Origin: Desulfurivibrio sp. | GTDB lineage: Bacteria > Desulfobacterota > Desulfobulbia > Desulfobulbales > Desulfurivibrionaceae | Direction: 5' to 3' | NCBI GenBank assembly: GCA_013791995.1 | Contig: VMSS01000149.1 | Span: forward strand, 1-44,390 | Length of the DNA: 44,390 nucleotides | Part shown: piece by piece, positions 1 to 44,390 of the stretch | Layout: every line of letters begins with the position of its first letter | Position numbering within the stretch: position 1 is the stretch's first letter | The notes under the pieces: model-generated | Databases searched by the model: none | The model's input: only the letters and a program-made list of their open reading frames with translations | Told to the model about the DNA's origin: nothing | Made by a program: the position numbers and the translations under genes

Positions 1-900
1 AACATGCTCGATGGCGCCGGGGCCGGCCCGCATTCCCATCCGGGCCACCCCGCCCTCAAGGGCCGGACCTGCCGCCCCGGCACAGGCAATAAGCCATTCC
101 CGGTTGCCGACAAGCACTTCGGCATTGGTGCCCACATCAATGAGCATGCAGGTTTCCTGCTGCTGGTCAATGCCGCTGGCCAATACGCCGGAGATGAGAT
201 CCCCACCGAAATAGCTGCCCACGCTGGGCAAAATCCAGACCACCGCAGCCGAATGAATGGCCAGCTTGAGCTCTCCGGCCAGGCAGGGATCCGGGGCGTT
301 GACCATGGGGATGTAAGGCTCGCGACAAAGATGGTAGGGATTGAGTTTGAGAAAAAAATGCACCATACTGGTGTTGCCGGACACTGACAACGCGCGGATC
401 TCAGCCACTGCCAGGCCGGAAATCCCGGCAAGCTCCGCGGCCAGCTCATTGATCGAGCCGATAATCGCCTGGTGCAACTCGGCAAGCCCTTCTTCCTTGG
501 CGGCATGATGGATTCGGGTGAGGATATCGGCCCCGTAACCGATCTGGCCGTTTTCCAAGTCGGCATGGGCCAGGACTTTGCCGCTGGTCAGATCGAGCAG
601 GGTTGCTTCGAGATGGGTGGTCCCCAGATCCAAAGCCATACCGGCAAGAACCGGCGGCTGTGGGAGAAAATCGACGAGAACCGGGCACCCCCCCATATCA
701 TTAACAATGGCGGTTCCGCTGAAGCCTGCGGCGCGAAACCGCTCCGCCACCTTACCCAGCCGCTGATACGGCACCATCGGCACCACCCCGGCCAGATGCG
801 GTGCAAGCACTTTTTTCAACCGGTCAAGATCACCGGTGTTATCGCCAAGACTGGGAGGGGGCGCGACAACCGCAATGGCACGCACCAGAGGGTTCAGCAT
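1..900 (-). CDS. ASKHA-domain protein, RACo/DUF4445-like (corrinoid reductive activator family), 3' end outside window
   Basis: Not in the ORF track because it runs off the edge. Reverse strand from ATG at 900 reads MLNPLVRAIAVVAPPPSLGDNTGDLDRLKKVLAPHLAG...MALDLGTTHLEATLLDLTSGKVLAHADLENGQIGYGADILTRIHHA...MLIDVGTNAEVLVGNREWLIACAGAAGPALEGGVARMGMRAGPGAIEHV, with two ASKHA phosphate-like motifs (DLGTT, DVGTN). Confidence 0.8.
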   Translation of the reverse strand, partial: MLNPLVRAIAVVAPPPSLGDNTGDLDRLKKVLAPHLAGVVPMVPYQRLGKVAERFRAAGFSGTAIVNDMGGCPVLVDFLPQPPVLAGMALDLGTTHLEATLLDLTSGKVLAHADLENGQIGYGADILTRIHHAAKEEGLAELHQAIIGSINELAAELAGISGLAVAEIRALSVSGNTSMVHFFLKLNPYHLCREPYIPMVNAPDPCLAGELKLAIHSAAVVWILPSVGSYFGGDLISGVLASGIDQQQETCMLIDVGTNAEVLVGNREWLIACAGAAGPALEGGVARMGMRAGPGAIEHV

Positions 901-1117
901 AATAGGGCAACTCCGTGAGGATTCTTCGTGGGCAACTGCATCCTGCCGGATATACTATGCGGCAAGCCGGAAAAAGTCCCTAAAAAAAGTACCGGCCCCG
1001 CCCCGGCATCACCCAGATCAAGTCAAACGTTGACCACCACCGGGCTTGACGTCCGACATAGGCAATGGTAAAGAGCCAGATCAGGGTCTCGAAAATTACT
1101 AATAGCCTCAGCCCTAT

Positions 1118-1245
1118 AACTGTTCAGCAGCGCCGCATATGCGCGACAGAGGCCTGAGTGCTATACATCGGTATGCGTTCAGGCCGGATAACAGCTAAGC
1201 GAGCGCAGCGAGACTGCGAAGCAGATGCGCTGCCTCAGGACAGTT
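1118..1245 (+). repeat. Palindromic dispersed element, copy 1 (imperfect terminal inverted repeats)
   Basis: AACTGTTCAGCAGCGCCGCAT...ATGCGCTGCCTCAGGACAGTT; strongly similar over its length to the reverse complement of 16655-16783, including the core ACAGCTAAGCGAGCGCAG..GCGAGACTGCGA.GCAG. Confidence 0.85.
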
Positions 1246-1250
1246 ACAAC

Positions 1251-2444
1251 ATGCCCTTATTGCTCTACACCTATATCGCCACCGAGATTCTGGCTCCGTT
1301 TTTCGCGAGCTTTCTCATTATAAACGCCATCCTCTTTCTGGGCAGGCTTGTTCCCCTTCTCAACGTGATCTTCGATTTCGGCGTCGGCAGCGGAGATTTC
1401 CTTCGCCTCTGCGCCTATATGCTGCCCAAGCTGATGATGTTTTCCATTCCCATGGCCAGTATGACCGCAGTCATTGTCGCGGTATCCAGGATGGTGAACG
1501 ACAACGAGATCATGGCCCTGAAAGCCACCGGCATCGGCCTGGTCCGCCTGCTGCCGCCGCTGATCGTCATCGCCCTTTCCACCTCCATGCTCACCTATTT
1601 TTCCGCAGTCACCCTGATTCCCCAGGGTACGCTTGCCATGAAAACGCTTTTTTTACAGATGGCCAAGGAAAAAATCGATAAGGGCGTGCAAGCCGGACAA
1701 TTCAGCGAAGGACTTTCCAATGTTGTGCTCTATATCGACGCGGTGGACCAGCAGACCCGGCAATGGCAGGGTGTATACGTCTCCGACATGCGGCACGGCG
1801 ACACGCCCCTCACCATTGTCGCGAAAACCGGCAGTCTCACCGCCCAACCGGAAAACATGCTGATCACCCTCACCCTGGCCGATGGCACCCTGCACCGCGC
1901 CAATGAAAACATCACCCAGACCATCCGTTTTGACAGCTACCGGATCAACCTGCCCATCAAAACCCCCACGGAAATCGCCGGCACCTCCATTACCGAGGTC
2001 GGGAAAAACGGCATGAACCAGGACCAATTGCTGGAACAGGCCGCGACCCACGGCCCCAAAAGCCCCATCGGGCTGAGCATGCTCATTGAATACCATACCC
2101 GCATGGCCCTGCCGGTGGGCGGCTTCATTCTGACCCTCCTGGGGTTGCCCCTGGCCATGCTGGCCAAACCCGGCCGCAGACCGCTGGGCGTACCGCTCGG
2201 CCTGCTGCTTTTTGTCATCTACTACATCCTGTTCACCGCAGGAAGGGCCAGCGCTGAAAGCGGCAATCTGCCGGTGGTGGTCGGGATGTGGCTGTCCAAT
2301 GTCCTGATCGCTCTCTTTACCATCATGCTCACCCGGCAGGTGGCAAGCGAGACCACCCCGCTCTTCGTCACCCGCTTGAGCGGACCGGTCCTGGCGCTGC
2401 TTGCCAGACTCCCGGGAATCAAATCCGGAGAAAAACAGCCATGA
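1251..2444 (+). CDS. lptF: LPS export ABC transporter permease LptF (YjgP/YjgQ family)
   Basis: MPLLLYTYIATEILAPFFASFLIINAILFLGRLVPLLN..., YjgP/YjgQ-like membrane protein followed by a second family member. The ORF-track start at 1158 lies inside the palindromic element; ATG at 1251 fits better. Confidence 0.85.
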   Translation: MPLLLYTYIATEILAPFFASFLIINAILFLGRLVPLLNVIFDFGVGSGDFLRLCAYMLPKLMMFSIPMASMTAVIVAVSRMVNDNEIMALKATGIGLVRLLPPLIVIALSTSMLTYFSAVTLIPQGTLAMKTLFLQMAKEKIDKGVQAGQFSEGLSNVVLYIDAVDQQTRQWQGVYVSDMRHGDTPLTIVAKTGSLTAQPENMLITLTLADGTLHRANENITQTIRFDSYRINLPIKTPTEIAGTSITEVGKNGMNQDQLLEQAATHGPKSPIGLSMLIEYHTRMALPVGGFILTLLGLPLAMLAKPGRRPLGVPLGLLLFVIYYILFTAGRASAESGNLPVVVGMWLSNVLIALFTIMLTRQVASETTPLFVTRLSGPVLALLARLPGIKSGEKQP

Positions 2445-3517
2445 AGCTGCTGGATCGGTATTTGATGGCCCAGTTCGCCAAAAACCTGGCGCTGGTGATC
2501 TGTTCGCTGATCGCCATCTATCTGCTGGTGGATTTTTTTGAGCGGGTGGACAACTTTCTGGAATCACAGAAAACCATCACCCTGGCAGTCAAATACCTGC
2601 TGCTCAAGCTGCCTTTTATGTACGTGCAGCTGATTCCGGTCTGCATCCTGCTGGCCGGAATCATCACCCTGGGCATTCTTAACCAGCATTTTGAATTCAT
2701 GGCCCTTATGGCCAGCGGAATCAGCGTGATCCGCATCATCCGTCCCTTGCTGGTCGCGGCGGCGTTTTTCACCCTGCTCACCGTGGCCATTGGCCAATGG
2801 GTGCTGCCAGCCACCAGCGCGGCAACCAACAGGATTTGGTACGAGGAAGTGAATCGCCAGATCCCCAAGGGCATCATCCGGGACGGCCGCACCTATTTTC
2901 GGGGTACAGAGGGGATTTTTTCCTTTATCCGCCCCAACCCCTTGAAAAACGAGTTTCGCAACTTTTCCTTTGCCAGCTATGATGTGGAGCACGGGTTGAC
3001 AACCCTGCTCACCGCCGAAAGCGCCACCTGGGAAAACGGGCTCTGGCAGCTCACAAACGGCCAGCAGAAAGACCGGACCGACGACAACGGTTTTTCCGTA
3101 ACGCTCTTCAAAACGCTTTCCCGGGAATTTGCCGAACAGCCGGACGAATTCTTCGTTCCGCCCTACAAAATCGAGGAGCTTTCCTACACCACGCTCCTGC
3201 GGCAGGCATTGGACACCAAGATTTCCAACCACGAGTCGCTGATAGAATTCCACCGCCGCTTCTCCTACATATTGCTGGGAATTCCCTTGCTGCTCCTGGG
3301 GATTCCGGTGCTGCTTTCCGTGCATAAAAACAGGGGCCGCGACCTGGCCCTGGCCATCCCGGTAAGCTGCGGCATGGCCTTTGTTGCCTGGGGCGCCTGG
3401 AGCGCCAGCCAGTCCCTGGCCAAAACCGCCACCCTGCCGCCCGGCATCGCCTCCTGGTCCATCCATGTTCTGACCATCGCCCTGGGCTGCTTTCTCCTGA
3501 AACGGCACAACCAGTAA
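2441..3517 (+). CDS. lptG: LPS export ABC transporter permease LptG
   Basis: MKLLDRYLMAQFAKNLALVICSLIAIYLLVDFFERVDNFLE..., ATGA overlap with lptF (2441-2444). Confidence 0.85.
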   Translation: MKLLDRYLMAQFAKNLALVICSLIAIYLLVDFFERVDNFLESQKTITLAVKYLLLKLPFMYVQLIPVCILLAGIITLGILNQHFEFMALMASGISVIRIIRPLLVAAAFFTLLTVAIGQWVLPATSAATNRIWYEEVNRQIPKGIIRDGRTYFRGTEGIFSFIRPNPLKNEFRNFSFASYDVEHGLTTLLTAESATWENGLWQLTNGQQKDRTDDNGFSVTLFKTLSREFAEQPDEFFVPPYKIEELSYTTLLRQALDTKISNHESLIEFHRRFSYILLGIPLLLLGIPVLLSVHKNRGRDLALAIPVSCGMAFVAWGAWSASQSLAKTATLPPGIASWSIHVLTIALGCFLLKRHNQ

Positions 3518-3570
3518 TGACGTTGCACGACCCAACGGTGGAATATCAAAATGTTACGTTACGTTACGTT

Positions 3571-3596
3571 CCGTTCGCCCTGAGCCTGTCGAAGGG
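3571..3596 (+). repeat. REP-like unit CCGTTCGCCCTGAGCCTGTCGAAGGG
   Basis: Same motif family as at 14764-14966, 32403-32480 and 37118-37276; preceded by short tandem ACGTT repeats. Confidence 0.8.
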
Positions 3597-3616
3597 CCGT
3601 TATTACAGTTCCACCA

Positions 3617-4438
3617 ATGGCTTTTTTTTATAGTCATGCAACCAGTGATGCCCGAAATATGACTCTCGAATTAGCATCCCTATCCACCACAATCCGCCGT
3701 TTCCGCAAAATCGGCATCATCGGCATTCCGCCCCTGGACGTGATCCGCGCCGCCAACGACAACAATTTGGTCATCCATGACCTGGACGAACCATTGGTGC
3801 GCGAAGATCTTGAGACCGCAAGCCCCTTTTTGCCGCGGGTCTACTGCGCCATCCTCCGGACAGCCGTGGTCAACGCCCTGCACCTTGAACTGGACGCCAT
3901 CTATGTTGATACCGGCCCGGGCAAGTGCGATTGCGCCCTGCACACCGCCACGATCCTGGCCGAAGCCCTGCCCATTCCGGTGATCTGCACCCGAAACATG
4001 GACAACACAGGCTATGGCTACCCGTTGTGCCAAGCCCACCAACCCCTTCTCGACCGGATGCAGGCCATCACTGCAGGGGTCAAATCCGCAGCACCCTATG
4101 ACAATCCTCCCCCGGTTTCCATGCCCACCGCAGGATTCTGGGGGGTGCCGCCCAGGGATTTCTCCATCCTGACGCTGTTCCCGGAAACAACCCACATCTT
4201 CGGCTGGGCCCGCTGCATGGAAAACAAAACCCCGGCGGATCACGATCTGGAGGCCCAGTTCAACCCGCTGGTGCCCACGGTTTTCTTTGCCCAGTCCTTT
4301 TGCGCGAAAACCGCTCTGGCCCGCTATCTGGCAAAAAAACATCCCCATGCCCTGTATCTGGACGTGGATGTCCACACCACTGGCAGCGCCAGAGCCAAGG
4401 TCCAGGCGTTTCTCGAACTTTCCGGGGTGGAGCCATGA
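3617..4438 (+). CDS. Conserved-looking protein of unknown function, coupled to an ASKHA activase
   Basis: 273 aa ORF with several Cys (YCAIL, GKCDCALH, VICTRN, YPLCQAH, ARCMEN, SFCAKT); overlaps the next gene by ATGA. Confidence 0.65.
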   Translation: MAFFYSHATSDARNMTLELASLSTTIRRFRKIGIIGIPPLDVIRAANDNNLVIHDLDEPLVREDLETASPFLPRVYCAILRTAVVNALHLELDAIYVDTGPGKCDCALHTATILAEALPIPVICTRNMDNTGYGYPLCQAHQPLLDRMQAITAGVKSAAPYDNPPPVSMPTAGFWGVPPRDFSILTLFPETTHIFGWARCMENKTPADHDLEAQFNPLVPTVFFAQSFCAKTALARYLAKKHPHALYLDVDVHTTGSARAKVQAFLELSGVEP

Positions 4439-5103
4439 TCTTAGGCGACTTCGGCACTTCCTACTGCAAATTTCTTGATCTCGACGCGCCAAACCCCGAG
4501 CCGAGCATCATTGCCACCAAGGATCTGCCGCAGGATACCCGGGTGGATCTCGCCACCGGCCACAACGGCAAACGCTTTAGCGCCCGCTATGTCAACGAAC
4601 TCATTGCCCTGGCCAGGGGCGGCGAAGCCATGATAGTTGAGGATGATTATGTGCTGCTGGACTGCGGCAGCCGGGACATCAAGTTCATTAGATATCAAAA
4701 CGGCAAACTGGCGGACATGGGCTGGAACGCGGAGTGCGGGGCCTCCATGGGCTTTACCATCGAGTTGCTGGAACGGTATTACGATCTGGACTACAGCGGA
4801 CTCAAGGTGCCGGAGCAGACCTTTTCCGTAACCTGCGGGGTCCTGGGAATGAGCGACATCTTTGACACGGTGATCTCCGGGGTACCGGTGTCCGAGGCAG
4901 TGGCCCGCTTTGTCAAGGGGATTGCCATCAACGCCTACCGCTTTGCCGGTTCGCCTGCCAGGCTCTACCTCTCCGGCGGGCTCTGCGACAACCCGCTTTT
5001 TGTGGGAAGCTTTCCCTGCCAGGTAACACCGCTGGGCCGCTTCGTTTTGCTGCGCGGCCTGGAGACGGAAGCGCGGCAACGCCGAGCAAACACCCTCGCC
5101 TGA
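4435..5103 (+). CDS. Divergent ASKHA ATPase of the BadF/BadG/BcrA/HgdC activase superfamily
   Basis: MILGDFGTSYCKFLDLD...YVLLDCGSRDIKFIRYQNGKLADMGWNAECGASMGFTIELLERYY...RLYLSGGLCDNPLF; DxGxxxxK, a GxxDxK-like and C.A..G motif, and a GG near the C-terminus. Confidence 0.65.
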   Translation: MILGDFGTSYCKFLDLDAPNPEPSIIATKDLPQDTRVDLATGHNGKRFSARYVNELIALARGGEAMIVEDDYVLLDCGSRDIKFIRYQNGKLADMGWNAECGASMGFTIELLERYYDLDYSGLKVPEQTFSVTCGVLGMSDIFDTVISGVPVSEAVARFVKGIAINAYRFAGSPARLYLSGGLCDNPLFVGSFPCQVTPLGRFVLLRGLETEARQRRANTLA

Positions 5104-5113
5104 GATAAAACCC

Positions 5114-5302
5114 GTGTCTTCACCAACCACAGAGCGGCCAAACTGCCTCGCCTGCCGTCATTTCTACATCACCCACGAACCGGCGCATCCTTACGGTTAC
5201 AAGGCCCTGAGCTTCAAATCCCTCCAATATCCTTCCATGGTGGTGTTTGCCAGCTCCGGCATCCATTGCCAGCTTTTTATTGCCAAAAAACACTCTGCAT
5301 AA
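5114..5302 (+). CDS. Small conserved cysteine protein (CxxCxxFY...YGxKALxFKS)
   Basis: 62 aa: NCLACRHFYITHEPAHPYGYKALSFKSLQYPSMVVFASSGIHCQLF; resembles short Cys-containing proteins common in Desulfobacterota. Confidence 0.55.
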   Translation: MSSPTTERPNCLACRHFYITHEPAHPYGYKALSFKSLQYPSMVVFASSGIHCQLFIAKKHSA

Positions 5303-5349
5303 ACAACACCGTTCACGGCATCAAAACTACCAATCCAAAAAATAACAAC

Positions 5350-5389
5350 AACTTACAAGTTGAAAATTACAAATTACAACTTGTAAGTT
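5350..5389. repeat. Perfect 13-bp inverted repeat, AT-rich
   Basis: AACTTACAAGTTG (5350-5362) / CAACTTGTAAGTT (5377-5389), 14-nt loop. Confidence 0.85.
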
Positions 5390-5518
5390 ACATGATAATT
5401 TTGTTTTCAGTGCTTGACCTGAAACATTCACATTCGCTACACTTAATATGAATTTGATGAAATTCCAAACCGGATATTGGATCACTTGACACTTCACGCA
5501 TGATACAGGAGGGGAAAA

Positions 5519-6358
5519 ATGAAACACCAGACAAAACAGAATATTTTTTCAATCATTCTCGCCTCAATACTCTTGGCACTCATGATTTCCACCGCACACG
5601 CTGGCTTGGATGGAGATGAAGAAATCCGCTGCGCAAAAGACGGTGAAACCACCTTCCTGTTCGCGCATGGACTGAACGGCAAACCTGAAGAATGGCACAC
5701 TTTCGCCAAAGAAGTTGTAAAGATAAATCCCAAATATGGTATCTGGCGCACCCAGGTTGACAAATTGGGCCATATTGCTGAACGGGGCGATCAACTGGCC
5801 AAGTTCATGCACCGTGCGCAAAAGAAGTGCGAAACTCCGGAAAAAAGCGTGGTGGCGGTGGGCCACAGCATGGGCGGACTCGACCTGCGCTACATCGTGG
5901 GGAACCACAAAACGTACAAGAAAGAGGTTGATCTGCTGAAGGGTGTCTATACCATCGCAACCCCCCATCTCGGGGACCCAAATGCGTGCGGCCCAGAATC
6001 ACAGGGTGGAGCGCGCGATCTTTGCGGCTTTCCTGAAGATCCCGAAAAGAAGAGCCCCGTCGATCTTGGCAAACACACGCATATGTATTACTTCAATAAA
6101 AAATATCCCCATCAAGATTTCGTTCACCGCAAAATTCCCTTCACGGCCTTCTATTATGAATGTAAGGAAAAGGAAAAGGGCGAGGATGGGGTAGTGCTCA
6201 TCGACTCTCAGAAATGGAAGGGACACAACGCCCATTCGGAAGATCGCGGCACAGGGTTCCACAAGACAAAAGACTGCGGTAAACAACATGGCTGCACGCC
6301 GGAACTGTGCCAAGAGGATGAAATCAAGCACATCGTCAAGTTACAAGAGAAGCTCTAG
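5519..6358 (+). CDS. Secreted alpha/beta hydrolase, lipase-like
   Basis: N-terminal signal peptide (IILASILLALMISTAHA), TFLFAHGLNGKPEEW, VVAVGHSMGGLDLRYIV (GxSxG), IATPHLGDP. Confidence 0.75.
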   Translation: MKHQTKQNIFSIILASILLALMISTAHAGLDGDEEIRCAKDGETTFLFAHGLNGKPEEWHTFAKEVVKINPKYGIWRTQVDKLGHIAERGDQLAKFMHRAQKKCETPEKSVVAVGHSMGGLDLRYIVGNHKTYKKEVDLLKGVYTIATPHLGDPNACGPESQGGARDLCGFPEDPEKKSPVDLGKHTHMYYFNKKYPHQDFVHRKIPFTAFYYECKEKEKGEDGVVLIDSQKWKGHNAHSEDRGTGFHKTKDCGKQHGCTPELCQEDEIKHIVKLQEKL

Positions 6359-6419
6359 AGCACATGACACACTCACTGGAAACAGCCGCAGCCCAGTTTG
6401 AGTCGGGATCAACGAGACC

Positions 6420-8354
6420 ATGAATCCTGCAGAAACCCTGATCCCGGCTGGACGCCGTCTTGCCGTTGCAGCTCTTCTGCTTGGAGCCTTTTGTCTGGGG
6501 GGGTGCGCAGCCACAGGCTCAACCGCGCCCAACGGCTCGACGGCCACCAGAGTCAAGGAAGCAGTATCTCCGACTGAGAAATTGACCAGGGAGAGTGTTG
6601 ATGCTTTGCGGACTGGACGGAGTGGCGAGGCGGTCACGAAGCTGAACCGGGCGCTCTCTCTTGATCCGGCGCGGGCCGAATTGCACCTGCTGACCGGCTT
6701 GGCGTACCACCTCGATTACCTGCACGGCAATTACCTTGCCCGTGATCTCGCCGAGACCGGCTATATCACGGCGTCTCAACTTGACGCCGGGCTGGCGGAA
6801 GCACACCTGCAGCTCGGCAGACTCTATCTCGACACCAAACGATTCTCCCGGGCCCAGACCGAATTTCTCCGGGTGCTTGACATTGAACCCAATCACACCG
6901 ATGCGCTCCTCAGCTTAACAGTTGCCTCGTATTATGTCCGAGACCTGGAAACCGCGCTCGGCGCAGTTCGACGCCTCAATAATTTGCTTCCAGGGGATGC
7001 CCGCGTAACGCGTGTCGCTGCGATTATCAATGCTGCGGCAGGGCTTGACCAAGAAGCGCTGAAGGCCCGCACAGGCCTGGACGCCCTCGAATCCAACCCG
7101 AATGATCTCAGGCTTGTCGATCGCCGGTTGTCGCAATGGCGCGCCTTGCATGCCGATTCACGCTTAACGCCGGTGAAAGATGAACAGAACGGGGAACGGG
7201 ACGAGCCCGACGACGATGAGCCGGAGGACAACGATAATCCTCCTCCGGCGGCAGGCAGGCCTATCGCACCGGACTGGTCTGACTGCCGACAACGGCAAAC
7301 CGACTCCGATAACGACAGTAACTCCGATTTCGATTCCGATGACTACTTCAACAGCGAAGAAACAGGCGATGAGACCAAGACTCTGCGGGCCTTGCCCAGC
7401 CCGTGCAGCGGACGCCCCCTGCCCCGCATGGCCGTTATCGATGCCACTATTATCCGCAGCGAAGAAATCCTCTATACCTCGCGAGGCGTCAACCTGCTTG
7501 ATGGGTTACAGGTCGTGTTTGGCTGGTCCAACCTGCTCACCCGTTCGATTACCGATGGGGTCCTCACGAAGAAAAAAGAAACAGAAACAGGTTTCTCCCT
7601 GCCGACGGCCGGGGTAACCTACGCGCTGAATATTGCCAATGCCACAGACCTGCGCAACGATGTGCTTGCACGGCCAACGCTGGTGGCCCTGGATCGCAAA
7701 CCCTCCATGTTCTTTTCAGGCACCAATCTGACCATTGCCATCTCCGGCCAGCTCTCCGGAGGAGACATCGAGGAAAAACCCATAGGTATCAGCCTCTCGG
7801 TAACCCCAACATTCATCAGCGACGACACCCTCCTCCTCGCCGTGAAAGCCGCCCGCTCCGATCTGGAAGAATCCTCCCCCGGGACTTTTGTGCAAACCTT
7901 GCATACCACCCGCAGTTCGGTAACGACCAACGTGCTCATGCGCATGGATCAGACGCTGGTACTTTCCGGCTTGGTGGAAAAAACAAGTTTGACCGGACAG
8001 TCGAAGACACCCCTGCTGGGAGATGTCCCTGGGCTGCAATATCTCTTTAAATCAGCCGACACAGAAGAAACCCAGAAGTCCATCCTGATCGTGCTGACCC
8101 CACGCCGCCCTGCCGACGCCGGCTCCGCTGCCGAGGCAAGTAAAGCCGGGGCAGATAAAAATGCGCAAGAACTGCGAGAACGCCTTGCCCGCGATCTCGG
8201 TTTGCCGGACACCGCGCTTGCCGCCATCCGAATGCTGGCCTCAAATCGGTATGCCGCACAATTCCGCACCGGCGATCTCAAAGCAGATGACTGGAAGACC
8301 CAGAACTCCATGAATCGCTTGCTGGATGGCCTCGGCAGCTTCCTCTACTATTGA
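6420..8354 (+). CDS. TPR-containing lipoprotein with C-terminal secretin (type II/III secretion) domain
   Basis: Lipobox LGGC; TPR-like helices (LDPARAELHLLTGLAYHL..., LDIEPNHTDALLSL); secretin-like C-terminus (RPTLVALDRKPSMFFSGTNL...PIGISLSVTPTFISDDTLLLAV...SSVTTNVLMRMDQTLVLSGLVEKTSLTGQSKTPLLGDVPGLQYLFKSADTEETQKSILIVLTPRRP); acidic linker. Confidence 0.8.
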   Translation: MNPAETLIPAGRRLAVAALLLGAFCLGGCAATGSTAPNGSTATRVKEAVSPTEKLTRESVDALRTGRSGEAVTKLNRALSLDPARAELHLLTGLAYHLDYLHGNYLARDLAETGYITASQLDAGLAEAHLQLGRLYLDTKRFSRAQTEFLRVLDIEPNHTDALLSLTVASYYVRDLETALGAVRRLNNLLPGDARVTRVAAIINAAAGLDQEALKARTGLDALESNPNDLRLVDRRLSQWRALHADSRLTPVKDEQNGERDEPDDDEPEDNDNPPPAAGRPIAPDWSDCRQRQTDSDNDSNSDFDSDDYFNSEETGDETKTLRALPSPCSGRPLPRMAVIDATIIRSEEILYTSRGVNLLDGLQVVFGWSNLLTRSITDGVLTKKKETETGFSLPTAGVTYALNIANATDLRNDVLARPTLVALDRKPSMFFSGTNLTIAISGQLSGGDIEEKPIGISLSVTPTFISDDTLLLAVKAARSDLEESSPGTFVQTLHTTRSSVTTNVLMRMDQTLVLSGLVEKTSLTGQSKTPLLGDVPGLQYLFKSADTEETQKSILIVLTPRRPADAGSAAEASKAGADKNAQELRERLARDLGLPDTALAAIRMLASNRYAAQFRTGDLKADDWKTQNSMNRLLDGLGSFLYY

Positions 8355-8381
8355 TATCCCCCAGTTCTTCAAACAGATTGT

Positions 8382-9557
8382 TCAGGAAGCAATTGCCGCC
8401 ACTTGCACGGTTTGCCGAGCCTGACTTGCGCTGAACACCGTTTCCACTCCCTCAAGAAGCCCCAATGCACCAAGACGTTTCACGTTGGCGTTGCCCCTGC
8501 CCCTATAGATGGACTCGTCCGCCTTGGCAAGCGTAAGGCGATGGGGCTGATGGAGGCGGCGGGAGGAAAGCTTGGCCCGGACCTGATTGAAAAAAATCCG
8601 GGAAAGCACCAGCTCGCCGAATGCCGGATGGTATGGCCCGGCCAGCACGGTTTTTTCCAATGAAGCCGAAGGTTGCAATCCCATGCGCACCACGGGGATG
8701 TTGTGCGCCTTGAAAATCAGCCACAACCGACCGGCCATGGCCACGGCCCGATTCAGGCTCAGAGGCTGATACTGCCCCTGATGATACAGTTCCGCCAGAG
8801 GACTGCCGGAGATAACCAGACAGGGATAGAGCCGCACCATATCAGGCTCCAGATCTGCAGCCTGACGGCCGCTGGCCAAGGCTGTGACTGTGTTGTCGCC
8901 GGGCAGGCCGAGCATGAGTTGCAGTCCGACCTGGAGGCCCTCTTCTTTCAGACAGGCCACCGCCGCCTTAACCTGGGCCGCAGTATGCCCCCTGCCGCTT
9001 GCAGCCAGCACGCGATCATCCAGCGACTGGGCGCCCAGCTCCACAATCCCGACCCCATGCTCCCGCAAAAACAGGGCGATTTCAGGGGTTACGTAATCCG
9101 GGCGGGTGGAGAGCCGTATTTCCCGAACCTGTCCCGTTGCCAGAAAAGGCTGCACCGCGCCGAGCAATTCCCGTTGCCGCTCCAGATCAAGGCCGGTGAA
9201 GCTGCCGCCGTAAAAGGCCACCTGAACCGGCGCGGTGGGATAGCGGCGGGGCCAGGCAAGTTGGGTGCGGATGGTCTCCTGCACCGCTTGGGCAGTGACC
9301 ATGCCCTCCGAAGCACCGGTGATGCTGCGCTGGTTACAAAACAGACATTGATGGGGACAGCCCTGATGGGCAATGAAGATTGGGATGACAAAGGGCGGCG
9401 ACTTTGGCAAGCGATCACAGGGCACGACATCTGCTTTGTTATCAGCCTGTTCGCATACGGATGTATGGCTCTCAGGCCTCTGCCGCGCATCTGTCGCACC
9501 CTGTAATCGCTTACAGGTTAGAATAGAGTTTTTGGCGGAATAATCAGTTACAGACAT
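8382..9557 (-). CDS. Radical SAM protein (Elp3/HemN-like fold)
   Basis: IPIFIAHQGCPHQCLFCNQRSITG (CxxxCxxC), FYGGSFTGL, RLSTRPDYV, GAQSLDDRVL; start codon uncertain. Confidence 0.8.
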   Translation of the reverse strand: MSVTDYSAKNSILTCKRLQGATDARQRPESHTSVCEQADNKADVVPCDRLPKSPPFVIPIFIAHQGCPHQCLFCNQRSITGASEGMVTAQAVQETIRTQLAWPRRYPTAPVQVAFYGGSFTGLDLERQRELLGAVQPFLATGQVREIRLSTRPDYVTPEIALFLREHGVGIVELGAQSLDDRVLAASGRGHTAAQVKAAVACLKEEGLQVGLQLMLGLPGDNTVTALASGRQAADLEPDMVRLYPCLVISGSPLAELYHQGQYQPLSLNRAVAMAGRLWLIFKAHNIPVVRMGLQPSASLEKTVLAGPYHPAFGELVLSRIFFNQVRAKLSSRRLHQPHRLTLAKADESIYRGRGNANVKRLGALGLLEGVETVFSASQARQTVQVAAIAS

Positions 9558-9588
9558 GGCATGGGGAAAGTAGACGCAAACAAAGGAA

Positions 9589-10386
9589 TCATTTGCCGCC
9601 CAGAGGGGAAGTGGCGATTTTTTTCAGCGCCATGGCAGCGGCTTCCTGCTCCGCTTCCTTTTTACTGCGGGCGCTGCCCTGACCGAGGATTTCTTCCCGA
9701 AAACGGACCGAGACATGAAAGGTTTTATTATGATCCGGCCCTTCATTGCCCTCCAGCACATACCGGGGTCCCTCGTTGAACCGCTCCTGCAGCAACTCCT
9801 GCAGCGAACTCTTGGCATCAGCCAGAAACATGGTCTGCTGCCGGTCGTCAAACCAGGGGACAAAATGACGTTCGACAATTTCGCCGGCTGCTTCGTAGCC
9901 GCCATCAAGGAAAATGGCTCCGGCCACCGCTTCAAAGGCGCAGGAGAGGATGGAAGCCTTTTCCCTGCCGTTGTTGGATTCTTCGCCTTTGCCCAGCAGC
10001 AGATATTTGCCCAGATCGAGATCTTTTGCCATCCGGGCCAGATGCCGCTCGTTGACCAGAGCCGCCCGCAGCCTGGTGAGGTCCCCCTCCTGCATCTCCG
10101 GGAATTGGCGAAAAAGCGCATAGCCGACAGTAAGATCGAGCACAGCGTCGCCCAAAAACTCCAGGGTTTCGTTGTCCTTCTGCATCAGCCTGCCCTGCTC
10201 AAAGGCATAGGAGCTGTGGACCATGGCTCTCTGCAGATGGGCGCGGTCACGGAAACGGTAGCCGAGGCTTTCCTCAAGAAGATTCAGATCCGGCTGCGAA
10301 TTTTGGGCAGGGGTATTGGTCGTCACGGTCAAGGCACGAATAAAGGGTAATCTACAAGGGCCGCAGCCCTCCCACGAAAAAAACAC
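9589..10386 (-). CDS. rnc: Ribonuclease III
   Basis: NETLEFLGDAVLDLTVGYALF signature, EAVAGAIFLDGG, C-terminal dsRBD (DPxHNKTFHVSV-like, GQGSARSKKEAEQEAA). True start may be internal. Confidence 0.92.
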   Translation of the reverse strand: MFFSWEGCGPCRLPFIRALTVTTNTPAQNSQPDLNLLEESLGYRFRDRAHLQRAMVHSSYAFEQGRLMQKDNETLEFLGDAVLDLTVGYALFRQFPEMQEGDLTRLRAALVNERHLARMAKDLDLGKYLLLGKGEESNNGREKASILSCAFEAVAGAIFLDGGYEAAGEIVERHFVPWFDDRQQTMFLADAKSSLQELLQERFNEGPRYVLEGNEGPDHNKTFHVSVRFREEILGQGSARSKKEAEQEAAAMALKKIATSPLGGK

Positions 10387-10490
10387 AATACCTCAACCTC
10401 TGAAAAAGGGCAACGAATCACCGGCCAGGCGCAGGGAAACCACCCTTTCCCCTTGTCTGCAAAGGCAAGGCAGGAGGCACACATTTTCCC

Positions 10491-10519
10491 TTGTCAAAAA
10501 AACGATCTGCGTTTAAGAT
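10491..10519 (+). promoter_or_regulatory. Sigma-70-type promoter for tRNA-Cys
   Basis: TTGTCA - 17 bp - TAAGAT, about 15 bp upstream of the tRNA 5' end. Confidence 0.65.
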
Positions 10520-10534
10520 TGCCCCCACCAAAAA

Positions 10535-10610
10535 GGCGGCGTAGCCAAGTGGCTAAGGCAGTGGTCTGCAAAACCATTATTCAGCGGTTCAAATCCGCTC
10601 GCCGCCTCCA
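10535..10610 (+). tRNA. tRNA-Cys (GCA), CCA encoded
   Basis: GGCGGCG...CTCTGCAAAA-type anticodon loop with GCA...GGTTCAAATCC...CGCCGCC-T-CCA; acceptor stem 10535-10541 / 10600-10606. Confidence 0.93.
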
Positions 10611-10623
10611 TTGAATATCCCAA

Positions 10624-10656
10624 AAGGGTCAGCCACTGCGGCTGGCCCTTTTTTTT
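10624..10656 (+). terminator. Rho-independent terminator after tRNA-Cys
   Basis: AAGGGTCAGCC ACTGC GGCTGGCCCTTTTTTTT. Confidence 0.85.
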
Positions 10657-10744
10657 GCGCAAAAATCCCACTCCCCGGCCAATCCAAAGTACAAGCCAAG
10701 TGCCCTTCCTGAACTCACCGTCCTGAAAGATCAAATTCCTTGTG

Positions 10745-10885
10745 TTGCTCCTTGTTGTCAGGTAGACAGATAATATTCCGGATATTTTTTAGCCGTTATT
10801 ATATAGCTTGCTATATAACACCCCCATATGGGGTGGATATGTAGCTATTCAAGAACAAAAACGCTCAAAAATCCCCACTCAGGGC
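10745..10885 (+). repeat. ~140-bp dispersed repeat, copy A
   Basis: Shares TGTCAGGTAGACAGATAA (10756-10773), AACACCCCCATATGGGGTGGATAT (10817-10840) and GCTATTCAAG (10844-10853) with 38875-39014 at nearly identical spacing. Confidence 0.85.
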
Positions 10886-10906
10886 AACCAAGAATCGGAG
10901 TTCTAA

Positions 10907-11281
10907 ATGAAACTTGATGAATTCGTCAAAGAGGTTCTTACTGAAATCATCTCCGGGATTCGCAGTGCTCAAGAGGCTGACGGTGGTGCCTTTATCGTAC
11001 CTAGCGGTGATGGTGGTCATGATTACGCAAAACACCCCCGTGTCTCATCTAGTGCTCGTATAAAGTCAACAATTGTTGATTTCGATATTGCGCTGACGGT
11101 TGAGGAATCCAGCAAGGGTTCGGGAGGAGGTGGCCTAAAGGTGTTTGGTATGGGGGCGAACGTACAAGGAGAGCTATCCTCAAAAGACACAACAGTAAGC
11201 CGCATTCAGTTTGCAATCCCTCTCCTATTACCTGAGAGCCAAAGGAAATGGCATGAAGAACTTAAAAAAGGCTCAGAATAA
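10907..11281 (+). CDS. Trypco2-like (trypsin-co-occurring domain) protein; putative gene-cassette ORF
   Basis: MKLDEFVKEVLTEIISGIRSAQEA...STIVDFDIALTVEESSKGSGGGGLKVFGMGANVQGELSSKDTTVSRIQFAIPLLLP; stop codon abuts an attC-like site. Confidence 0.6.
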   Translation: MKLDEFVKEVLTEIISGIRSAQEADGGAFIVPSGDGGHDYAKHPRVSSSARIKSTIVDFDIALTVEESSKGSGGGGLKVFGMGANVQGELSSKDTTVSRIQFAIPLLLPESQRKWHEELKKGSE

Positions 11282-11283
11282 AT

Positions 11284-11355
11284 TGCCCAACAATGCGCTC
11301 GTGCGGGACGCTACGCCACGTTGCGGCTTGCGCCCCACAGCTTAGGCGTTGGGCA
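11284..11355 (+). mobile_element. Integron attC recombination site (attC-like)
   Basis: TGCCCAACAATGCGCTCGTGCGGGACGC...GCGCCCCACAGCTTAGGCGTTGGGCA: R''/R' arms TGCCCAAC/GTTGGGCA, core GTTGGGC (GTTRRRY), imperfect inner arms; immediately 3' of a small ORF. Confidence 0.85.
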
Positions 11356-11386
11356 CACAATCTCTGTGACATCTGAGGTGGTAACT

Positions 11387-11809
11387 ATGCAGAAAATTGC
11401 CTTGCTGGCTATCCCATTACTTGTGGTCAGTGGCTGCGCCACAGTCAGGCAGGTCGACTTGGATGCATGGGTTGGGCAGCCGGTAGTAGCGCTTGAAACA
11501 CATCCAATCTTCCTGACCGTGCCAGTAGTAAAAACAAAAGCTTCGGATGGCACGGAGATTTGGAACTACGTCAATGGCGCCAATCTTGGTCAATGCACTG
11601 GCGGCGGCAGCATCTACAGCGGGATGGTTGATTACGCAACGTACAGTAAGTTTTCAAGCTGTGTTCAACGGTTCGCCGCATGTAACAACATCTTTTTTAT
11701 CCGAGATGGAAAGGTAGTCAAATACACTCCTGTAGGGACTGGCGGGGCACGTTGTTACACAACAGAGCAACTTCAGCCAGGGTTCAGCGGGCCAACGAAC
11801 ATCCGCTGA
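11387..11809 (+). CDS. Small lipoprotein, putative cassette ORF
   Basis: MQKIALLAIPLLVVSGCATVRQVDLDAWVGQPVVALETHP...; lipobox VSGC; begins 32 bp after the attC core. Confidence 0.7.
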   Translation: MQKIALLAIPLLVVSGCATVRQVDLDAWVGQPVVALETHPIFLTVPVVKTKASDGTEIWNYVNGANLGQCTGGGSIYSGMVDYATYSKFSSCVQRFAACNNIFFIRDGKVVKYTPVGTGGARCYTTEQLQPGFSGPTNIR

Positions 11810-11924
11810 ATCGGATGAGTGCGTGCCCCACTGATCATCTATTCTGAACAGAAAGAGACGTGTCTCAATTTGCTCTACTTCCATCTCGCAAACAATCTCG
11901 TAACAACAAAAGGAGGAGCCCACA

Positions 11925-12194
11925 ATGAAAAGAATCACAGGTCTTTCGGCAGAAAAACTGATGCGACTATTGATAAACCAAGATGCAGTCTTAGTTTCTC
12001 TTGAGGAATTCGAAGAATCTCAGAAGGAGGACAAGGGGTGCAGAATGGAAGATGATGATGATCCGAATAACCCCTTGGGATTTGTATGCAAAGGCAAGTG
12101 CTCGGGGATAGCACAACGCTGCCACGTTATTCTCACAGTAGATGATGGCGGCGATATCATTGGAGGATGCACTTGTCGAAATCCCAAGCCCTAG
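11925..12194 (+). CDS. Small cysteine-rich hypothetical protein
   Basis: Strong SD (AAAGGAGGAG) before ATG; C-terminal CKGKCSGIAQRCHVI...GGCTCRNPKP. Confidence 0.55.
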   Translation: MKRITGLSAEKLMRLLINQDAVLVSLEEFEESQKEDKGCRMEDDDDPNNPLGFVCKGKCSGIAQRCHVILTVDDGGDIIGGCTCRNPKP

Positions 12195-12277
12195 GCCAGC
12201 TGAACAAATAGGGATACCCCCCGTATTAATTGTACTCTCGCATTATAAACACGGAACCGGCACCCCCTGTACCCCGT

Positions 12278-13171
12278 TCATCTCCCTGCCTCCTTGTCGA
12301 TTTCGTCGCTGGCCTCAAGGCGGGAAGACATCTCCTGCTCAGGCTTAAAACTCCCATATTGCAAAGCAAACTGCCGGGTGAACTCCGCGCCGAGGAAAAA
12401 GATCTGTGCTGAATAATACACCCAGAGCAGCAAGGCTATCAGCGATCCCGCCGCGCCAAAGCTGGAAGCCACGCCTGTTTTGCTCAGATACAGGCCGACC
12501 ACATATTTGCCGAATCCGAACAACCCGGCGGTGAACACGGCGCCGACCCAGACATCGAGCCAGGACGGGGGAGCCTCGGGCAGCATCTTGTAGATCACCG
12601 CGAACAGGGCGGCGGTGAGGCCAAAGGAAAGGAGCGAAGAGATGACCAGAAAAACATGGGTGGAGCTGCCCCATATTTCTCCTGCGAAATTGGCGAGCAC
12701 GGAAAGCGCCGCGCCGCAGACAAGGGAAACAAGCAGCAGCAAGGCGAGAATCAGCACCAGACCGAATGCGAGCAGTCTGGTGCGCAACAGGAATAAAAAA
12801 GCATGATGCTGGGGCTGCGGGATGCCCCACATCTCATCCAGGCTCTCTTTCAACTCTGCAAAAACACTGGTGGCGGCGACCAGCAACAAAATACCGGCAA
12901 AAATGGTTGCCTGCCGCCCAGTATCAGGATCCTGAGCCGCGGCCAGCAACGCCTGAATCGCTTTAGCGCCGTTGGGACCGACTGTTACCGGAAGTTGGGC
13001 GATAACCTCACCCTGGGCCGCTTCGGTGCCGAAGAAATATCCGGCCACCGCAATGGCCAGCATCATGATCGGGGTCATGGAGAACAGGGCGTAAAAAGCC
13101 AGGGCCGCGCCCTTGCTGGCGCCACGGTGATCAACCCAACCCTGTAATGATGCAAGCAAAACCTTTTTCAT
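12278..13171 (-). CDS. YihY/BrkB family inner membrane protein
   Basis: MKKVLLASLQGWVDHRGASKGAALAFYALFSMTPIMMLAIAVAGYFFG...ELKESLDEMWGIP...; multiple TM segments. Confidence 0.85.
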   Translation of the reverse strand: MKKVLLASLQGWVDHRGASKGAALAFYALFSMTPIMMLAIAVAGYFFGTEAAQGEVIAQLPVTVGPNGAKAIQALLAAAQDPDTGRQATIFAGILLLVAATSVFAELKESLDEMWGIPQPQHHAFLFLLRTRLLAFGLVLILALLLLVSLVCGAALSVLANFAGEIWGSSTHVFLVISSLLSFGLTAALFAVIYKMLPEAPPSWLDVWVGAVFTAGLFGFGKYVVGLYLSKTGVASSFGAAGSLIALLLWVYYSAQIFFLGAEFTRQFALQYGSFKPEQEMSSRLEASDEIDKEAGR

Positions 13172-13371
13172 ACGTCTCTGCGTCCTTTCCTGGTGTATTT
13201 GATTTCCTGCGGGAGAACCACATGTGCTGATTGGAGCATGAAGCACGGTTCTGAAAATAAAGATCCCTGAAAAGCCGTTCTTACGGTATGATACCCCTCC
13301 TGAAAATCAATATTGTTGCGCACGCTTTCCTGCGACAAACCCTTTCGCTTACCCTCAACGGACACAACACA

Positions 13372-14706
13372 ATGACCGAGAGCAATATCATAGAACTGAC
13401 TCCCTTCCGCATCGATCTGGCCCGTGCCCTGACCCGCCGGGGAGAACGGCTTCTGGCCTCAGCCGATCTGGCCGACGAAGTTGCCGCCCTGGAGCCTCTG
13501 GAGGCATACTACATTGTCCGCGAGCTCGGTCTGGATCAAGCCCTGCCCATCCTCCGGGAGTTGAGCCATGAGCAGATGCAGGCCTGTCTGGACCTGGATT
13601 GCTGGAACCGCTATGATTTCTCCGCCGAGAGCCTTGATGAATGGCTGGCGCCCTTTGCCTCCATCGACCCGGAAACCCTGTCCCAGACTTTCTTTGCTCT
13701 GGATTATGTGCTCCAGCTCCTGTATCTCACCCAGACCGTCACGGTGTATGATCCGGATGCCGATGAAATCCCACCGGAGGACGAGGAGAATCCCCCTACC
13801 CGGGCCATGACCCCGGACGGCTTCTATCTTCTGGAGCTCAAACCCGATCTGACCCTGAAGATCCATCCTTTTACCCTGCTGGATGGACTGTACCTTTACG
13901 ATTCTGCCGCTACGCACAGGTTGATGAGCGAAATCCGCGTGGATCTGCCCACCCAGATCGAGGAAGAAGCCCTCCGCTTCCGCAGCGGCCGCATGGAGGA
14001 TCTGGGCTTTGCAACCCCGACTGAGGCAATCGCTCTTTTTTCCCGGCCACCCAGCCGCCAACCCCTGCCCCGCCCCCAGGAACCGCTGGACAGCGCGGCC
14101 AACCGCTTGCCCTCCGTATATGCCGGACCCTTGCTCGAGACTTCCCTGCTACAGCGGGCCCTCTCCCTGGTTGCAACCCCGCAAAGCCTGTCCCGCATGG
14201 AGCAAGAACTAGTCTGGGCCATAAACAGCGCGATCATCGCCTATGGCGAAAAACCGCAGGATATCGCACATATCACCGACATTGTCACGCGGGTCAGGGA
14301 TACCATCTCACTGGGGCTGGAATCCCTGTTGGTCGAGCAGGAACCAACCTGTTCGCCGGACGATGCCGCAGCCGCAGCCAAGGCCGCCGAGCTGCTGGAA
14401 ATCTGGTGCATGACCGACCTGTTCCGGCACGGCTATGGTGCCACCATGACATTGCAGGAAAAGGTGCGCCAAGCCATGGCTGAGCCCCGTTTCGCTGAAT
14501 GGTACAACCTGCCGGACACCGAACAATCGGATGAACCTGCCGATCGCCTGGAGCGCGCCTTTGTCGCCGGATTGCTTAATCGTCAGCCCATGCGCGGCGG
14601 CTTTGATCCCGGCAACCCAGAAACCGTCCGGGCCTTTGCCGATCTCGTTGAGGTCGCTGCCACTCAAGCCCGGCTGAAACGGCTGGTGGACCATTTCAGC
14701 GGATAA
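13372..14706 (+). CDS. DUF6178-like family protein
   Basis: MTESNIIELTPFRIDLARALTRRGERLLASADLADEVAALEPLEAYYIVRELGLDQALPILRELSHEQMQACLDLDCW... Confidence 0.6.
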   Translation: MTESNIIELTPFRIDLARALTRRGERLLASADLADEVAALEPLEAYYIVRELGLDQALPILRELSHEQMQACLDLDCWNRYDFSAESLDEWLAPFASIDPETLSQTFFALDYVLQLLYLTQTVTVYDPDADEIPPEDEENPPTRAMTPDGFYLLELKPDLTLKIHPFTLLDGLYLYDSAATHRLMSEIRVDLPTQIEEEALRFRSGRMEDLGFATPTEAIALFSRPPSRQPLPRPQEPLDSAANRLPSVYAGPLLETSLLQRALSLVATPQSLSRMEQELVWAINSAIIAYGEKPQDIAHITDIVTRVRDTISLGLESLLVEQEPTCSPDDAAAAAKAAELLEIWCMTDLFRHGYGATMTLQEKVRQAMAEPRFAEWYNLPDTEQSDEPADRLERAFVAGLLNRQPMRGGFDPGNPETVRAFADLVEVAATQARLKRLVDHFSG

Positions 14707-14763
14707 ATGTGATGCACCCGCAGTTGGTGGCCTCGTAATGAGGCGGAATTTGATTCGGACAAT

Positions 14764-14966
14764 GCTTCGACAGGCTCAGCATGAACGGAAGATACATTCA
14801 TTTATAACAGCAGCCCTCCGTTCTGAGCGAAATATCCATGCATTTGCAAGAGCATCCCTCCGTTATGTGCGGAATATCCATGCATTTTGACACCTTCCGA
14901 TAGCCCTGAGCGGAATATCCAGTCATTTACGATAACTCCGTTCGCCCTGAGCCTGTCGAAGGGTCG
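14764..14966. repeat. REP-like cluster with degenerate ~42-bp GGAATATCCATGCATTT units
   Basis: CTTCGACAGGCTCAGCATGAACGG (14765) and inverted CCGTTCGCCCTGAGCCTGTCGAAGGG (14938), with three (CCGTT)CTGAGCGRAATATCCATGCATTT-like units between. Confidence 0.8.
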
Positions 14967-15030
14967 CTGTTAGGGCCGCTTGTTCCGCATTCGCTACAAA
15001 TGACACATCCCAGACCACGAAACAATGCCC

Positions 15031-15666
15031 CTACAATCCTGAGGAGGAAGGCTTCGCCAGCAACGGCGTCAGTTCCTGGGCAATCTCCCGGCAAAAACTC
15101 CCCAGCACCTCGTTCAGGGCAACAACCAGTCCTTCCTGACCCTGGCTTGTGGCAGGAACCCGATAATTGCTCCGTCTTTCCGACAGCAAAATCCCGCCGT
15201 CCTGGCCCTTGACCGACCAGCGGACAACCAATCGGGCTGCCCCGTCGCCCTCATTTTCAAAGTTGTACACCTCGGCAATGAGTTGGTAATCCGTGGTCCG
15301 GGAAGATGGCCAGGGGTAGAGCAGGATGCGGTCGGTACCCAACAGCACCGAGAGGTTTTCCCCCATCACCCTAGGGATATTTTCGCTGAGCGGCTCGGCC
15401 CAGCGGTGGCTATCAGCCAGTTGCAGCCGGTTGGGTGTCACCCTGGTAACGATTTTAGGCCGCTCCAGGTATTCCGGCAACCGCACCGGGCCTATGCCAA
15501 TCACCATCTTGCCCGCTTCGGGGGTGGCAGGGGCGATTCTGGCCATTTCCAGAGCCGAGAGCTGATAATAATTAACCGGCACTATAGGAGCACAGCCTGA
15601 AAGCAGTGCACAGACCAGAAAGACCAGGAGGCTGGCAACCATCCGTTTGCATTGTACATTTCTCAT
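15031..15666 (-). CDS. PqiC-like ABC-type transport auxiliary lipoprotein
   Basis: Lipobox LSGC; YYQLSALE...IGIGPVRLPEYLERPKIVTRVTPNRLQLADSHRWAEPLSENIPRVMGENLSVLLG; 4-bp overlap with the upstream MCE gene. Confidence 0.85.
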   Translation of the reverse strand: MRNVQCKRMVASLLVFLVCALLSGCAPIVPVNYYQLSALEMARIAPATPEAGKMVIGIGPVRLPEYLERPKIVTRVTPNRLQLADSHRWAEPLSENIPRVMGENLSVLLGTDRILLYPWPSSRTTDYQLIAEVYNFENEGDGAARLVVRWSVKGQDGGILLSERRSNYRVPATSQGQEGLVVALNEVLGSFCREIAQELTPLLAKPSSSGL

Positions 15667-16640
15667 TTTCGCTCCTCTTCGAGACGTTTTCCCTGCACAA
15701 TGGCCGCCGGTTGCAGCTCCAAGGTTTCCGCCAAAAGCCGCAGGGCGCGGGCCGTACGGGTAAGCTCCTGAAGCGCGGTGTTGAGATGCTGCACTGTGGG
15801 TGAATCTTCCCCGGCCAGCCCTTGCAGGGCCTGCGCCGTCTTGGCCATTTCCTCGCTGGCTTTGCCCAGGCTGTCAGCCATGGGAGAACCGGCCTCAGCC
15901 ACCCTGCCAACCTTAACCATTGCATCCCGAACCGCTTCAAGCGCCTCACGCATCTCGGCAAGCACAGGAGTGCTATTGCCGTCGATTTTGGCGCTCAGTG
16001 ATTGCAGATGCGACAGCGTCGCCTCCAGCCGCACCGGAATCTTCTTGGTTTCTTCCGAGGAAAGGATTGTGTTGAGCGACTTGCTGATTGCGGCAAGATC
16101 CGTAAGAAAGGCATCCATGGGAAACCCTTCCAGCTTGGAAGCAAATTCTTCCACCGCAGTGGGAATAGTAGGAATTTCGCTCACCCCGGAATCGGTTGAG
16201 ATATACCGGGCCGGTTTTTCCGGATGAAAATCCAGATCGATATACAACTGGCCGGTGAGCAGGCTCTGCACCTTGAGTTGGGCGCGCAATCCCCGTTCCA
16301 CCAACTGCCGGATGGTATCCCGATCCTGAAGATCGACCTGCTCGCCAACGCGGGATTGGGCGATGTTGGGTTCGACCTCGATGGTGACCGGCACCATAAA
16401 GCGACGACTTTCCGCATCAAGCCCGAGTTGGATGCGTTTGACCGTGCCCACTTTGACCCCGAGAAAAACCACCGGCGAGCCGACCTGCAACCCCTGGGCA
16501 GCTCCTTCAAAATAGAGCAGATGCTGACGCCGCTCCTGAAACCACTGCCCCCCGGCCAGACGCAGAACAGTCACCGCCCCGAGGATGATGGCGCCTAGAA
16601 CAAAGGCCCCGATAAGCGTGGGATTTGCCTGTCTGCTCAT
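15663..16640 (-). CDS. MlaD/MCE-domain protein
   Basis: MSRQANPTLIGAFVLGAIILGAVTVLRLAGGQWF...LLYFEGAAQGLQVGSPVVFLGVKVGTVKRIQLG. Confidence 0.9.
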   Translation of the reverse strand: MSRQANPTLIGAFVLGAIILGAVTVLRLAGGQWFQERRQHLLYFEGAAQGLQVGSPVVFLGVKVGTVKRIQLGLDAESRRFMVPVTIEVEPNIAQSRVGEQVDLQDRDTIRQLVERGLRAQLKVQSLLTGQLYIDLDFHPEKPARYISTDSGVSEIPTIPTAVEEFASKLEGFPMDAFLTDLAAISKSLNTILSSEETKKIPVRLEATLSHLQSLSAKIDGNSTPVLAEMREALEAVRDAMVKVGRVAEAGSPMADSLGKASEEMAKTAQALQGLAGEDSPTVQHLNTALQELTRTARALRLLAETLELQPAAIVQGKRLEEERK

Positions 16641-16654
16641 TCAGCCCCCCTGAT

Positions 16655-16783
16655 AACTGTCCGGCAGCACCACACCTGCCTCGCAGTCTCGCTCTGCGCT
16701 CGCTTAGCTGTCATCGGACCGCTCATGTGCAAAAGCACATTTCGCAGGCCTCTTCCTCGCATCTGTGGTGCTGCTGAACAGTT
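16655..16783 (-). repeat. Palindromic dispersed element, copy 2
   Basis: Terminal inverted repeats AACTGTCCGGCAGCACCACA (16655-16674) and TGTGGTGCTGCTGAACAGTT (16764-16783), 18/20 matching; homologous to 1118-1245; bracketed by TCATTCAGCCCCCCTG at 16637-16652 and 16810-16825. Confidence 0.88.
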
Positions 16784-16809
16784 CTCTTTCATTTTCTTCC
16801 TCAAGCAGT

Positions 16810-17559
16810 TCATTCAGCCCCCCTGGTCAGAAAATGACGCACTTTTGGATCTCCGGAAGCAACCGCATCCTTGGGTTTGCCGGAGTTGATCATGGTGTGG
16901 GTCTCGGTGTCCAGAAAAATCGAGTTGCTTCCGATGGCAAGGATGCTGGCCAGATCATGGGATATCACCACAATGGTTGTCTCCAGACTGTCGCGCAATT
17001 CAATAATCAGATCGTCAAGATGGCGGGCCGTGGGCGGATCGAGACCGGAAGAAGGTTCGTCGATCACCAGAATATCCGGGTCAAGGGCCATGGCGCGGGC
17101 CAGAGCCGCCCGTTTCTTCATGCCGCCGCTCAGTTCGGAAGGATAAAAATCCTCAAAACCTGTCAGCCCCACCAAAGCCAACTTGAAGGAAATGATCTCG
17201 GCAAGCTGGCGGGGTGAAAGATCGGTGTACTCTTTCAGGGGGAGAGCGATATTTTCCCCCAGAGTCATCGAACTCCACAGGGCGCCGCCCTGAAACATGA
17301 TACCGAGCCGCCGCTTGAGCCGCTCCTGTTCCTCATGTTCAACCTTCCAAAAATCCTCGCCGCCATAAAAGACCGCTCCTTTGGCCGGACGCTGCAGGCC
17401 GATCAGGGCGCGCATCACAGTGGTCTTGCCGCAGCCGCTCCCGCCCATGATGACAAAGATATCCCCCCTGTTGATCACAAAATTGAGATCGCGCTGGATG
17501 ACGAAATCGCCATACGCCATGGTCACGTCGCGGACTTCGATGTGCGGTGCGGCATTCAT
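16810..17559 (-). CDS. MlaF-like ABC transporter ATP-binding protein
   Basis: MNAAPHIEVRDVTMAYGDFVIQRDLNFVINRGDIFVIMGGSGCGKTT...LSGGMKKRAALARAMALDPDILVIDEPSSGLDP. Confidence 0.9.
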   Translation of the reverse strand: MNAAPHIEVRDVTMAYGDFVIQRDLNFVINRGDIFVIMGGSGCGKTTVMRALIGLQRPAKGAVFYGGEDFWKVEHEEQERLKRRLGIMFQGGALWSSMTLGENIALPLKEYTDLSPRQLAEIISFKLALVGLTGFEDFYPSELSGGMKKRAALARAMALDPDILVIDEPSSGLDPPTARHLDDLIIELRDSLETTIVVISHDLASILAIGSNSIFLDTETHTMINSGKPKDAVASGDPKVRHFLTRGAE

Positions 17560-17600
17560 GACTGAGCACCTTGCAACTCGTATTGTTTTGAAAAGACGCC

Positions 17601-17707
17601 CATCCCTTGGCGGGAGGGATTGGGGGTGGGGGTGGGGAAAGCTGCAACATTTGAGATAATGGCAAGCTCCCCCTCTCCCTGACCCTCCCCCGCCAGGGGG
17701 GAGGGAA
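17601..17707. repeat. Inverted pair of G/C-run repeat in operon gap
   Basis: CATCCCTTGGCGGGAGGGATTGGGGGTGGGGGTGGGG and CCCCCTCTCCCTGACCCTCCCCCGCCAGGGGGGAGGGA; arms are approximate reverse complements. Confidence 0.75.
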
Positions 17708-17736
17708 TTATCCTCCATTGCGTCAAGCTACACATA

Positions 17737-18927
17737 CTAAATCCCCAGCCGGTAAAAAATGATAGTCATGATGGAGGCCACAATGGTGATCAACAAAATG
17801 CCGGTCACCACCGCCGAGGTTGCTGCTTCCCCGACGGATTCGGCGCTTCTGCCGCACTGCATCCCGCGCAGACACCCGGCATAAGCAACCATGGCCCCGT
17901 AGACACTGCCCTTGGAAAGCCCCACCAGAAAATGCTTCACTTCCAAGGCCCGCAAGGTTTCCGTATAATACTCAAACATCCCGACATCAAAGATGGTGAC
18001 CGAAACCAGCGCCCCGGCAAACATCCCGACAAATCCAGCGTACAGGGTGAGAAGCGGCACCATCAGCATCAGGGCCAGCATCCGCGGCAAAACCAGAAAA
18101 TCAATGGGCGAGATGCCCAGACTTTTGAAAGCGTCGATCTCCTCGTTGACCTGCATGGTGCCCAACTGGGCTGCAAACGCCGCGCCGGTGCGCCCGGCGA
18201 TGATGATCCCGGTCATAAGCGCCCCAACCTCACGCACCATGCCGATGGCCACCAGATCGGCAATAAAGATCTGGGCTCCGACCAGACGAAGCTGATCCGC
18301 CCCCAGATAGGCAAGGATGAGACCGACAAGAAAGCTGATCACCGAAACGATGACCAGGGCGCGAGGGCCGACCTCTTCAATCTCCCACCAGAGATCGCTG
18401 AAACGAAACCGCGCTCTGCCGGTTATCAGCCGCCCAAAGGAGACGGTAATCTCGCCGAGAAAATGCAGCATCTCGGGAGCGCCGCTAAAAAAATCAATCG
18501 TTGCCGCGCCGATCCGGGAGACGAAATTCTGCTTGGTGCCGCCCCGTTTGCCAGCCTCTTGCCCGGGAACGGCAGAGGCCATGGCCAAAAGATGGCGCAC
18601 TCCCTTGGGCAAGCCTTCCTGGTCGATACTGAGGTCCCGCTCACCGCCCAGCGTGAACAACGCCCGGAGGATGGCGAGAAACCCTGTGTCCCAGTCTGTG
18701 AGTTGCGTGGTGTTAAAGGAGAGGCTGCGGATTCCTTCTTCCTTCTCGGCCAGGATCACTGCGGCTGCGGGCAGATCCTGGTCCAGACACCAGCGGCCGA
18801 CAAAAGAAATCTCCAGCAGACCGTCACCTTTGCGATGCGTCTCGAACCGGTATTTTTCTTCGTCACTGTTATGGAGTCGGTTGGAAGCCAAATCTGCACC
18901 GTAGACAATCGTAATCTGTTGAGACAA
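17737..18927 (-). CDS. MlaE-like ABC transporter permease with N-terminal STAS-like extension
   Basis: C-terminal permease (GPRALVIVSVISFLVGLILAYLGADQLRLVGAQIFIADLVAIGMVREVGALMTGIIIAGRTGAAFAAQLGTMQVNEEIDA) preceded by ~130 aa STAS-like region. Confidence 0.88.
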   Translation of the reverse strand: MSQQITIVYGADLASNRLHNSDEEKYRFETHRKGDGLLEISFVGRWCLDQDLPAAAVILAEKEEGIRSLSFNTTQLTDWDTGFLAILRALFTLGGERDLSIDQEGLPKGVRHLLAMASAVPGQEAGKRGGTKQNFVSRIGAATIDFFSGAPEMLHFLGEITVSFGRLITGRARFRFSDLWWEIEEVGPRALVIVSVISFLVGLILAYLGADQLRLVGAQIFIADLVAIGMVREVGALMTGIIIAGRTGAAFAAQLGTMQVNEEIDAFKSLGISPIDFLVLPRMLALMLMVPLLTLYAGFVGMFAGALVSVTIFDVGMFEYYTETLRALEVKHFLVGLSKGSVYGAMVAYAGCLRGMQCGRSAESVGEAATSAVVTGILLITIVASIMTIIFYRLGI

Positions 18928-19087
18928 TCAGCCGTCGGAAATTTTGCCGTACCGCACAATCTCTTACCACCATCATGAGATAATCGCCTTCCCGCTGTCA
19001 ATCGTAAACGTGGAAAACCCGGCTCCGGCGTGGCAAACAATCCTGCTGTTGGTCCGCGGCTTCATCACAAATCTACTCTTTCCCTCA

Positions 19088-19125
19088 AACAAAAAAAGGC
19101 CGACCCCGCAGGGCCAGCCTTTTTC
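19088..19125. terminator. Rho-independent terminator (bidirectional)
   Basis: AAAAAAAGGCCGACCCCGCAGGGCCAGCCTTTTT, just 3' of the CheZ-like gene. Confidence 0.75.
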
Positions 19126-19150
19126 CCATCTCGCTTCTCTCTGCTTTGCT

Positions 19151-20770
19151 TTAGAAACCCAAGCCATGTAAGAGATCGTTTACCGCATTCTGATCAAGGG
19201 AGCCTTCGCCGCCGACCTCCCCAGTGGTCATGGAGTTAAGATATTTGTCCACATCTTCCTGGGCGATAACCTTACTCTCCTCAGCGGTAATTTTGGCATT
19301 CTTCTCCTTGATTTTCAACTGGGAACCAAAGGAAACCACAATGGCCAGGAGCTGCACCTGGAAATCGGTGAGCAGCTTAATGATCTTCAAAATCTGCTGA
19401 CCGGAAAGATCCTGGAAGCTCAAGGCTTCGGTAATCCGCGAGATATCCTCGGTGATGGCGGAAGCCACATTAAAAGCGTCTTCAATCTTCGTAAAGATCT
19501 CGTTCTGGTCTTCAATGGTCATCTTACTCATGCCGGGAACCTGCCCGGACTGCATCTGCGCCAGATTCTCCGTCAAGTCTCCCGCCAAGGCAAGACTTTC
19601 CGCCAGCATGGAGCCGAGTTCGGCAACCCTCGGGTCAACCACTTGCACCGTCGTCGGAGCAGCGGAAGCAGCCGCCTCAGGCTGGGCTGGAGCAGCAGCA
19701 GAAGGAACAACTTCCTCAATCTCCTCGGTGGGCGGCACCTCAAGGGGCAGGCTCTGATCCAGGAAGATCTCGGCCTGGTTGAGATCCATTTTTTTCAGGA
19801 GATTCTGGGTTTTCTGGTCGGAACAGGAAGTCAGCAGGGCAGACAGGACATCGCTCAGGGGAATGGTAAAAAAGTTATCGCTGTCCGGCTCGAGATCCTT
19901 GATCTTTTCTCCCATGGCCTCGACAAAGCTATTCTGGTCGAAAAACTCCTCGCTCTTCTTGCGGGCCCCGGTAATGTGGGTCTTCACCGTTTCGTTGGTG
20001 CACAGTTCATACATGGTCTGAAAAATCGTATCAAGCACAAACAGATAGCGGGTTCGCTTGACCATTTCCGGCGCAGCCTCGGCCAGATCGAGCACCTCCT
20101 CGGAGGGGGCCTCTGTCGCCGCCACACCGGAACCTTCCTGCAAGCCGGCAATCAGCGCGTTGGCCTGGCCTATCTTCTCCTGAAGATTCTGCAGGGTTAC
20201 GGCGGCCGACTGCGCGCCCTCCTCTCCATTGGCAATGAGTTCGGTCTGAAAGGCATTATGGGTTTTGAGAGAAAGCAGCAACTCTTTGACGCCATCGGTC
20301 TGGTTTTGAACCTTTTCCACCTGATCCATGATCTCCATGGTGGCCCTTTCCGTCATGGAAACGATGTCGTGCAGCTGGTTTTTGGCATCCTCTATTTTTT
20401 CCCCGGCCTCATCGAGTTCCACCCGTTTCATGCGCCGGTCTTCCATAGGGATTTCCCCCATGGTCGAACTGAGGCTCTTGGCCAGTTTACCGATATCGTT
20501 AAATATATCGTTGGATACTTTTTTGTAGTAGTCATCACCTTCCGCCGTGCCGGGTTGCAGGGGAAGTTCCATTCCTCCGGCTTCCGATTCGGGCGGAGAA
20601 AGAACGGGGACCGGTGGTTTTTCCTCGGCCAGAATATTCCGCACCACCTGGGTTGCCCCACTCTCCTGGCCGCCGAGTACGGTGATGTTGTACACCACTG
20701 TATCCGTGGATATCCGAAAAAATCCGGCGCTTATCTCAAGATTAACTTCCGACTTTCCCGCTATGGACAT
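19151..20770 (-). CDS. CheZ-like protein phosphatase, enlarged N-terminus
   Basis: ITEALSFQDLSGQQILKIIKLL (CheZ catalytic D..GQ motif) and C-terminal tail SLDQNAVNDLLHGLGF resembling the CheY-binding CheZ tail. Confidence 0.75.
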   Translation of the reverse strand: MSIAGKSEVNLEISAGFFRISTDTVVYNITVLGGQESGATQVVRNILAEEKPPVPVLSPPESEAGGMELPLQPGTAEGDDYYKKVSNDIFNDIGKLAKSLSSTMGEIPMEDRRMKRVELDEAGEKIEDAKNQLHDIVSMTERATMEIMDQVEKVQNQTDGVKELLLSLKTHNAFQTELIANGEEGAQSAAVTLQNLQEKIGQANALIAGLQEGSGVAATEAPSEEVLDLAEAAPEMVKRTRYLFVLDTIFQTMYELCTNETVKTHITGARKKSEEFFDQNSFVEAMGEKIKDLEPDSDNFFTIPLSDVLSALLTSCSDQKTQNLLKKMDLNQAEIFLDQSLPLEVPPTEEIEEVVPSAAAPAQPEAAASAAPTTVQVVDPRVAELGSMLAESLALAGDLTENLAQMQSGQVPGMSKMTIEDQNEIFTKIEDAFNVASAITEDISRITEALSFQDLSGQQILKIIKLLTDFQVQLLAIVVSFGSQLKIKEKNAKITAEESKVIAQEDVDKYLNSMTTGEVGGEGSLDQNAVNDLLHGLGF

Positions 20771-20895
20771 GATCAGCCTCCCGCTGCTGTTCTTCTGCTT
20801 GCTTTCCGACCGGCCCACAAGAGGGCGTACTCCTATCGCATCGGCAACGTGCCAATTTTCTTGAATATTTTACGCATTCCCTGCAGATAACTTTT

Positions 20896-21270
20896 TCAGG
20901 CTGTGACCATCCCGGAAAAAGAGACCCCTGTTTCATACAACTCCGGCTTGTCCCGGCTGACCGCCACCCAGGAGACCATGCCCACCACCCTTAGGACTCC
21001 GACATCTTCCTCCACCTTGGTGGCGATCCATCTGCCGTCTGCTGCCGCATGCCAACCAGGAAATTCCAGAACCATCACCAGTTGACTGCCCAGAGGCAGG
21101 GCTTCTTCCGCCAAAAGACACAGCCCGCCGCCGCTGATATCCAGCAATTGCCCATCCCGATATGGGACATCGGCCATGAGATCTTCAAGCCGGGTGAATC
21201 GGACAAACAGCTTTTTGGCAAACCGTTCTTCCTGACGCCGCTCCTCGTCGGAATCTTCGTGCTCGATCAT
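20896..21270 (-). CDS. PilZ-domain-like protein
   Basis: RQEERFAKKLFVRF...GQLLDISGGGLCLLAEEALPLGSQLVM...YETGVSFSGM (DxSxxG motif). Confidence 0.7.
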   Translation of the reverse strand: MIEHEDSDEERRQEERFAKKLFVRFTRLEDLMADVPYRDGQLLDISGGGLCLLAEEALPLGSQLVMVLEFPGWHAAADGRWIATKVEEDVGVLRVVGMVSWVAVSRDKPELYETGVSFSGMVTA

Positions 21271-21392
21271 GGTGCGCCCTTCCCTTGTTCTTTAAAAGCC
21301 GATCCAACCAGACCATTTCTACTGTTCTACCTATTTTTTGACAAAAGACGCAATACCCCAAAGAGAAATGGATGGTTTTTCAGAAAAAAAGA

Positions 21393-21429
21393 AAGGGGCA
21401 CAGCCTGAAAGCACCCGGACCAGCCCCTT
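21393..21429 (-). terminator. Rho-independent terminator after the isochorismatase-family gene
   Basis: Minus strand AAGGGGCTGG...GTGCCCCTTTCTTTTTTTC. Confidence 0.65.
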
Positions 21430-21991
21430 ATTTAATAAAAGGAAGGATGGCCTTGAAAGCCGGGGTACCAGCCTGATGCAGCCATTCGTAGATGATCATT
21501 TCCGTATTGGCGACAACCCCGCCGATCTCGCTGATCCTGGCCAGACCGGTCTGGTAGTTCTTTTCAACCCGCGAGGACACCGCATCGGCTGGCACCCACA
21601 TCCGGTAACCTTGCAAGAGTCCGCCCAGCACCGTCTGATAGATGCAGATATGGGTTTCCACCCCGCAGACCACGATGGTGTTAACCTCCCTGGGTAATTT
21701 TTTCGCTGCCTCGGCAATGGCCGAATTATTAAAACAACCGAATTCCAGCTTATCAAGCGGGACAGCCCCGCCCAGCTCGGCTTCAATCTCAGGAAGCAGC
21801 GCGCCGATCCGCGCCGCATACTGGGTGGTGGCGAGCATGGGAACCTGAAGGATGTTGGCCGCTTTCATGAGCAGCGCCGAATTTTTCACTACTTCTTCCC
21901 TGGCCGGAATGGCCTGCATCATCCGATCCTGGATATCCACCACCAGCAGGGCGCATTGTTCCGGCGCCAGGCGGTACAGTTTTTCGCTCAT
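21428..21991 (-). CDS. Isochorismatase-family hydrolase
   Basis: CALLVVDIQDRMMQAI...FGCFNNSAIAEAAKKLPREVNTIVVCGVETHICIYQTVLGGLLQGY. Confidence 0.88.
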   Translation of the reverse strand: MSEKLYRLAPEQCALLVVDIQDRMMQAIPAREEVVKNSALLMKAANILQVPMLATTQYAARIGALLPEIEAELGGAVPLDKLEFGCFNNSAIAEAAKKLPREVNTIVVCGVETHICIYQTVLGGLLQGYRMWVPADAVSSRVEKNYQTGLARISEIGGVVANTEMIIYEWLHQAGTPAFKAILPFIK

Positions 21992-22175
21992 CGCTTTCTC
22001 CTTTTTTTCTACAATGCGTCCTCAGCCATACAATGCGGCACATTATCCGGACAACACTGATTTTTATTCTTTGTATTTCCTTGTACTTGGAAAAATGTAT
22101 TGCCAAGAAGCATTATTTATTAATACTTTGAAAAATTCTCAATAATTCTTCAGCATACAGCCGGATATTACCGCC

Positions 22176-23567
22176 ATGAACCTTTATTTACGCATCTCCC
22201 AGATCCTTAGCAAACAACCCGTTGGCCAGACCGTGGAAATTAAAGGCTGGATCCGTACCCGCCGCGACAGCAAGGATTTTTCCTTTCTCGAGGTCAATGA
22301 CGGATCCTGTCTGGCCAACCTCCAGATCATTGCCGAGGACAATTTGCCCCGCTATCAGGAGGATATCCTCCGCCTCACCACCGGGTGCTCGGTGCGGATC
22401 AAGGGCCAACTTGCAGCCTCGCCGGCCAAGGGCCAGACCGTGGAAATCAAGGCAGAGGAGGTCGAGGTGTACGGCTGGGCCGATCCGGAAACCTACCCCC
22501 TGCAGAAGAAAAGGCATTCCTTTGAGTTTCTGCGGGAGATCATGCACCTGCGCCCGCGCACAAACAGCCTTGGCGCAGTGGCCAGAGTACGGAGCACCCT
22601 CTCTTTTGCAGTGCACAGGTTTTTTCAGGAGCAGGGCTTTCAGTATATCCACACTCCGATCATCACCACCAGCGACTGCGAAGGCGCGGGCGAAATGTTC
22701 ACCGTCACCACCCTTGACCTGAACAACGTGCCCCGCAAGGATGGGAGCCCTGATTTCAGCGAGGATTTCTTCGGCCGCCAGGCAAGTCTCACCGTGAGCG
22801 GCCAGCTGGAGGCGGAGATCTACTGCCTGGGGTTGGGCAACGTCTATACCTTCGGCCCCACCTTCCGGGCGGAAAATTCCAACACCAGCAGACATCTGGC
22901 AGAATTCTGGATGATCGAACCGGAAATGGCCTTCTGCGATCTTGCCCAAGACATGCAGGTGGCGGAAGCGTTCATCAAATATCTGGTCCAATATGGACTG
23001 GATCATTGTCCGGACGAAATCGAACTCTTCAATAATTTCGTGGATAAAACCCTCAAAGCCAGATTGGCTGCGGTGCTGGAGCAGGATTTCGCCCGGATCA
23101 CCTACACCGAGGCAGTCGAGCTTCTCACCACCTGCACCAAGGAATTCAATTTCCCGGTGACCTGGGGCGCGGATCTCCAATCGGAACACGAGCGCTATCT
23201 CTGCGAAGAGGTCTTTAAGCGCCCCCTCATCGTCACCGACTACCCAAAATCCATCAAACCTTTCTACATGCGGGTCAATGACGACAACACCACCGTGGCC
23301 GCCATGGATATCCTGGTCCCTGGCATCGGCGAGATCATCGGCGGCAGCCAACGGGAAGAACGCTACGACAATCTGGTCAGCCGTCTTGAAGAAATGGGCC
23401 TCAACCCAAAAGATTATGAGTGGTACCTGGATCTGCGCCGCTACGGCACAGCGCCCCACGCCGGTTTCGGCCTGGGTTTTGAACGCCTTATCCAGTTTGT
23501 CACCGGCATGGCCAACATCCGCGAAGTGATTCCTTTTCCGCGCACCCCGGGCTCGGCCGCTCTGTAA
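22176..23567 (+). CDS. asnS: Asparaginyl-tRNA synthetase
   Basis: Class II motifs; [60 protein letters not shown]. Confidence 0.95.
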
Positions 23568-23578
23568 GCCGAAACATC

Positions 23579-24373
23579 ATGACCGAAAAGATCCGCACCG
23601 ATCGCATTTACCAACATGCGCGGTACACCTCCCTGTACGATCTGGAACTGGGGGATTTCCGCGAAGATCTCCCCTTTTATCGCAAGCATCTGCCCACCCA
23701 GTTCTGCACCATTCTCGAACTGGGCTGCGGCACCGGCCGGATAAGCCGCCCCCTGACCGCGGACGGGTACCGGCTGACCGGCATTGATCTCTCCTTCCCC
23801 ATGCTTGCCGCCGCGAAAATCAACCCAGCCGCGTCCGCGCCCCGCTATGCCTGCATGGATATGACGGCCTTGGCCTTTCGCACCACCTTTTCCGCGATCA
23901 TCGCCCCATACAATACCCTGAACCTCCTGACCAAACCCGAAGACCTGCGCGCCTGCCTGAGCCGAGCCCATCATCTTCTTGCCGAAAACGGCGTCCTGCT
24001 CCTGCAACTCTATATCCCGGACCGGGAACTCCGCGCCATGGAAGGGGAAAAACGCTTCCAGTTCCAGATCTTCGACCGGCCGGACGGGTCAAAGGTTATA
24101 AAAGAAATCCTGAAAAGCACGATCCCGCATTCATGCCTGGTGGAAATCACGGAACAATACCGCTTGCGCTTCAGAAAGGATCAACCCAACGAGGATTGGC
24201 AGTACACCTATCACATACTTGGTTACGAATTTGAGCAATGGCGAGAGATTCTCGCCGCCCAGGGGTTTAGCATTGAAACTGCCTATGGCGACTACGATCT
24301 TGCCCCCTTTGTTCCGGAAAAGCATACAACCCTGCTCCTGGCTGCAAAAAAGTCCATTATCAGCCCCAAATAA
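23579..24373 (+). CDS. Class I SAM-dependent methyltransferase
   Basis: ILELGCGTGRISRPLTADGYRLTGIDLSFPMLAAA. Confidence 0.88.
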   Translation: MTEKIRTDRIYQHARYTSLYDLELGDFREDLPFYRKHLPTQFCTILELGCGTGRISRPLTADGYRLTGIDLSFPMLAAAKINPAASAPRYACMDMTALAFRTTFSAIIAPYNTLNLLTKPEDLRACLSRAHHLLAENGVLLLQLYIPDRELRAMEGEKRFQFQIFDRPDGSKVIKEILKSTIPHSCLVEITEQYRLRFRKDQPNEDWQYTYHILGYEFEQWREILAAQGFSIETAYGDYDLAPFVPEKHTTLLLAAKKSIISPK

Positions 24374-24457
24374 TTTATTTGCTATTCCAAATCCTTTTTG
24401 GTATCAAAAAATTTAGTGAGCAATGTGCAGTAGTTTTTTAGCTTTGTTTAAAAGTTT

Positions 24458-24492
24458 ACCGCACAAACCCGGAGATGGTTGTGCGGTATTTT
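24458..24492 (+). terminator. Hairpin/terminator upstream of the csp gene
   Basis: ACCGCACAA-(12 nt)-TTGTGCGGT followed by ATTTTTATT. Confidence 0.6.
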
Positions 24493-24557
24493 TATTAGCG
24501 GGCTGAAAACACTGCGGGTTTCAAGTTAGGGTTTCAAGCAAGGAACGGAGGGATATC

Positions 24558-24758
24558 ATGTTTGAAGGCACAGTGAAGTGGTTTAACGAATCAAAGGGCT
24601 TTGGTTTTATCGCACAGGATAATGGCAAGGATGTTTTTGTGCATTACTCAGCGATCAACAAGGACGGCTTCAAAACCTTGCAAGAAGGTGAACGCGTCCG
24701 CTTCGAAATTGTAGACGGCCAAAAGGGCCCTGCAGCAGCCAACGTGGAACCGCTGTAA
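24558..24758 (+). CDS. Cold-shock domain protein
   Basis: [63 protein letters not shown]. Confidence 0.95.
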
Positions 24759-24786
24759 AGATCACAACACCAACGTTTGACCACCC

Positions 24787-24818
24787 AAGGGCCTGCGCGA
24801 AAGCGAGGGCCCTTTTTT
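24787..24818 (+). terminator. Rho-independent terminator of the csp gene
   Basis: AAGGGCC TGCGCGAAAGCGA GGGCCCTTTTTTT. Confidence 0.85.
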
Positions 24819-25080
24819 TATTCTTATTCCCTTTTCATCGGCTTTTTGACCCATCCGGAATTTCCGGGGAAGATTGCGATCCTTTTTCCGTTGTTTTATC
24901 TTTCTTCTTTTGCGTGCAAATGGGAGATCCCCATTTGGCCTGCCGCGCCTCGCAAACAGGGGCGGAAAAAGACGCAAAAACTGCCTGAGGGCAAAGCCCG
25001 AGTTTTTTTTTGCGTTCCGCCTTCGTCGAGAAGCAAGGGAAGCCCGCAGGGCCAGGACTGGCTGGGGTGCCCTTTTCTTG

Positions 25081-25110
25081 TTTCTTCTTTTGGGCACGCA
25101 AAAGAAGAAA
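25081..25110. repeat. Perfect 12-bp inverted repeat in a low-complexity intergenic block
   Basis: TTTCTTCTTTTG GGCACG CAAAAGAAGAAA; related half-site at about 24900 (TTTCTTCTTTTGCGTGCAAA). Confidence 0.85.
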
Positions 25111-25297
25111 AAGAGAGCAAAGGCCAAGATCGTTGTCACCTTCTCCTAAATTCCCCATGAACTTTTACCCCTCTTTTTTCTCCGCACCCCATCTCCCTGT
25201 TTGCACTGACACACTTTCCCCTATACAATATAAAAAAGCGTCCCGGCGCGCTTACCGGAAAAATCTGCCGAACACTCTTCGCACAGGGTTGAACACC

Positions 25298-25930
25298 ATG
25301 CTGGATTCTTCCGAACATATAAAATTCATCATCTCCCTTTTCGCCATCGTCAACCCCATCGGGGCCATTCCCATCTATATCAGTCTCACCGACGAATACC
25401 GTGCGGAGGATCGCGCCAGAATCGTCCGGATTACTCCGGTGGCGGTGGTGGCCATTCTGCTGGTGACCCTGATCAGCGGCGAGTTCATCCTCCGATTTTT
25501 CGGAATATCCGTTGATTCCTTCCGGGTGGGCGGCGGCATCCTTCTTTTGCTCATGTCCATCTCCATGCTCCAGGCCAGGACAAGCCGCACCGCGCATACC
25601 AGCGACGAGGCCGAAGAAACCGCGGACCGAGAAACCATCGCCGTCGTACCGCTGGCCATCCCCCTGCTCTCCGGGCCGGGCGCCATAAGCACGGTTATCG
25701 TTTATGCCTACAAGGCAAAAGGAATTTCCGCCTATCTGATTACCAGCGCGGGCATCCTCCTCATCGGCCTGGCCATCTATCTTTCTCTGCTCGCCGCGCC
25801 CTACATCGCCAAAAAACTCGGCAGAACCGGGATCAACATCATCACCCGGATCATGGGCCTTATCCTGGCAGCCATTGCCGTGGAATTCATCACCACCGGA
25901 CTGAAGAACATCTTTCTACCCCTGACCTGA
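25298..25930 (+). CDS. MarC family integral membrane protein
   Basis: MLDSSEHIKFIISLFAIVNPIGAIPIYISLTDEYRAEDRARI...FRVGGGILLLLMSISML...PLAIPLLSGPGAISTVI. Confidence 0.88.
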   Translation: MLDSSEHIKFIISLFAIVNPIGAIPIYISLTDEYRAEDRARIVRITPVAVVAILLVTLISGEFILRFFGISVDSFRVGGGILLLLMSISMLQARTSRTAHTSDEAEETADRETIAVVPLAIPLLSGPGAISTVIVYAYKAKGISAYLITSAGILLIGLAIYLSLLAAPYIAKKLGRTGINIITRIMGLILAAIAVEFITTGLKNIFLPLT

Positions 25931-26044
25931 CTCTTGGCGACTCCCCCGGCCTGACACCAGTCGATCAGGCCTGTTTTCCCTATGACCGCCCGGCTTTTTC
26001 CGTGCCACAGGAAGCCAGCGGCCGCAAACAGGAGAGCCACGCCC

Positions 26045-26866
26045 ATGAAAGTCATTGCCGCGGTCAACGGCCTTGTCACCTCGGACATTGCGGCGTTCTA
26101 TGCCCTGCGCTACGCCGCATTTCTTGACTACACCCTGTGCCTGCTCCACGTCGAAAACCCTGCGGACAGCAAGGAAGAGGTGGAATCGAGCATGTCGGCC
26201 ATCGAAGAGACAGCCGAACAATATCAGGTGAGAACCGAACGGGTTTTCCTGAAGGGGGAACCAGCCCCGGCCATTCAGGCCCATCTGCAGGAAATCAGGG
26301 CCGACATTCTCTTTTGCAGCACCCGGATGCGCAAACGCTTTTTCGAGGACTCGCTCAGCGAAAAGCTCACCCGCCTTCGTCTGCCGGCCGACCTGGCCAT
26401 CGTCCGGGTCGCCCATATGGATGCCGTCTTCATCACAGAAAATATCCTGCTACCCATCAGGGAAGACCGCCTCTCCGTGAAAAAATTCATCTTTGTCAGC
26501 GCCATGGCCAAAGCCCTTGGCGCTTCAACCGAGATCTACAGTGTCAGCCCTGCGGGAAACCGCCGGTTGGCCAGGCTGGACATCGGAAACGCCAGAGAGA
26601 TTTTCCAGAAAATCAACAATCGCCTCAGCCACTACACAAAGGGTTTCAAGCTCATGGCCGTACCCTTGCGGATCAAGCATAGCCTGGTCGAAAACGAAGT
26701 CGATCAGATCATGCACCATCTGGCACACCAGAAATTTCAGCTGATGATCATCGGCGGCAGAAGATTGTCGGTCTTTTCCCAGCTTTTCACGGAAGATCCG
26801 ATTACTCGCATCTTCCGCTACACGCCGGTAAACACCATTGCCTTTTATGCCCGGGACGCAGAGTGA
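26045..26866 (+). CDS. Universal-stress-protein-like protein (possible tandem Usp fold)
   Basis: MKVIAAVNGLVTSDIAAFYALRYAAFLDYTLCLLHVENPADSKEEV...; second half GRRLSVF...DPITRIFRYTPVNTIAF. Confidence 0.65.
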   Translation: MKVIAAVNGLVTSDIAAFYALRYAAFLDYTLCLLHVENPADSKEEVESSMSAIEETAEQYQVRTERVFLKGEPAPAIQAHLQEIRADILFCSTRMRKRFFEDSLSEKLTRLRLPADLAIVRVAHMDAVFITENILLPIREDRLSVKKFIFVSAMAKALGASTEIYSVSPAGNRRLARLDIGNAREIFQKINNRLSHYTKGFKLMAVPLRIKHSLVENEVDQIMHHLAHQKFQLMIIGGRRLSVFSQLFTEDPITRIFRYTPVNTIAFYARDAE

Positions 26867-29553
26867 TGCAGCTTTTCCGTCTGGAAAAACCCATGCTGCT
26901 CCGGCAGCTGAAAACCTCGGAAGACGGCCTGACCTCCAGCCAGGTCGCCCGGCGTCTGCGCGAGTTCGGCCCCAATGTTCTGGAAAAAGCGGCAAAAAAA
27001 AACTATCTCCTTGCCTACCTGGGCCAGTACAGCAATTTTTTCGCCATTCTGCTGGAGGTGGCCGCCCTCCTCTCCTTTATCGCCGACCATTACGACCCGG
27101 AAAAAGGCAGCGATATCCTGGGTTATGCCATCCTCGGTGCGGTCATCATCAACGCCACCTTTACGTTCTGGCAGGAATACCGGGCGGACAAGGCCATGGA
27201 GGAACTGCTCAAGCTGATACCGACCATGGTTTCGCTGAAGCGCGACAACCAGGTAATACAAATCAAGGCGGAAAATCTGGTTCCCGGAGATATCATGCTT
27301 CTGGAAGAAGGAAGCAAAATCGCAGCGGACGGAGTTGTTATCGAGGCCAACTCTCTGTATCTCAATCTCTCATCCCTTAACGGGGAATCAGCGCCCGCTT
27401 CACGCTCAACCGAACCGGGCACGGCAAATCGTCCTCTGGAAGCAAGGAACATGGTCTTTGCCGGAACCACCGTCGTTTCCGGCAGTGGGGTGGCGGTCGC
27501 GAGCGCCACGGGCAATGCCACGGAATTCGGCAACATTGCCAGCCTCACCAAAAACGTGCGCAAGACGCTCACCCCCATGCAGCGCGAAATTATCCACATT
27601 ACCCGCGTTTTTACGGGAATCGCCCTGTTCATGGGCTGCGTCTTTTTCGCTCTCGGCCTGTTCTCCGGCAAGGGAATCATGCTTGCCTCGATTTTTGCCC
27701 TTGCCCTGATCGTCGCCAACGTTCCTGAAGGGCTGCTGCCGACCATCAGCCTGTCACTCTCCCTGGCAAGCCAGCGCATGGCCAAACGCAACGCCCTGAT
27801 CAAGAACCTCGACTCCGTGGAGACCCTGGGCAGTGCCACGGTCATCTGCACCGATAAAACCGGCACCCTGACCAAAAACGAGATGACCGTCAAGTTTCTC
27901 TGGCTTGCCGGCGGCGAAGAGGTTTCCGTTTCAGGAGAAGGGTATCGCACGCCCGGTGAATTTTCCTGTGACCATTACAATGAAAGCAGCGAGCACCGTC
28001 TTGCCGATCTGCTCACCGCCGGGCTGCTCAACTGCCGTGCCACCATTGACGAGGAAAATTTGCGGGGAGATCCCACCGAACTGGCCATTGTCGCGGCCGG
28101 TCGGAAAAAGGGGATTACAGCCCCGGAACTGAAAAAAGTTCGGGAGTTCATTTTCACCAGCGAACGCAAGATGATGTCCAGCGTGTATCAGGAGGGAGAG
28201 ACTACCCACCTCTTTACCAAGGGCGCGGTGGAGGTAACGCTGCCGAAATGCGCTACTTTTCTGGGAAAAGACGGCAAGGAACATCCCCTCACCGAGGCGA
28301 CCCGACAGGCAGCCCTTGCCAAAGCCGACGTTTTCGAGAACCAGGCGTTTCGCGTTTTGCTCATTGCGCGCGGCACCAAGGAAAAAGAAGAGGGCCTAAC
28401 CCTGCTGGGGCTCGTTGCCATCATGGATCTGCCCCGGAGCGAAGTGCATGCGGCGGTAGCCTCCTGCAAAACCGCCGGGATCCGCACCATGATGATCACC
28501 GGGGACAACCCGCGCACCGCTGCAGCCATTGCCAGGATGATCGGCATGGATTTCGACCGGGTCATCACCGGTCCTGAACTGGAAAAGCTGCAAGACGAAG
28601 AGTTGGAGCAGATTCTCGCTTCGGAAACCGCGCTCTTTGCCAGAATGGCAGGCAACCAGAAGCTGCGTATCGCCACGGCCCTCCAGAACAACGGCGAAAT
28701 CGTGGCCATGACCGGTGACGGGGTCAATGATGCCCCGGCCCTGAAAAAGGCGGACATCGGCATCGCCATGGGTCTTTCCGGCACCGAGGTGGCCAAGGAG
28801 GCGGCGGACATGGTGCTGCTCGATGATAATTTCTCCTCCATCGTCATTGCCATCGAGGAAGGCAGAAATGTCTATTTCAACGTCAAGAAATTCGTCACCT
28901 ACGTGCTCGCCTCCAACGCACCGGAAATCGTGCCCTACATCCTGCATTTCTTCCTGAAAATCCCCCTGCCCCTTTCGGTGATCCAGATCCTTTCCATCGA
29001 TCTGGGCACGGACATCCTCCCGGGCGTGGCCTTGGGCAGCGAACGGCCGGAAAAGAATATCATGACCAGGCCGCCGGTGGGCAAGGGCGAAAAAATCCTT
29101 GATTGGGAGGTGTTCAAACGCGGTTATTTTTTCCTGGGAATCATCGAGGCCACCGCTGCAATGGTTGCATTTCTCTCCTTCCTGCTCCTGCACGGCTGGC
29201 AATACGGCACTGTGGATCTTGCCGACCCGCTGCTGCATCGGCAGGCCATGACCATGACTTTGTTGGGCGCGGTTTCCTGCCAGCTTCTCAATGCCTGGAC
29301 AATGCGGAGTTGGGAATTTTCCGCTTTCAGCGTGGGGTTTTTCTCCAACCGCATGATGCTGGTGGCCATGGGGGTCGAACTGGTCTGGGTCTGGGGACTT
29401 CTCAATGTGGCGGTGGTGCAGAAGGTGTTCAATACCGCCCATGTGCCGATTGGCGATCTCTGGATATTGCTGCCCTTTCCCGTGCTCCTTTTTCTAAGCC
29501 ATGAAGGGTACAAATGGTTACGCCGAAGCAGGAACAGCCTGGCCACTCCCTAA
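26863..29553 (+). CDS. P2-type cation-transporting P-type ATPase, similar to type IIC (Na+/K+-ATPase alpha-like)
   Basis: NVPEGLLPTISLSLSLASQRMAKRNALIKNLDSVETLGSATVICTDKTGTLTKNEMTVKFLW; MITGDNPRTAAAIARMIG; MTGDGVNDAPALKKADIGIAMG; IDLGTDILPGVALGSERPEKNIM. Overlaps the usp gene end. Confidence 0.92.
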   Translation: MMQLFRLEKPMLLRQLKTSEDGLTSSQVARRLREFGPNVLEKAAKKNYLLAYLGQYSNFFAILLEVAALLSFIADHYDPEKGSDILGYAILGAVIINATFTFWQEYRADKAMEELLKLIPTMVSLKRDNQVIQIKAENLVPGDIMLLEEGSKIAADGVVIEANSLYLNLSSLNGESAPASRSTEPGTANRPLEARNMVFAGTTVVSGSGVAVASATGNATEFGNIASLTKNVRKTLTPMQREIIHITRVFTGIALFMGCVFFALGLFSGKGIMLASIFALALIVANVPEGLLPTISLSLSLASQRMAKRNALIKNLDSVETLGSATVICTDKTGTLTKNEMTVKFLWLAGGEEVSVSGEGYRTPGEFSCDHYNESSEHRLADLLTAGLLNCRATIDEENLRGDPTELAIVAAGRKKGITAPELKKVREFIFTSERKMMSSVYQEGETTHLFTKGAVEVTLPKCATFLGKDGKEHPLTEATRQAALAKADVFENQAFRVLLIARGTKEKEEGLTLLGLVAIMDLPRSEVHAAVASCKTAGIRTMMITGDNPRTAAAIARMIGMDFDRVITGPELEKLQDEELEQILASETALFARMAGNQKLRIATALQNNGEIVAMTGDGVNDAPALKKADIGIAMGLSGTEVAKEAADMVLLDDNFSSIVIAIEEGRNVYFNVKKFVTYVLASNAPEIVPYILHFFLKIPLPLSVIQILSIDLGTDILPGVALGSERPEKNIMTRPPVGKGEKILDWEVFKRGYFFLGIIEATAAMVAFLSFLLLHGWQYGTVDLADPLLHRQAMTMTLLGAVSCQLLNAWTMRSWEFSAFSVGFFSNRMMLVAMGVELVWVWGLLNVAVVQKVFNTAHVPIGDLWILLPFPVLLFLSHEGYKWLRRSRNSLATP

Positions 29554-29708
29554 CAGAATCCGGCATGAGGATATTTCAGCCGCTTATGCCATCAATCTTT
29601 GGCCATTTTTTTCTTCGCAACCGCATCCAAACATGATACCTTTTCCAAGTTAAAATATTCAGCCTTGGGCTGTTTCTGGGATTTGAAAACCGCAACGGAG
29701 CGCATACC

Positions 29709-30536
29709 TTGACCACCATCGATTTCAACGCCCAACGCCTTGATCACGCCAAGAAGATCGTCAGCAAGATCAAACTCCCGGCCCAGCCCACCATCGTCAT
29801 CGAAATAAACAAGGAAATGCGCGCCGAGCATCCCCATTTCGAGCGCATCGGCAATCTGGTAACCCAGGACGCTTCGATAAGTGCCAAGGTCATCAACGTC
29901 ATCAACTCCCCGTTTTTCGGTTTGGCCAGAAAATGCGAATCCATTGTCCAGGCCCTGACCTACATGGGGTTGGAGAATTTCAAAAAGGTGGTGCTCACCG
30001 CCTGCCTGCAGGATGCCCTGGGCACCGGCTCCGCAGGGGACAAGATTTTCTGGGATCATTCCCTGCATACCGCAGTGGCGGCCGAAGCCCTGGCGAAATC
30101 CATGCGCGGTGTCCTGAGCGCCGACGAAATCACCCCGGACATGGCATACATGACCGGTCTGTTCCACGACTGTGCCATCCCGATGCTGCTGAAACGGAGC
30201 CCGGAATACAGCGCCTTTATCGATGCCGCCCTCAGCCATAAACGCGACATCATCCAGGAGGAGGACGCCCTGGTCGGTTCCGACCATTGCGTGGTAGGCG
30301 GACTCATGGCAAAGACCTGGTCGCTTCCCGATGCGGTATGCAAGACCATCATCCACCACCATACCTCCGACCTCGCCGGGCTGGGACCTGTACCGGCCAA
30401 GCTCATTGCCCTCACCAAGATCGCCGATTACATCGCCTATACCTTTGGCTTTTCCATCGGCATGGTAGACCAGATCATCGAGGGAGAGTGGGATCAGGAA
30501 GAGTGGTGCGAACTCAACGAGAGTGTATTGCATTAA
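29709..30536 (+). CDS. HDOD-domain protein
   Basis: IVSKIKLPAQPTIVIEINKEM...QDASISAKVINVINSPFFGLARKCESIVQALTYMGLENFKKVVL...HHTSDLAGLG; TTG start. Confidence 0.85.
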   Translation: MTTIDFNAQRLDHAKKIVSKIKLPAQPTIVIEINKEMRAEHPHFERIGNLVTQDASISAKVINVINSPFFGLARKCESIVQALTYMGLENFKKVVLTACLQDALGTGSAGDKIFWDHSLHTAVAAEALAKSMRGVLSADEITPDMAYMTGLFHDCAIPMLLKRSPEYSAFIDAALSHKRDIIQEEDALVGSDHCVVGGLMAKTWSLPDAVCKTIIHHHTSDLAGLGPVPAKLIALTKIADYIAYTFGFSIGMVDQIIEGEWDQEEWCELNESVLH

Positions 30537-30574
30537 CTGCATCTCGGGCCGGACAACCTCGATGACCTGAAAGA

Positions 30575-31621
30575 TCAGATCTTCGAACAGCTCGCTGAAC
30601 AGTGATCCTCGTCAAGGGGTTCGTTTCTGGCAAAAAAGACAAGAGCCCGTTCCTTGGCTTGAGCCACCGAATCGCTGGATTGCACGGCAGAAGCCAGTGA
30701 ATGCCCGAACGGGTAATTTTTAGCAAAATAATGACTGAACTCCTTGAGACGACCCAAGCGACGCTCCGGCAAGAAACTCTCCTCTAGAAGCTCGACAAAC
30801 CTCAGATACAACGCCGGTTTGTTCACCTTCGGAACCTCCGTACCAAAACCGTAAATCCCGTGGGCCAGCTCGGCGAAAATCCAGGGGCGAATAGCCGCAG
30901 CCCGACCGATCATCAGCCCGTCCGCCCCTGACTGGGCAAGACACGTCCTGGCATCCTCCAGCGAAAAAATCCCGCCGTTGGCAATAACCGGAATGTTCAG
31001 CCAGCCTTTGACCTTGCCGACCCATGGCCAGCGCGGCTTGCGGACGAACGGCTCCCCCCGCAGTCTGGCATGCACCGAAAGCAGTTCAATCCCTTCGCCT
31101 TCCAACATCAAGCAGAAATTACGCAGTTTTTCCTCATCCAGAGTCTCGCCCAGTCGAATCTTGGCGGTGAGCGGCAAATCGGTCTGCCTTCTGGCTTCGG
31201 CCACCAAGGCCCGAACCGTGGCGGGCTCCTCCATCAGGCGGCTGCCCGCCCCCATGCGGCGGACGGTAGGCGCGGGACAGCCCAGGTTGAGATCGATGGC
31301 ATCGGCTTGCAATGCGTGCAGTTTACCGATGGCAGGGGCGACCTCCTCCACCCGGCTTACCAGGAGTTGATAAGAGAGAGGCCTTTCCTGGGGGGCGCGG
31401 ACAAGATAGGGGGAGAGCTGGGGATTTTCCATGGGCAGCCGTTTGGCAGCCAACATCTCGGTGGAAAGCAGGCCAACCCCACCCAGTTCAAGGATAAGGC
31501 GGCGCAGGGCCGAATGGGTCAACCCGGCCATGGGCGCCAGCAGGAGGGGCGAAAAAAGCTCCATTCCCTTCAGTTTCAAAGATTGCACCTTATCCATGCC
31601 GGGCTCGCAAAAAATCGTCAC
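30575..31621 (-). CDS. tRNA-dihydrouridine synthase (Dus family)
   Basis: LLLAPMAGLTHSALRRL...DLNLGCPAPTVRRMGAGSRLMEEP...VIANGGIFSLEDARTCLAQSGADGLMIGRAAAIRPWIF. Confidence 0.9.
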   Translation of the reverse strand: MTIFCEPGMDKVQSLKLKGMELFSPLLLAPMAGLTHSALRRLILELGGVGLLSTEMLAAKRLPMENPQLSPYLVRAPQERPLSYQLLVSRVEEVAPAIGKLHALQADAIDLNLGCPAPTVRRMGAGSRLMEEPATVRALVAEARRQTDLPLTAKIRLGETLDEEKLRNFCLMLEGEGIELLSVHARLRGEPFVRKPRWPWVGKVKGWLNIPVIANGGIFSLEDARTCLAQSGADGLMIGRAAAIRPWIFAELAHGIYGFGTEVPKVNKPALYLRFVELLEESFLPERRLGRLKEFSHYFAKNYPFGHSLASAVQSSDSVAQAKERALVFFARNEPLDEDHCSASCSKI

Positions 31622-31778
31622 CCCGGTGAAAAGCGGGGTCCAGTTCTTCCGCCACTCTCAGCAAACCCTGGTTTCCGGCTTTCGCCGGAATGACTGGGTG
31701 GTACGATTTCTTGCTTTTTACGAGTGCATTATTCATACAGGATGTCCCGCGAAATTTTCCACAAAACCGCAGCATGTT

Positions 31779-32318
31779 CTATTCCCTGCCCAGCAGCTTT
31801 TTGACCAAAGTCCCCACCTTTGATTCCCGTTTTGCAAGGAAATCCAGGTCAGCCTTTTCCGCCAGATCCACCCTTTGCGCAAGAATCAACTCAGCCGCGA
31901 TCTCGGCCCCGCCCACGGTCAGCTCCTTGCAGGTTGCACCGTTTTTTTCCTTGCGTCGTTTGAGCAACACCCGGCAGCAGGTGGCACCGAAGCGAGTCCG
32001 AAAACGGTCGTGCATCTCTTTGGCCACCATTTCGAACTCCTTTGTCTTCATGCCCCCTTTCTGGCGCGGCCCGAGAAAAAGACCCAAGGCAACCTCGGCC
32101 CCGGCCAGCGAGCCGCAGGTGCATCCTGCCCCACCCATGCCATGGCAGAACCCGGAGCCCAGGCGAGCCGCCATTTCGGGAGTGAGATCCCCGCAAAAGG
32201 CCTGATTGGCTACAACAATTACCGTCTCGGAACAGCAGTAGCCCCGGGCCGAGAAGATATTGGTCGCCCGCCCCCCGACCAGTTCAACTATATGTGCTCT
32301 GTTTTCCTGGTTTCTCAT
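31779..32318 (-). CDS. C_GCAxxG_C_C family protein
   Basis: GYCCSETV...GSGFCHGMGGAGCTCGSLAGAEVALGLF...TCCRVLL. Confidence 0.8.
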   Translation of the reverse strand: MRNQENRAHIVELVGGRATNIFSARGYCCSETVIVVANQAFCGDLTPEMAARLGSGFCHGMGGAGCTCGSLAGAEVALGLFLGPRQKGGMKTKEFEMVAKEMHDRFRTRFGATCCRVLLKRRKEKNGATCKELTVGGAEIAAELILAQRVDLAEKADLDFLAKRESKVGTLVKKLLGRE

Positions 32319-32402
32319 GTTTCATCCCACAGCAAAAAATGGTTACCGCATATCAATAGCAAAACTTTGCAAAAATAAGTGCTCCGACAGGGCTCTCCTG
32401 AC

Positions 32403-32480
32403 CTTGCCGAAAGGCTCAGCACGAACGGAATTGAATACGATACAGAAATTTTCCGTTCACCCTGAGCCTGTCGAAGGGTC
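32403..32480. repeat. Inverted pair of REP-like units
   Basis: CCGAAAGGCTCAGCACGAACGGAA and CCGTTCACCCTGAGCCTGTCGAAGGGT facing each other. Confidence 0.8.
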
Positions 32481-32550
32481 GTTTTGGCGATCCCTCAACG
32501 AGATCAACCAAACCCCATCCCGCCCTTTCCACAACCAGTGCATATAACAC

Positions 32551-32591
32551 AAAAGGCCAGCCGGATCACTCACAATCCCGGCTGGCCTTTC
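32551..32591. terminator. Bidirectional terminator 3' of clpB
   Basis: AAAAGGCCAGCCGGATCACTCACAATCCCGGCTGGCCTTTT. Confidence 0.85.
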
Positions 32592-32618
32592 ACCTTCATT
32601 TCTCGGTTTTCAGTTTTT

Positions 32619-35207
32619 TTATCCCTTGGTAAAGGTAAGTCCTGTTTCCCCCCGGTCCACGAGAATCGTATCTCCCTCAACAAAGGTCCCGTCCAGGATC
32701 TTCATGGCCAGACCATCCTGAACATAACGCTGGATGGCACGCTTGAGCGGCCGGGCTCCGAAACTCGGATCATAGCCCACCTCGATCAGGTACTCTTTGG
32801 CCGGTTCGGTCAGACTGATGCTGTACTTCTGCTCGGCCAGCCGCTGGATGAGCAACGCCACCTGGATGTCGATAATCCGGGAAAGATGTTCCTTGCCCAG
32901 GGAGTGGAAGATGATGATTTCATCGATCCGGTTCAAGAATTCTGGCCGGAACTGGGCATGGAGAATCGCGTCGATCTGGGTCTGCATTTCACCCCTGCGG
33001 CTCTCGCCCATCTCCATGATCATCTGGCTACCGAGATTCGAGGTCATGATCAGGATGGTGTTCTTGAAATCCACGGTTCTGCCCTTGCCGTCGGTCATCC
33101 GACCGTCGTCCAGAATCTGGAGCAAAACATTGAACACGTCCGGGTGGGCCTTTTCGATCTCGTCAAAAAGGATGACCGAATACGGCCTGCGCCGCACCGC
33201 CTCGGTGAGATAGCCGCCCTCCTCATAGCCCACATAGCCCGGAGGTGCGCCGATCAAACGGGAGACCGAATGTTTTTCCATAAACTCGGACATATCCAAG
33301 CGGATCATGGCCTTTTCGGAATCAAAAAGGAAATGGGCCAGGCTTCTCGCCAGCTCGGTCTTGCCCACCCCTGTGGGGCCCAAAAAGATAAAGGAACCCA
33401 GAGGGCGATTGGGGTCCTGCAACCCGGCCCGCGCCCTCCGCACCGCATTGGCCACCGCAGTGATCGCCTCTTTCTGGCCCACCACCCGCTTGGCCAGCTC
33501 AACATCGGCATGGACCAGCTTGTCCTTTTCCCCTTGCAGTAGCCGGTCTACGGGAATGCCGGTCCACTTAGCCACCACCTGGGCCACATCCTCCTCATCC
33601 ACCTCTTCCTTGAGCATCTTCCGATCCTTCTGGATCTCTGCAAGATGGGTGTTTTCGGAGGCCAATTGTTTTTCCAGCTCCACGATCTTGCCGTAACGGA
33701 TCTCGGCAACCTTGCTCAGATCGCCCTGCCGTTCCGCCTGCTGCTCGGCAACCCGCGCCTCGTCGATGGCGCTCTTGACGGTGCGGATTTTTTGGATGAT
33801 GTCCCGCTCCAGAGTCCAATGGCCCTTCATGGCGGTCAGGCTCTCGTTGATCTCGGCCAGCTCAGCCTCGATCTTGGCCAGCCGCTCTTTCGAGCCGACA
33901 TCACTTTCTTTTCTCAGGGCCTCACGCTCGATCTCCAGCATGATCCGCTTACGATCAACCTCGTCGATCTCGGTGGGCATGGAATCGATCTCTATCCGCA
34001 ACCGGGAAGCCGCCTCGTCGATGAGGTCGATGGCCTTGTCCGGCAAGAAGCGGTCGGTGATGTAGCGATTGGACAGGGTCGCAGCCGCAACCGTAGCCGA
34101 ATCCTTGATCCGCACCCCGTGATGCACCTCGTATTTCTCCTTGATCCCGCGCAGGATAGCGATGGTGTCGTCCAAGGAGGGTTCCTGCACCAAAACCTGC
34201 TGGAAGCGGCGCTCAAAGGCGGCATCCTTTTCGATGTATTTCCGGTACTCGTTCAGGGTGGTGGCGCCGACACAGTGCAGCTCGCCCCGGGCCAGAGCGG
34301 GCTTGAGCATATTGGAGGCATCCATGGCCCCCTCCGCTGCCCCGGCACCCACCAGAGTGTGGATTTCGTCGATGAAGAGGATCACCTCCCCTTCCCGTTT
34401 CTGCACCTCTTTGAGCACCGCCTTGAGCCGATCCTCAAACTCACCGCGGTACTTGGCCCCGGCCACCAGCGCTCCCAAGTCCAGGGAAAGAACCTGCTTG
34501 TTACGCAGGGTTTCCGGCACGTCGCCATTGACGATTCTCTGGGCCAAGCCTTCGACAATAGCGGTCTTGCCCACTCCGGGTTCGCCGATGAGCACCGGGT
34601 TGTTCTTGGTTCTCCGGGAAAGCACCTGGATCACCCGGCGCACCTCATCATCGCGGCCGATGACCGGGTCGAGCTTGCCCTGCCGGGCAACATCGGTGAG
34701 GTTGCGGGCATATTTTTCCAGAGCCTGATACTTCTCCTCGGGGTTCGGATCGGTGACCCGCTGGTTGCCGCGAATGGCGACCAGCGCCTGCAAAAAAGCC
34801 TCCCGGCTTATTCCTCTGCGCTTAAAAGCCTGGGCCACGGAGGAATCCTTGTCGTCGAGTACGGCGAGAATCAGATGCTCCAAGCTGACGTATTCGTCCT
34901 GCATCTCACCGGCCACTTTAAAAGCCCGGTCCAGCAGGGACTGGAATCGTTTCCCGGCATAGGCCTGGGTGTACCCGCCGCCGCTCACCTGGGGCAGCTT
35001 GGTCAGTAGCGCATCCATATCCTGCTGGAGCAGGGATGGAGTCACCCCCATCTTTTGCAGAATGGGTGCCACAACCCCATCGGTTTGCTCCAGAAGGATC
35101 TTCATGAGATGCTCGGGCTGCAACTCCTGGTGTCCCTTTCCCTGGGCCAGATTCTGGGCCGCCTGCACCGCTTCCTGCGATTTCGTCGTAAATTTATCAA
35201 ACTGCAT
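32619..35207 (-). CDS. clpB: ATP-dependent chaperone ClpB
   Basis: [41 protein letters not shown]; two AAA+ Walker A motifs ([18 protein letters not shown]) and middle domain. Confidence 0.96.
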
Positions 35208-35703
35208 ATCCGTTGCTCCTTAAGAAAAAATAACCAGTTGAACGCCCCCGCTCTGTACTGCAGATACCGTAAGCGCGCCCCCAGTTGCTGTCAAGGGCGG
35301 ACCGTCAAATTACTGACGCAGGCCACAGGTCTGCTTGGGCCGAGCCGCCCGGCCTCAACAGGAGATCTCATTGGCGCGCAGCCGAGCTCCGGAGAAGCTG
35401 TCGAAAAAGGGTTTCCATCGCCAAACTCACCTTCATTGTGCAGACAAAAATCTTTTTTGTCGAGATCAGCTTTAAGGGACACGCCAAAGTCGGCATCCCG
35501 ATTATGCTTTTTTCTCTGCTCGTTCTTGTTTTACTGTTATACTTAGGAACCGTTACGAAATAATCACTGCTATCCCTCTTGTTTTGTTCCGGCTCCCTGT
35601 ATGCCGTTTCTTCCACCGCCATGACGAGTTTCATTATTACACGGCTTCGGATAGGGGCTGTTGCCCCTGCCGGGATAAAAGCAAAGCCTGAACCAGTTCT
35701 CAC

Positions 35704-37041
35704 ATGGAAACAGCTCACATGAAAACCCTCTGGATGTCCCTCTTCAGCAAAAAAAACCTCCAGGTCATCACCGACTGGCTGCACCGCTATGTCCTGACCT
35801 ATGACCACCTTATCCAGGCGCTGGTGATAATCTGCGCCTTACTCTTAGCCTTTCTGGTCGGCAATAGAATCAAACGAAAATTATCAGATCCTGACCGACC
35901 CCAGAAACGCTTCCCCCAGTTGCTCTCTGCCGCACTGCCCCTTACTTCGCCCTTGCTCTGGCTTTTCCTGCAGTTGATCTTGCTGCAGGTTGCCATTGAA
36001 GTTGAATGGCCCCACAATCTGCTCACCGTTGTCGTCAATCTCCTGACTGTCTGGATCGTTATCCAGACAACCTCCCTGTTTTTCAGCAACACCGTCTGGA
36101 TCAAGCTGATTGCGGTCCTCGCTTGGAGCGTAGCGGCCCTCAACATCATGGGCTTGCTGGGCCAAACTGTCAGCCTGCTCGACCGTCTGACCCTCAAATT
36201 TGGCGCACTGCGCATTTCCCTTCTCACCATGTTCGAGGGGCTCCTAGCCCTGGTACTGCTAATCTGGGCGGCTCGCACCCTCTCCCGCCTTCTCGAAAAG
36301 CGCATCCAAGAGAACTCGAGCCTCTCCCCTTCCATCCAGGTTCTTTTCATAAAACTGTCTAAGGCTGCCCTCATTGCCACCGCTTTTCTGTTGGGTTTGC
36401 GCCTGGTCGGCATCGACCTCTCGGCGTTTACCATTTTCACCGGCGCAGTTGGCGTGGGCATCGGCTTTGGTCTGCAAAAAATTGCCTCCAACCTGATCAG
36501 CGGCATCATTCTCCTGCTGGACAAATCCATCAAGCCGGGTGATGTCATCACCGTGGGCGAGACCTATGGCTGGGTGAACTCGTTAGGCGCTCGCTATACC
36601 TCGCTTATCACCCAAGAAGGCAAGGAATTCCTGATTCCCAATGAAGACCTGATCACGCAACAGGTGGAAAACTGGTCGTTCAGCAACAGTACGGTACGCT
36701 TGAAAATTCCAGTGGGGATTGCCTACAGCTCGGATGTGCGCACGGCCATGGCACTGTGCGAAAAAGCAGCAGGTAAGGCAGAGAGAATCATCCGGGATCC
36801 GCCGCCCATTTGCCTGCTCATCGGCTTTGGCGACAGCTCCGTTGATCTTGAGTTGCAAGCCTGGATCGACGATCCGGCCAACGGGATCAAAAACGTGACC
36901 AGTGAAATTCTCTTAAATATCTGGGATGCATTCCATGAGCAGGGCATTGAAATCCCCTTTCCACAGCGGGATGTTCACATCAAAACCATGCCCCCCGGAA
37001 CAGGAGGCATGGCAGGTGGACAGCAGGAGACGCACCGGTAA
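35704..37041 (+). CDS. MscS-family mechanosensitive ion channel
   Basis: LSAFTIFTGAVGVGIGFGLQKIASNLISGIILLLDKSIKPGDVITVGETYGWVNSLGARYTSLITQEGKEFLIPNEDLITQQVENWS. Confidence 0.9.
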   Translation: METAHMKTLWMSLFSKKNLQVITDWLHRYVLTYDHLIQALVIICALLLAFLVGNRIKRKLSDPDRPQKRFPQLLSAALPLTSPLLWLFLQLILLQVAIEVEWPHNLLTVVVNLLTVWIVIQTTSLFFSNTVWIKLIAVLAWSVAALNIMGLLGQTVSLLDRLTLKFGALRISLLTMFEGLLALVLLIWAARTLSRLLEKRIQENSSLSPSIQVLFIKLSKAALIATAFLLGLRLVGIDLSAFTIFTGAVGVGIGFGLQKIASNLISGIILLLDKSIKPGDVITVGETYGWVNSLGARYTSLITQEGKEFLIPNEDLITQQVENWSFSNSTVRLKIPVGIAYSSDVRTAMALCEKAAGKAERIIRDPPPICLLIGFGDSSVDLELQAWIDDPANGIKNVTSEILLNIWDAFHEQGIEIPFPQRDVHIKTMPPGTGGMAGGQQETHR

Positions 37042-37117
37042 GATCTTTGGTCCGGAGCTTGGCGCAGAGGCAAGGGCAAGCACGAATGGATCGCCCCAGC
37101 ACAACAATTACATTATA

Positions 37118-37276
37118 CCGTTCGGCCTGAGCCCGTCGAAAGCCAACAGAGCACATTATACCGTTCAGCCTGAGCCTGTCGAAGGCCAACAGAGCACATT
37201 AATCCGTTCGGACTGAGCCTGTCGAAGGCCCACAATAGCATGGGAACCACGGTTCGACAGGCTCACCGCGAACGAA
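37118..37276. repeat. Three direct ~42-bp REP-bearing units plus one inverted unit
   Basis: Repeats of CAACAGAGCACATTATACCGTTCAGCCTGAGCCTGTCGAAGGC, then GGTTCGACAGGCTCACCGCGAACG in opposite orientation. Confidence 0.85.
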
Positions 37277-37296
37277 AACGCAAACGGGAACTAATC

Positions 37297-38706
37297 TTAC
37301 ACCTCAAACGATTGATGCGGGTCCGGGACATCAACCTGCGCAAAACCCAGCTCCTGGCGCAGACTCTCGGCAAAGATATCGGCCACCTCCTCCTCGCCAT
37401 GCACCACAAAGGTGCGGGATGGTTTCTTCTGCATGGCACCGGCCCAGGCCAACAGCCCATCCCGGTCGGCATGGCCGCTGAAACCGGTAAGGGTTTCCAC
37501 CTTGGCGCGCAGCGGAAACTCCTCGCCATAGATCCGGACTGTTTCTTCCCCTTCGACAATCTTGCGGCCCAGGGTGTTGGGCGCCTGCCAACCGGTGACC
37601 AGGATGGTGTTTTTCTTGTCGCCGATGCGCTTACGCAGATGGTGCAGGATGCGACCTCCCTCCATCATGCCGCTGGCGCTGATAATGATCGCCGGCTCCC
37701 GCAAGAAATTCAACTCCTTGGAGTCTTCCACACTCTGGGTGTAGCGCAGGGTATCAAAGCCAAAGGGGTTGCTGTGGTTGTCCTTCAATAAAAATTCCCG
37801 GATCTCGCTGTCGTAGGTCTCAGGATGCAGCCGGAAAATATCGGTTACCCGGGTGGCAAGCGGGCTGTCCACATAGATGGGGACATTGGGAATATCGCGC
37901 TTCAAAAAGAGCCGGTGCAGAGCATAGACCAACTGCTGGGTCCTCCCCACGGCAAAGGCAGGGATCAAGAGGGTGCCGCCCCGCTGGTAGGTCTCGTTGA
38001 CAATGCGCTCCAACTCCTTTTCCGACTCCGGATACGGCGGATGCTGACGATTGCCGTAGGTGGACTCCATGATGAGGATGTCCGCGCCCTCGCTCAAAAC
38101 AGCCGGGTCTTTGATAATCGGAATCCCGGCTCGCCCGATATCCCCGCTGAAAACCAGCCGGACATCGCGCCCTTTCTCCTGATCGTGGATGTCGAGAATC
38201 ACATTGGCGCTGCCCATCATGTGTCCGGCATCCACCAGGGTAAGATGCACGCCGGGCAAAATCTCCCGCTTACGGTTATAGCTGATGCCCACGAACTGAT
38301 CCATGGCCGTGACCACATCCTCTTTGGTGTAGAGGGGCTCAAACTCTTTCTGGTTCTTCTTTTTGCGCAATTTGTTGGTAAATTTTACATCCTGCTCCTG
38401 GATATGGGCGCTGTCCATGAGCATCACCGCGCAGAGATCGCGGGTGGCCGAGGTGCAAAAGACATCGCCTTCAAACCCCTTTTTGACCAGACAGGGGATG
38501 TTGCCGGAGTGATCGATATGGGCATGGGAGAGAATCAGGCAGTCAAGATCCTTGCCCGCGCAAAAGCCGCTGCGGTTGAGCTCAAAAGCCTCTTTCCGCT
38601 TGCCCTGAAAGAGCCCGCAGTCAAGGAGGATGCTTTTGCCGTTTACTTCAAGGAGGTGCTGTGAACCGGTAACGGTTTTCGCCGCACCGTGGAAGGTAAT
38701 TTTCAT
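37297..38706 (-). CDS. Beta-CASP metallo-beta-lactamase-fold hydrolase (RNA-processing type)
   Basis: MKITFHGAAKTVTGSQHLLEVNGKSILLDCGLFQG...LSHAHIDHSGNIP...IISASGMMEGGRILHHL...FSGHADRDGLLAW. Confidence 0.9.
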   Translation of the reverse strand: MKITFHGAAKTVTGSQHLLEVNGKSILLDCGLFQGKRKEAFELNRSGFCAGKDLDCLILSHAHIDHSGNIPCLVKKGFEGDVFCTSATRDLCAVMLMDSAHIQEQDVKFTNKLRKKKNQKEFEPLYTKEDVVTAMDQFVGISYNRKREILPGVHLTLVDAGHMMGSANVILDIHDQEKGRDVRLVFSGDIGRAGIPIIKDPAVLSEGADILIMESTYGNRQHPPYPESEKELERIVNETYQRGGTLLIPAFAVGRTQQLVYALHRLFLKRDIPNVPIYVDSPLATRVTDIFRLHPETYDSEIREFLLKDNHSNPFGFDTLRYTQSVEDSKELNFLREPAIIISASGMMEGGRILHHLRKRIGDKKNTILVTGWQAPNTLGRKIVEGEETVRIYGEEFPLRAKVETLTGFSGHADRDGLLAWAGAMQKKPSRTFVVHGEEEVADIFAESLRQELGFAQVDVPDPHQSFEV

Positions 38707-38874
38707 GGATATGCTCCCTTGTTGGTTGAGATGATTTCCGCACAGCATACAAGGATGGCAGGAATAAAAGAAGTAAAGATTTGCCTTGAATAGCTCTGCC
38801 GATCAGGACTCTTCCCGCACATTCCCAGACCTCGTTTATTTCCCCCAACCGGGTGGAAATAATATATTCTTGAA

Positions 38875-39014
38875 TTGCTCCATGGTGTCAGGTAGACAGA
38901 TAACTTCCCGATCATTTTTAGCCGGAATTATATCGCTAGCTACAGAACACCCCCATATGGGGTGGATATATGGCTATTCAAGTGAAAAGGTGTTCAAAAC
39001 TTGCCCAGAAAAAG
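38875..39014 (+). repeat. ~140-bp dispersed repeat, copy B
   Basis: TGTCAGGTAGACAGATAA (38886-38903), AACACCCCCATATGGGGTGGATAT (38946-38969), GCTATTCAAG (38973-38982), shared with copy A. Confidence 0.85.
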
Positions 39015-39095
39015 CAATTAAAGGCCCAAAAACCGAAAAAAACAAACAACTCGAGCTAGCTCGATACTACTATTATTATAAACCAAAATTAAATT

Positions 39096-39692
39096 ATGAA
39101 ATGTCTCATTGTGACAACTCACCCACTCTCAAAATGTCTTTGCAAGCTATTGACCGAGCATGTTGTCAATAGGCTAACTGCAATGAAACATGAAGTTGTA
39201 ATTGAAGACCTATATGCTGACAAATTTGAACCATTATTAACCGAATCAGAACGAAACTCTTATTATAGTGGTTCTTATGACTCTTCAAATTTTTCTGAGC
39301 AGGCCAATAGGCTATTAGAAGCAGAGGCTCTTGTTCTACTTTTTCCAACTTGGTGGTTCAGCTTTCCGGCCATGCTTAAAGGTTGGTTTGATCGAGTTTG
39401 GGGACCTGGCATTGCCTACGATCACGCAAGTGATCTTGGCCCAATCAAATCTCGATTAGATAATTTACGGAAAGTGTTAGTAGTAACAACGTTGGGGGCA
39501 CCTTGGTGGGTGGATAGACTGATAATGTGGCAACCAGTAAAAAGAGTTGTAAAGGTTGCGTTATTAGGAGCATGCGCAAAAAAAAGTAAACTGAAATATC
39601 TATCACTCTACAACAGTGAAAAACTCAACAATGAGAGTATCGCCAGATTTAAACACAAAATTGACAAAGCTCTCAATGATTGGGGAGAGTAA
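39096..39692 (+). CDS. Flavodoxin-fold NAD(P)H dehydrogenase (quinone)-like protein; putative cassette ORF
   Basis: MKCLIVTTHPLSKCLCKLLTEHV...LLEAEALVLLFPTWWFSFPAMLKGWFDRVWGPGIAY. Confidence 0.85.
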   Translation: MKCLIVTTHPLSKCLCKLLTEHVVNRLTAMKHEVVIEDLYADKFEPLLTESERNSYYSGSYDSSNFSEQANRLLEAEALVLLFPTWWFSFPAMLKGWFDRVWGPGIAYDHASDLGPIKSRLDNLRKVLVVTTLGAPWWVDRLIMWQPVKRVVKVALLGACAKKSKLKYLSLYNSEKLNNESIARFKHKIDKALNDWGE

Positions 39693-39695
39693 TGT

Positions 39696-39721
39696 TTATA
39701 ACAAATCGCTTAACTTGACCG
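39696..39721 (+). mobile_element. 5' portion of an attC-like site, interrupted
   Basis: TTATAACAAATCGCTTAACTTGACCG directly after the stop codon, resembling R''-L'' of long attC sites; then the IS end begins. Confidence 0.55.
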
Positions 39722-39911
39722 TGAACCTCCCCCGGTTTAGTGGACATAAAAGTCTAGCTAAACCGGAGGTAAAAAAATGCCCAGGTACAACAACCCGAAG
39801 AAAACCAGACGATACTCAACGGAATTCAAGATCAAAGCGGTACAACTTAGCCACCTGGATAACGTACAAGTCAAAGTATGTAGCAAAAACAAAGGAAGAG
39901 TGAAAGCATGA
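39722..39911 (+). mobile_element. IS3-family remnant (left end plus truncated orfA)
   Basis: TGAACCTCCCCCGGTTTAGTGGACA terminus and MPRYNNPKKTRRYSTEFKIKAVQLSHLDNVQVKV OrfA N-terminus; no remaining transposase downstream. Confidence 0.75.
39777..39911 (+). pseudogene. Truncated IS3-family transposase OrfA (about 44 codons)
   Basis: Transposase-8-like N-terminus (RRYSTEFKIKAVQL) that loses similarity and stops at 39909-39911. Confidence 0.7.
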
Positions 39912-40513
39912 GAACAAAAGAAGCAATACGAACACGTCGGGCTGTTAAGCAGTATGATGCAAGCCATAGCATGACGCCTGAGGAAATTAATGAGCTGTTG
40001 TCTTTGGCCATTCTTGCTCCTACGGCTTTCAATATTCAAAACTGGCGTTTTGTTGTGGTAACTGATCCTGAGTTACGGAAACAAATCAGGGAAGTGGCTT
40101 GGGATCAAGCACAAGTGACAGATGCTTCGTTATTCATTGTTCTCTGTGCCGATATGAAATCCTGGGAAAAGCAGCCCCATCGATACTGGGTCAATGCCCC
40201 AAAAGAGGTCCAGGATTTTATGATTCCAGCGATCGACAATTATTATCGAGGGAAAGAGCAAGTTCAGAGAGATGAGGCCATGAGATCCTGTGGCATAACA
40301 GCACAAACATTAATGCTAACGGCAAAATCAATGGGCTACGATTCATGTCCAATGGATGGTTTCGATTTCGAAAAAGTTGCCGAACTTATTCGTCTTCCTG
40401 CCGACCATGTAATTGCAATGTTTGTGGCAATTGGCAAGGGAACAAAAGAGCCGTGGGCGCGTCCGGGACAGCTAGATCTTAATGAGGTAATTATCAAAAA
40501 CAGCTTTGAATAG
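39908..40513 (+). CDS. Nitroreductase family protein
   Basis: MRTKEAIRTRRAVKQYDASHSMTPEEINELLSLAILAPTAFNIQNWRFVVVTDPELRKQI. Confidence 0.92.
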   Translation: MRTKEAIRTRRAVKQYDASHSMTPEEINELLSLAILAPTAFNIQNWRFVVVTDPELRKQIREVAWDQAQVTDASLFIVLCADMKSWEKQPHRYWVNAPKEVQDFMIPAIDNYYRGKEQVQRDEAMRSCGITAQTLMLTAKSMGYDSCPMDGFDFEKVAELIRLPADHVIAMFVAIGKGTKEPWARPGQLDLNEVIIKNSFE

Positions 40514-40516
40514 TAA

Positions 40517-40583
40517 CAAAGGGATAAGAGGACAGATCTATTTTCAAAGAAGTCTCAGGCATAAATAAATCTATCCCCTCTTT
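40517..40583. repeat. Imperfect palindrome, GGGATAAGAGGACAGATCTATTTT / AAATAAATCTATCCCCTCTTTC
   Basis: Near-inverted arms either side of about 20 nt, just 3' of the nitroreductase gene. Confidence 0.65.
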
Positions 40584-40656
40584 CAATTATCTCTGCCCTA
40601 AAAAGCGTTCAGGCCATTGAGTTCAGCCGTTTTTCCTACAGCATAGGAGCAACCTC

Positions 40657-40989
40657 ATGAAGGAGTTCTCGGAAATAATCCTGACGTTGACCATATTGGT
40701 TTTTGGGATATTTTTGCCTATGAATGTCATGTCGGCGCAGCAGGAGAGCAGTATTGTCATGCTGAAATCAAAAATGAGCACAGCCACTGTACCTCCCGGT
40801 AATCCGGATGACGCTCCACCTCCCGGTAATCCAGACGATGCTCCGCCTCCGGGTAATCCCGATGACGCCCCTCCCGGCAACCCGGACGATGCCCCGCCAC
40901 CGGGTAATCCAGATGATGCTCCGCCTCCGGGCAATCCGGATGATGCTCCCCCCGGCAACCCGGACGATGCCCCGCCACCACCCCAATAA
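40657..40989 (+). CDS. Small secreted PPGNPDDAP-repeat protein
   Basis: Signal-peptide-like N-terminus (MKEFSEIILTLTILVFGIFLPMNVMSAQQ) then seven PPGNPDDA(P) repeats. Confidence 0.65.
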   Translation: MKEFSEIILTLTILVFGIFLPMNVMSAQQESSIVMLKSKMSTATVPPGNPDDAPPPGNPDDAPPPGNPDDAPPGNPDDAPPPGNPDDAPPPGNPDDAPPGNPDDAPPPPQ

Positions 40990-41007
40990 AAAAAAGGAAT
41001 ACAGCCT

Positions 41008-41550
41008 ATGCAAGCGCGCGGACCACTCATGATAGAACACCGGCTCATTGAACGGATGCTGAATATTGTCCGGGACAGGCTGGCGCTGGCAGTGAAAAAC
41101 AAATCCATTGACCCCTTGTTTGTCGATGCAGCTGTGGATTTTATCCGCACCTATGCTGATCGCACCCACCACGGGAAAGAAGAAGATATTTTGTTTCGGA
41201 ACTTGGACACCAAAGAGTTGTCGGCTGCGGACCGGAAAGTGATGAATGAATTGATAGCAGAACATGTCTTCGGCCGGAATACCACCAAGTCTCTGGTCGA
41301 GGCAAATACACGCTATCGGAATGGAGACGCTTCCGCCCTTGAAGACATTGCCAGATGTTTGAAGACCCTTGTCGATTTTTATCCCAAGCATATCGGAAAA
41401 GAGGACAAGGTTTTTTTCCCTGCCGCCCGAGCCTATTTCTCCGAAGAAGAAGATCAAGCTATGCTAAGCGAATTCTATTTGTTCGATCAAAAAATGATCC
41501 ATGAGAAATATAAATCTATCGTCGATGAATTCGGGGGTAAAGGGAAATAA
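41008..41550 (+). CDS. Hemerythrin-like domain protein
   Basis: EHRLIERML...FIRTYADRTHHGKEEDILF...LIAEHVFGRNTTKSLV...DFYPKHIGKEDKVFFPAA. Confidence 0.9.
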   Translation: MQARGPLMIEHRLIERMLNIVRDRLALAVKNKSIDPLFVDAAVDFIRTYADRTHHGKEEDILFRNLDTKELSAADRKVMNELIAEHVFGRNTTKSLVEANTRYRNGDASALEDIARCLKTLVDFYPKHIGKEDKVFFPAARAYFSEEEDQAMLSEFYLFDQKMIHEKYKSIVDEFGGKGK

Positions 41551-41637
41551 CGCCGGAGTCCGGTTTCCGGAGAGTTGATCGCGGATTGCCCTTGGTATCA
41601 TAGGATATTTGAACGCAGACTCCAAAAAGAGCAAATC

Positions 41638-42057
41638 ATGGATCGCACATCTTGTGTCACAGAGATAAAAAACCCCACAGCCTTCCTGAATAGTCTTGGA
41701 TCACCAGCTCTTCTTCTACAAGCTGTTCCAAGACAAGTCGTAACGGCAAATAAAAAGGCCTGTGAATTATTTGCTAAACGTCTGGATCAAATTGAGGGGT
41801 ACAGAGGAGGCCAAGTCTTTGATTGCGTTCACGCTTTTACAGAAGCAGGGTGCGGATTAGACCCCAACTGTGAAAACTGCAAAATTAAAAACGCAATCGT
41901 AGATACCTTTGCAACCGGAAATTCACACAGCCATGTCCGCACCATTCTGGACATCAAAAAACAGACAAAAATCACTCACCATGAAATGCAAGTATCAACC
42001 GAGAAAATCGGAGATTTTGCCCTCGTAACCATCGAAAAATACAGAATACAAGCATAA
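41638..42057 (+). CDS. PAS-like domain protein with cysteine cluster
   Basis: NSLGSPALLLQAVPRQVVTANKKACELF...GGQVFDCVHAFTEAGCGLDPNCENCKIKNAIVDTFATG. Confidence 0.65.
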   Translation: MDRTSCVTEIKNPTAFLNSLGSPALLLQAVPRQVVTANKKACELFAKRLDQIEGYRGGQVFDCVHAFTEAGCGLDPNCENCKIKNAIVDTFATGNSHSHVRTILDIKKQTKITHHEMQVSTEKIGDFALVTIEKYRIQA

Positions 42058-42059
42058 CA

Positions 42060-42503
42060 ATGCCCGTGTGTGAAGGAAAAGCAAGAATGACCCTGGAACA
42101 CCTCTGGTCCAAACTGGCAGACATCGAAGCCAAGTCCGGCATGAAATGCGGGCGGCCTGACAAGTGCAATGCCGACTGCTGCCACCCCTCCATCATGGGA
42201 GGCGTACCGGGTGTCACCCCGCCGGAGACCGAAGTGATCAATACCTTTTTGGCACAGCAGAAGGGATTCCGCTTTTATGAAGCAGGCCTTGATGGTTGCA
42301 AGTTTTTGGGCAAGGACGGGCTGTGCCGGATTTATCCTGTCCGACCCATCGACTGCCGGGTCCATTTCTGCAAAGAGAACTCGCTGGAAAGCCAGCCCAA
42401 CCCCGAGATCGTATCCCTGGTGGCAGAGTACCATGCCCGCCATGAAGCGGCGTTTATGGCAACGGAACTGATTGATTCGTTCCGGTTTTTGGGGGAGCAG
42501 TAG
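42060..42503 (+). CDS. YkgJ-family cysteine cluster protein
   Basis: CGRPDKCNADCCHPS...CKFLGKDGLCRIYPVRPIDCRVHFC; start may be ATG at 42087. Confidence 0.8.
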   Translation: MPVCEGKARMTLEHLWSKLADIEAKSGMKCGRPDKCNADCCHPSIMGGVPGVTPPETEVINTFLAQQKGFRFYEAGLDGCKFLGKDGLCRIYPVRPIDCRVHFCKENSLESQPNPEIVSLVAEYHARHEAAFMATELIDSFRFLGEQ

Positions 42504-42559
42504 GGATTGCCGTCGCTCCCGACGCTGTCCTTTGCTCCAGAAAGGAGAAAAAACCGTAG

Positions 42560-43942
42560 ATGATTACAACCTTGCTGGTGATAGCCGGAATTCTCTATCT
42601 GGCCCTGCAGCTTGAGGACACCTTTAAAATCCCCTCGCCCCTTGGGTTGATTGCCCTCTCCTTTGCGGCGCATTACGGCTTTCAGCAGGTGCCGGTGCTG
42701 ACCGGCGATGCCCCGCACTTCGCGGCCCTGGTTGTTTTCCTTTTGCCGATCCTGCTGATCTCCGACTCGCTGGAGATCAAGCTTGCCGACCTGAAAGAGC
42801 ATGGCTTGAGCCTGCTCTACCTCTCGGTGGTGGCAGCGGGCCTCTCGCTGGTCATGGCCTTGCTTGTTTCCGACTGGCTCTTTGCCGACTACAACCTCTC
42901 CACTGCCGCGATCATCGTCCTCTTTGCCATGGTCCTGGCCACCGATCCGGTTTCCGTGGTCAGCATCTTTTCCAAATTCGAATTGCCGCACCGACTGAAG
43001 ATTCTCGCCGAGGGCGAAAGCCTGTTCAACGATGCCACGGCGCTGATCGTCTTTGTCTTTGTCGGGCTCTTTGCCCTGGGCGGCGGGGAGATCACCCCCG
43101 CTTACGTGGCCGAGATCAGCCTGGCCGTGGTCTTTGGCTCTTTGGCGGTGGGGGTGGGGATCGGCTTTGTCGGCTTGGCCGTGATGAAAACCACCACCAA
43201 CCGGATCGCCGAGATGATGGTGCTGATCCTGACCGGCTACGGCGCCTTCCAACTGGCGGAACATGTCTATGCGCTGCTCAACGTGCTGGGGGCGCACTCG
43301 CACTTGCATCTTTCCGGCATCCTGTCCTGTATCTTCGCTACGATCACCGTGCATCATGTGATGACCCAGGCCATCGCCGAAGAGAGCCACCAGATCGACA
43401 GGGAAGAGGTGGTACTCAAGATCGAGGCCCGGGACCAGGCCGTCACCTCCAGCATGATCGACAGTGTAATGCATCGCATCAAGACCACCATCGAAGAGCG
43501 GGATCGCCACCTGCGCACCAAGGAGGATGTACAACTCCTGGCCCTGGTGGCCAATACCGTTTTGTTTGTGGCCATGGCCGAGATGATCGACCTAAGACTG
43601 CTCTTACAATACCGAACTGAAATCCTGGTGATGTTTCTCGGTACCACCCTGATCCGCGCCGCAATGATTGGGCTCTTTGCCGTGATCACCAACCGAACCG
43701 ACAAGATGGTAAATGTCGGTTTCCGCTGGTGGGGCGTGCTCACCTTTGCCGGTATCAAGGGTGGCCTTTCCATTGTCATGCTGACCATGATCCCCACCTC
43801 GTTTGCGCATTTTGAGATGTTCAAGGCGATTGTGGTCGGCATCATCATGCTTTCCACCTTCATCTATTCAGGAATTTTGCTGACTTTCATCAGGCTGAAC
43901 CGGGAGGTATTCCGGGAAGAACTGGCTGGTGAGACGCATTGA
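42560..43942 (+). CDS. CPA1-type Na+/H+ antiporter (NhaP-like)
   Basis: LFAMVLATDPVSVVSIFSKFELPHRLKILAEGESLFNDATALIVFVFVGLF. Confidence 0.88.
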   Translation: MITTLLVIAGILYLALQLEDTFKIPSPLGLIALSFAAHYGFQQVPVLTGDAPHFAALVVFLLPILLISDSLEIKLADLKEHGLSLLYLSVVAAGLSLVMALLVSDWLFADYNLSTAAIIVLFAMVLATDPVSVVSIFSKFELPHRLKILAEGESLFNDATALIVFVFVGLFALGGGEITPAYVAEISLAVVFGSLAVGVGIGFVGLAVMKTTTNRIAEMMVLILTGYGAFQLAEHVYALLNVLGAHSHLHLSGILSCIFATITVHHVMTQAIAEESHQIDREEVVLKIEARDQAVTSSMIDSVMHRIKTTIEERDRHLRTKEDVQLLALVANTVLFVAMAEMIDLRLLLQYRTEILVMFLGTTLIRAAMIGLFAVITNRTDKMVNVGFRWWGVLTFAGIKGGLSIVMLTMIPTSFAHFEMFKAIVVGIIMLSTFIYSGILLTFIRLNREVFREELAGETH

Positions 43943-44336
43943 TGGTTTATTTGCAGAATGTGGTCGATGGCGAGTCCCATTCCTGTTTGGGGCCCTCACT
44001 ATTTTGCCGTAGGATCATTTTTCTGAAACATCTTAGAATCGATCGACTCATCCAGCGAGACAAAATGACTCGTTATTCGCCGTGTGTTGGGTTATAATGA
44101 CACAGTTAAGTTTTTTTCATTTGGGTACGGGATGTTACATGTTTTAAAACATTTTCTGCGCCTGTTTCCCCTCTTCCGTTGTCTGTGCACGGGACACAAT
44201 GACCCAGTCGCAAATCAGGTCACTCAGGCAATAGGTTGATTTGCCATCTCTTTTCGCAATGGCGCAAAACATGCAAGATGATGCCTCTTGAACTGAACTG
44301 AGTCTTAAGTGATATCCAGCTTATGAGGGCACACAA

Positions 44337-44390
44337 GTGGAAGCAATTATAGAAACAACAAAATTCGCTATCCCCGAAATTATCTTTGGC
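44337..44390 (+). CDS. Start of a probable iron-containing alcohol dehydrogenase, truncated by window end
   Basis: GTG start with GAGGG SD 7 nt upstream; (M)EAIIETTKFAIPEIIFG matches the typical N-terminal F.xPxxIxFG pattern. Only 18 codons visible. Confidence 0.45.
   Translation, partial: MEAIIETTKFAIPEIIFG

What the first reader, a model, noticed from the sequence alone, without database searches (positions are those of the whole stretch)
1118..1250. ~128-nt cloverleaf-like palindromic element abutting the lptF start codon
AACTGTTCAGCAG...CTGAGGACAGTT-type ends can pair. An inner arm GGCCTGA...TCAGGCC forms a perfect 7-bp stem, followed by ACAGCTAAGCGAGCGCAGCGAGACTGCG. It ends 5 nt before the lptF ATG, so it is likely transcribed as the 5' leader and may supply the SD (AGGA). 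A homologous copy in the same sense orientation precedes an mlaD-like gene (separate finding). It could be a mobile palindrome or a cis-regulatory RNA shared by envelope-lipid transport genes. Copies are clear from sequence; function is inference from n=2.
Basis: partly seen in the sequence, partly recalled or inferred. Interest (0 to 1): 0.78.

Follow-up and report, generated by a model that had tools for sequence, protein, structure and literature searches.

The report
IS66-type mini-transposon with folded cloverleaf core
The palindrome in front of lptF is one of dozens of short transposon copies per genome in uncultivated sulfate-reducer relatives; it carries IS66-type ends, no transposase of its own, and an unusually well preserved folding core whose purpose is unknown.

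Summary
The cloverleaf is real (window 1116-1247, 3 nt before the lptF ATG), but it is not an lptF-specific leader. It is most of a 150-210 bp non-autonomous transposon (MITE) with dozens of copies in this genome and in relatives. The complete element begins about 48 nt further upstream at a third GTAA arm. It ends in TTAC and is flanked by 8-bp target duplications, and clean empty sites occur in relatives. Its left end matches IS66-family (ISBst12-group) insertion sequences. In one genome of the order (G040), an intact 1,729-bp IS66 element and a MITE copy share 19 of 19 end bases. No IS66 transposase was found in 17 same-genus genomes. Orientation relative to genes is mixed (14 sense, 19 antisense), and the lptF insertion is absent from at least two of the 17 genomes and probably from three more.

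Unexpectedly, the core is under strong pairing constraint. In a 55-sequence alignment, 27 of 37 pairs show changes on both sides. G·T far exceeds A·C on one strand (575 vs 69), whichever way the element points relative to genes. The fold therefore appears to matter to the element, as RNA or single-stranded DNA, rather than to lptF. A covariance model finds it in 131 of 194 genomes sampled from the order. How the fold works is inference.

The parts
1068..1115 (+). Probable left end of the full element: GTAAAGAGCCAG (decayed terminal arm) plus linker
   Evidence: Inference: GTAA lies 48 nt upstream of the palindrome, where TSD-defined copies have their left end (offsets 45-49). No 8-bp duplication is left here.
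1116..1247 (+). Cloverleaf core of the MITE, long form, ending in TTAC
   Evidence: aligned with 23 other long-form copies; three stems.
1116..1141 (+). 5' strand of the outer stem (inner copy of the terminal arm)
1151..1185 (+). Hairpin arm GGCCTGA...TCAGGCC
1193..1217 (+). Third arm, present only in long-form copies (approximate limits)
   Evidence: consensus columns 83-109; the single-sequence MFE of this copy pairs it differently.
1222..1247 (+). 3' strand of the outer stem, which is also the right terminal inverted repeat of the transposon
1248..1255 (+). AACATGCC: the native sequence, including the lptF ATG, resumes here (right-hand target copy, inferred)
   Evidence: alignments of genomes lacking the element start at query 777-779 = window 1248-1250 (769 in one).
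1251..2444 (+). lptF (LptF_LptG)
   Evidence: E 4.8e-68
9407..9514 (-). Third copy (short form, GTAAGCGATTACAGGG arm), between rnc and a radical-SAM gene
9515..9551 (-). Probable left-end arm and linker of the third copy (GTAACTGATTATT...)
   Evidence: sequence
16654..16783 (-). Second copy (long form) between an ABC ATPase gene (16810-17718 -) and an MlaD gene (15663-16640 -)

Best explanation
A non-autonomous IS66-type transposon (MITE) inserted immediately upstream of the lptF start codon in an ancestor of part of this genus. The complete element is about 150-210 bp: left terminal arm GTAA..., a linker of about 33 nt, then a second GTAA arm that base-pairs with the right terminal arm (...TTAC) around a hairpin, plus an optional third arm, giving the cloverleaf. 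An IS66-family (ISBst12-group) transposase acting in trans on the GTAA/TTAC ends inserts it and makes an 8-bp target duplication. Shown: the ends, the duplications, the empty sites, the shared ends with an intact IS66 element in a related genome, and the pairing constraint on one strand. Inferred: that IS66 transposase moves it; that the fold is needed for the element's own propagation, as RNA or as one strand of DNA; and that for lptF it is only an inherited 5' leader.
For: Dispersed copies: 53 matches at E<=10 in the own genome, at least 6 in each of 12 same-genus genomes, 34 in G007. 8-bp duplications: 8-mers matching >=7/8 peak at offsets 45-49 upstream of the palindrome (58 matches there; 12 scattered over all offsets in the control); 67 full elements with >=6/8. 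Empty sites with one target copy, for example L148/CGACATAC against G007 (792 aligned bp), also L172, L177, L154, L147, L138, L040. IS66 ends: ISDge4 GTAACTGCTCAGCA with 8-bp repeat (PMC12898284); pHTA426 IS66 GTAACTATTCAGC with 8/8 duplication; intact IS66 elements in G040, G143 and G135 with such ends and 8/8 duplications. The G040 IS66 end GTAACTATCCAGCTTGCGC equals the left end of a G040 MITE copy, 19/19, which also has a TTTTGGAT duplication. Fold: 27 of 37 pairs changed on both sides, 97.5% of cells paired, score 0.525 against 0.219 for shuffles and at most 0.115 for slid partners; G-T 575 against A-C 69 with a symmetric end search, no matching bias in unpaired columns, same in sense and antisense copies.
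Against: No IS66 transposase (PF03050 or PF05717) in 17 same-genus genomes, although PF03050 does detect an ISBst12-type transposase; in this genus the mobiliser is missing or sporadic. The window's own three copies show no 8-bp duplication, so their insertion is inferred from the family. The cloverleaf core has no match in the four IS66 elements examined, so it is not a simple deletion derivative of them. No in vivo transposition was tested.
Confidence: 0.88

Rival explanations
1. A cis-regulatory RNA (leader/riboswitch-like) of lptF and other envelope-lipid genes, conserved for gene regulation.
For: It abuts the lptF ATG and an MlaD gene in sense; strong covariation and one-strand G-U preference; the lptF copy is shared by about nine species of the genus.
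Against: Mixed orientation (14 sense, 19 antisense); wobble bias equal in sense and antisense copies; unrelated neighbouring genes; lptF insertion absent in G009 and G010 and, from alignment gaps, probably in G001, G008 and G012; no Rfam match.
Confidence: 0.05
2. A variant of the best explanation: the fold acts as single-stranded DNA, not RNA; one strand of the element folds during replication or transposition and this is what selection sees.
For: G-T is also tolerated in DNA hairpins better than A-C (own knowledge); orientation to genes is mixed and no sigma-70-like promoter exceeds shuffles, so a defined RNA is not guaranteed; the right terminal repeat is part of the outer stem.
Against: DDE transposases of the IS66 type are not known to need a folded single strand (own knowledge); the conserved tandem U-G/G-U step is compatible with either.
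Confidence: 0.35
3. A REPIN-like element moved by a Y1 (RAYT) transposase, with GTAA/TTAC as the tetranucleotide.
For: Palindromic, intergenic, short, GTAA/TTAC ends.
Against: No Y1 transposase (PF01797) in the own genome; 8-bp target duplications and IS66-identical ends do not fit ssDNA REP transposition.
Confidence: 0.02
4. Arm complementarity is kept only by DNA-level copying of one arm from the other (homogenised inverted repeats), with no selection on a fold.
For: Arms vary together by subfamily.
Against: It predicts equal G-T and A-C; observed 575 to 69, arising by both C>T (89 vs 19) and A>G (40 vs 6). The bias is also in the inner hairpin (65 vs 6) but not in unpaired columns.
Confidence: 0.05

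Closest known systems
IS66-family insertion sequences, ISBst12 group (ISDge4, PMC12898284; pHTA426 copy, L314)
   Same: Ends GTAACTRNTCAGC..., 8-bp target duplication
   Different: About ten times shorter, no transposase; core not found in the IS66 elements examined
ERIC / RU-1 of enterobacteria (PMC2229807)
   Same: About 127-bp intergenic palindrome, multicopy, transcript forms a long stem-loop
   Different: TA at the termini; here GTAA ends with 8-bp duplication, a third terminal arm, and a core with a one-strand wobble bias
QMITE2 of Coxiella (described in PMC10969869)
   Same: MITE with 7-9 bp direct repeats and a predicted structured transcript
   Different: TIRs of 23-29 bp and a core of 113-145 bp in another phylum; no covariation mentioned in the passages read; sequences not compared here
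Chunjie MITE of Geobacter uraniireducens (mentioned in PMC10969869)
   Same: MITE in a former deltaproteobacterium, inserted in operons
   Different: 235 bp full length; its sequence was not compared here

Membership tests
MITE mobilised by IS66 (ISBst12 group) | Terminal inverted repeats beginning GTAA, matching an IS66 element | tested here: met
   19/19 identity with the intact IS66 of G040
MITE mobilised by IS66 (ISBst12 group) | 8-bp target-site duplication | tested here: met
   the window's own copies have none left
MITE mobilised by IS66 (ISBst12 group) | Precise empty sites in relatives | tested here: met
   (L148, L172, L177, L154, L147, L138, L040)
MITE mobilised by IS66 (ISBst12 group) | Short, no transposase inside | tested here: met
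   Full elements 145-211 bp; the 750-bp copy in L153 is longer only through a nested IS200-like gene
MITE mobilised by IS66 (ISBst12 group) | Autonomous partner in the same genome | tested here: inconclusive
   Present in G040 of the same order; absent from 17 same-genus genomes
MITE mobilised by IS66 (ISBst12 group) | Transposition in trans by IS66 transposase | not testable with these tools
   Needs an in vivo assay
REPIN / RAYT | Y1 transposase in the genome | tested here: not met
   PF01797 none in G000 (other genomes not searched)
REPIN / RAYT | No multi-base target duplication | tested here: not met
   8-bp duplications
ERIC / Correia / RUP type (TA insertion) | TA target duplication at the element ends | tested here: not met
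   Duplication is 8 bp and lies outside GTAA/TTAC
Known RNA family (Rfam 15) | Match to a covariance model | tested here: not met
   no match near any gathering score
Cis-regulatory leader of envelope genes | Sense orientation upstream of a conserved gene set | tested here: not met
Structured nucleic acid under selection for folding | Covariation beyond shuffles and slid partners | tested here: met
   one-strand wobble bias. R-scape not available

The most novel reading that the evidence does not exclude
A DDE-type (IS66/ISBst12) non-autonomous transposon family whose mobility depends on a folded RNA or single-stranded DNA in which the right terminal repeat is base-paired to an internal copy of the arm: a nucleic-acid cofactor for a DDE transposon, spread widely through the order and sporadically through the phylum.
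Probability: 0.2. Interest if true: 0.82.

Novelty: new variant of a known kind. Interest (0 to 1): 0.5.

Why it matters
It turns an apparent lptF leader into a transposon family found in 131 of 194 sampled genomes of the order and 31 of 395 sampled across the phylum, with no Rfam model and no description found in the open literature searched. The one-strand pairing constraint, present whichever way the copy points relative to genes, is not what a passive MITE should show. It makes it testable whether small IS66-type transposons need a folded nucleic acid to move. It also warns that covariation plus a position before a start codon does not prove a gene-regulatory RNA.

Tried and rejected
IS630-type TA insertion and REPIN/RAYT were considered first and rejected: the duplication is 8 bp and there is no Y1 transposase in G000. 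A target duplication directly at the palindrome's own ends was tested and rejected; the left end is at an upstream arm. A search for a longer autonomous element with the same ends in G007 and the loci found none; two leads there were a MITE with a nested IS200-like gene (L153) and two neighbouring MITEs (L106). An apparent closeness of the element's right end to gene ends in G007 proved equal at both ends once the full left end was used. Strand-biased mutation as the cause of the wobble bias was tested and not supported. A built-in sigma-70 promoter was not found above shuffles. Phages, plasmids and viral contigs hold no match. G. kaustophilus plasmid pHTA426 served as an IS66 yardstick after the D. 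geothermalis plasmid record was not held.

Full report
WHAT IS THERE. The cloverleaf lies at 1116-1247 of the window, 3 nt before the lptF ATG at 1251. It folds better than dinucleotide shuffles (z = -3.98 on the + strand, -2.95 on the other). A BLAST search of the own genome gives 53 matches at E<=10, and 35 at E<=0.001; some copies give two matches. Two more copies lie in the window: 9407-9514 (-), between a radical-SAM gene and an RNase III gene, and 16654-16783 (-), between an ABC ATPase gene and an MlaD gene. Twelve same-genus genomes hold 6 to 37 matches each. Named records with the core pattern are all MAGs; nearly all are titled Deltaproteobacteria, Proteobacteria or Desulfobulbaceae.

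THE FULL ELEMENT. In 184 well-defined copies, 8-mers flanking the right end were compared with every position upstream. Matches of at least 7/8 pile up 45-49 nt upstream of the palindrome (58 matches at these offsets; 12 scattered over all offsets in the control), not at the palindrome's own left end (4 matches). At that place sits a third arm beginning GTAA. The complete element therefore runs from this arm to the right-hand TTAC, 145-211 bp, flanked by an 8-bp duplication; 67 copies have at least 6/8. Relatives carry empty sites with one copy of the 8-mer, for example CGACATAC (L148 against G007, 88.5% over 793 bp), and also L172, L177, L154, L147, L138 and L040. In the window's lptF copy the corresponding arm is probably GTAAAGAGCCAG at 1068. 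No duplication remains there or at the other two window copies, so insertion of these three is inferred from the family.

WHO MOVES IT. Published ISDge4 (IS66 family, ISBst12 group) has ends GTAACTGCTCAGCA and GTGACTACTCAGCA and an 8-bp repeat (PMC12898284). The IS66 element of plasmid pHTA426 was measured here: GTAACTATTCAGC and GTATCTATTCAGC ends and an 8/8 duplication; its transposase is detected by PF03050 at 1.9e-64. Copies of the MITE family use the same arms (GTAACTRNYCAGC and the variants GTAAGCG and GTAACCG). In the order, IS66 genes of G143 and G135 are bracketed by such arms. Sequenced examples from G040 (1,729 bp), G143 (1,713 bp) and G135 (1,595 bp) have 8/8 duplications. In G040 the IS66 end GTAACTATCCAGCTTGCGC is identical over 19 nt to the left end of a cloverleaf MITE in the same genome. 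IS66 transposase (PF03050, PF05717) is absent from 17 same-genus genomes, so there the family is at present an orphan. That IS66 transposase moves it is inference from the ends.

GENE CONTEXT. None of 54 full elements lies inside a predicted gene. Among them 14 are sense to both neighbours, 19 antisense, 10 between divergent and 7 between convergent genes; four lack a neighbour in the fetched stretch. At lptF, nine genomes of the genus (own included) align through the element or part of it (G000, G002, G005, G006, G007, G019, G020, G021, G022). G009 and G010 have only 72-84 nt where the query has 236-246, and their lptF alignment resumes at the element's right edge; G001, G008 and G012 look empty by the same gap measure but less clearly. 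G003 and G004 have copies further upstream of lptF. The insertion is thus old but variable.

THE FOLD. In 55 short-form copies, 27 of 37 consensus pairs show changes on both sides; 97.5% of cells are paired. The covariation score is 0.525 against 0.219 in shuffles and at most 0.115 when the partner is slid by 1-3 columns. The long form, which the window copy has, adds a third arm. Because inverted repeats can also be homogenised as DNA, a strand test was made. With the element read 5' to 3', G-T pairs number 554 and A-C 39 in the outer stem. With an end search that treats both alike they number 575 and 69, and 182 copies have more G-T against 8 with more A-C. Both C>T (89 vs 19) and A>G (40 vs 6) routes contribute. 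Unpaired conserved columns show no such strand bias. The inner hairpin shows it too (65 vs 6). The bias is about equal in copies sense and antisense to genes. The fold is therefore constrained as one strand, RNA or single-stranded DNA, and for the element's own sake rather than for host transcripts. Copies share ancestry, so the counts are not independent events.

DISTRIBUTION. A covariance model built from the short form finds matches at E<=1e-5 in 131 of 194 genomes sampled from the order, and in 31 of 395 sampled across the phylum, including families outside the order; its E-values are rough. No Rfam family matches, and nothing was found in phages, plasmids or viral contigs. Paper searches found known bacterial MITEs with structured transcripts (PMC2229807, PMC10969869) but not this one; only open-licence papers were searched.

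VERDICT. An IS66-type MITE family, not an lptF leader: shown by ends, duplications and empty sites. A one-strand folding constraint: shown. Its purpose, with involvement in mobility as the leading guess: inferred.

Noticed in passing
L153:1291-2040: A copy of the MITE (8/8 duplication GCAAGCTT) carries a nested insertion whose ORF looks like an IS200/IS605-type TnpA, inserted in the inner arm.
   Followed up: partly
window 16600-16860 (-): The MlaD copy is flanked by a duplication of about 16 nt (CAGGGGGGCTGAATGA) that includes the ribosome-binding region and start of the MlaD gene; its G007 counterpart (about 202237-202338) shows a similar one. This is longer than the 8 bp of the family and unexplained.
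   Followed up: partly
L038, L007, L127, L043, L177, L090, L173, L091 and others: Where an element abuts a gene's 3' end, its terminal GTAA often supplies the TAA stop codon (gene end overlaps the element by 4 nt), which may make insertion at gene ends harmless.
   Followed up: no
L321, L322, L325 (G040): G040 carries a second short element (about 195 bp) with the same IS66 ends (GTAACTATCCAGC) but an unrelated GC-rich core; 185 arm matches in that genome.
   Followed up: no
L094:5481-5588 and L106:1583-1790: Copies with a different inner core (GACAAGCGG...CCGATCG) inside the same outer stem: a core subfamily.
   Followed up: no
alignment A1 columns 17-18/95-96 and 23-26/87-90: Two conserved non-Watson-Crick steps in the outer stem in both arm types: tandem U-G/G-U and a CAGATG/CAGATG step (tandem G-A).
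   Followed up: partly
window 10535-10607: tRNA gene (Rfam RF00005).
   Followed up: no

Follow-up and report, generated by a model that had tools for sequence, protein, structure and literature searches.

Two unrelated genes in the window analysed here, a stretch of 44,390 nucleotides that forms contig C133 of a 2.96 Mb draft genome (G000), are each preceded by a copy of the same repeat. This repeat is very probably the attI region of an integron, joined to a stub of the integrase gene intI and receiving gene cassettes, where our high confidence refers to this identity alone. We demonstrate the homology of the repeat to intI and attI, the crossover point at its end, the matching junctions of the cassettes behind it and the conservation of its sites with a turnover of their content. 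Copies of the repeat occupy about a dozen separate positions in the chromosome in a little-known genus of the Desulfobulbales, and the repeat stays fixed while the cassettes change.

Identity of the repeat and structure of the two modules

The consensus element, derived from an alignment of about 40 copies over 212 positions, is about 212 nt long. Its upstream end corresponds to the first codons of intI, read in antisense, and its 3' end is a sharp edge at the IntI crossover point, G^TTRRRY. The copies, here called heads, terminate in ...GCTAGCTCGATAATATTATTG^TT; in the alignment they agree through G(TT) and diverge beyond it (CTCGAGCTAGCTCGATAATA....TG, TT, then unrelated sequence), and the open reading frame mostly starts within a few tens of bases past the TT. 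Within sites and within genomes, the core (positions 186-205) is conserved to about 92% and the linker (131-185) to about 62-67%.

On contig C9 of G015, an intact IntI of 410 amino acids is encoded (TIGR02249, 434.9 bits at a cut-off of 265; the one stop flagged in it is the termination codon of the gene itself), and the start codons of its gene continue into the repeat in antisense orientation (MEHYKQFILSRRLVTEKKAPYFLAWVKR...); the contig stops inside the repeat, and the first cassette there is out of view. In a tblastn search, this IntI matched about 27 copies at their upstream edge, both modules of the window included, through its N-terminal codons only. Outside this contig the homology to intI is limited to the first about 9-45 codons and nearly every copy is orphaned. 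An attI beside a divergently oriented intI was seen once, on G015:C9, and the remaining copies with a readable flank have the stub alone. Related intact intI genes in four genomes (G006:C28, G016:C74, G009:C322 and G144:C1) adjoin similar attI ends, ..GATAATAATATAG|TT, with divergence immediately past the TT. We identify the repeat as an attI head with an intI stub because of its continuity with intI in G015, the N-terminal matches and the similar attI ends beside related integrases.

Homology between the two copies in the window, repeat A at 10739-10891 and repeat B at 38869-39078, is evident from 80-81% identity across ungapped blocks (BLASTN E 1.4e-30), and the features of both modules are listed in Table 1. 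The first-pass annotation had described a layout of repeat, ORF and attC occurring twice in the window, and both the homology of the repeats and the attC evidence at each module bear this out. Unlike repeat B, which is a complete element, repeat A ends at position 153 of the 212-nt element and its attI core (positions about 186-212) is deleted, so that Module 1 has a genuine attC behind a repeat that has lost its core; the close relative G002 retains the full site at the equivalent position (L071). Both modules consist of one ORF followed by attC, as in a gene cassette, with a complete attC in Module 1 and the first core only in Module 2. Neither is a complete integron, as both have N-terminal intI stubs only and the intI genes of this genome are located on contigs C43 and C119. 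A simple scan limited to the sigma-70 consensus found no cassette promoter on the + strand of either repeat, and a promoter may nonetheless be present.

Table 1. Features of the two modules in the window
Feature	Position	Strand	Evidence
Module 1 intI stub (Site 4), about 25 recognisable N-terminal codons, degenerate, start codon lost	10679..10789	-	tblastn with G015 IntI, 51% over 37 aa, E 1.2e-4
Repeat A, leader part of attI, element positions 1-153 of 212	10739..10891	+	nhmmer and alignment
Module 1 cassette ORF, 124 aa, weakly Trypco2-like	10907..11281	+	Pfam E 0.0025, under gathering score
Module 1 attC	11285..11354	+	GCCCAAC...GTTGGGC, R''/R' 7/7 core pairing, folded, 3 nt after ORF stop
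Module 2 intI stub (Site 1) of about 9 codons, with its start codon read as CAT on + (38881-38883)	38857..38922	-	tblastn 59% over 22 aa, E 0.001
Repeat B, attI region, core CTCGAGCTAGCTCGATACTACTATTA, crossover after 39075	38869..39075	+	alignment of about 40 copies; junction test
Module 2 cassette: 5' junction TTATAA, ORF 39096-39692, first attC core TTATAAC 39696-39702	39076..39702	+	exact junction/R'' match; Pfam (Flavodoxin_2, E 2.7e-30)
IS3-type left-end remnant, cuts Module 2 attC, right limit approximate	39722..39875	+	sequence reading and comparison; also in G002 behind another cassette

Other repetitive features were observed in the window. A dispersed family of REP-like palindromes, CCGTTCGCCCTGAGCCTGTCGAAGGG, is located at 3570-3605, 14937-14972, 32452-32487 and 37110-37238, and far-apart long inverted repeats of 32-49 nt with 83-86% complementarity are located at 1118-1246, 9445-9493 and 16654-16783. 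A short ORF composed of 24-27-nt repeats that encode PPGNPDDAP units, with a signal-like N-terminus ahead, is situated at 40657-40989.

Cassette junctions and cassette contents

When a cassette is integrated, the bases that follow the G of attI come from the cassette's own attC, and these bases should therefore complement the first core of the attC situated downstream of the ORF. An exact prediction of the first attC core after the first ORF from the six bases that follow the terminal G was obtained in 18 of 28 copies, as compared with a mean of 1.3 and a maximum of 8 in 3000 shuffles. If one mismatch was allowed, the match extended to 20 of the 28 copies (mean 6.8 and maximum 14 in 3000 shuffles). 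The test left out one locus with an IS91-like insertion (L082) and one empty head (L076); two more (L063 and L058) fell outside it through the limit set on the ORF start, and by eye the former is within one mismatch and the latter exact. Module 2 is among the 18 exact matches: its first core, TTATAAC (39696-39702), exactly complements A^TTATAA (39075-39081), the junction on the 5' side of this ORF, and its attC is interrupted about 25 nt in by the left end of an IS3-type element at 39722. What had been noted as an attC-like start at 39696 is thus genuine and cut by an IS.

Among the 28 copies that retain a core and have readable DNA downstream, an independent attC search identified a strict attC after the first ORF in 16, as compared with 38 of 489 control ORFs (7.8%; binomial p 2e-11). 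The first-pass annotation had named two outcomes that would speak against its reading, a lack of attC sites behind most copies and a failure of the 39696 sequence as an attC. Instead, the share of copies followed by an attC far exceeds that of the control ORFs, and the junction test confirms the sequence at 39696. The suggested check of whether each copy is followed by an ORF and an attC gave a strict attC behind the first ORF in 16 copies and none in the other 12. Since 10 of the 28 copies have no exact junction match and 12 have no strict attC after the first ORF, some of the platforms are decayed or hold other insertions. Two attC sites are present at L063, L058 and L059, and one at most loci.

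We also considered L082 in G009 as a cassette, and rejected it because its sequence indicates an IS91-like insertion that carries a recombinase. This locus and L081 in G023 are 99.7% identical over the flank and attI although the genomes belong to different genera, for which contamination is a possible explanation, and the IS91-like element with its recombinase is situated exactly after the attI GTT in one of the pair.

According to Pfam, the cassette products include TIR, SIR2-like, DUF4062, FRG and DUF3800 proteins, a methyltransferase and a flavodoxin-like protein. We take TIR, SIR2-like and other cassette genes found here to be of types that are often seen in phage defence. One of the cassettes at Site 1 (in G001) has a 52% homologue that is the first cassette behind intI in G011.

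Fixed sites, changing cassettes and missing integrases

In its own genome, the window is accompanied by three further long copies of the repeat (on C64, C181 and C132, the last of which is cut by the contig end) and by a divergent 5' half (C55). A BLASTN search of 147 relatives identified the repeat in 13 of the 17 genus members, own genome included, in one other member of the family and in one other member of the order; most of the genomes compared are draft MAGs. Scanning GTDB genomes for exact matches to the 3' core recovered 16 stretches, all from MAGs labelled Desulfobulbaceae, Deltaproteobacteria or Proteobacteria, and an exact search for the attI core in viral contigs gave no match.

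Six sites are common to at least two species, as judged by the upstream flanking genes, and the downstream genes differ at each of them. Site 1, which holds Module 2, is found in ten species, G004 included, and Site 4, which holds Module 1 and follows a tRNA-Cys gene, has a head in four species and the stub only in G016. The comparison of G000 and G002 is particularly close, with flanks that are about 93% identical and cassettes that differ at three sites. At Site 1, their heads align unbroken to the core, the ORFs differ, and the same IS remnant and a nitroreductase gene follow. Empty sites were sought in the relatives, as had been suggested, and the Site 1 heads in G010 (L076) and G005 (L087) look empty, while G008, G009 and G012 have no head at this site. 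For the left limit of the element, the empty-site alignment was informative only at Site 1 in G016, which agrees with G000 up to CCAACCGGGT. Similarity among the repeat copies follows the site for the most part, and there are signs that copies of one genome have been homogenised. The differences in the first cassette between species could also come from losses out of a longer ancestral array.

Several loci have arrangements of their own. The IS3-type left-end remnant (39722-39875; L073 in the relative) comes after the initial portion of an attC-like site that differs between G000 and G002, the IS junction having remained unchanged while the cassettes were exchanged. In G007, all six heads are located inside 0.54 Mb of a 2.8 Mb contig, and Site 1 (L061, G007:C1:221500-233500) has tandem heads about 560 bp apart, one of which is truncated. 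Site 1 in G004 (L151) has a compact attI whose two palindromic core motifs are joined in one, as though a deletion between direct repeats had removed what separated them; GTTAGGC and an ORF still come next.

An IntI scoring above the cut-off was identified in 9 of the 17 genus members, but the type that belongs to the attI of the heads was identified only in G015 and G006. The intI of this clade is absent from most of the head-carrying genomes, including the assemblies of G000 and G002; the two integrases of the window genome share about 40-47% identity with the G015 IntI, and their attI differs. G007 (3 contigs) and G010 (99% complete), both of which have heads, yielded no IntI above the cut-off.

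Origin of the heads and relation to known systems

We infer that truncated heads, consisting of at most about 45 intI codons, the leader and attI, dispersed from one ancestral integron and were served in trans, and we favour a version in which many of them are now decaying. The heads would have been scattered to about a dozen sites, at several of these before the species of the genus diverged, and would then have stayed put. An IntI-family tyrosine recombinase would insert circular attC cassettes into each head at its G^TT, giving one or a few cassettes at a site, with cassettes being gained and lost at the same site across species. A separate intI locus may have supplied the integrase in trans; alternatively, every head may once have had an intI of its own that was lost. 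That integrases serve the heads in trans at the present day is a tentative proposal, to which we give clearly less than an even chance. Equally tentative is the idea of a distributed integron, in which one integrase would load several scattered attI platforms in trans and cassettes would land and be expressed at multiple fixed sites, not in one array.

The most serious competitor, which we judge to fall only somewhat short of even, is ordinary decay, whereby several complete integrons would each have lost intI independently and the heads would be CALIN-like fossils with nothing acting in trans. CALINs are regarded as degraded integrons (PMC9024848), many of the genomes have no IntI at all, and the integrase copy in G006 (L110) breaks off near codon 30, where the contig ends in sequence resembling the end of an IS, which would be one route to an orphaned head. 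However, every stub ends within about 45 codons of the start of a 410-codon gene, a uniformity that independent deletions are not expected to give and that argues against a separate loss of intI at each site, and the cassette differences between G000 and G002 at three sites are found with no same-clade IntI in either assembly.

It is less likely that the head is a small MITE-like mobile element that has carried attI to new sites, for example by means of an IS or a transposase in trans. Such mobility would agree with the presence of several copies in one genome, whose left limits are similar, the tandem heads in G007 and a second copy in G015 that has a 45-codon stub and 98% identity. Yet terminal inverted repeats and target duplications were not seen in the aligned flanks, where the pre-insertion sites are not alignable, the left limits differ by tens of nucleotides, and the grouping of copies by site suggests that any movement is old and not current.

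Two further explanations are highly improbable. A repeat that formed part of each cassette as its promoter or leader and moved with the gene, as the first-pass annotation had allowed, would explain why it precedes unrelated ORFs, but it lies outside the cassette as defined by attC, the junction test places the cassette start at the G^TT after the repeat in most copies, and the repeat remains with the upstream flank at common sites when the ORF changes. A structured RNA or regulatory leader unconnected with integrons is suggested by a hairpin (CACCCC...GGGGTG) that is conserved within the middle block, but this block has almost no covariation, an Rfam search matched neither repeat A nor repeat B and detected only a tRNA, and the repeat is directly continuous with intI. 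The alternative of an attI-like landing site, which was also on the original list of ways in which the repeat could belong to the acquisition unit, is the right one, as supported by the crossover at the repeat end, the matching attC cores and the intact intI adjoining it in G015.

Dispersed truncated heads, as favoured here, can be compared with several known arrangements. Secondary attG sites are short dispersed consensus sites at which IntI mediates insertion outside the integron; the loci described here would share such insertion, but have a 212-nt homologous head with intI codons at each locus. With sedentary chromosomal integrons they share the type of attI sequence, the G^TTRRRY crossover, the attC cassettes and the start of intI beside attI, but intI is here a stub and there are several attI per genome, whereas integrons typically have one attI close to the integrase (PMC9024848, PMC3607928). 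Like CALINs, they have attC cassettes without an adjacent intI, but each locus retains attI and the intI stub, often with a single cassette. The definition of a CALIN relies on attC sites only, of which IntegronFinder 2 requires at least two by default (PMC9024848), and many of the loci described here would therefore be missed under default settings. The closest positional parallel is in Xanthomonas, where CALINs occur at seven conserved chromosomal loci away from intI (PMC12444791); an attI or intI remnant is not reported in the accessible part of that account, whereas the attI head here offers a reason for the fixed positions.

The components found here are known, but scattered attI platforms at conserved loci without intI appear to be undescribed in the open-licence literature, which held no relevant description of orphan or multiple attI sites, an absence that is weak evidence.

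The usual descriptions of integrons assume a single attI beside intI. Conserved heads that retain attI but have no intI would account for the fixed positions of cassette loci that lack an integrase, and they would provide a way to find such loci, since current tools look for attC and intI. They would also permit a direct test of integrases acting in trans.
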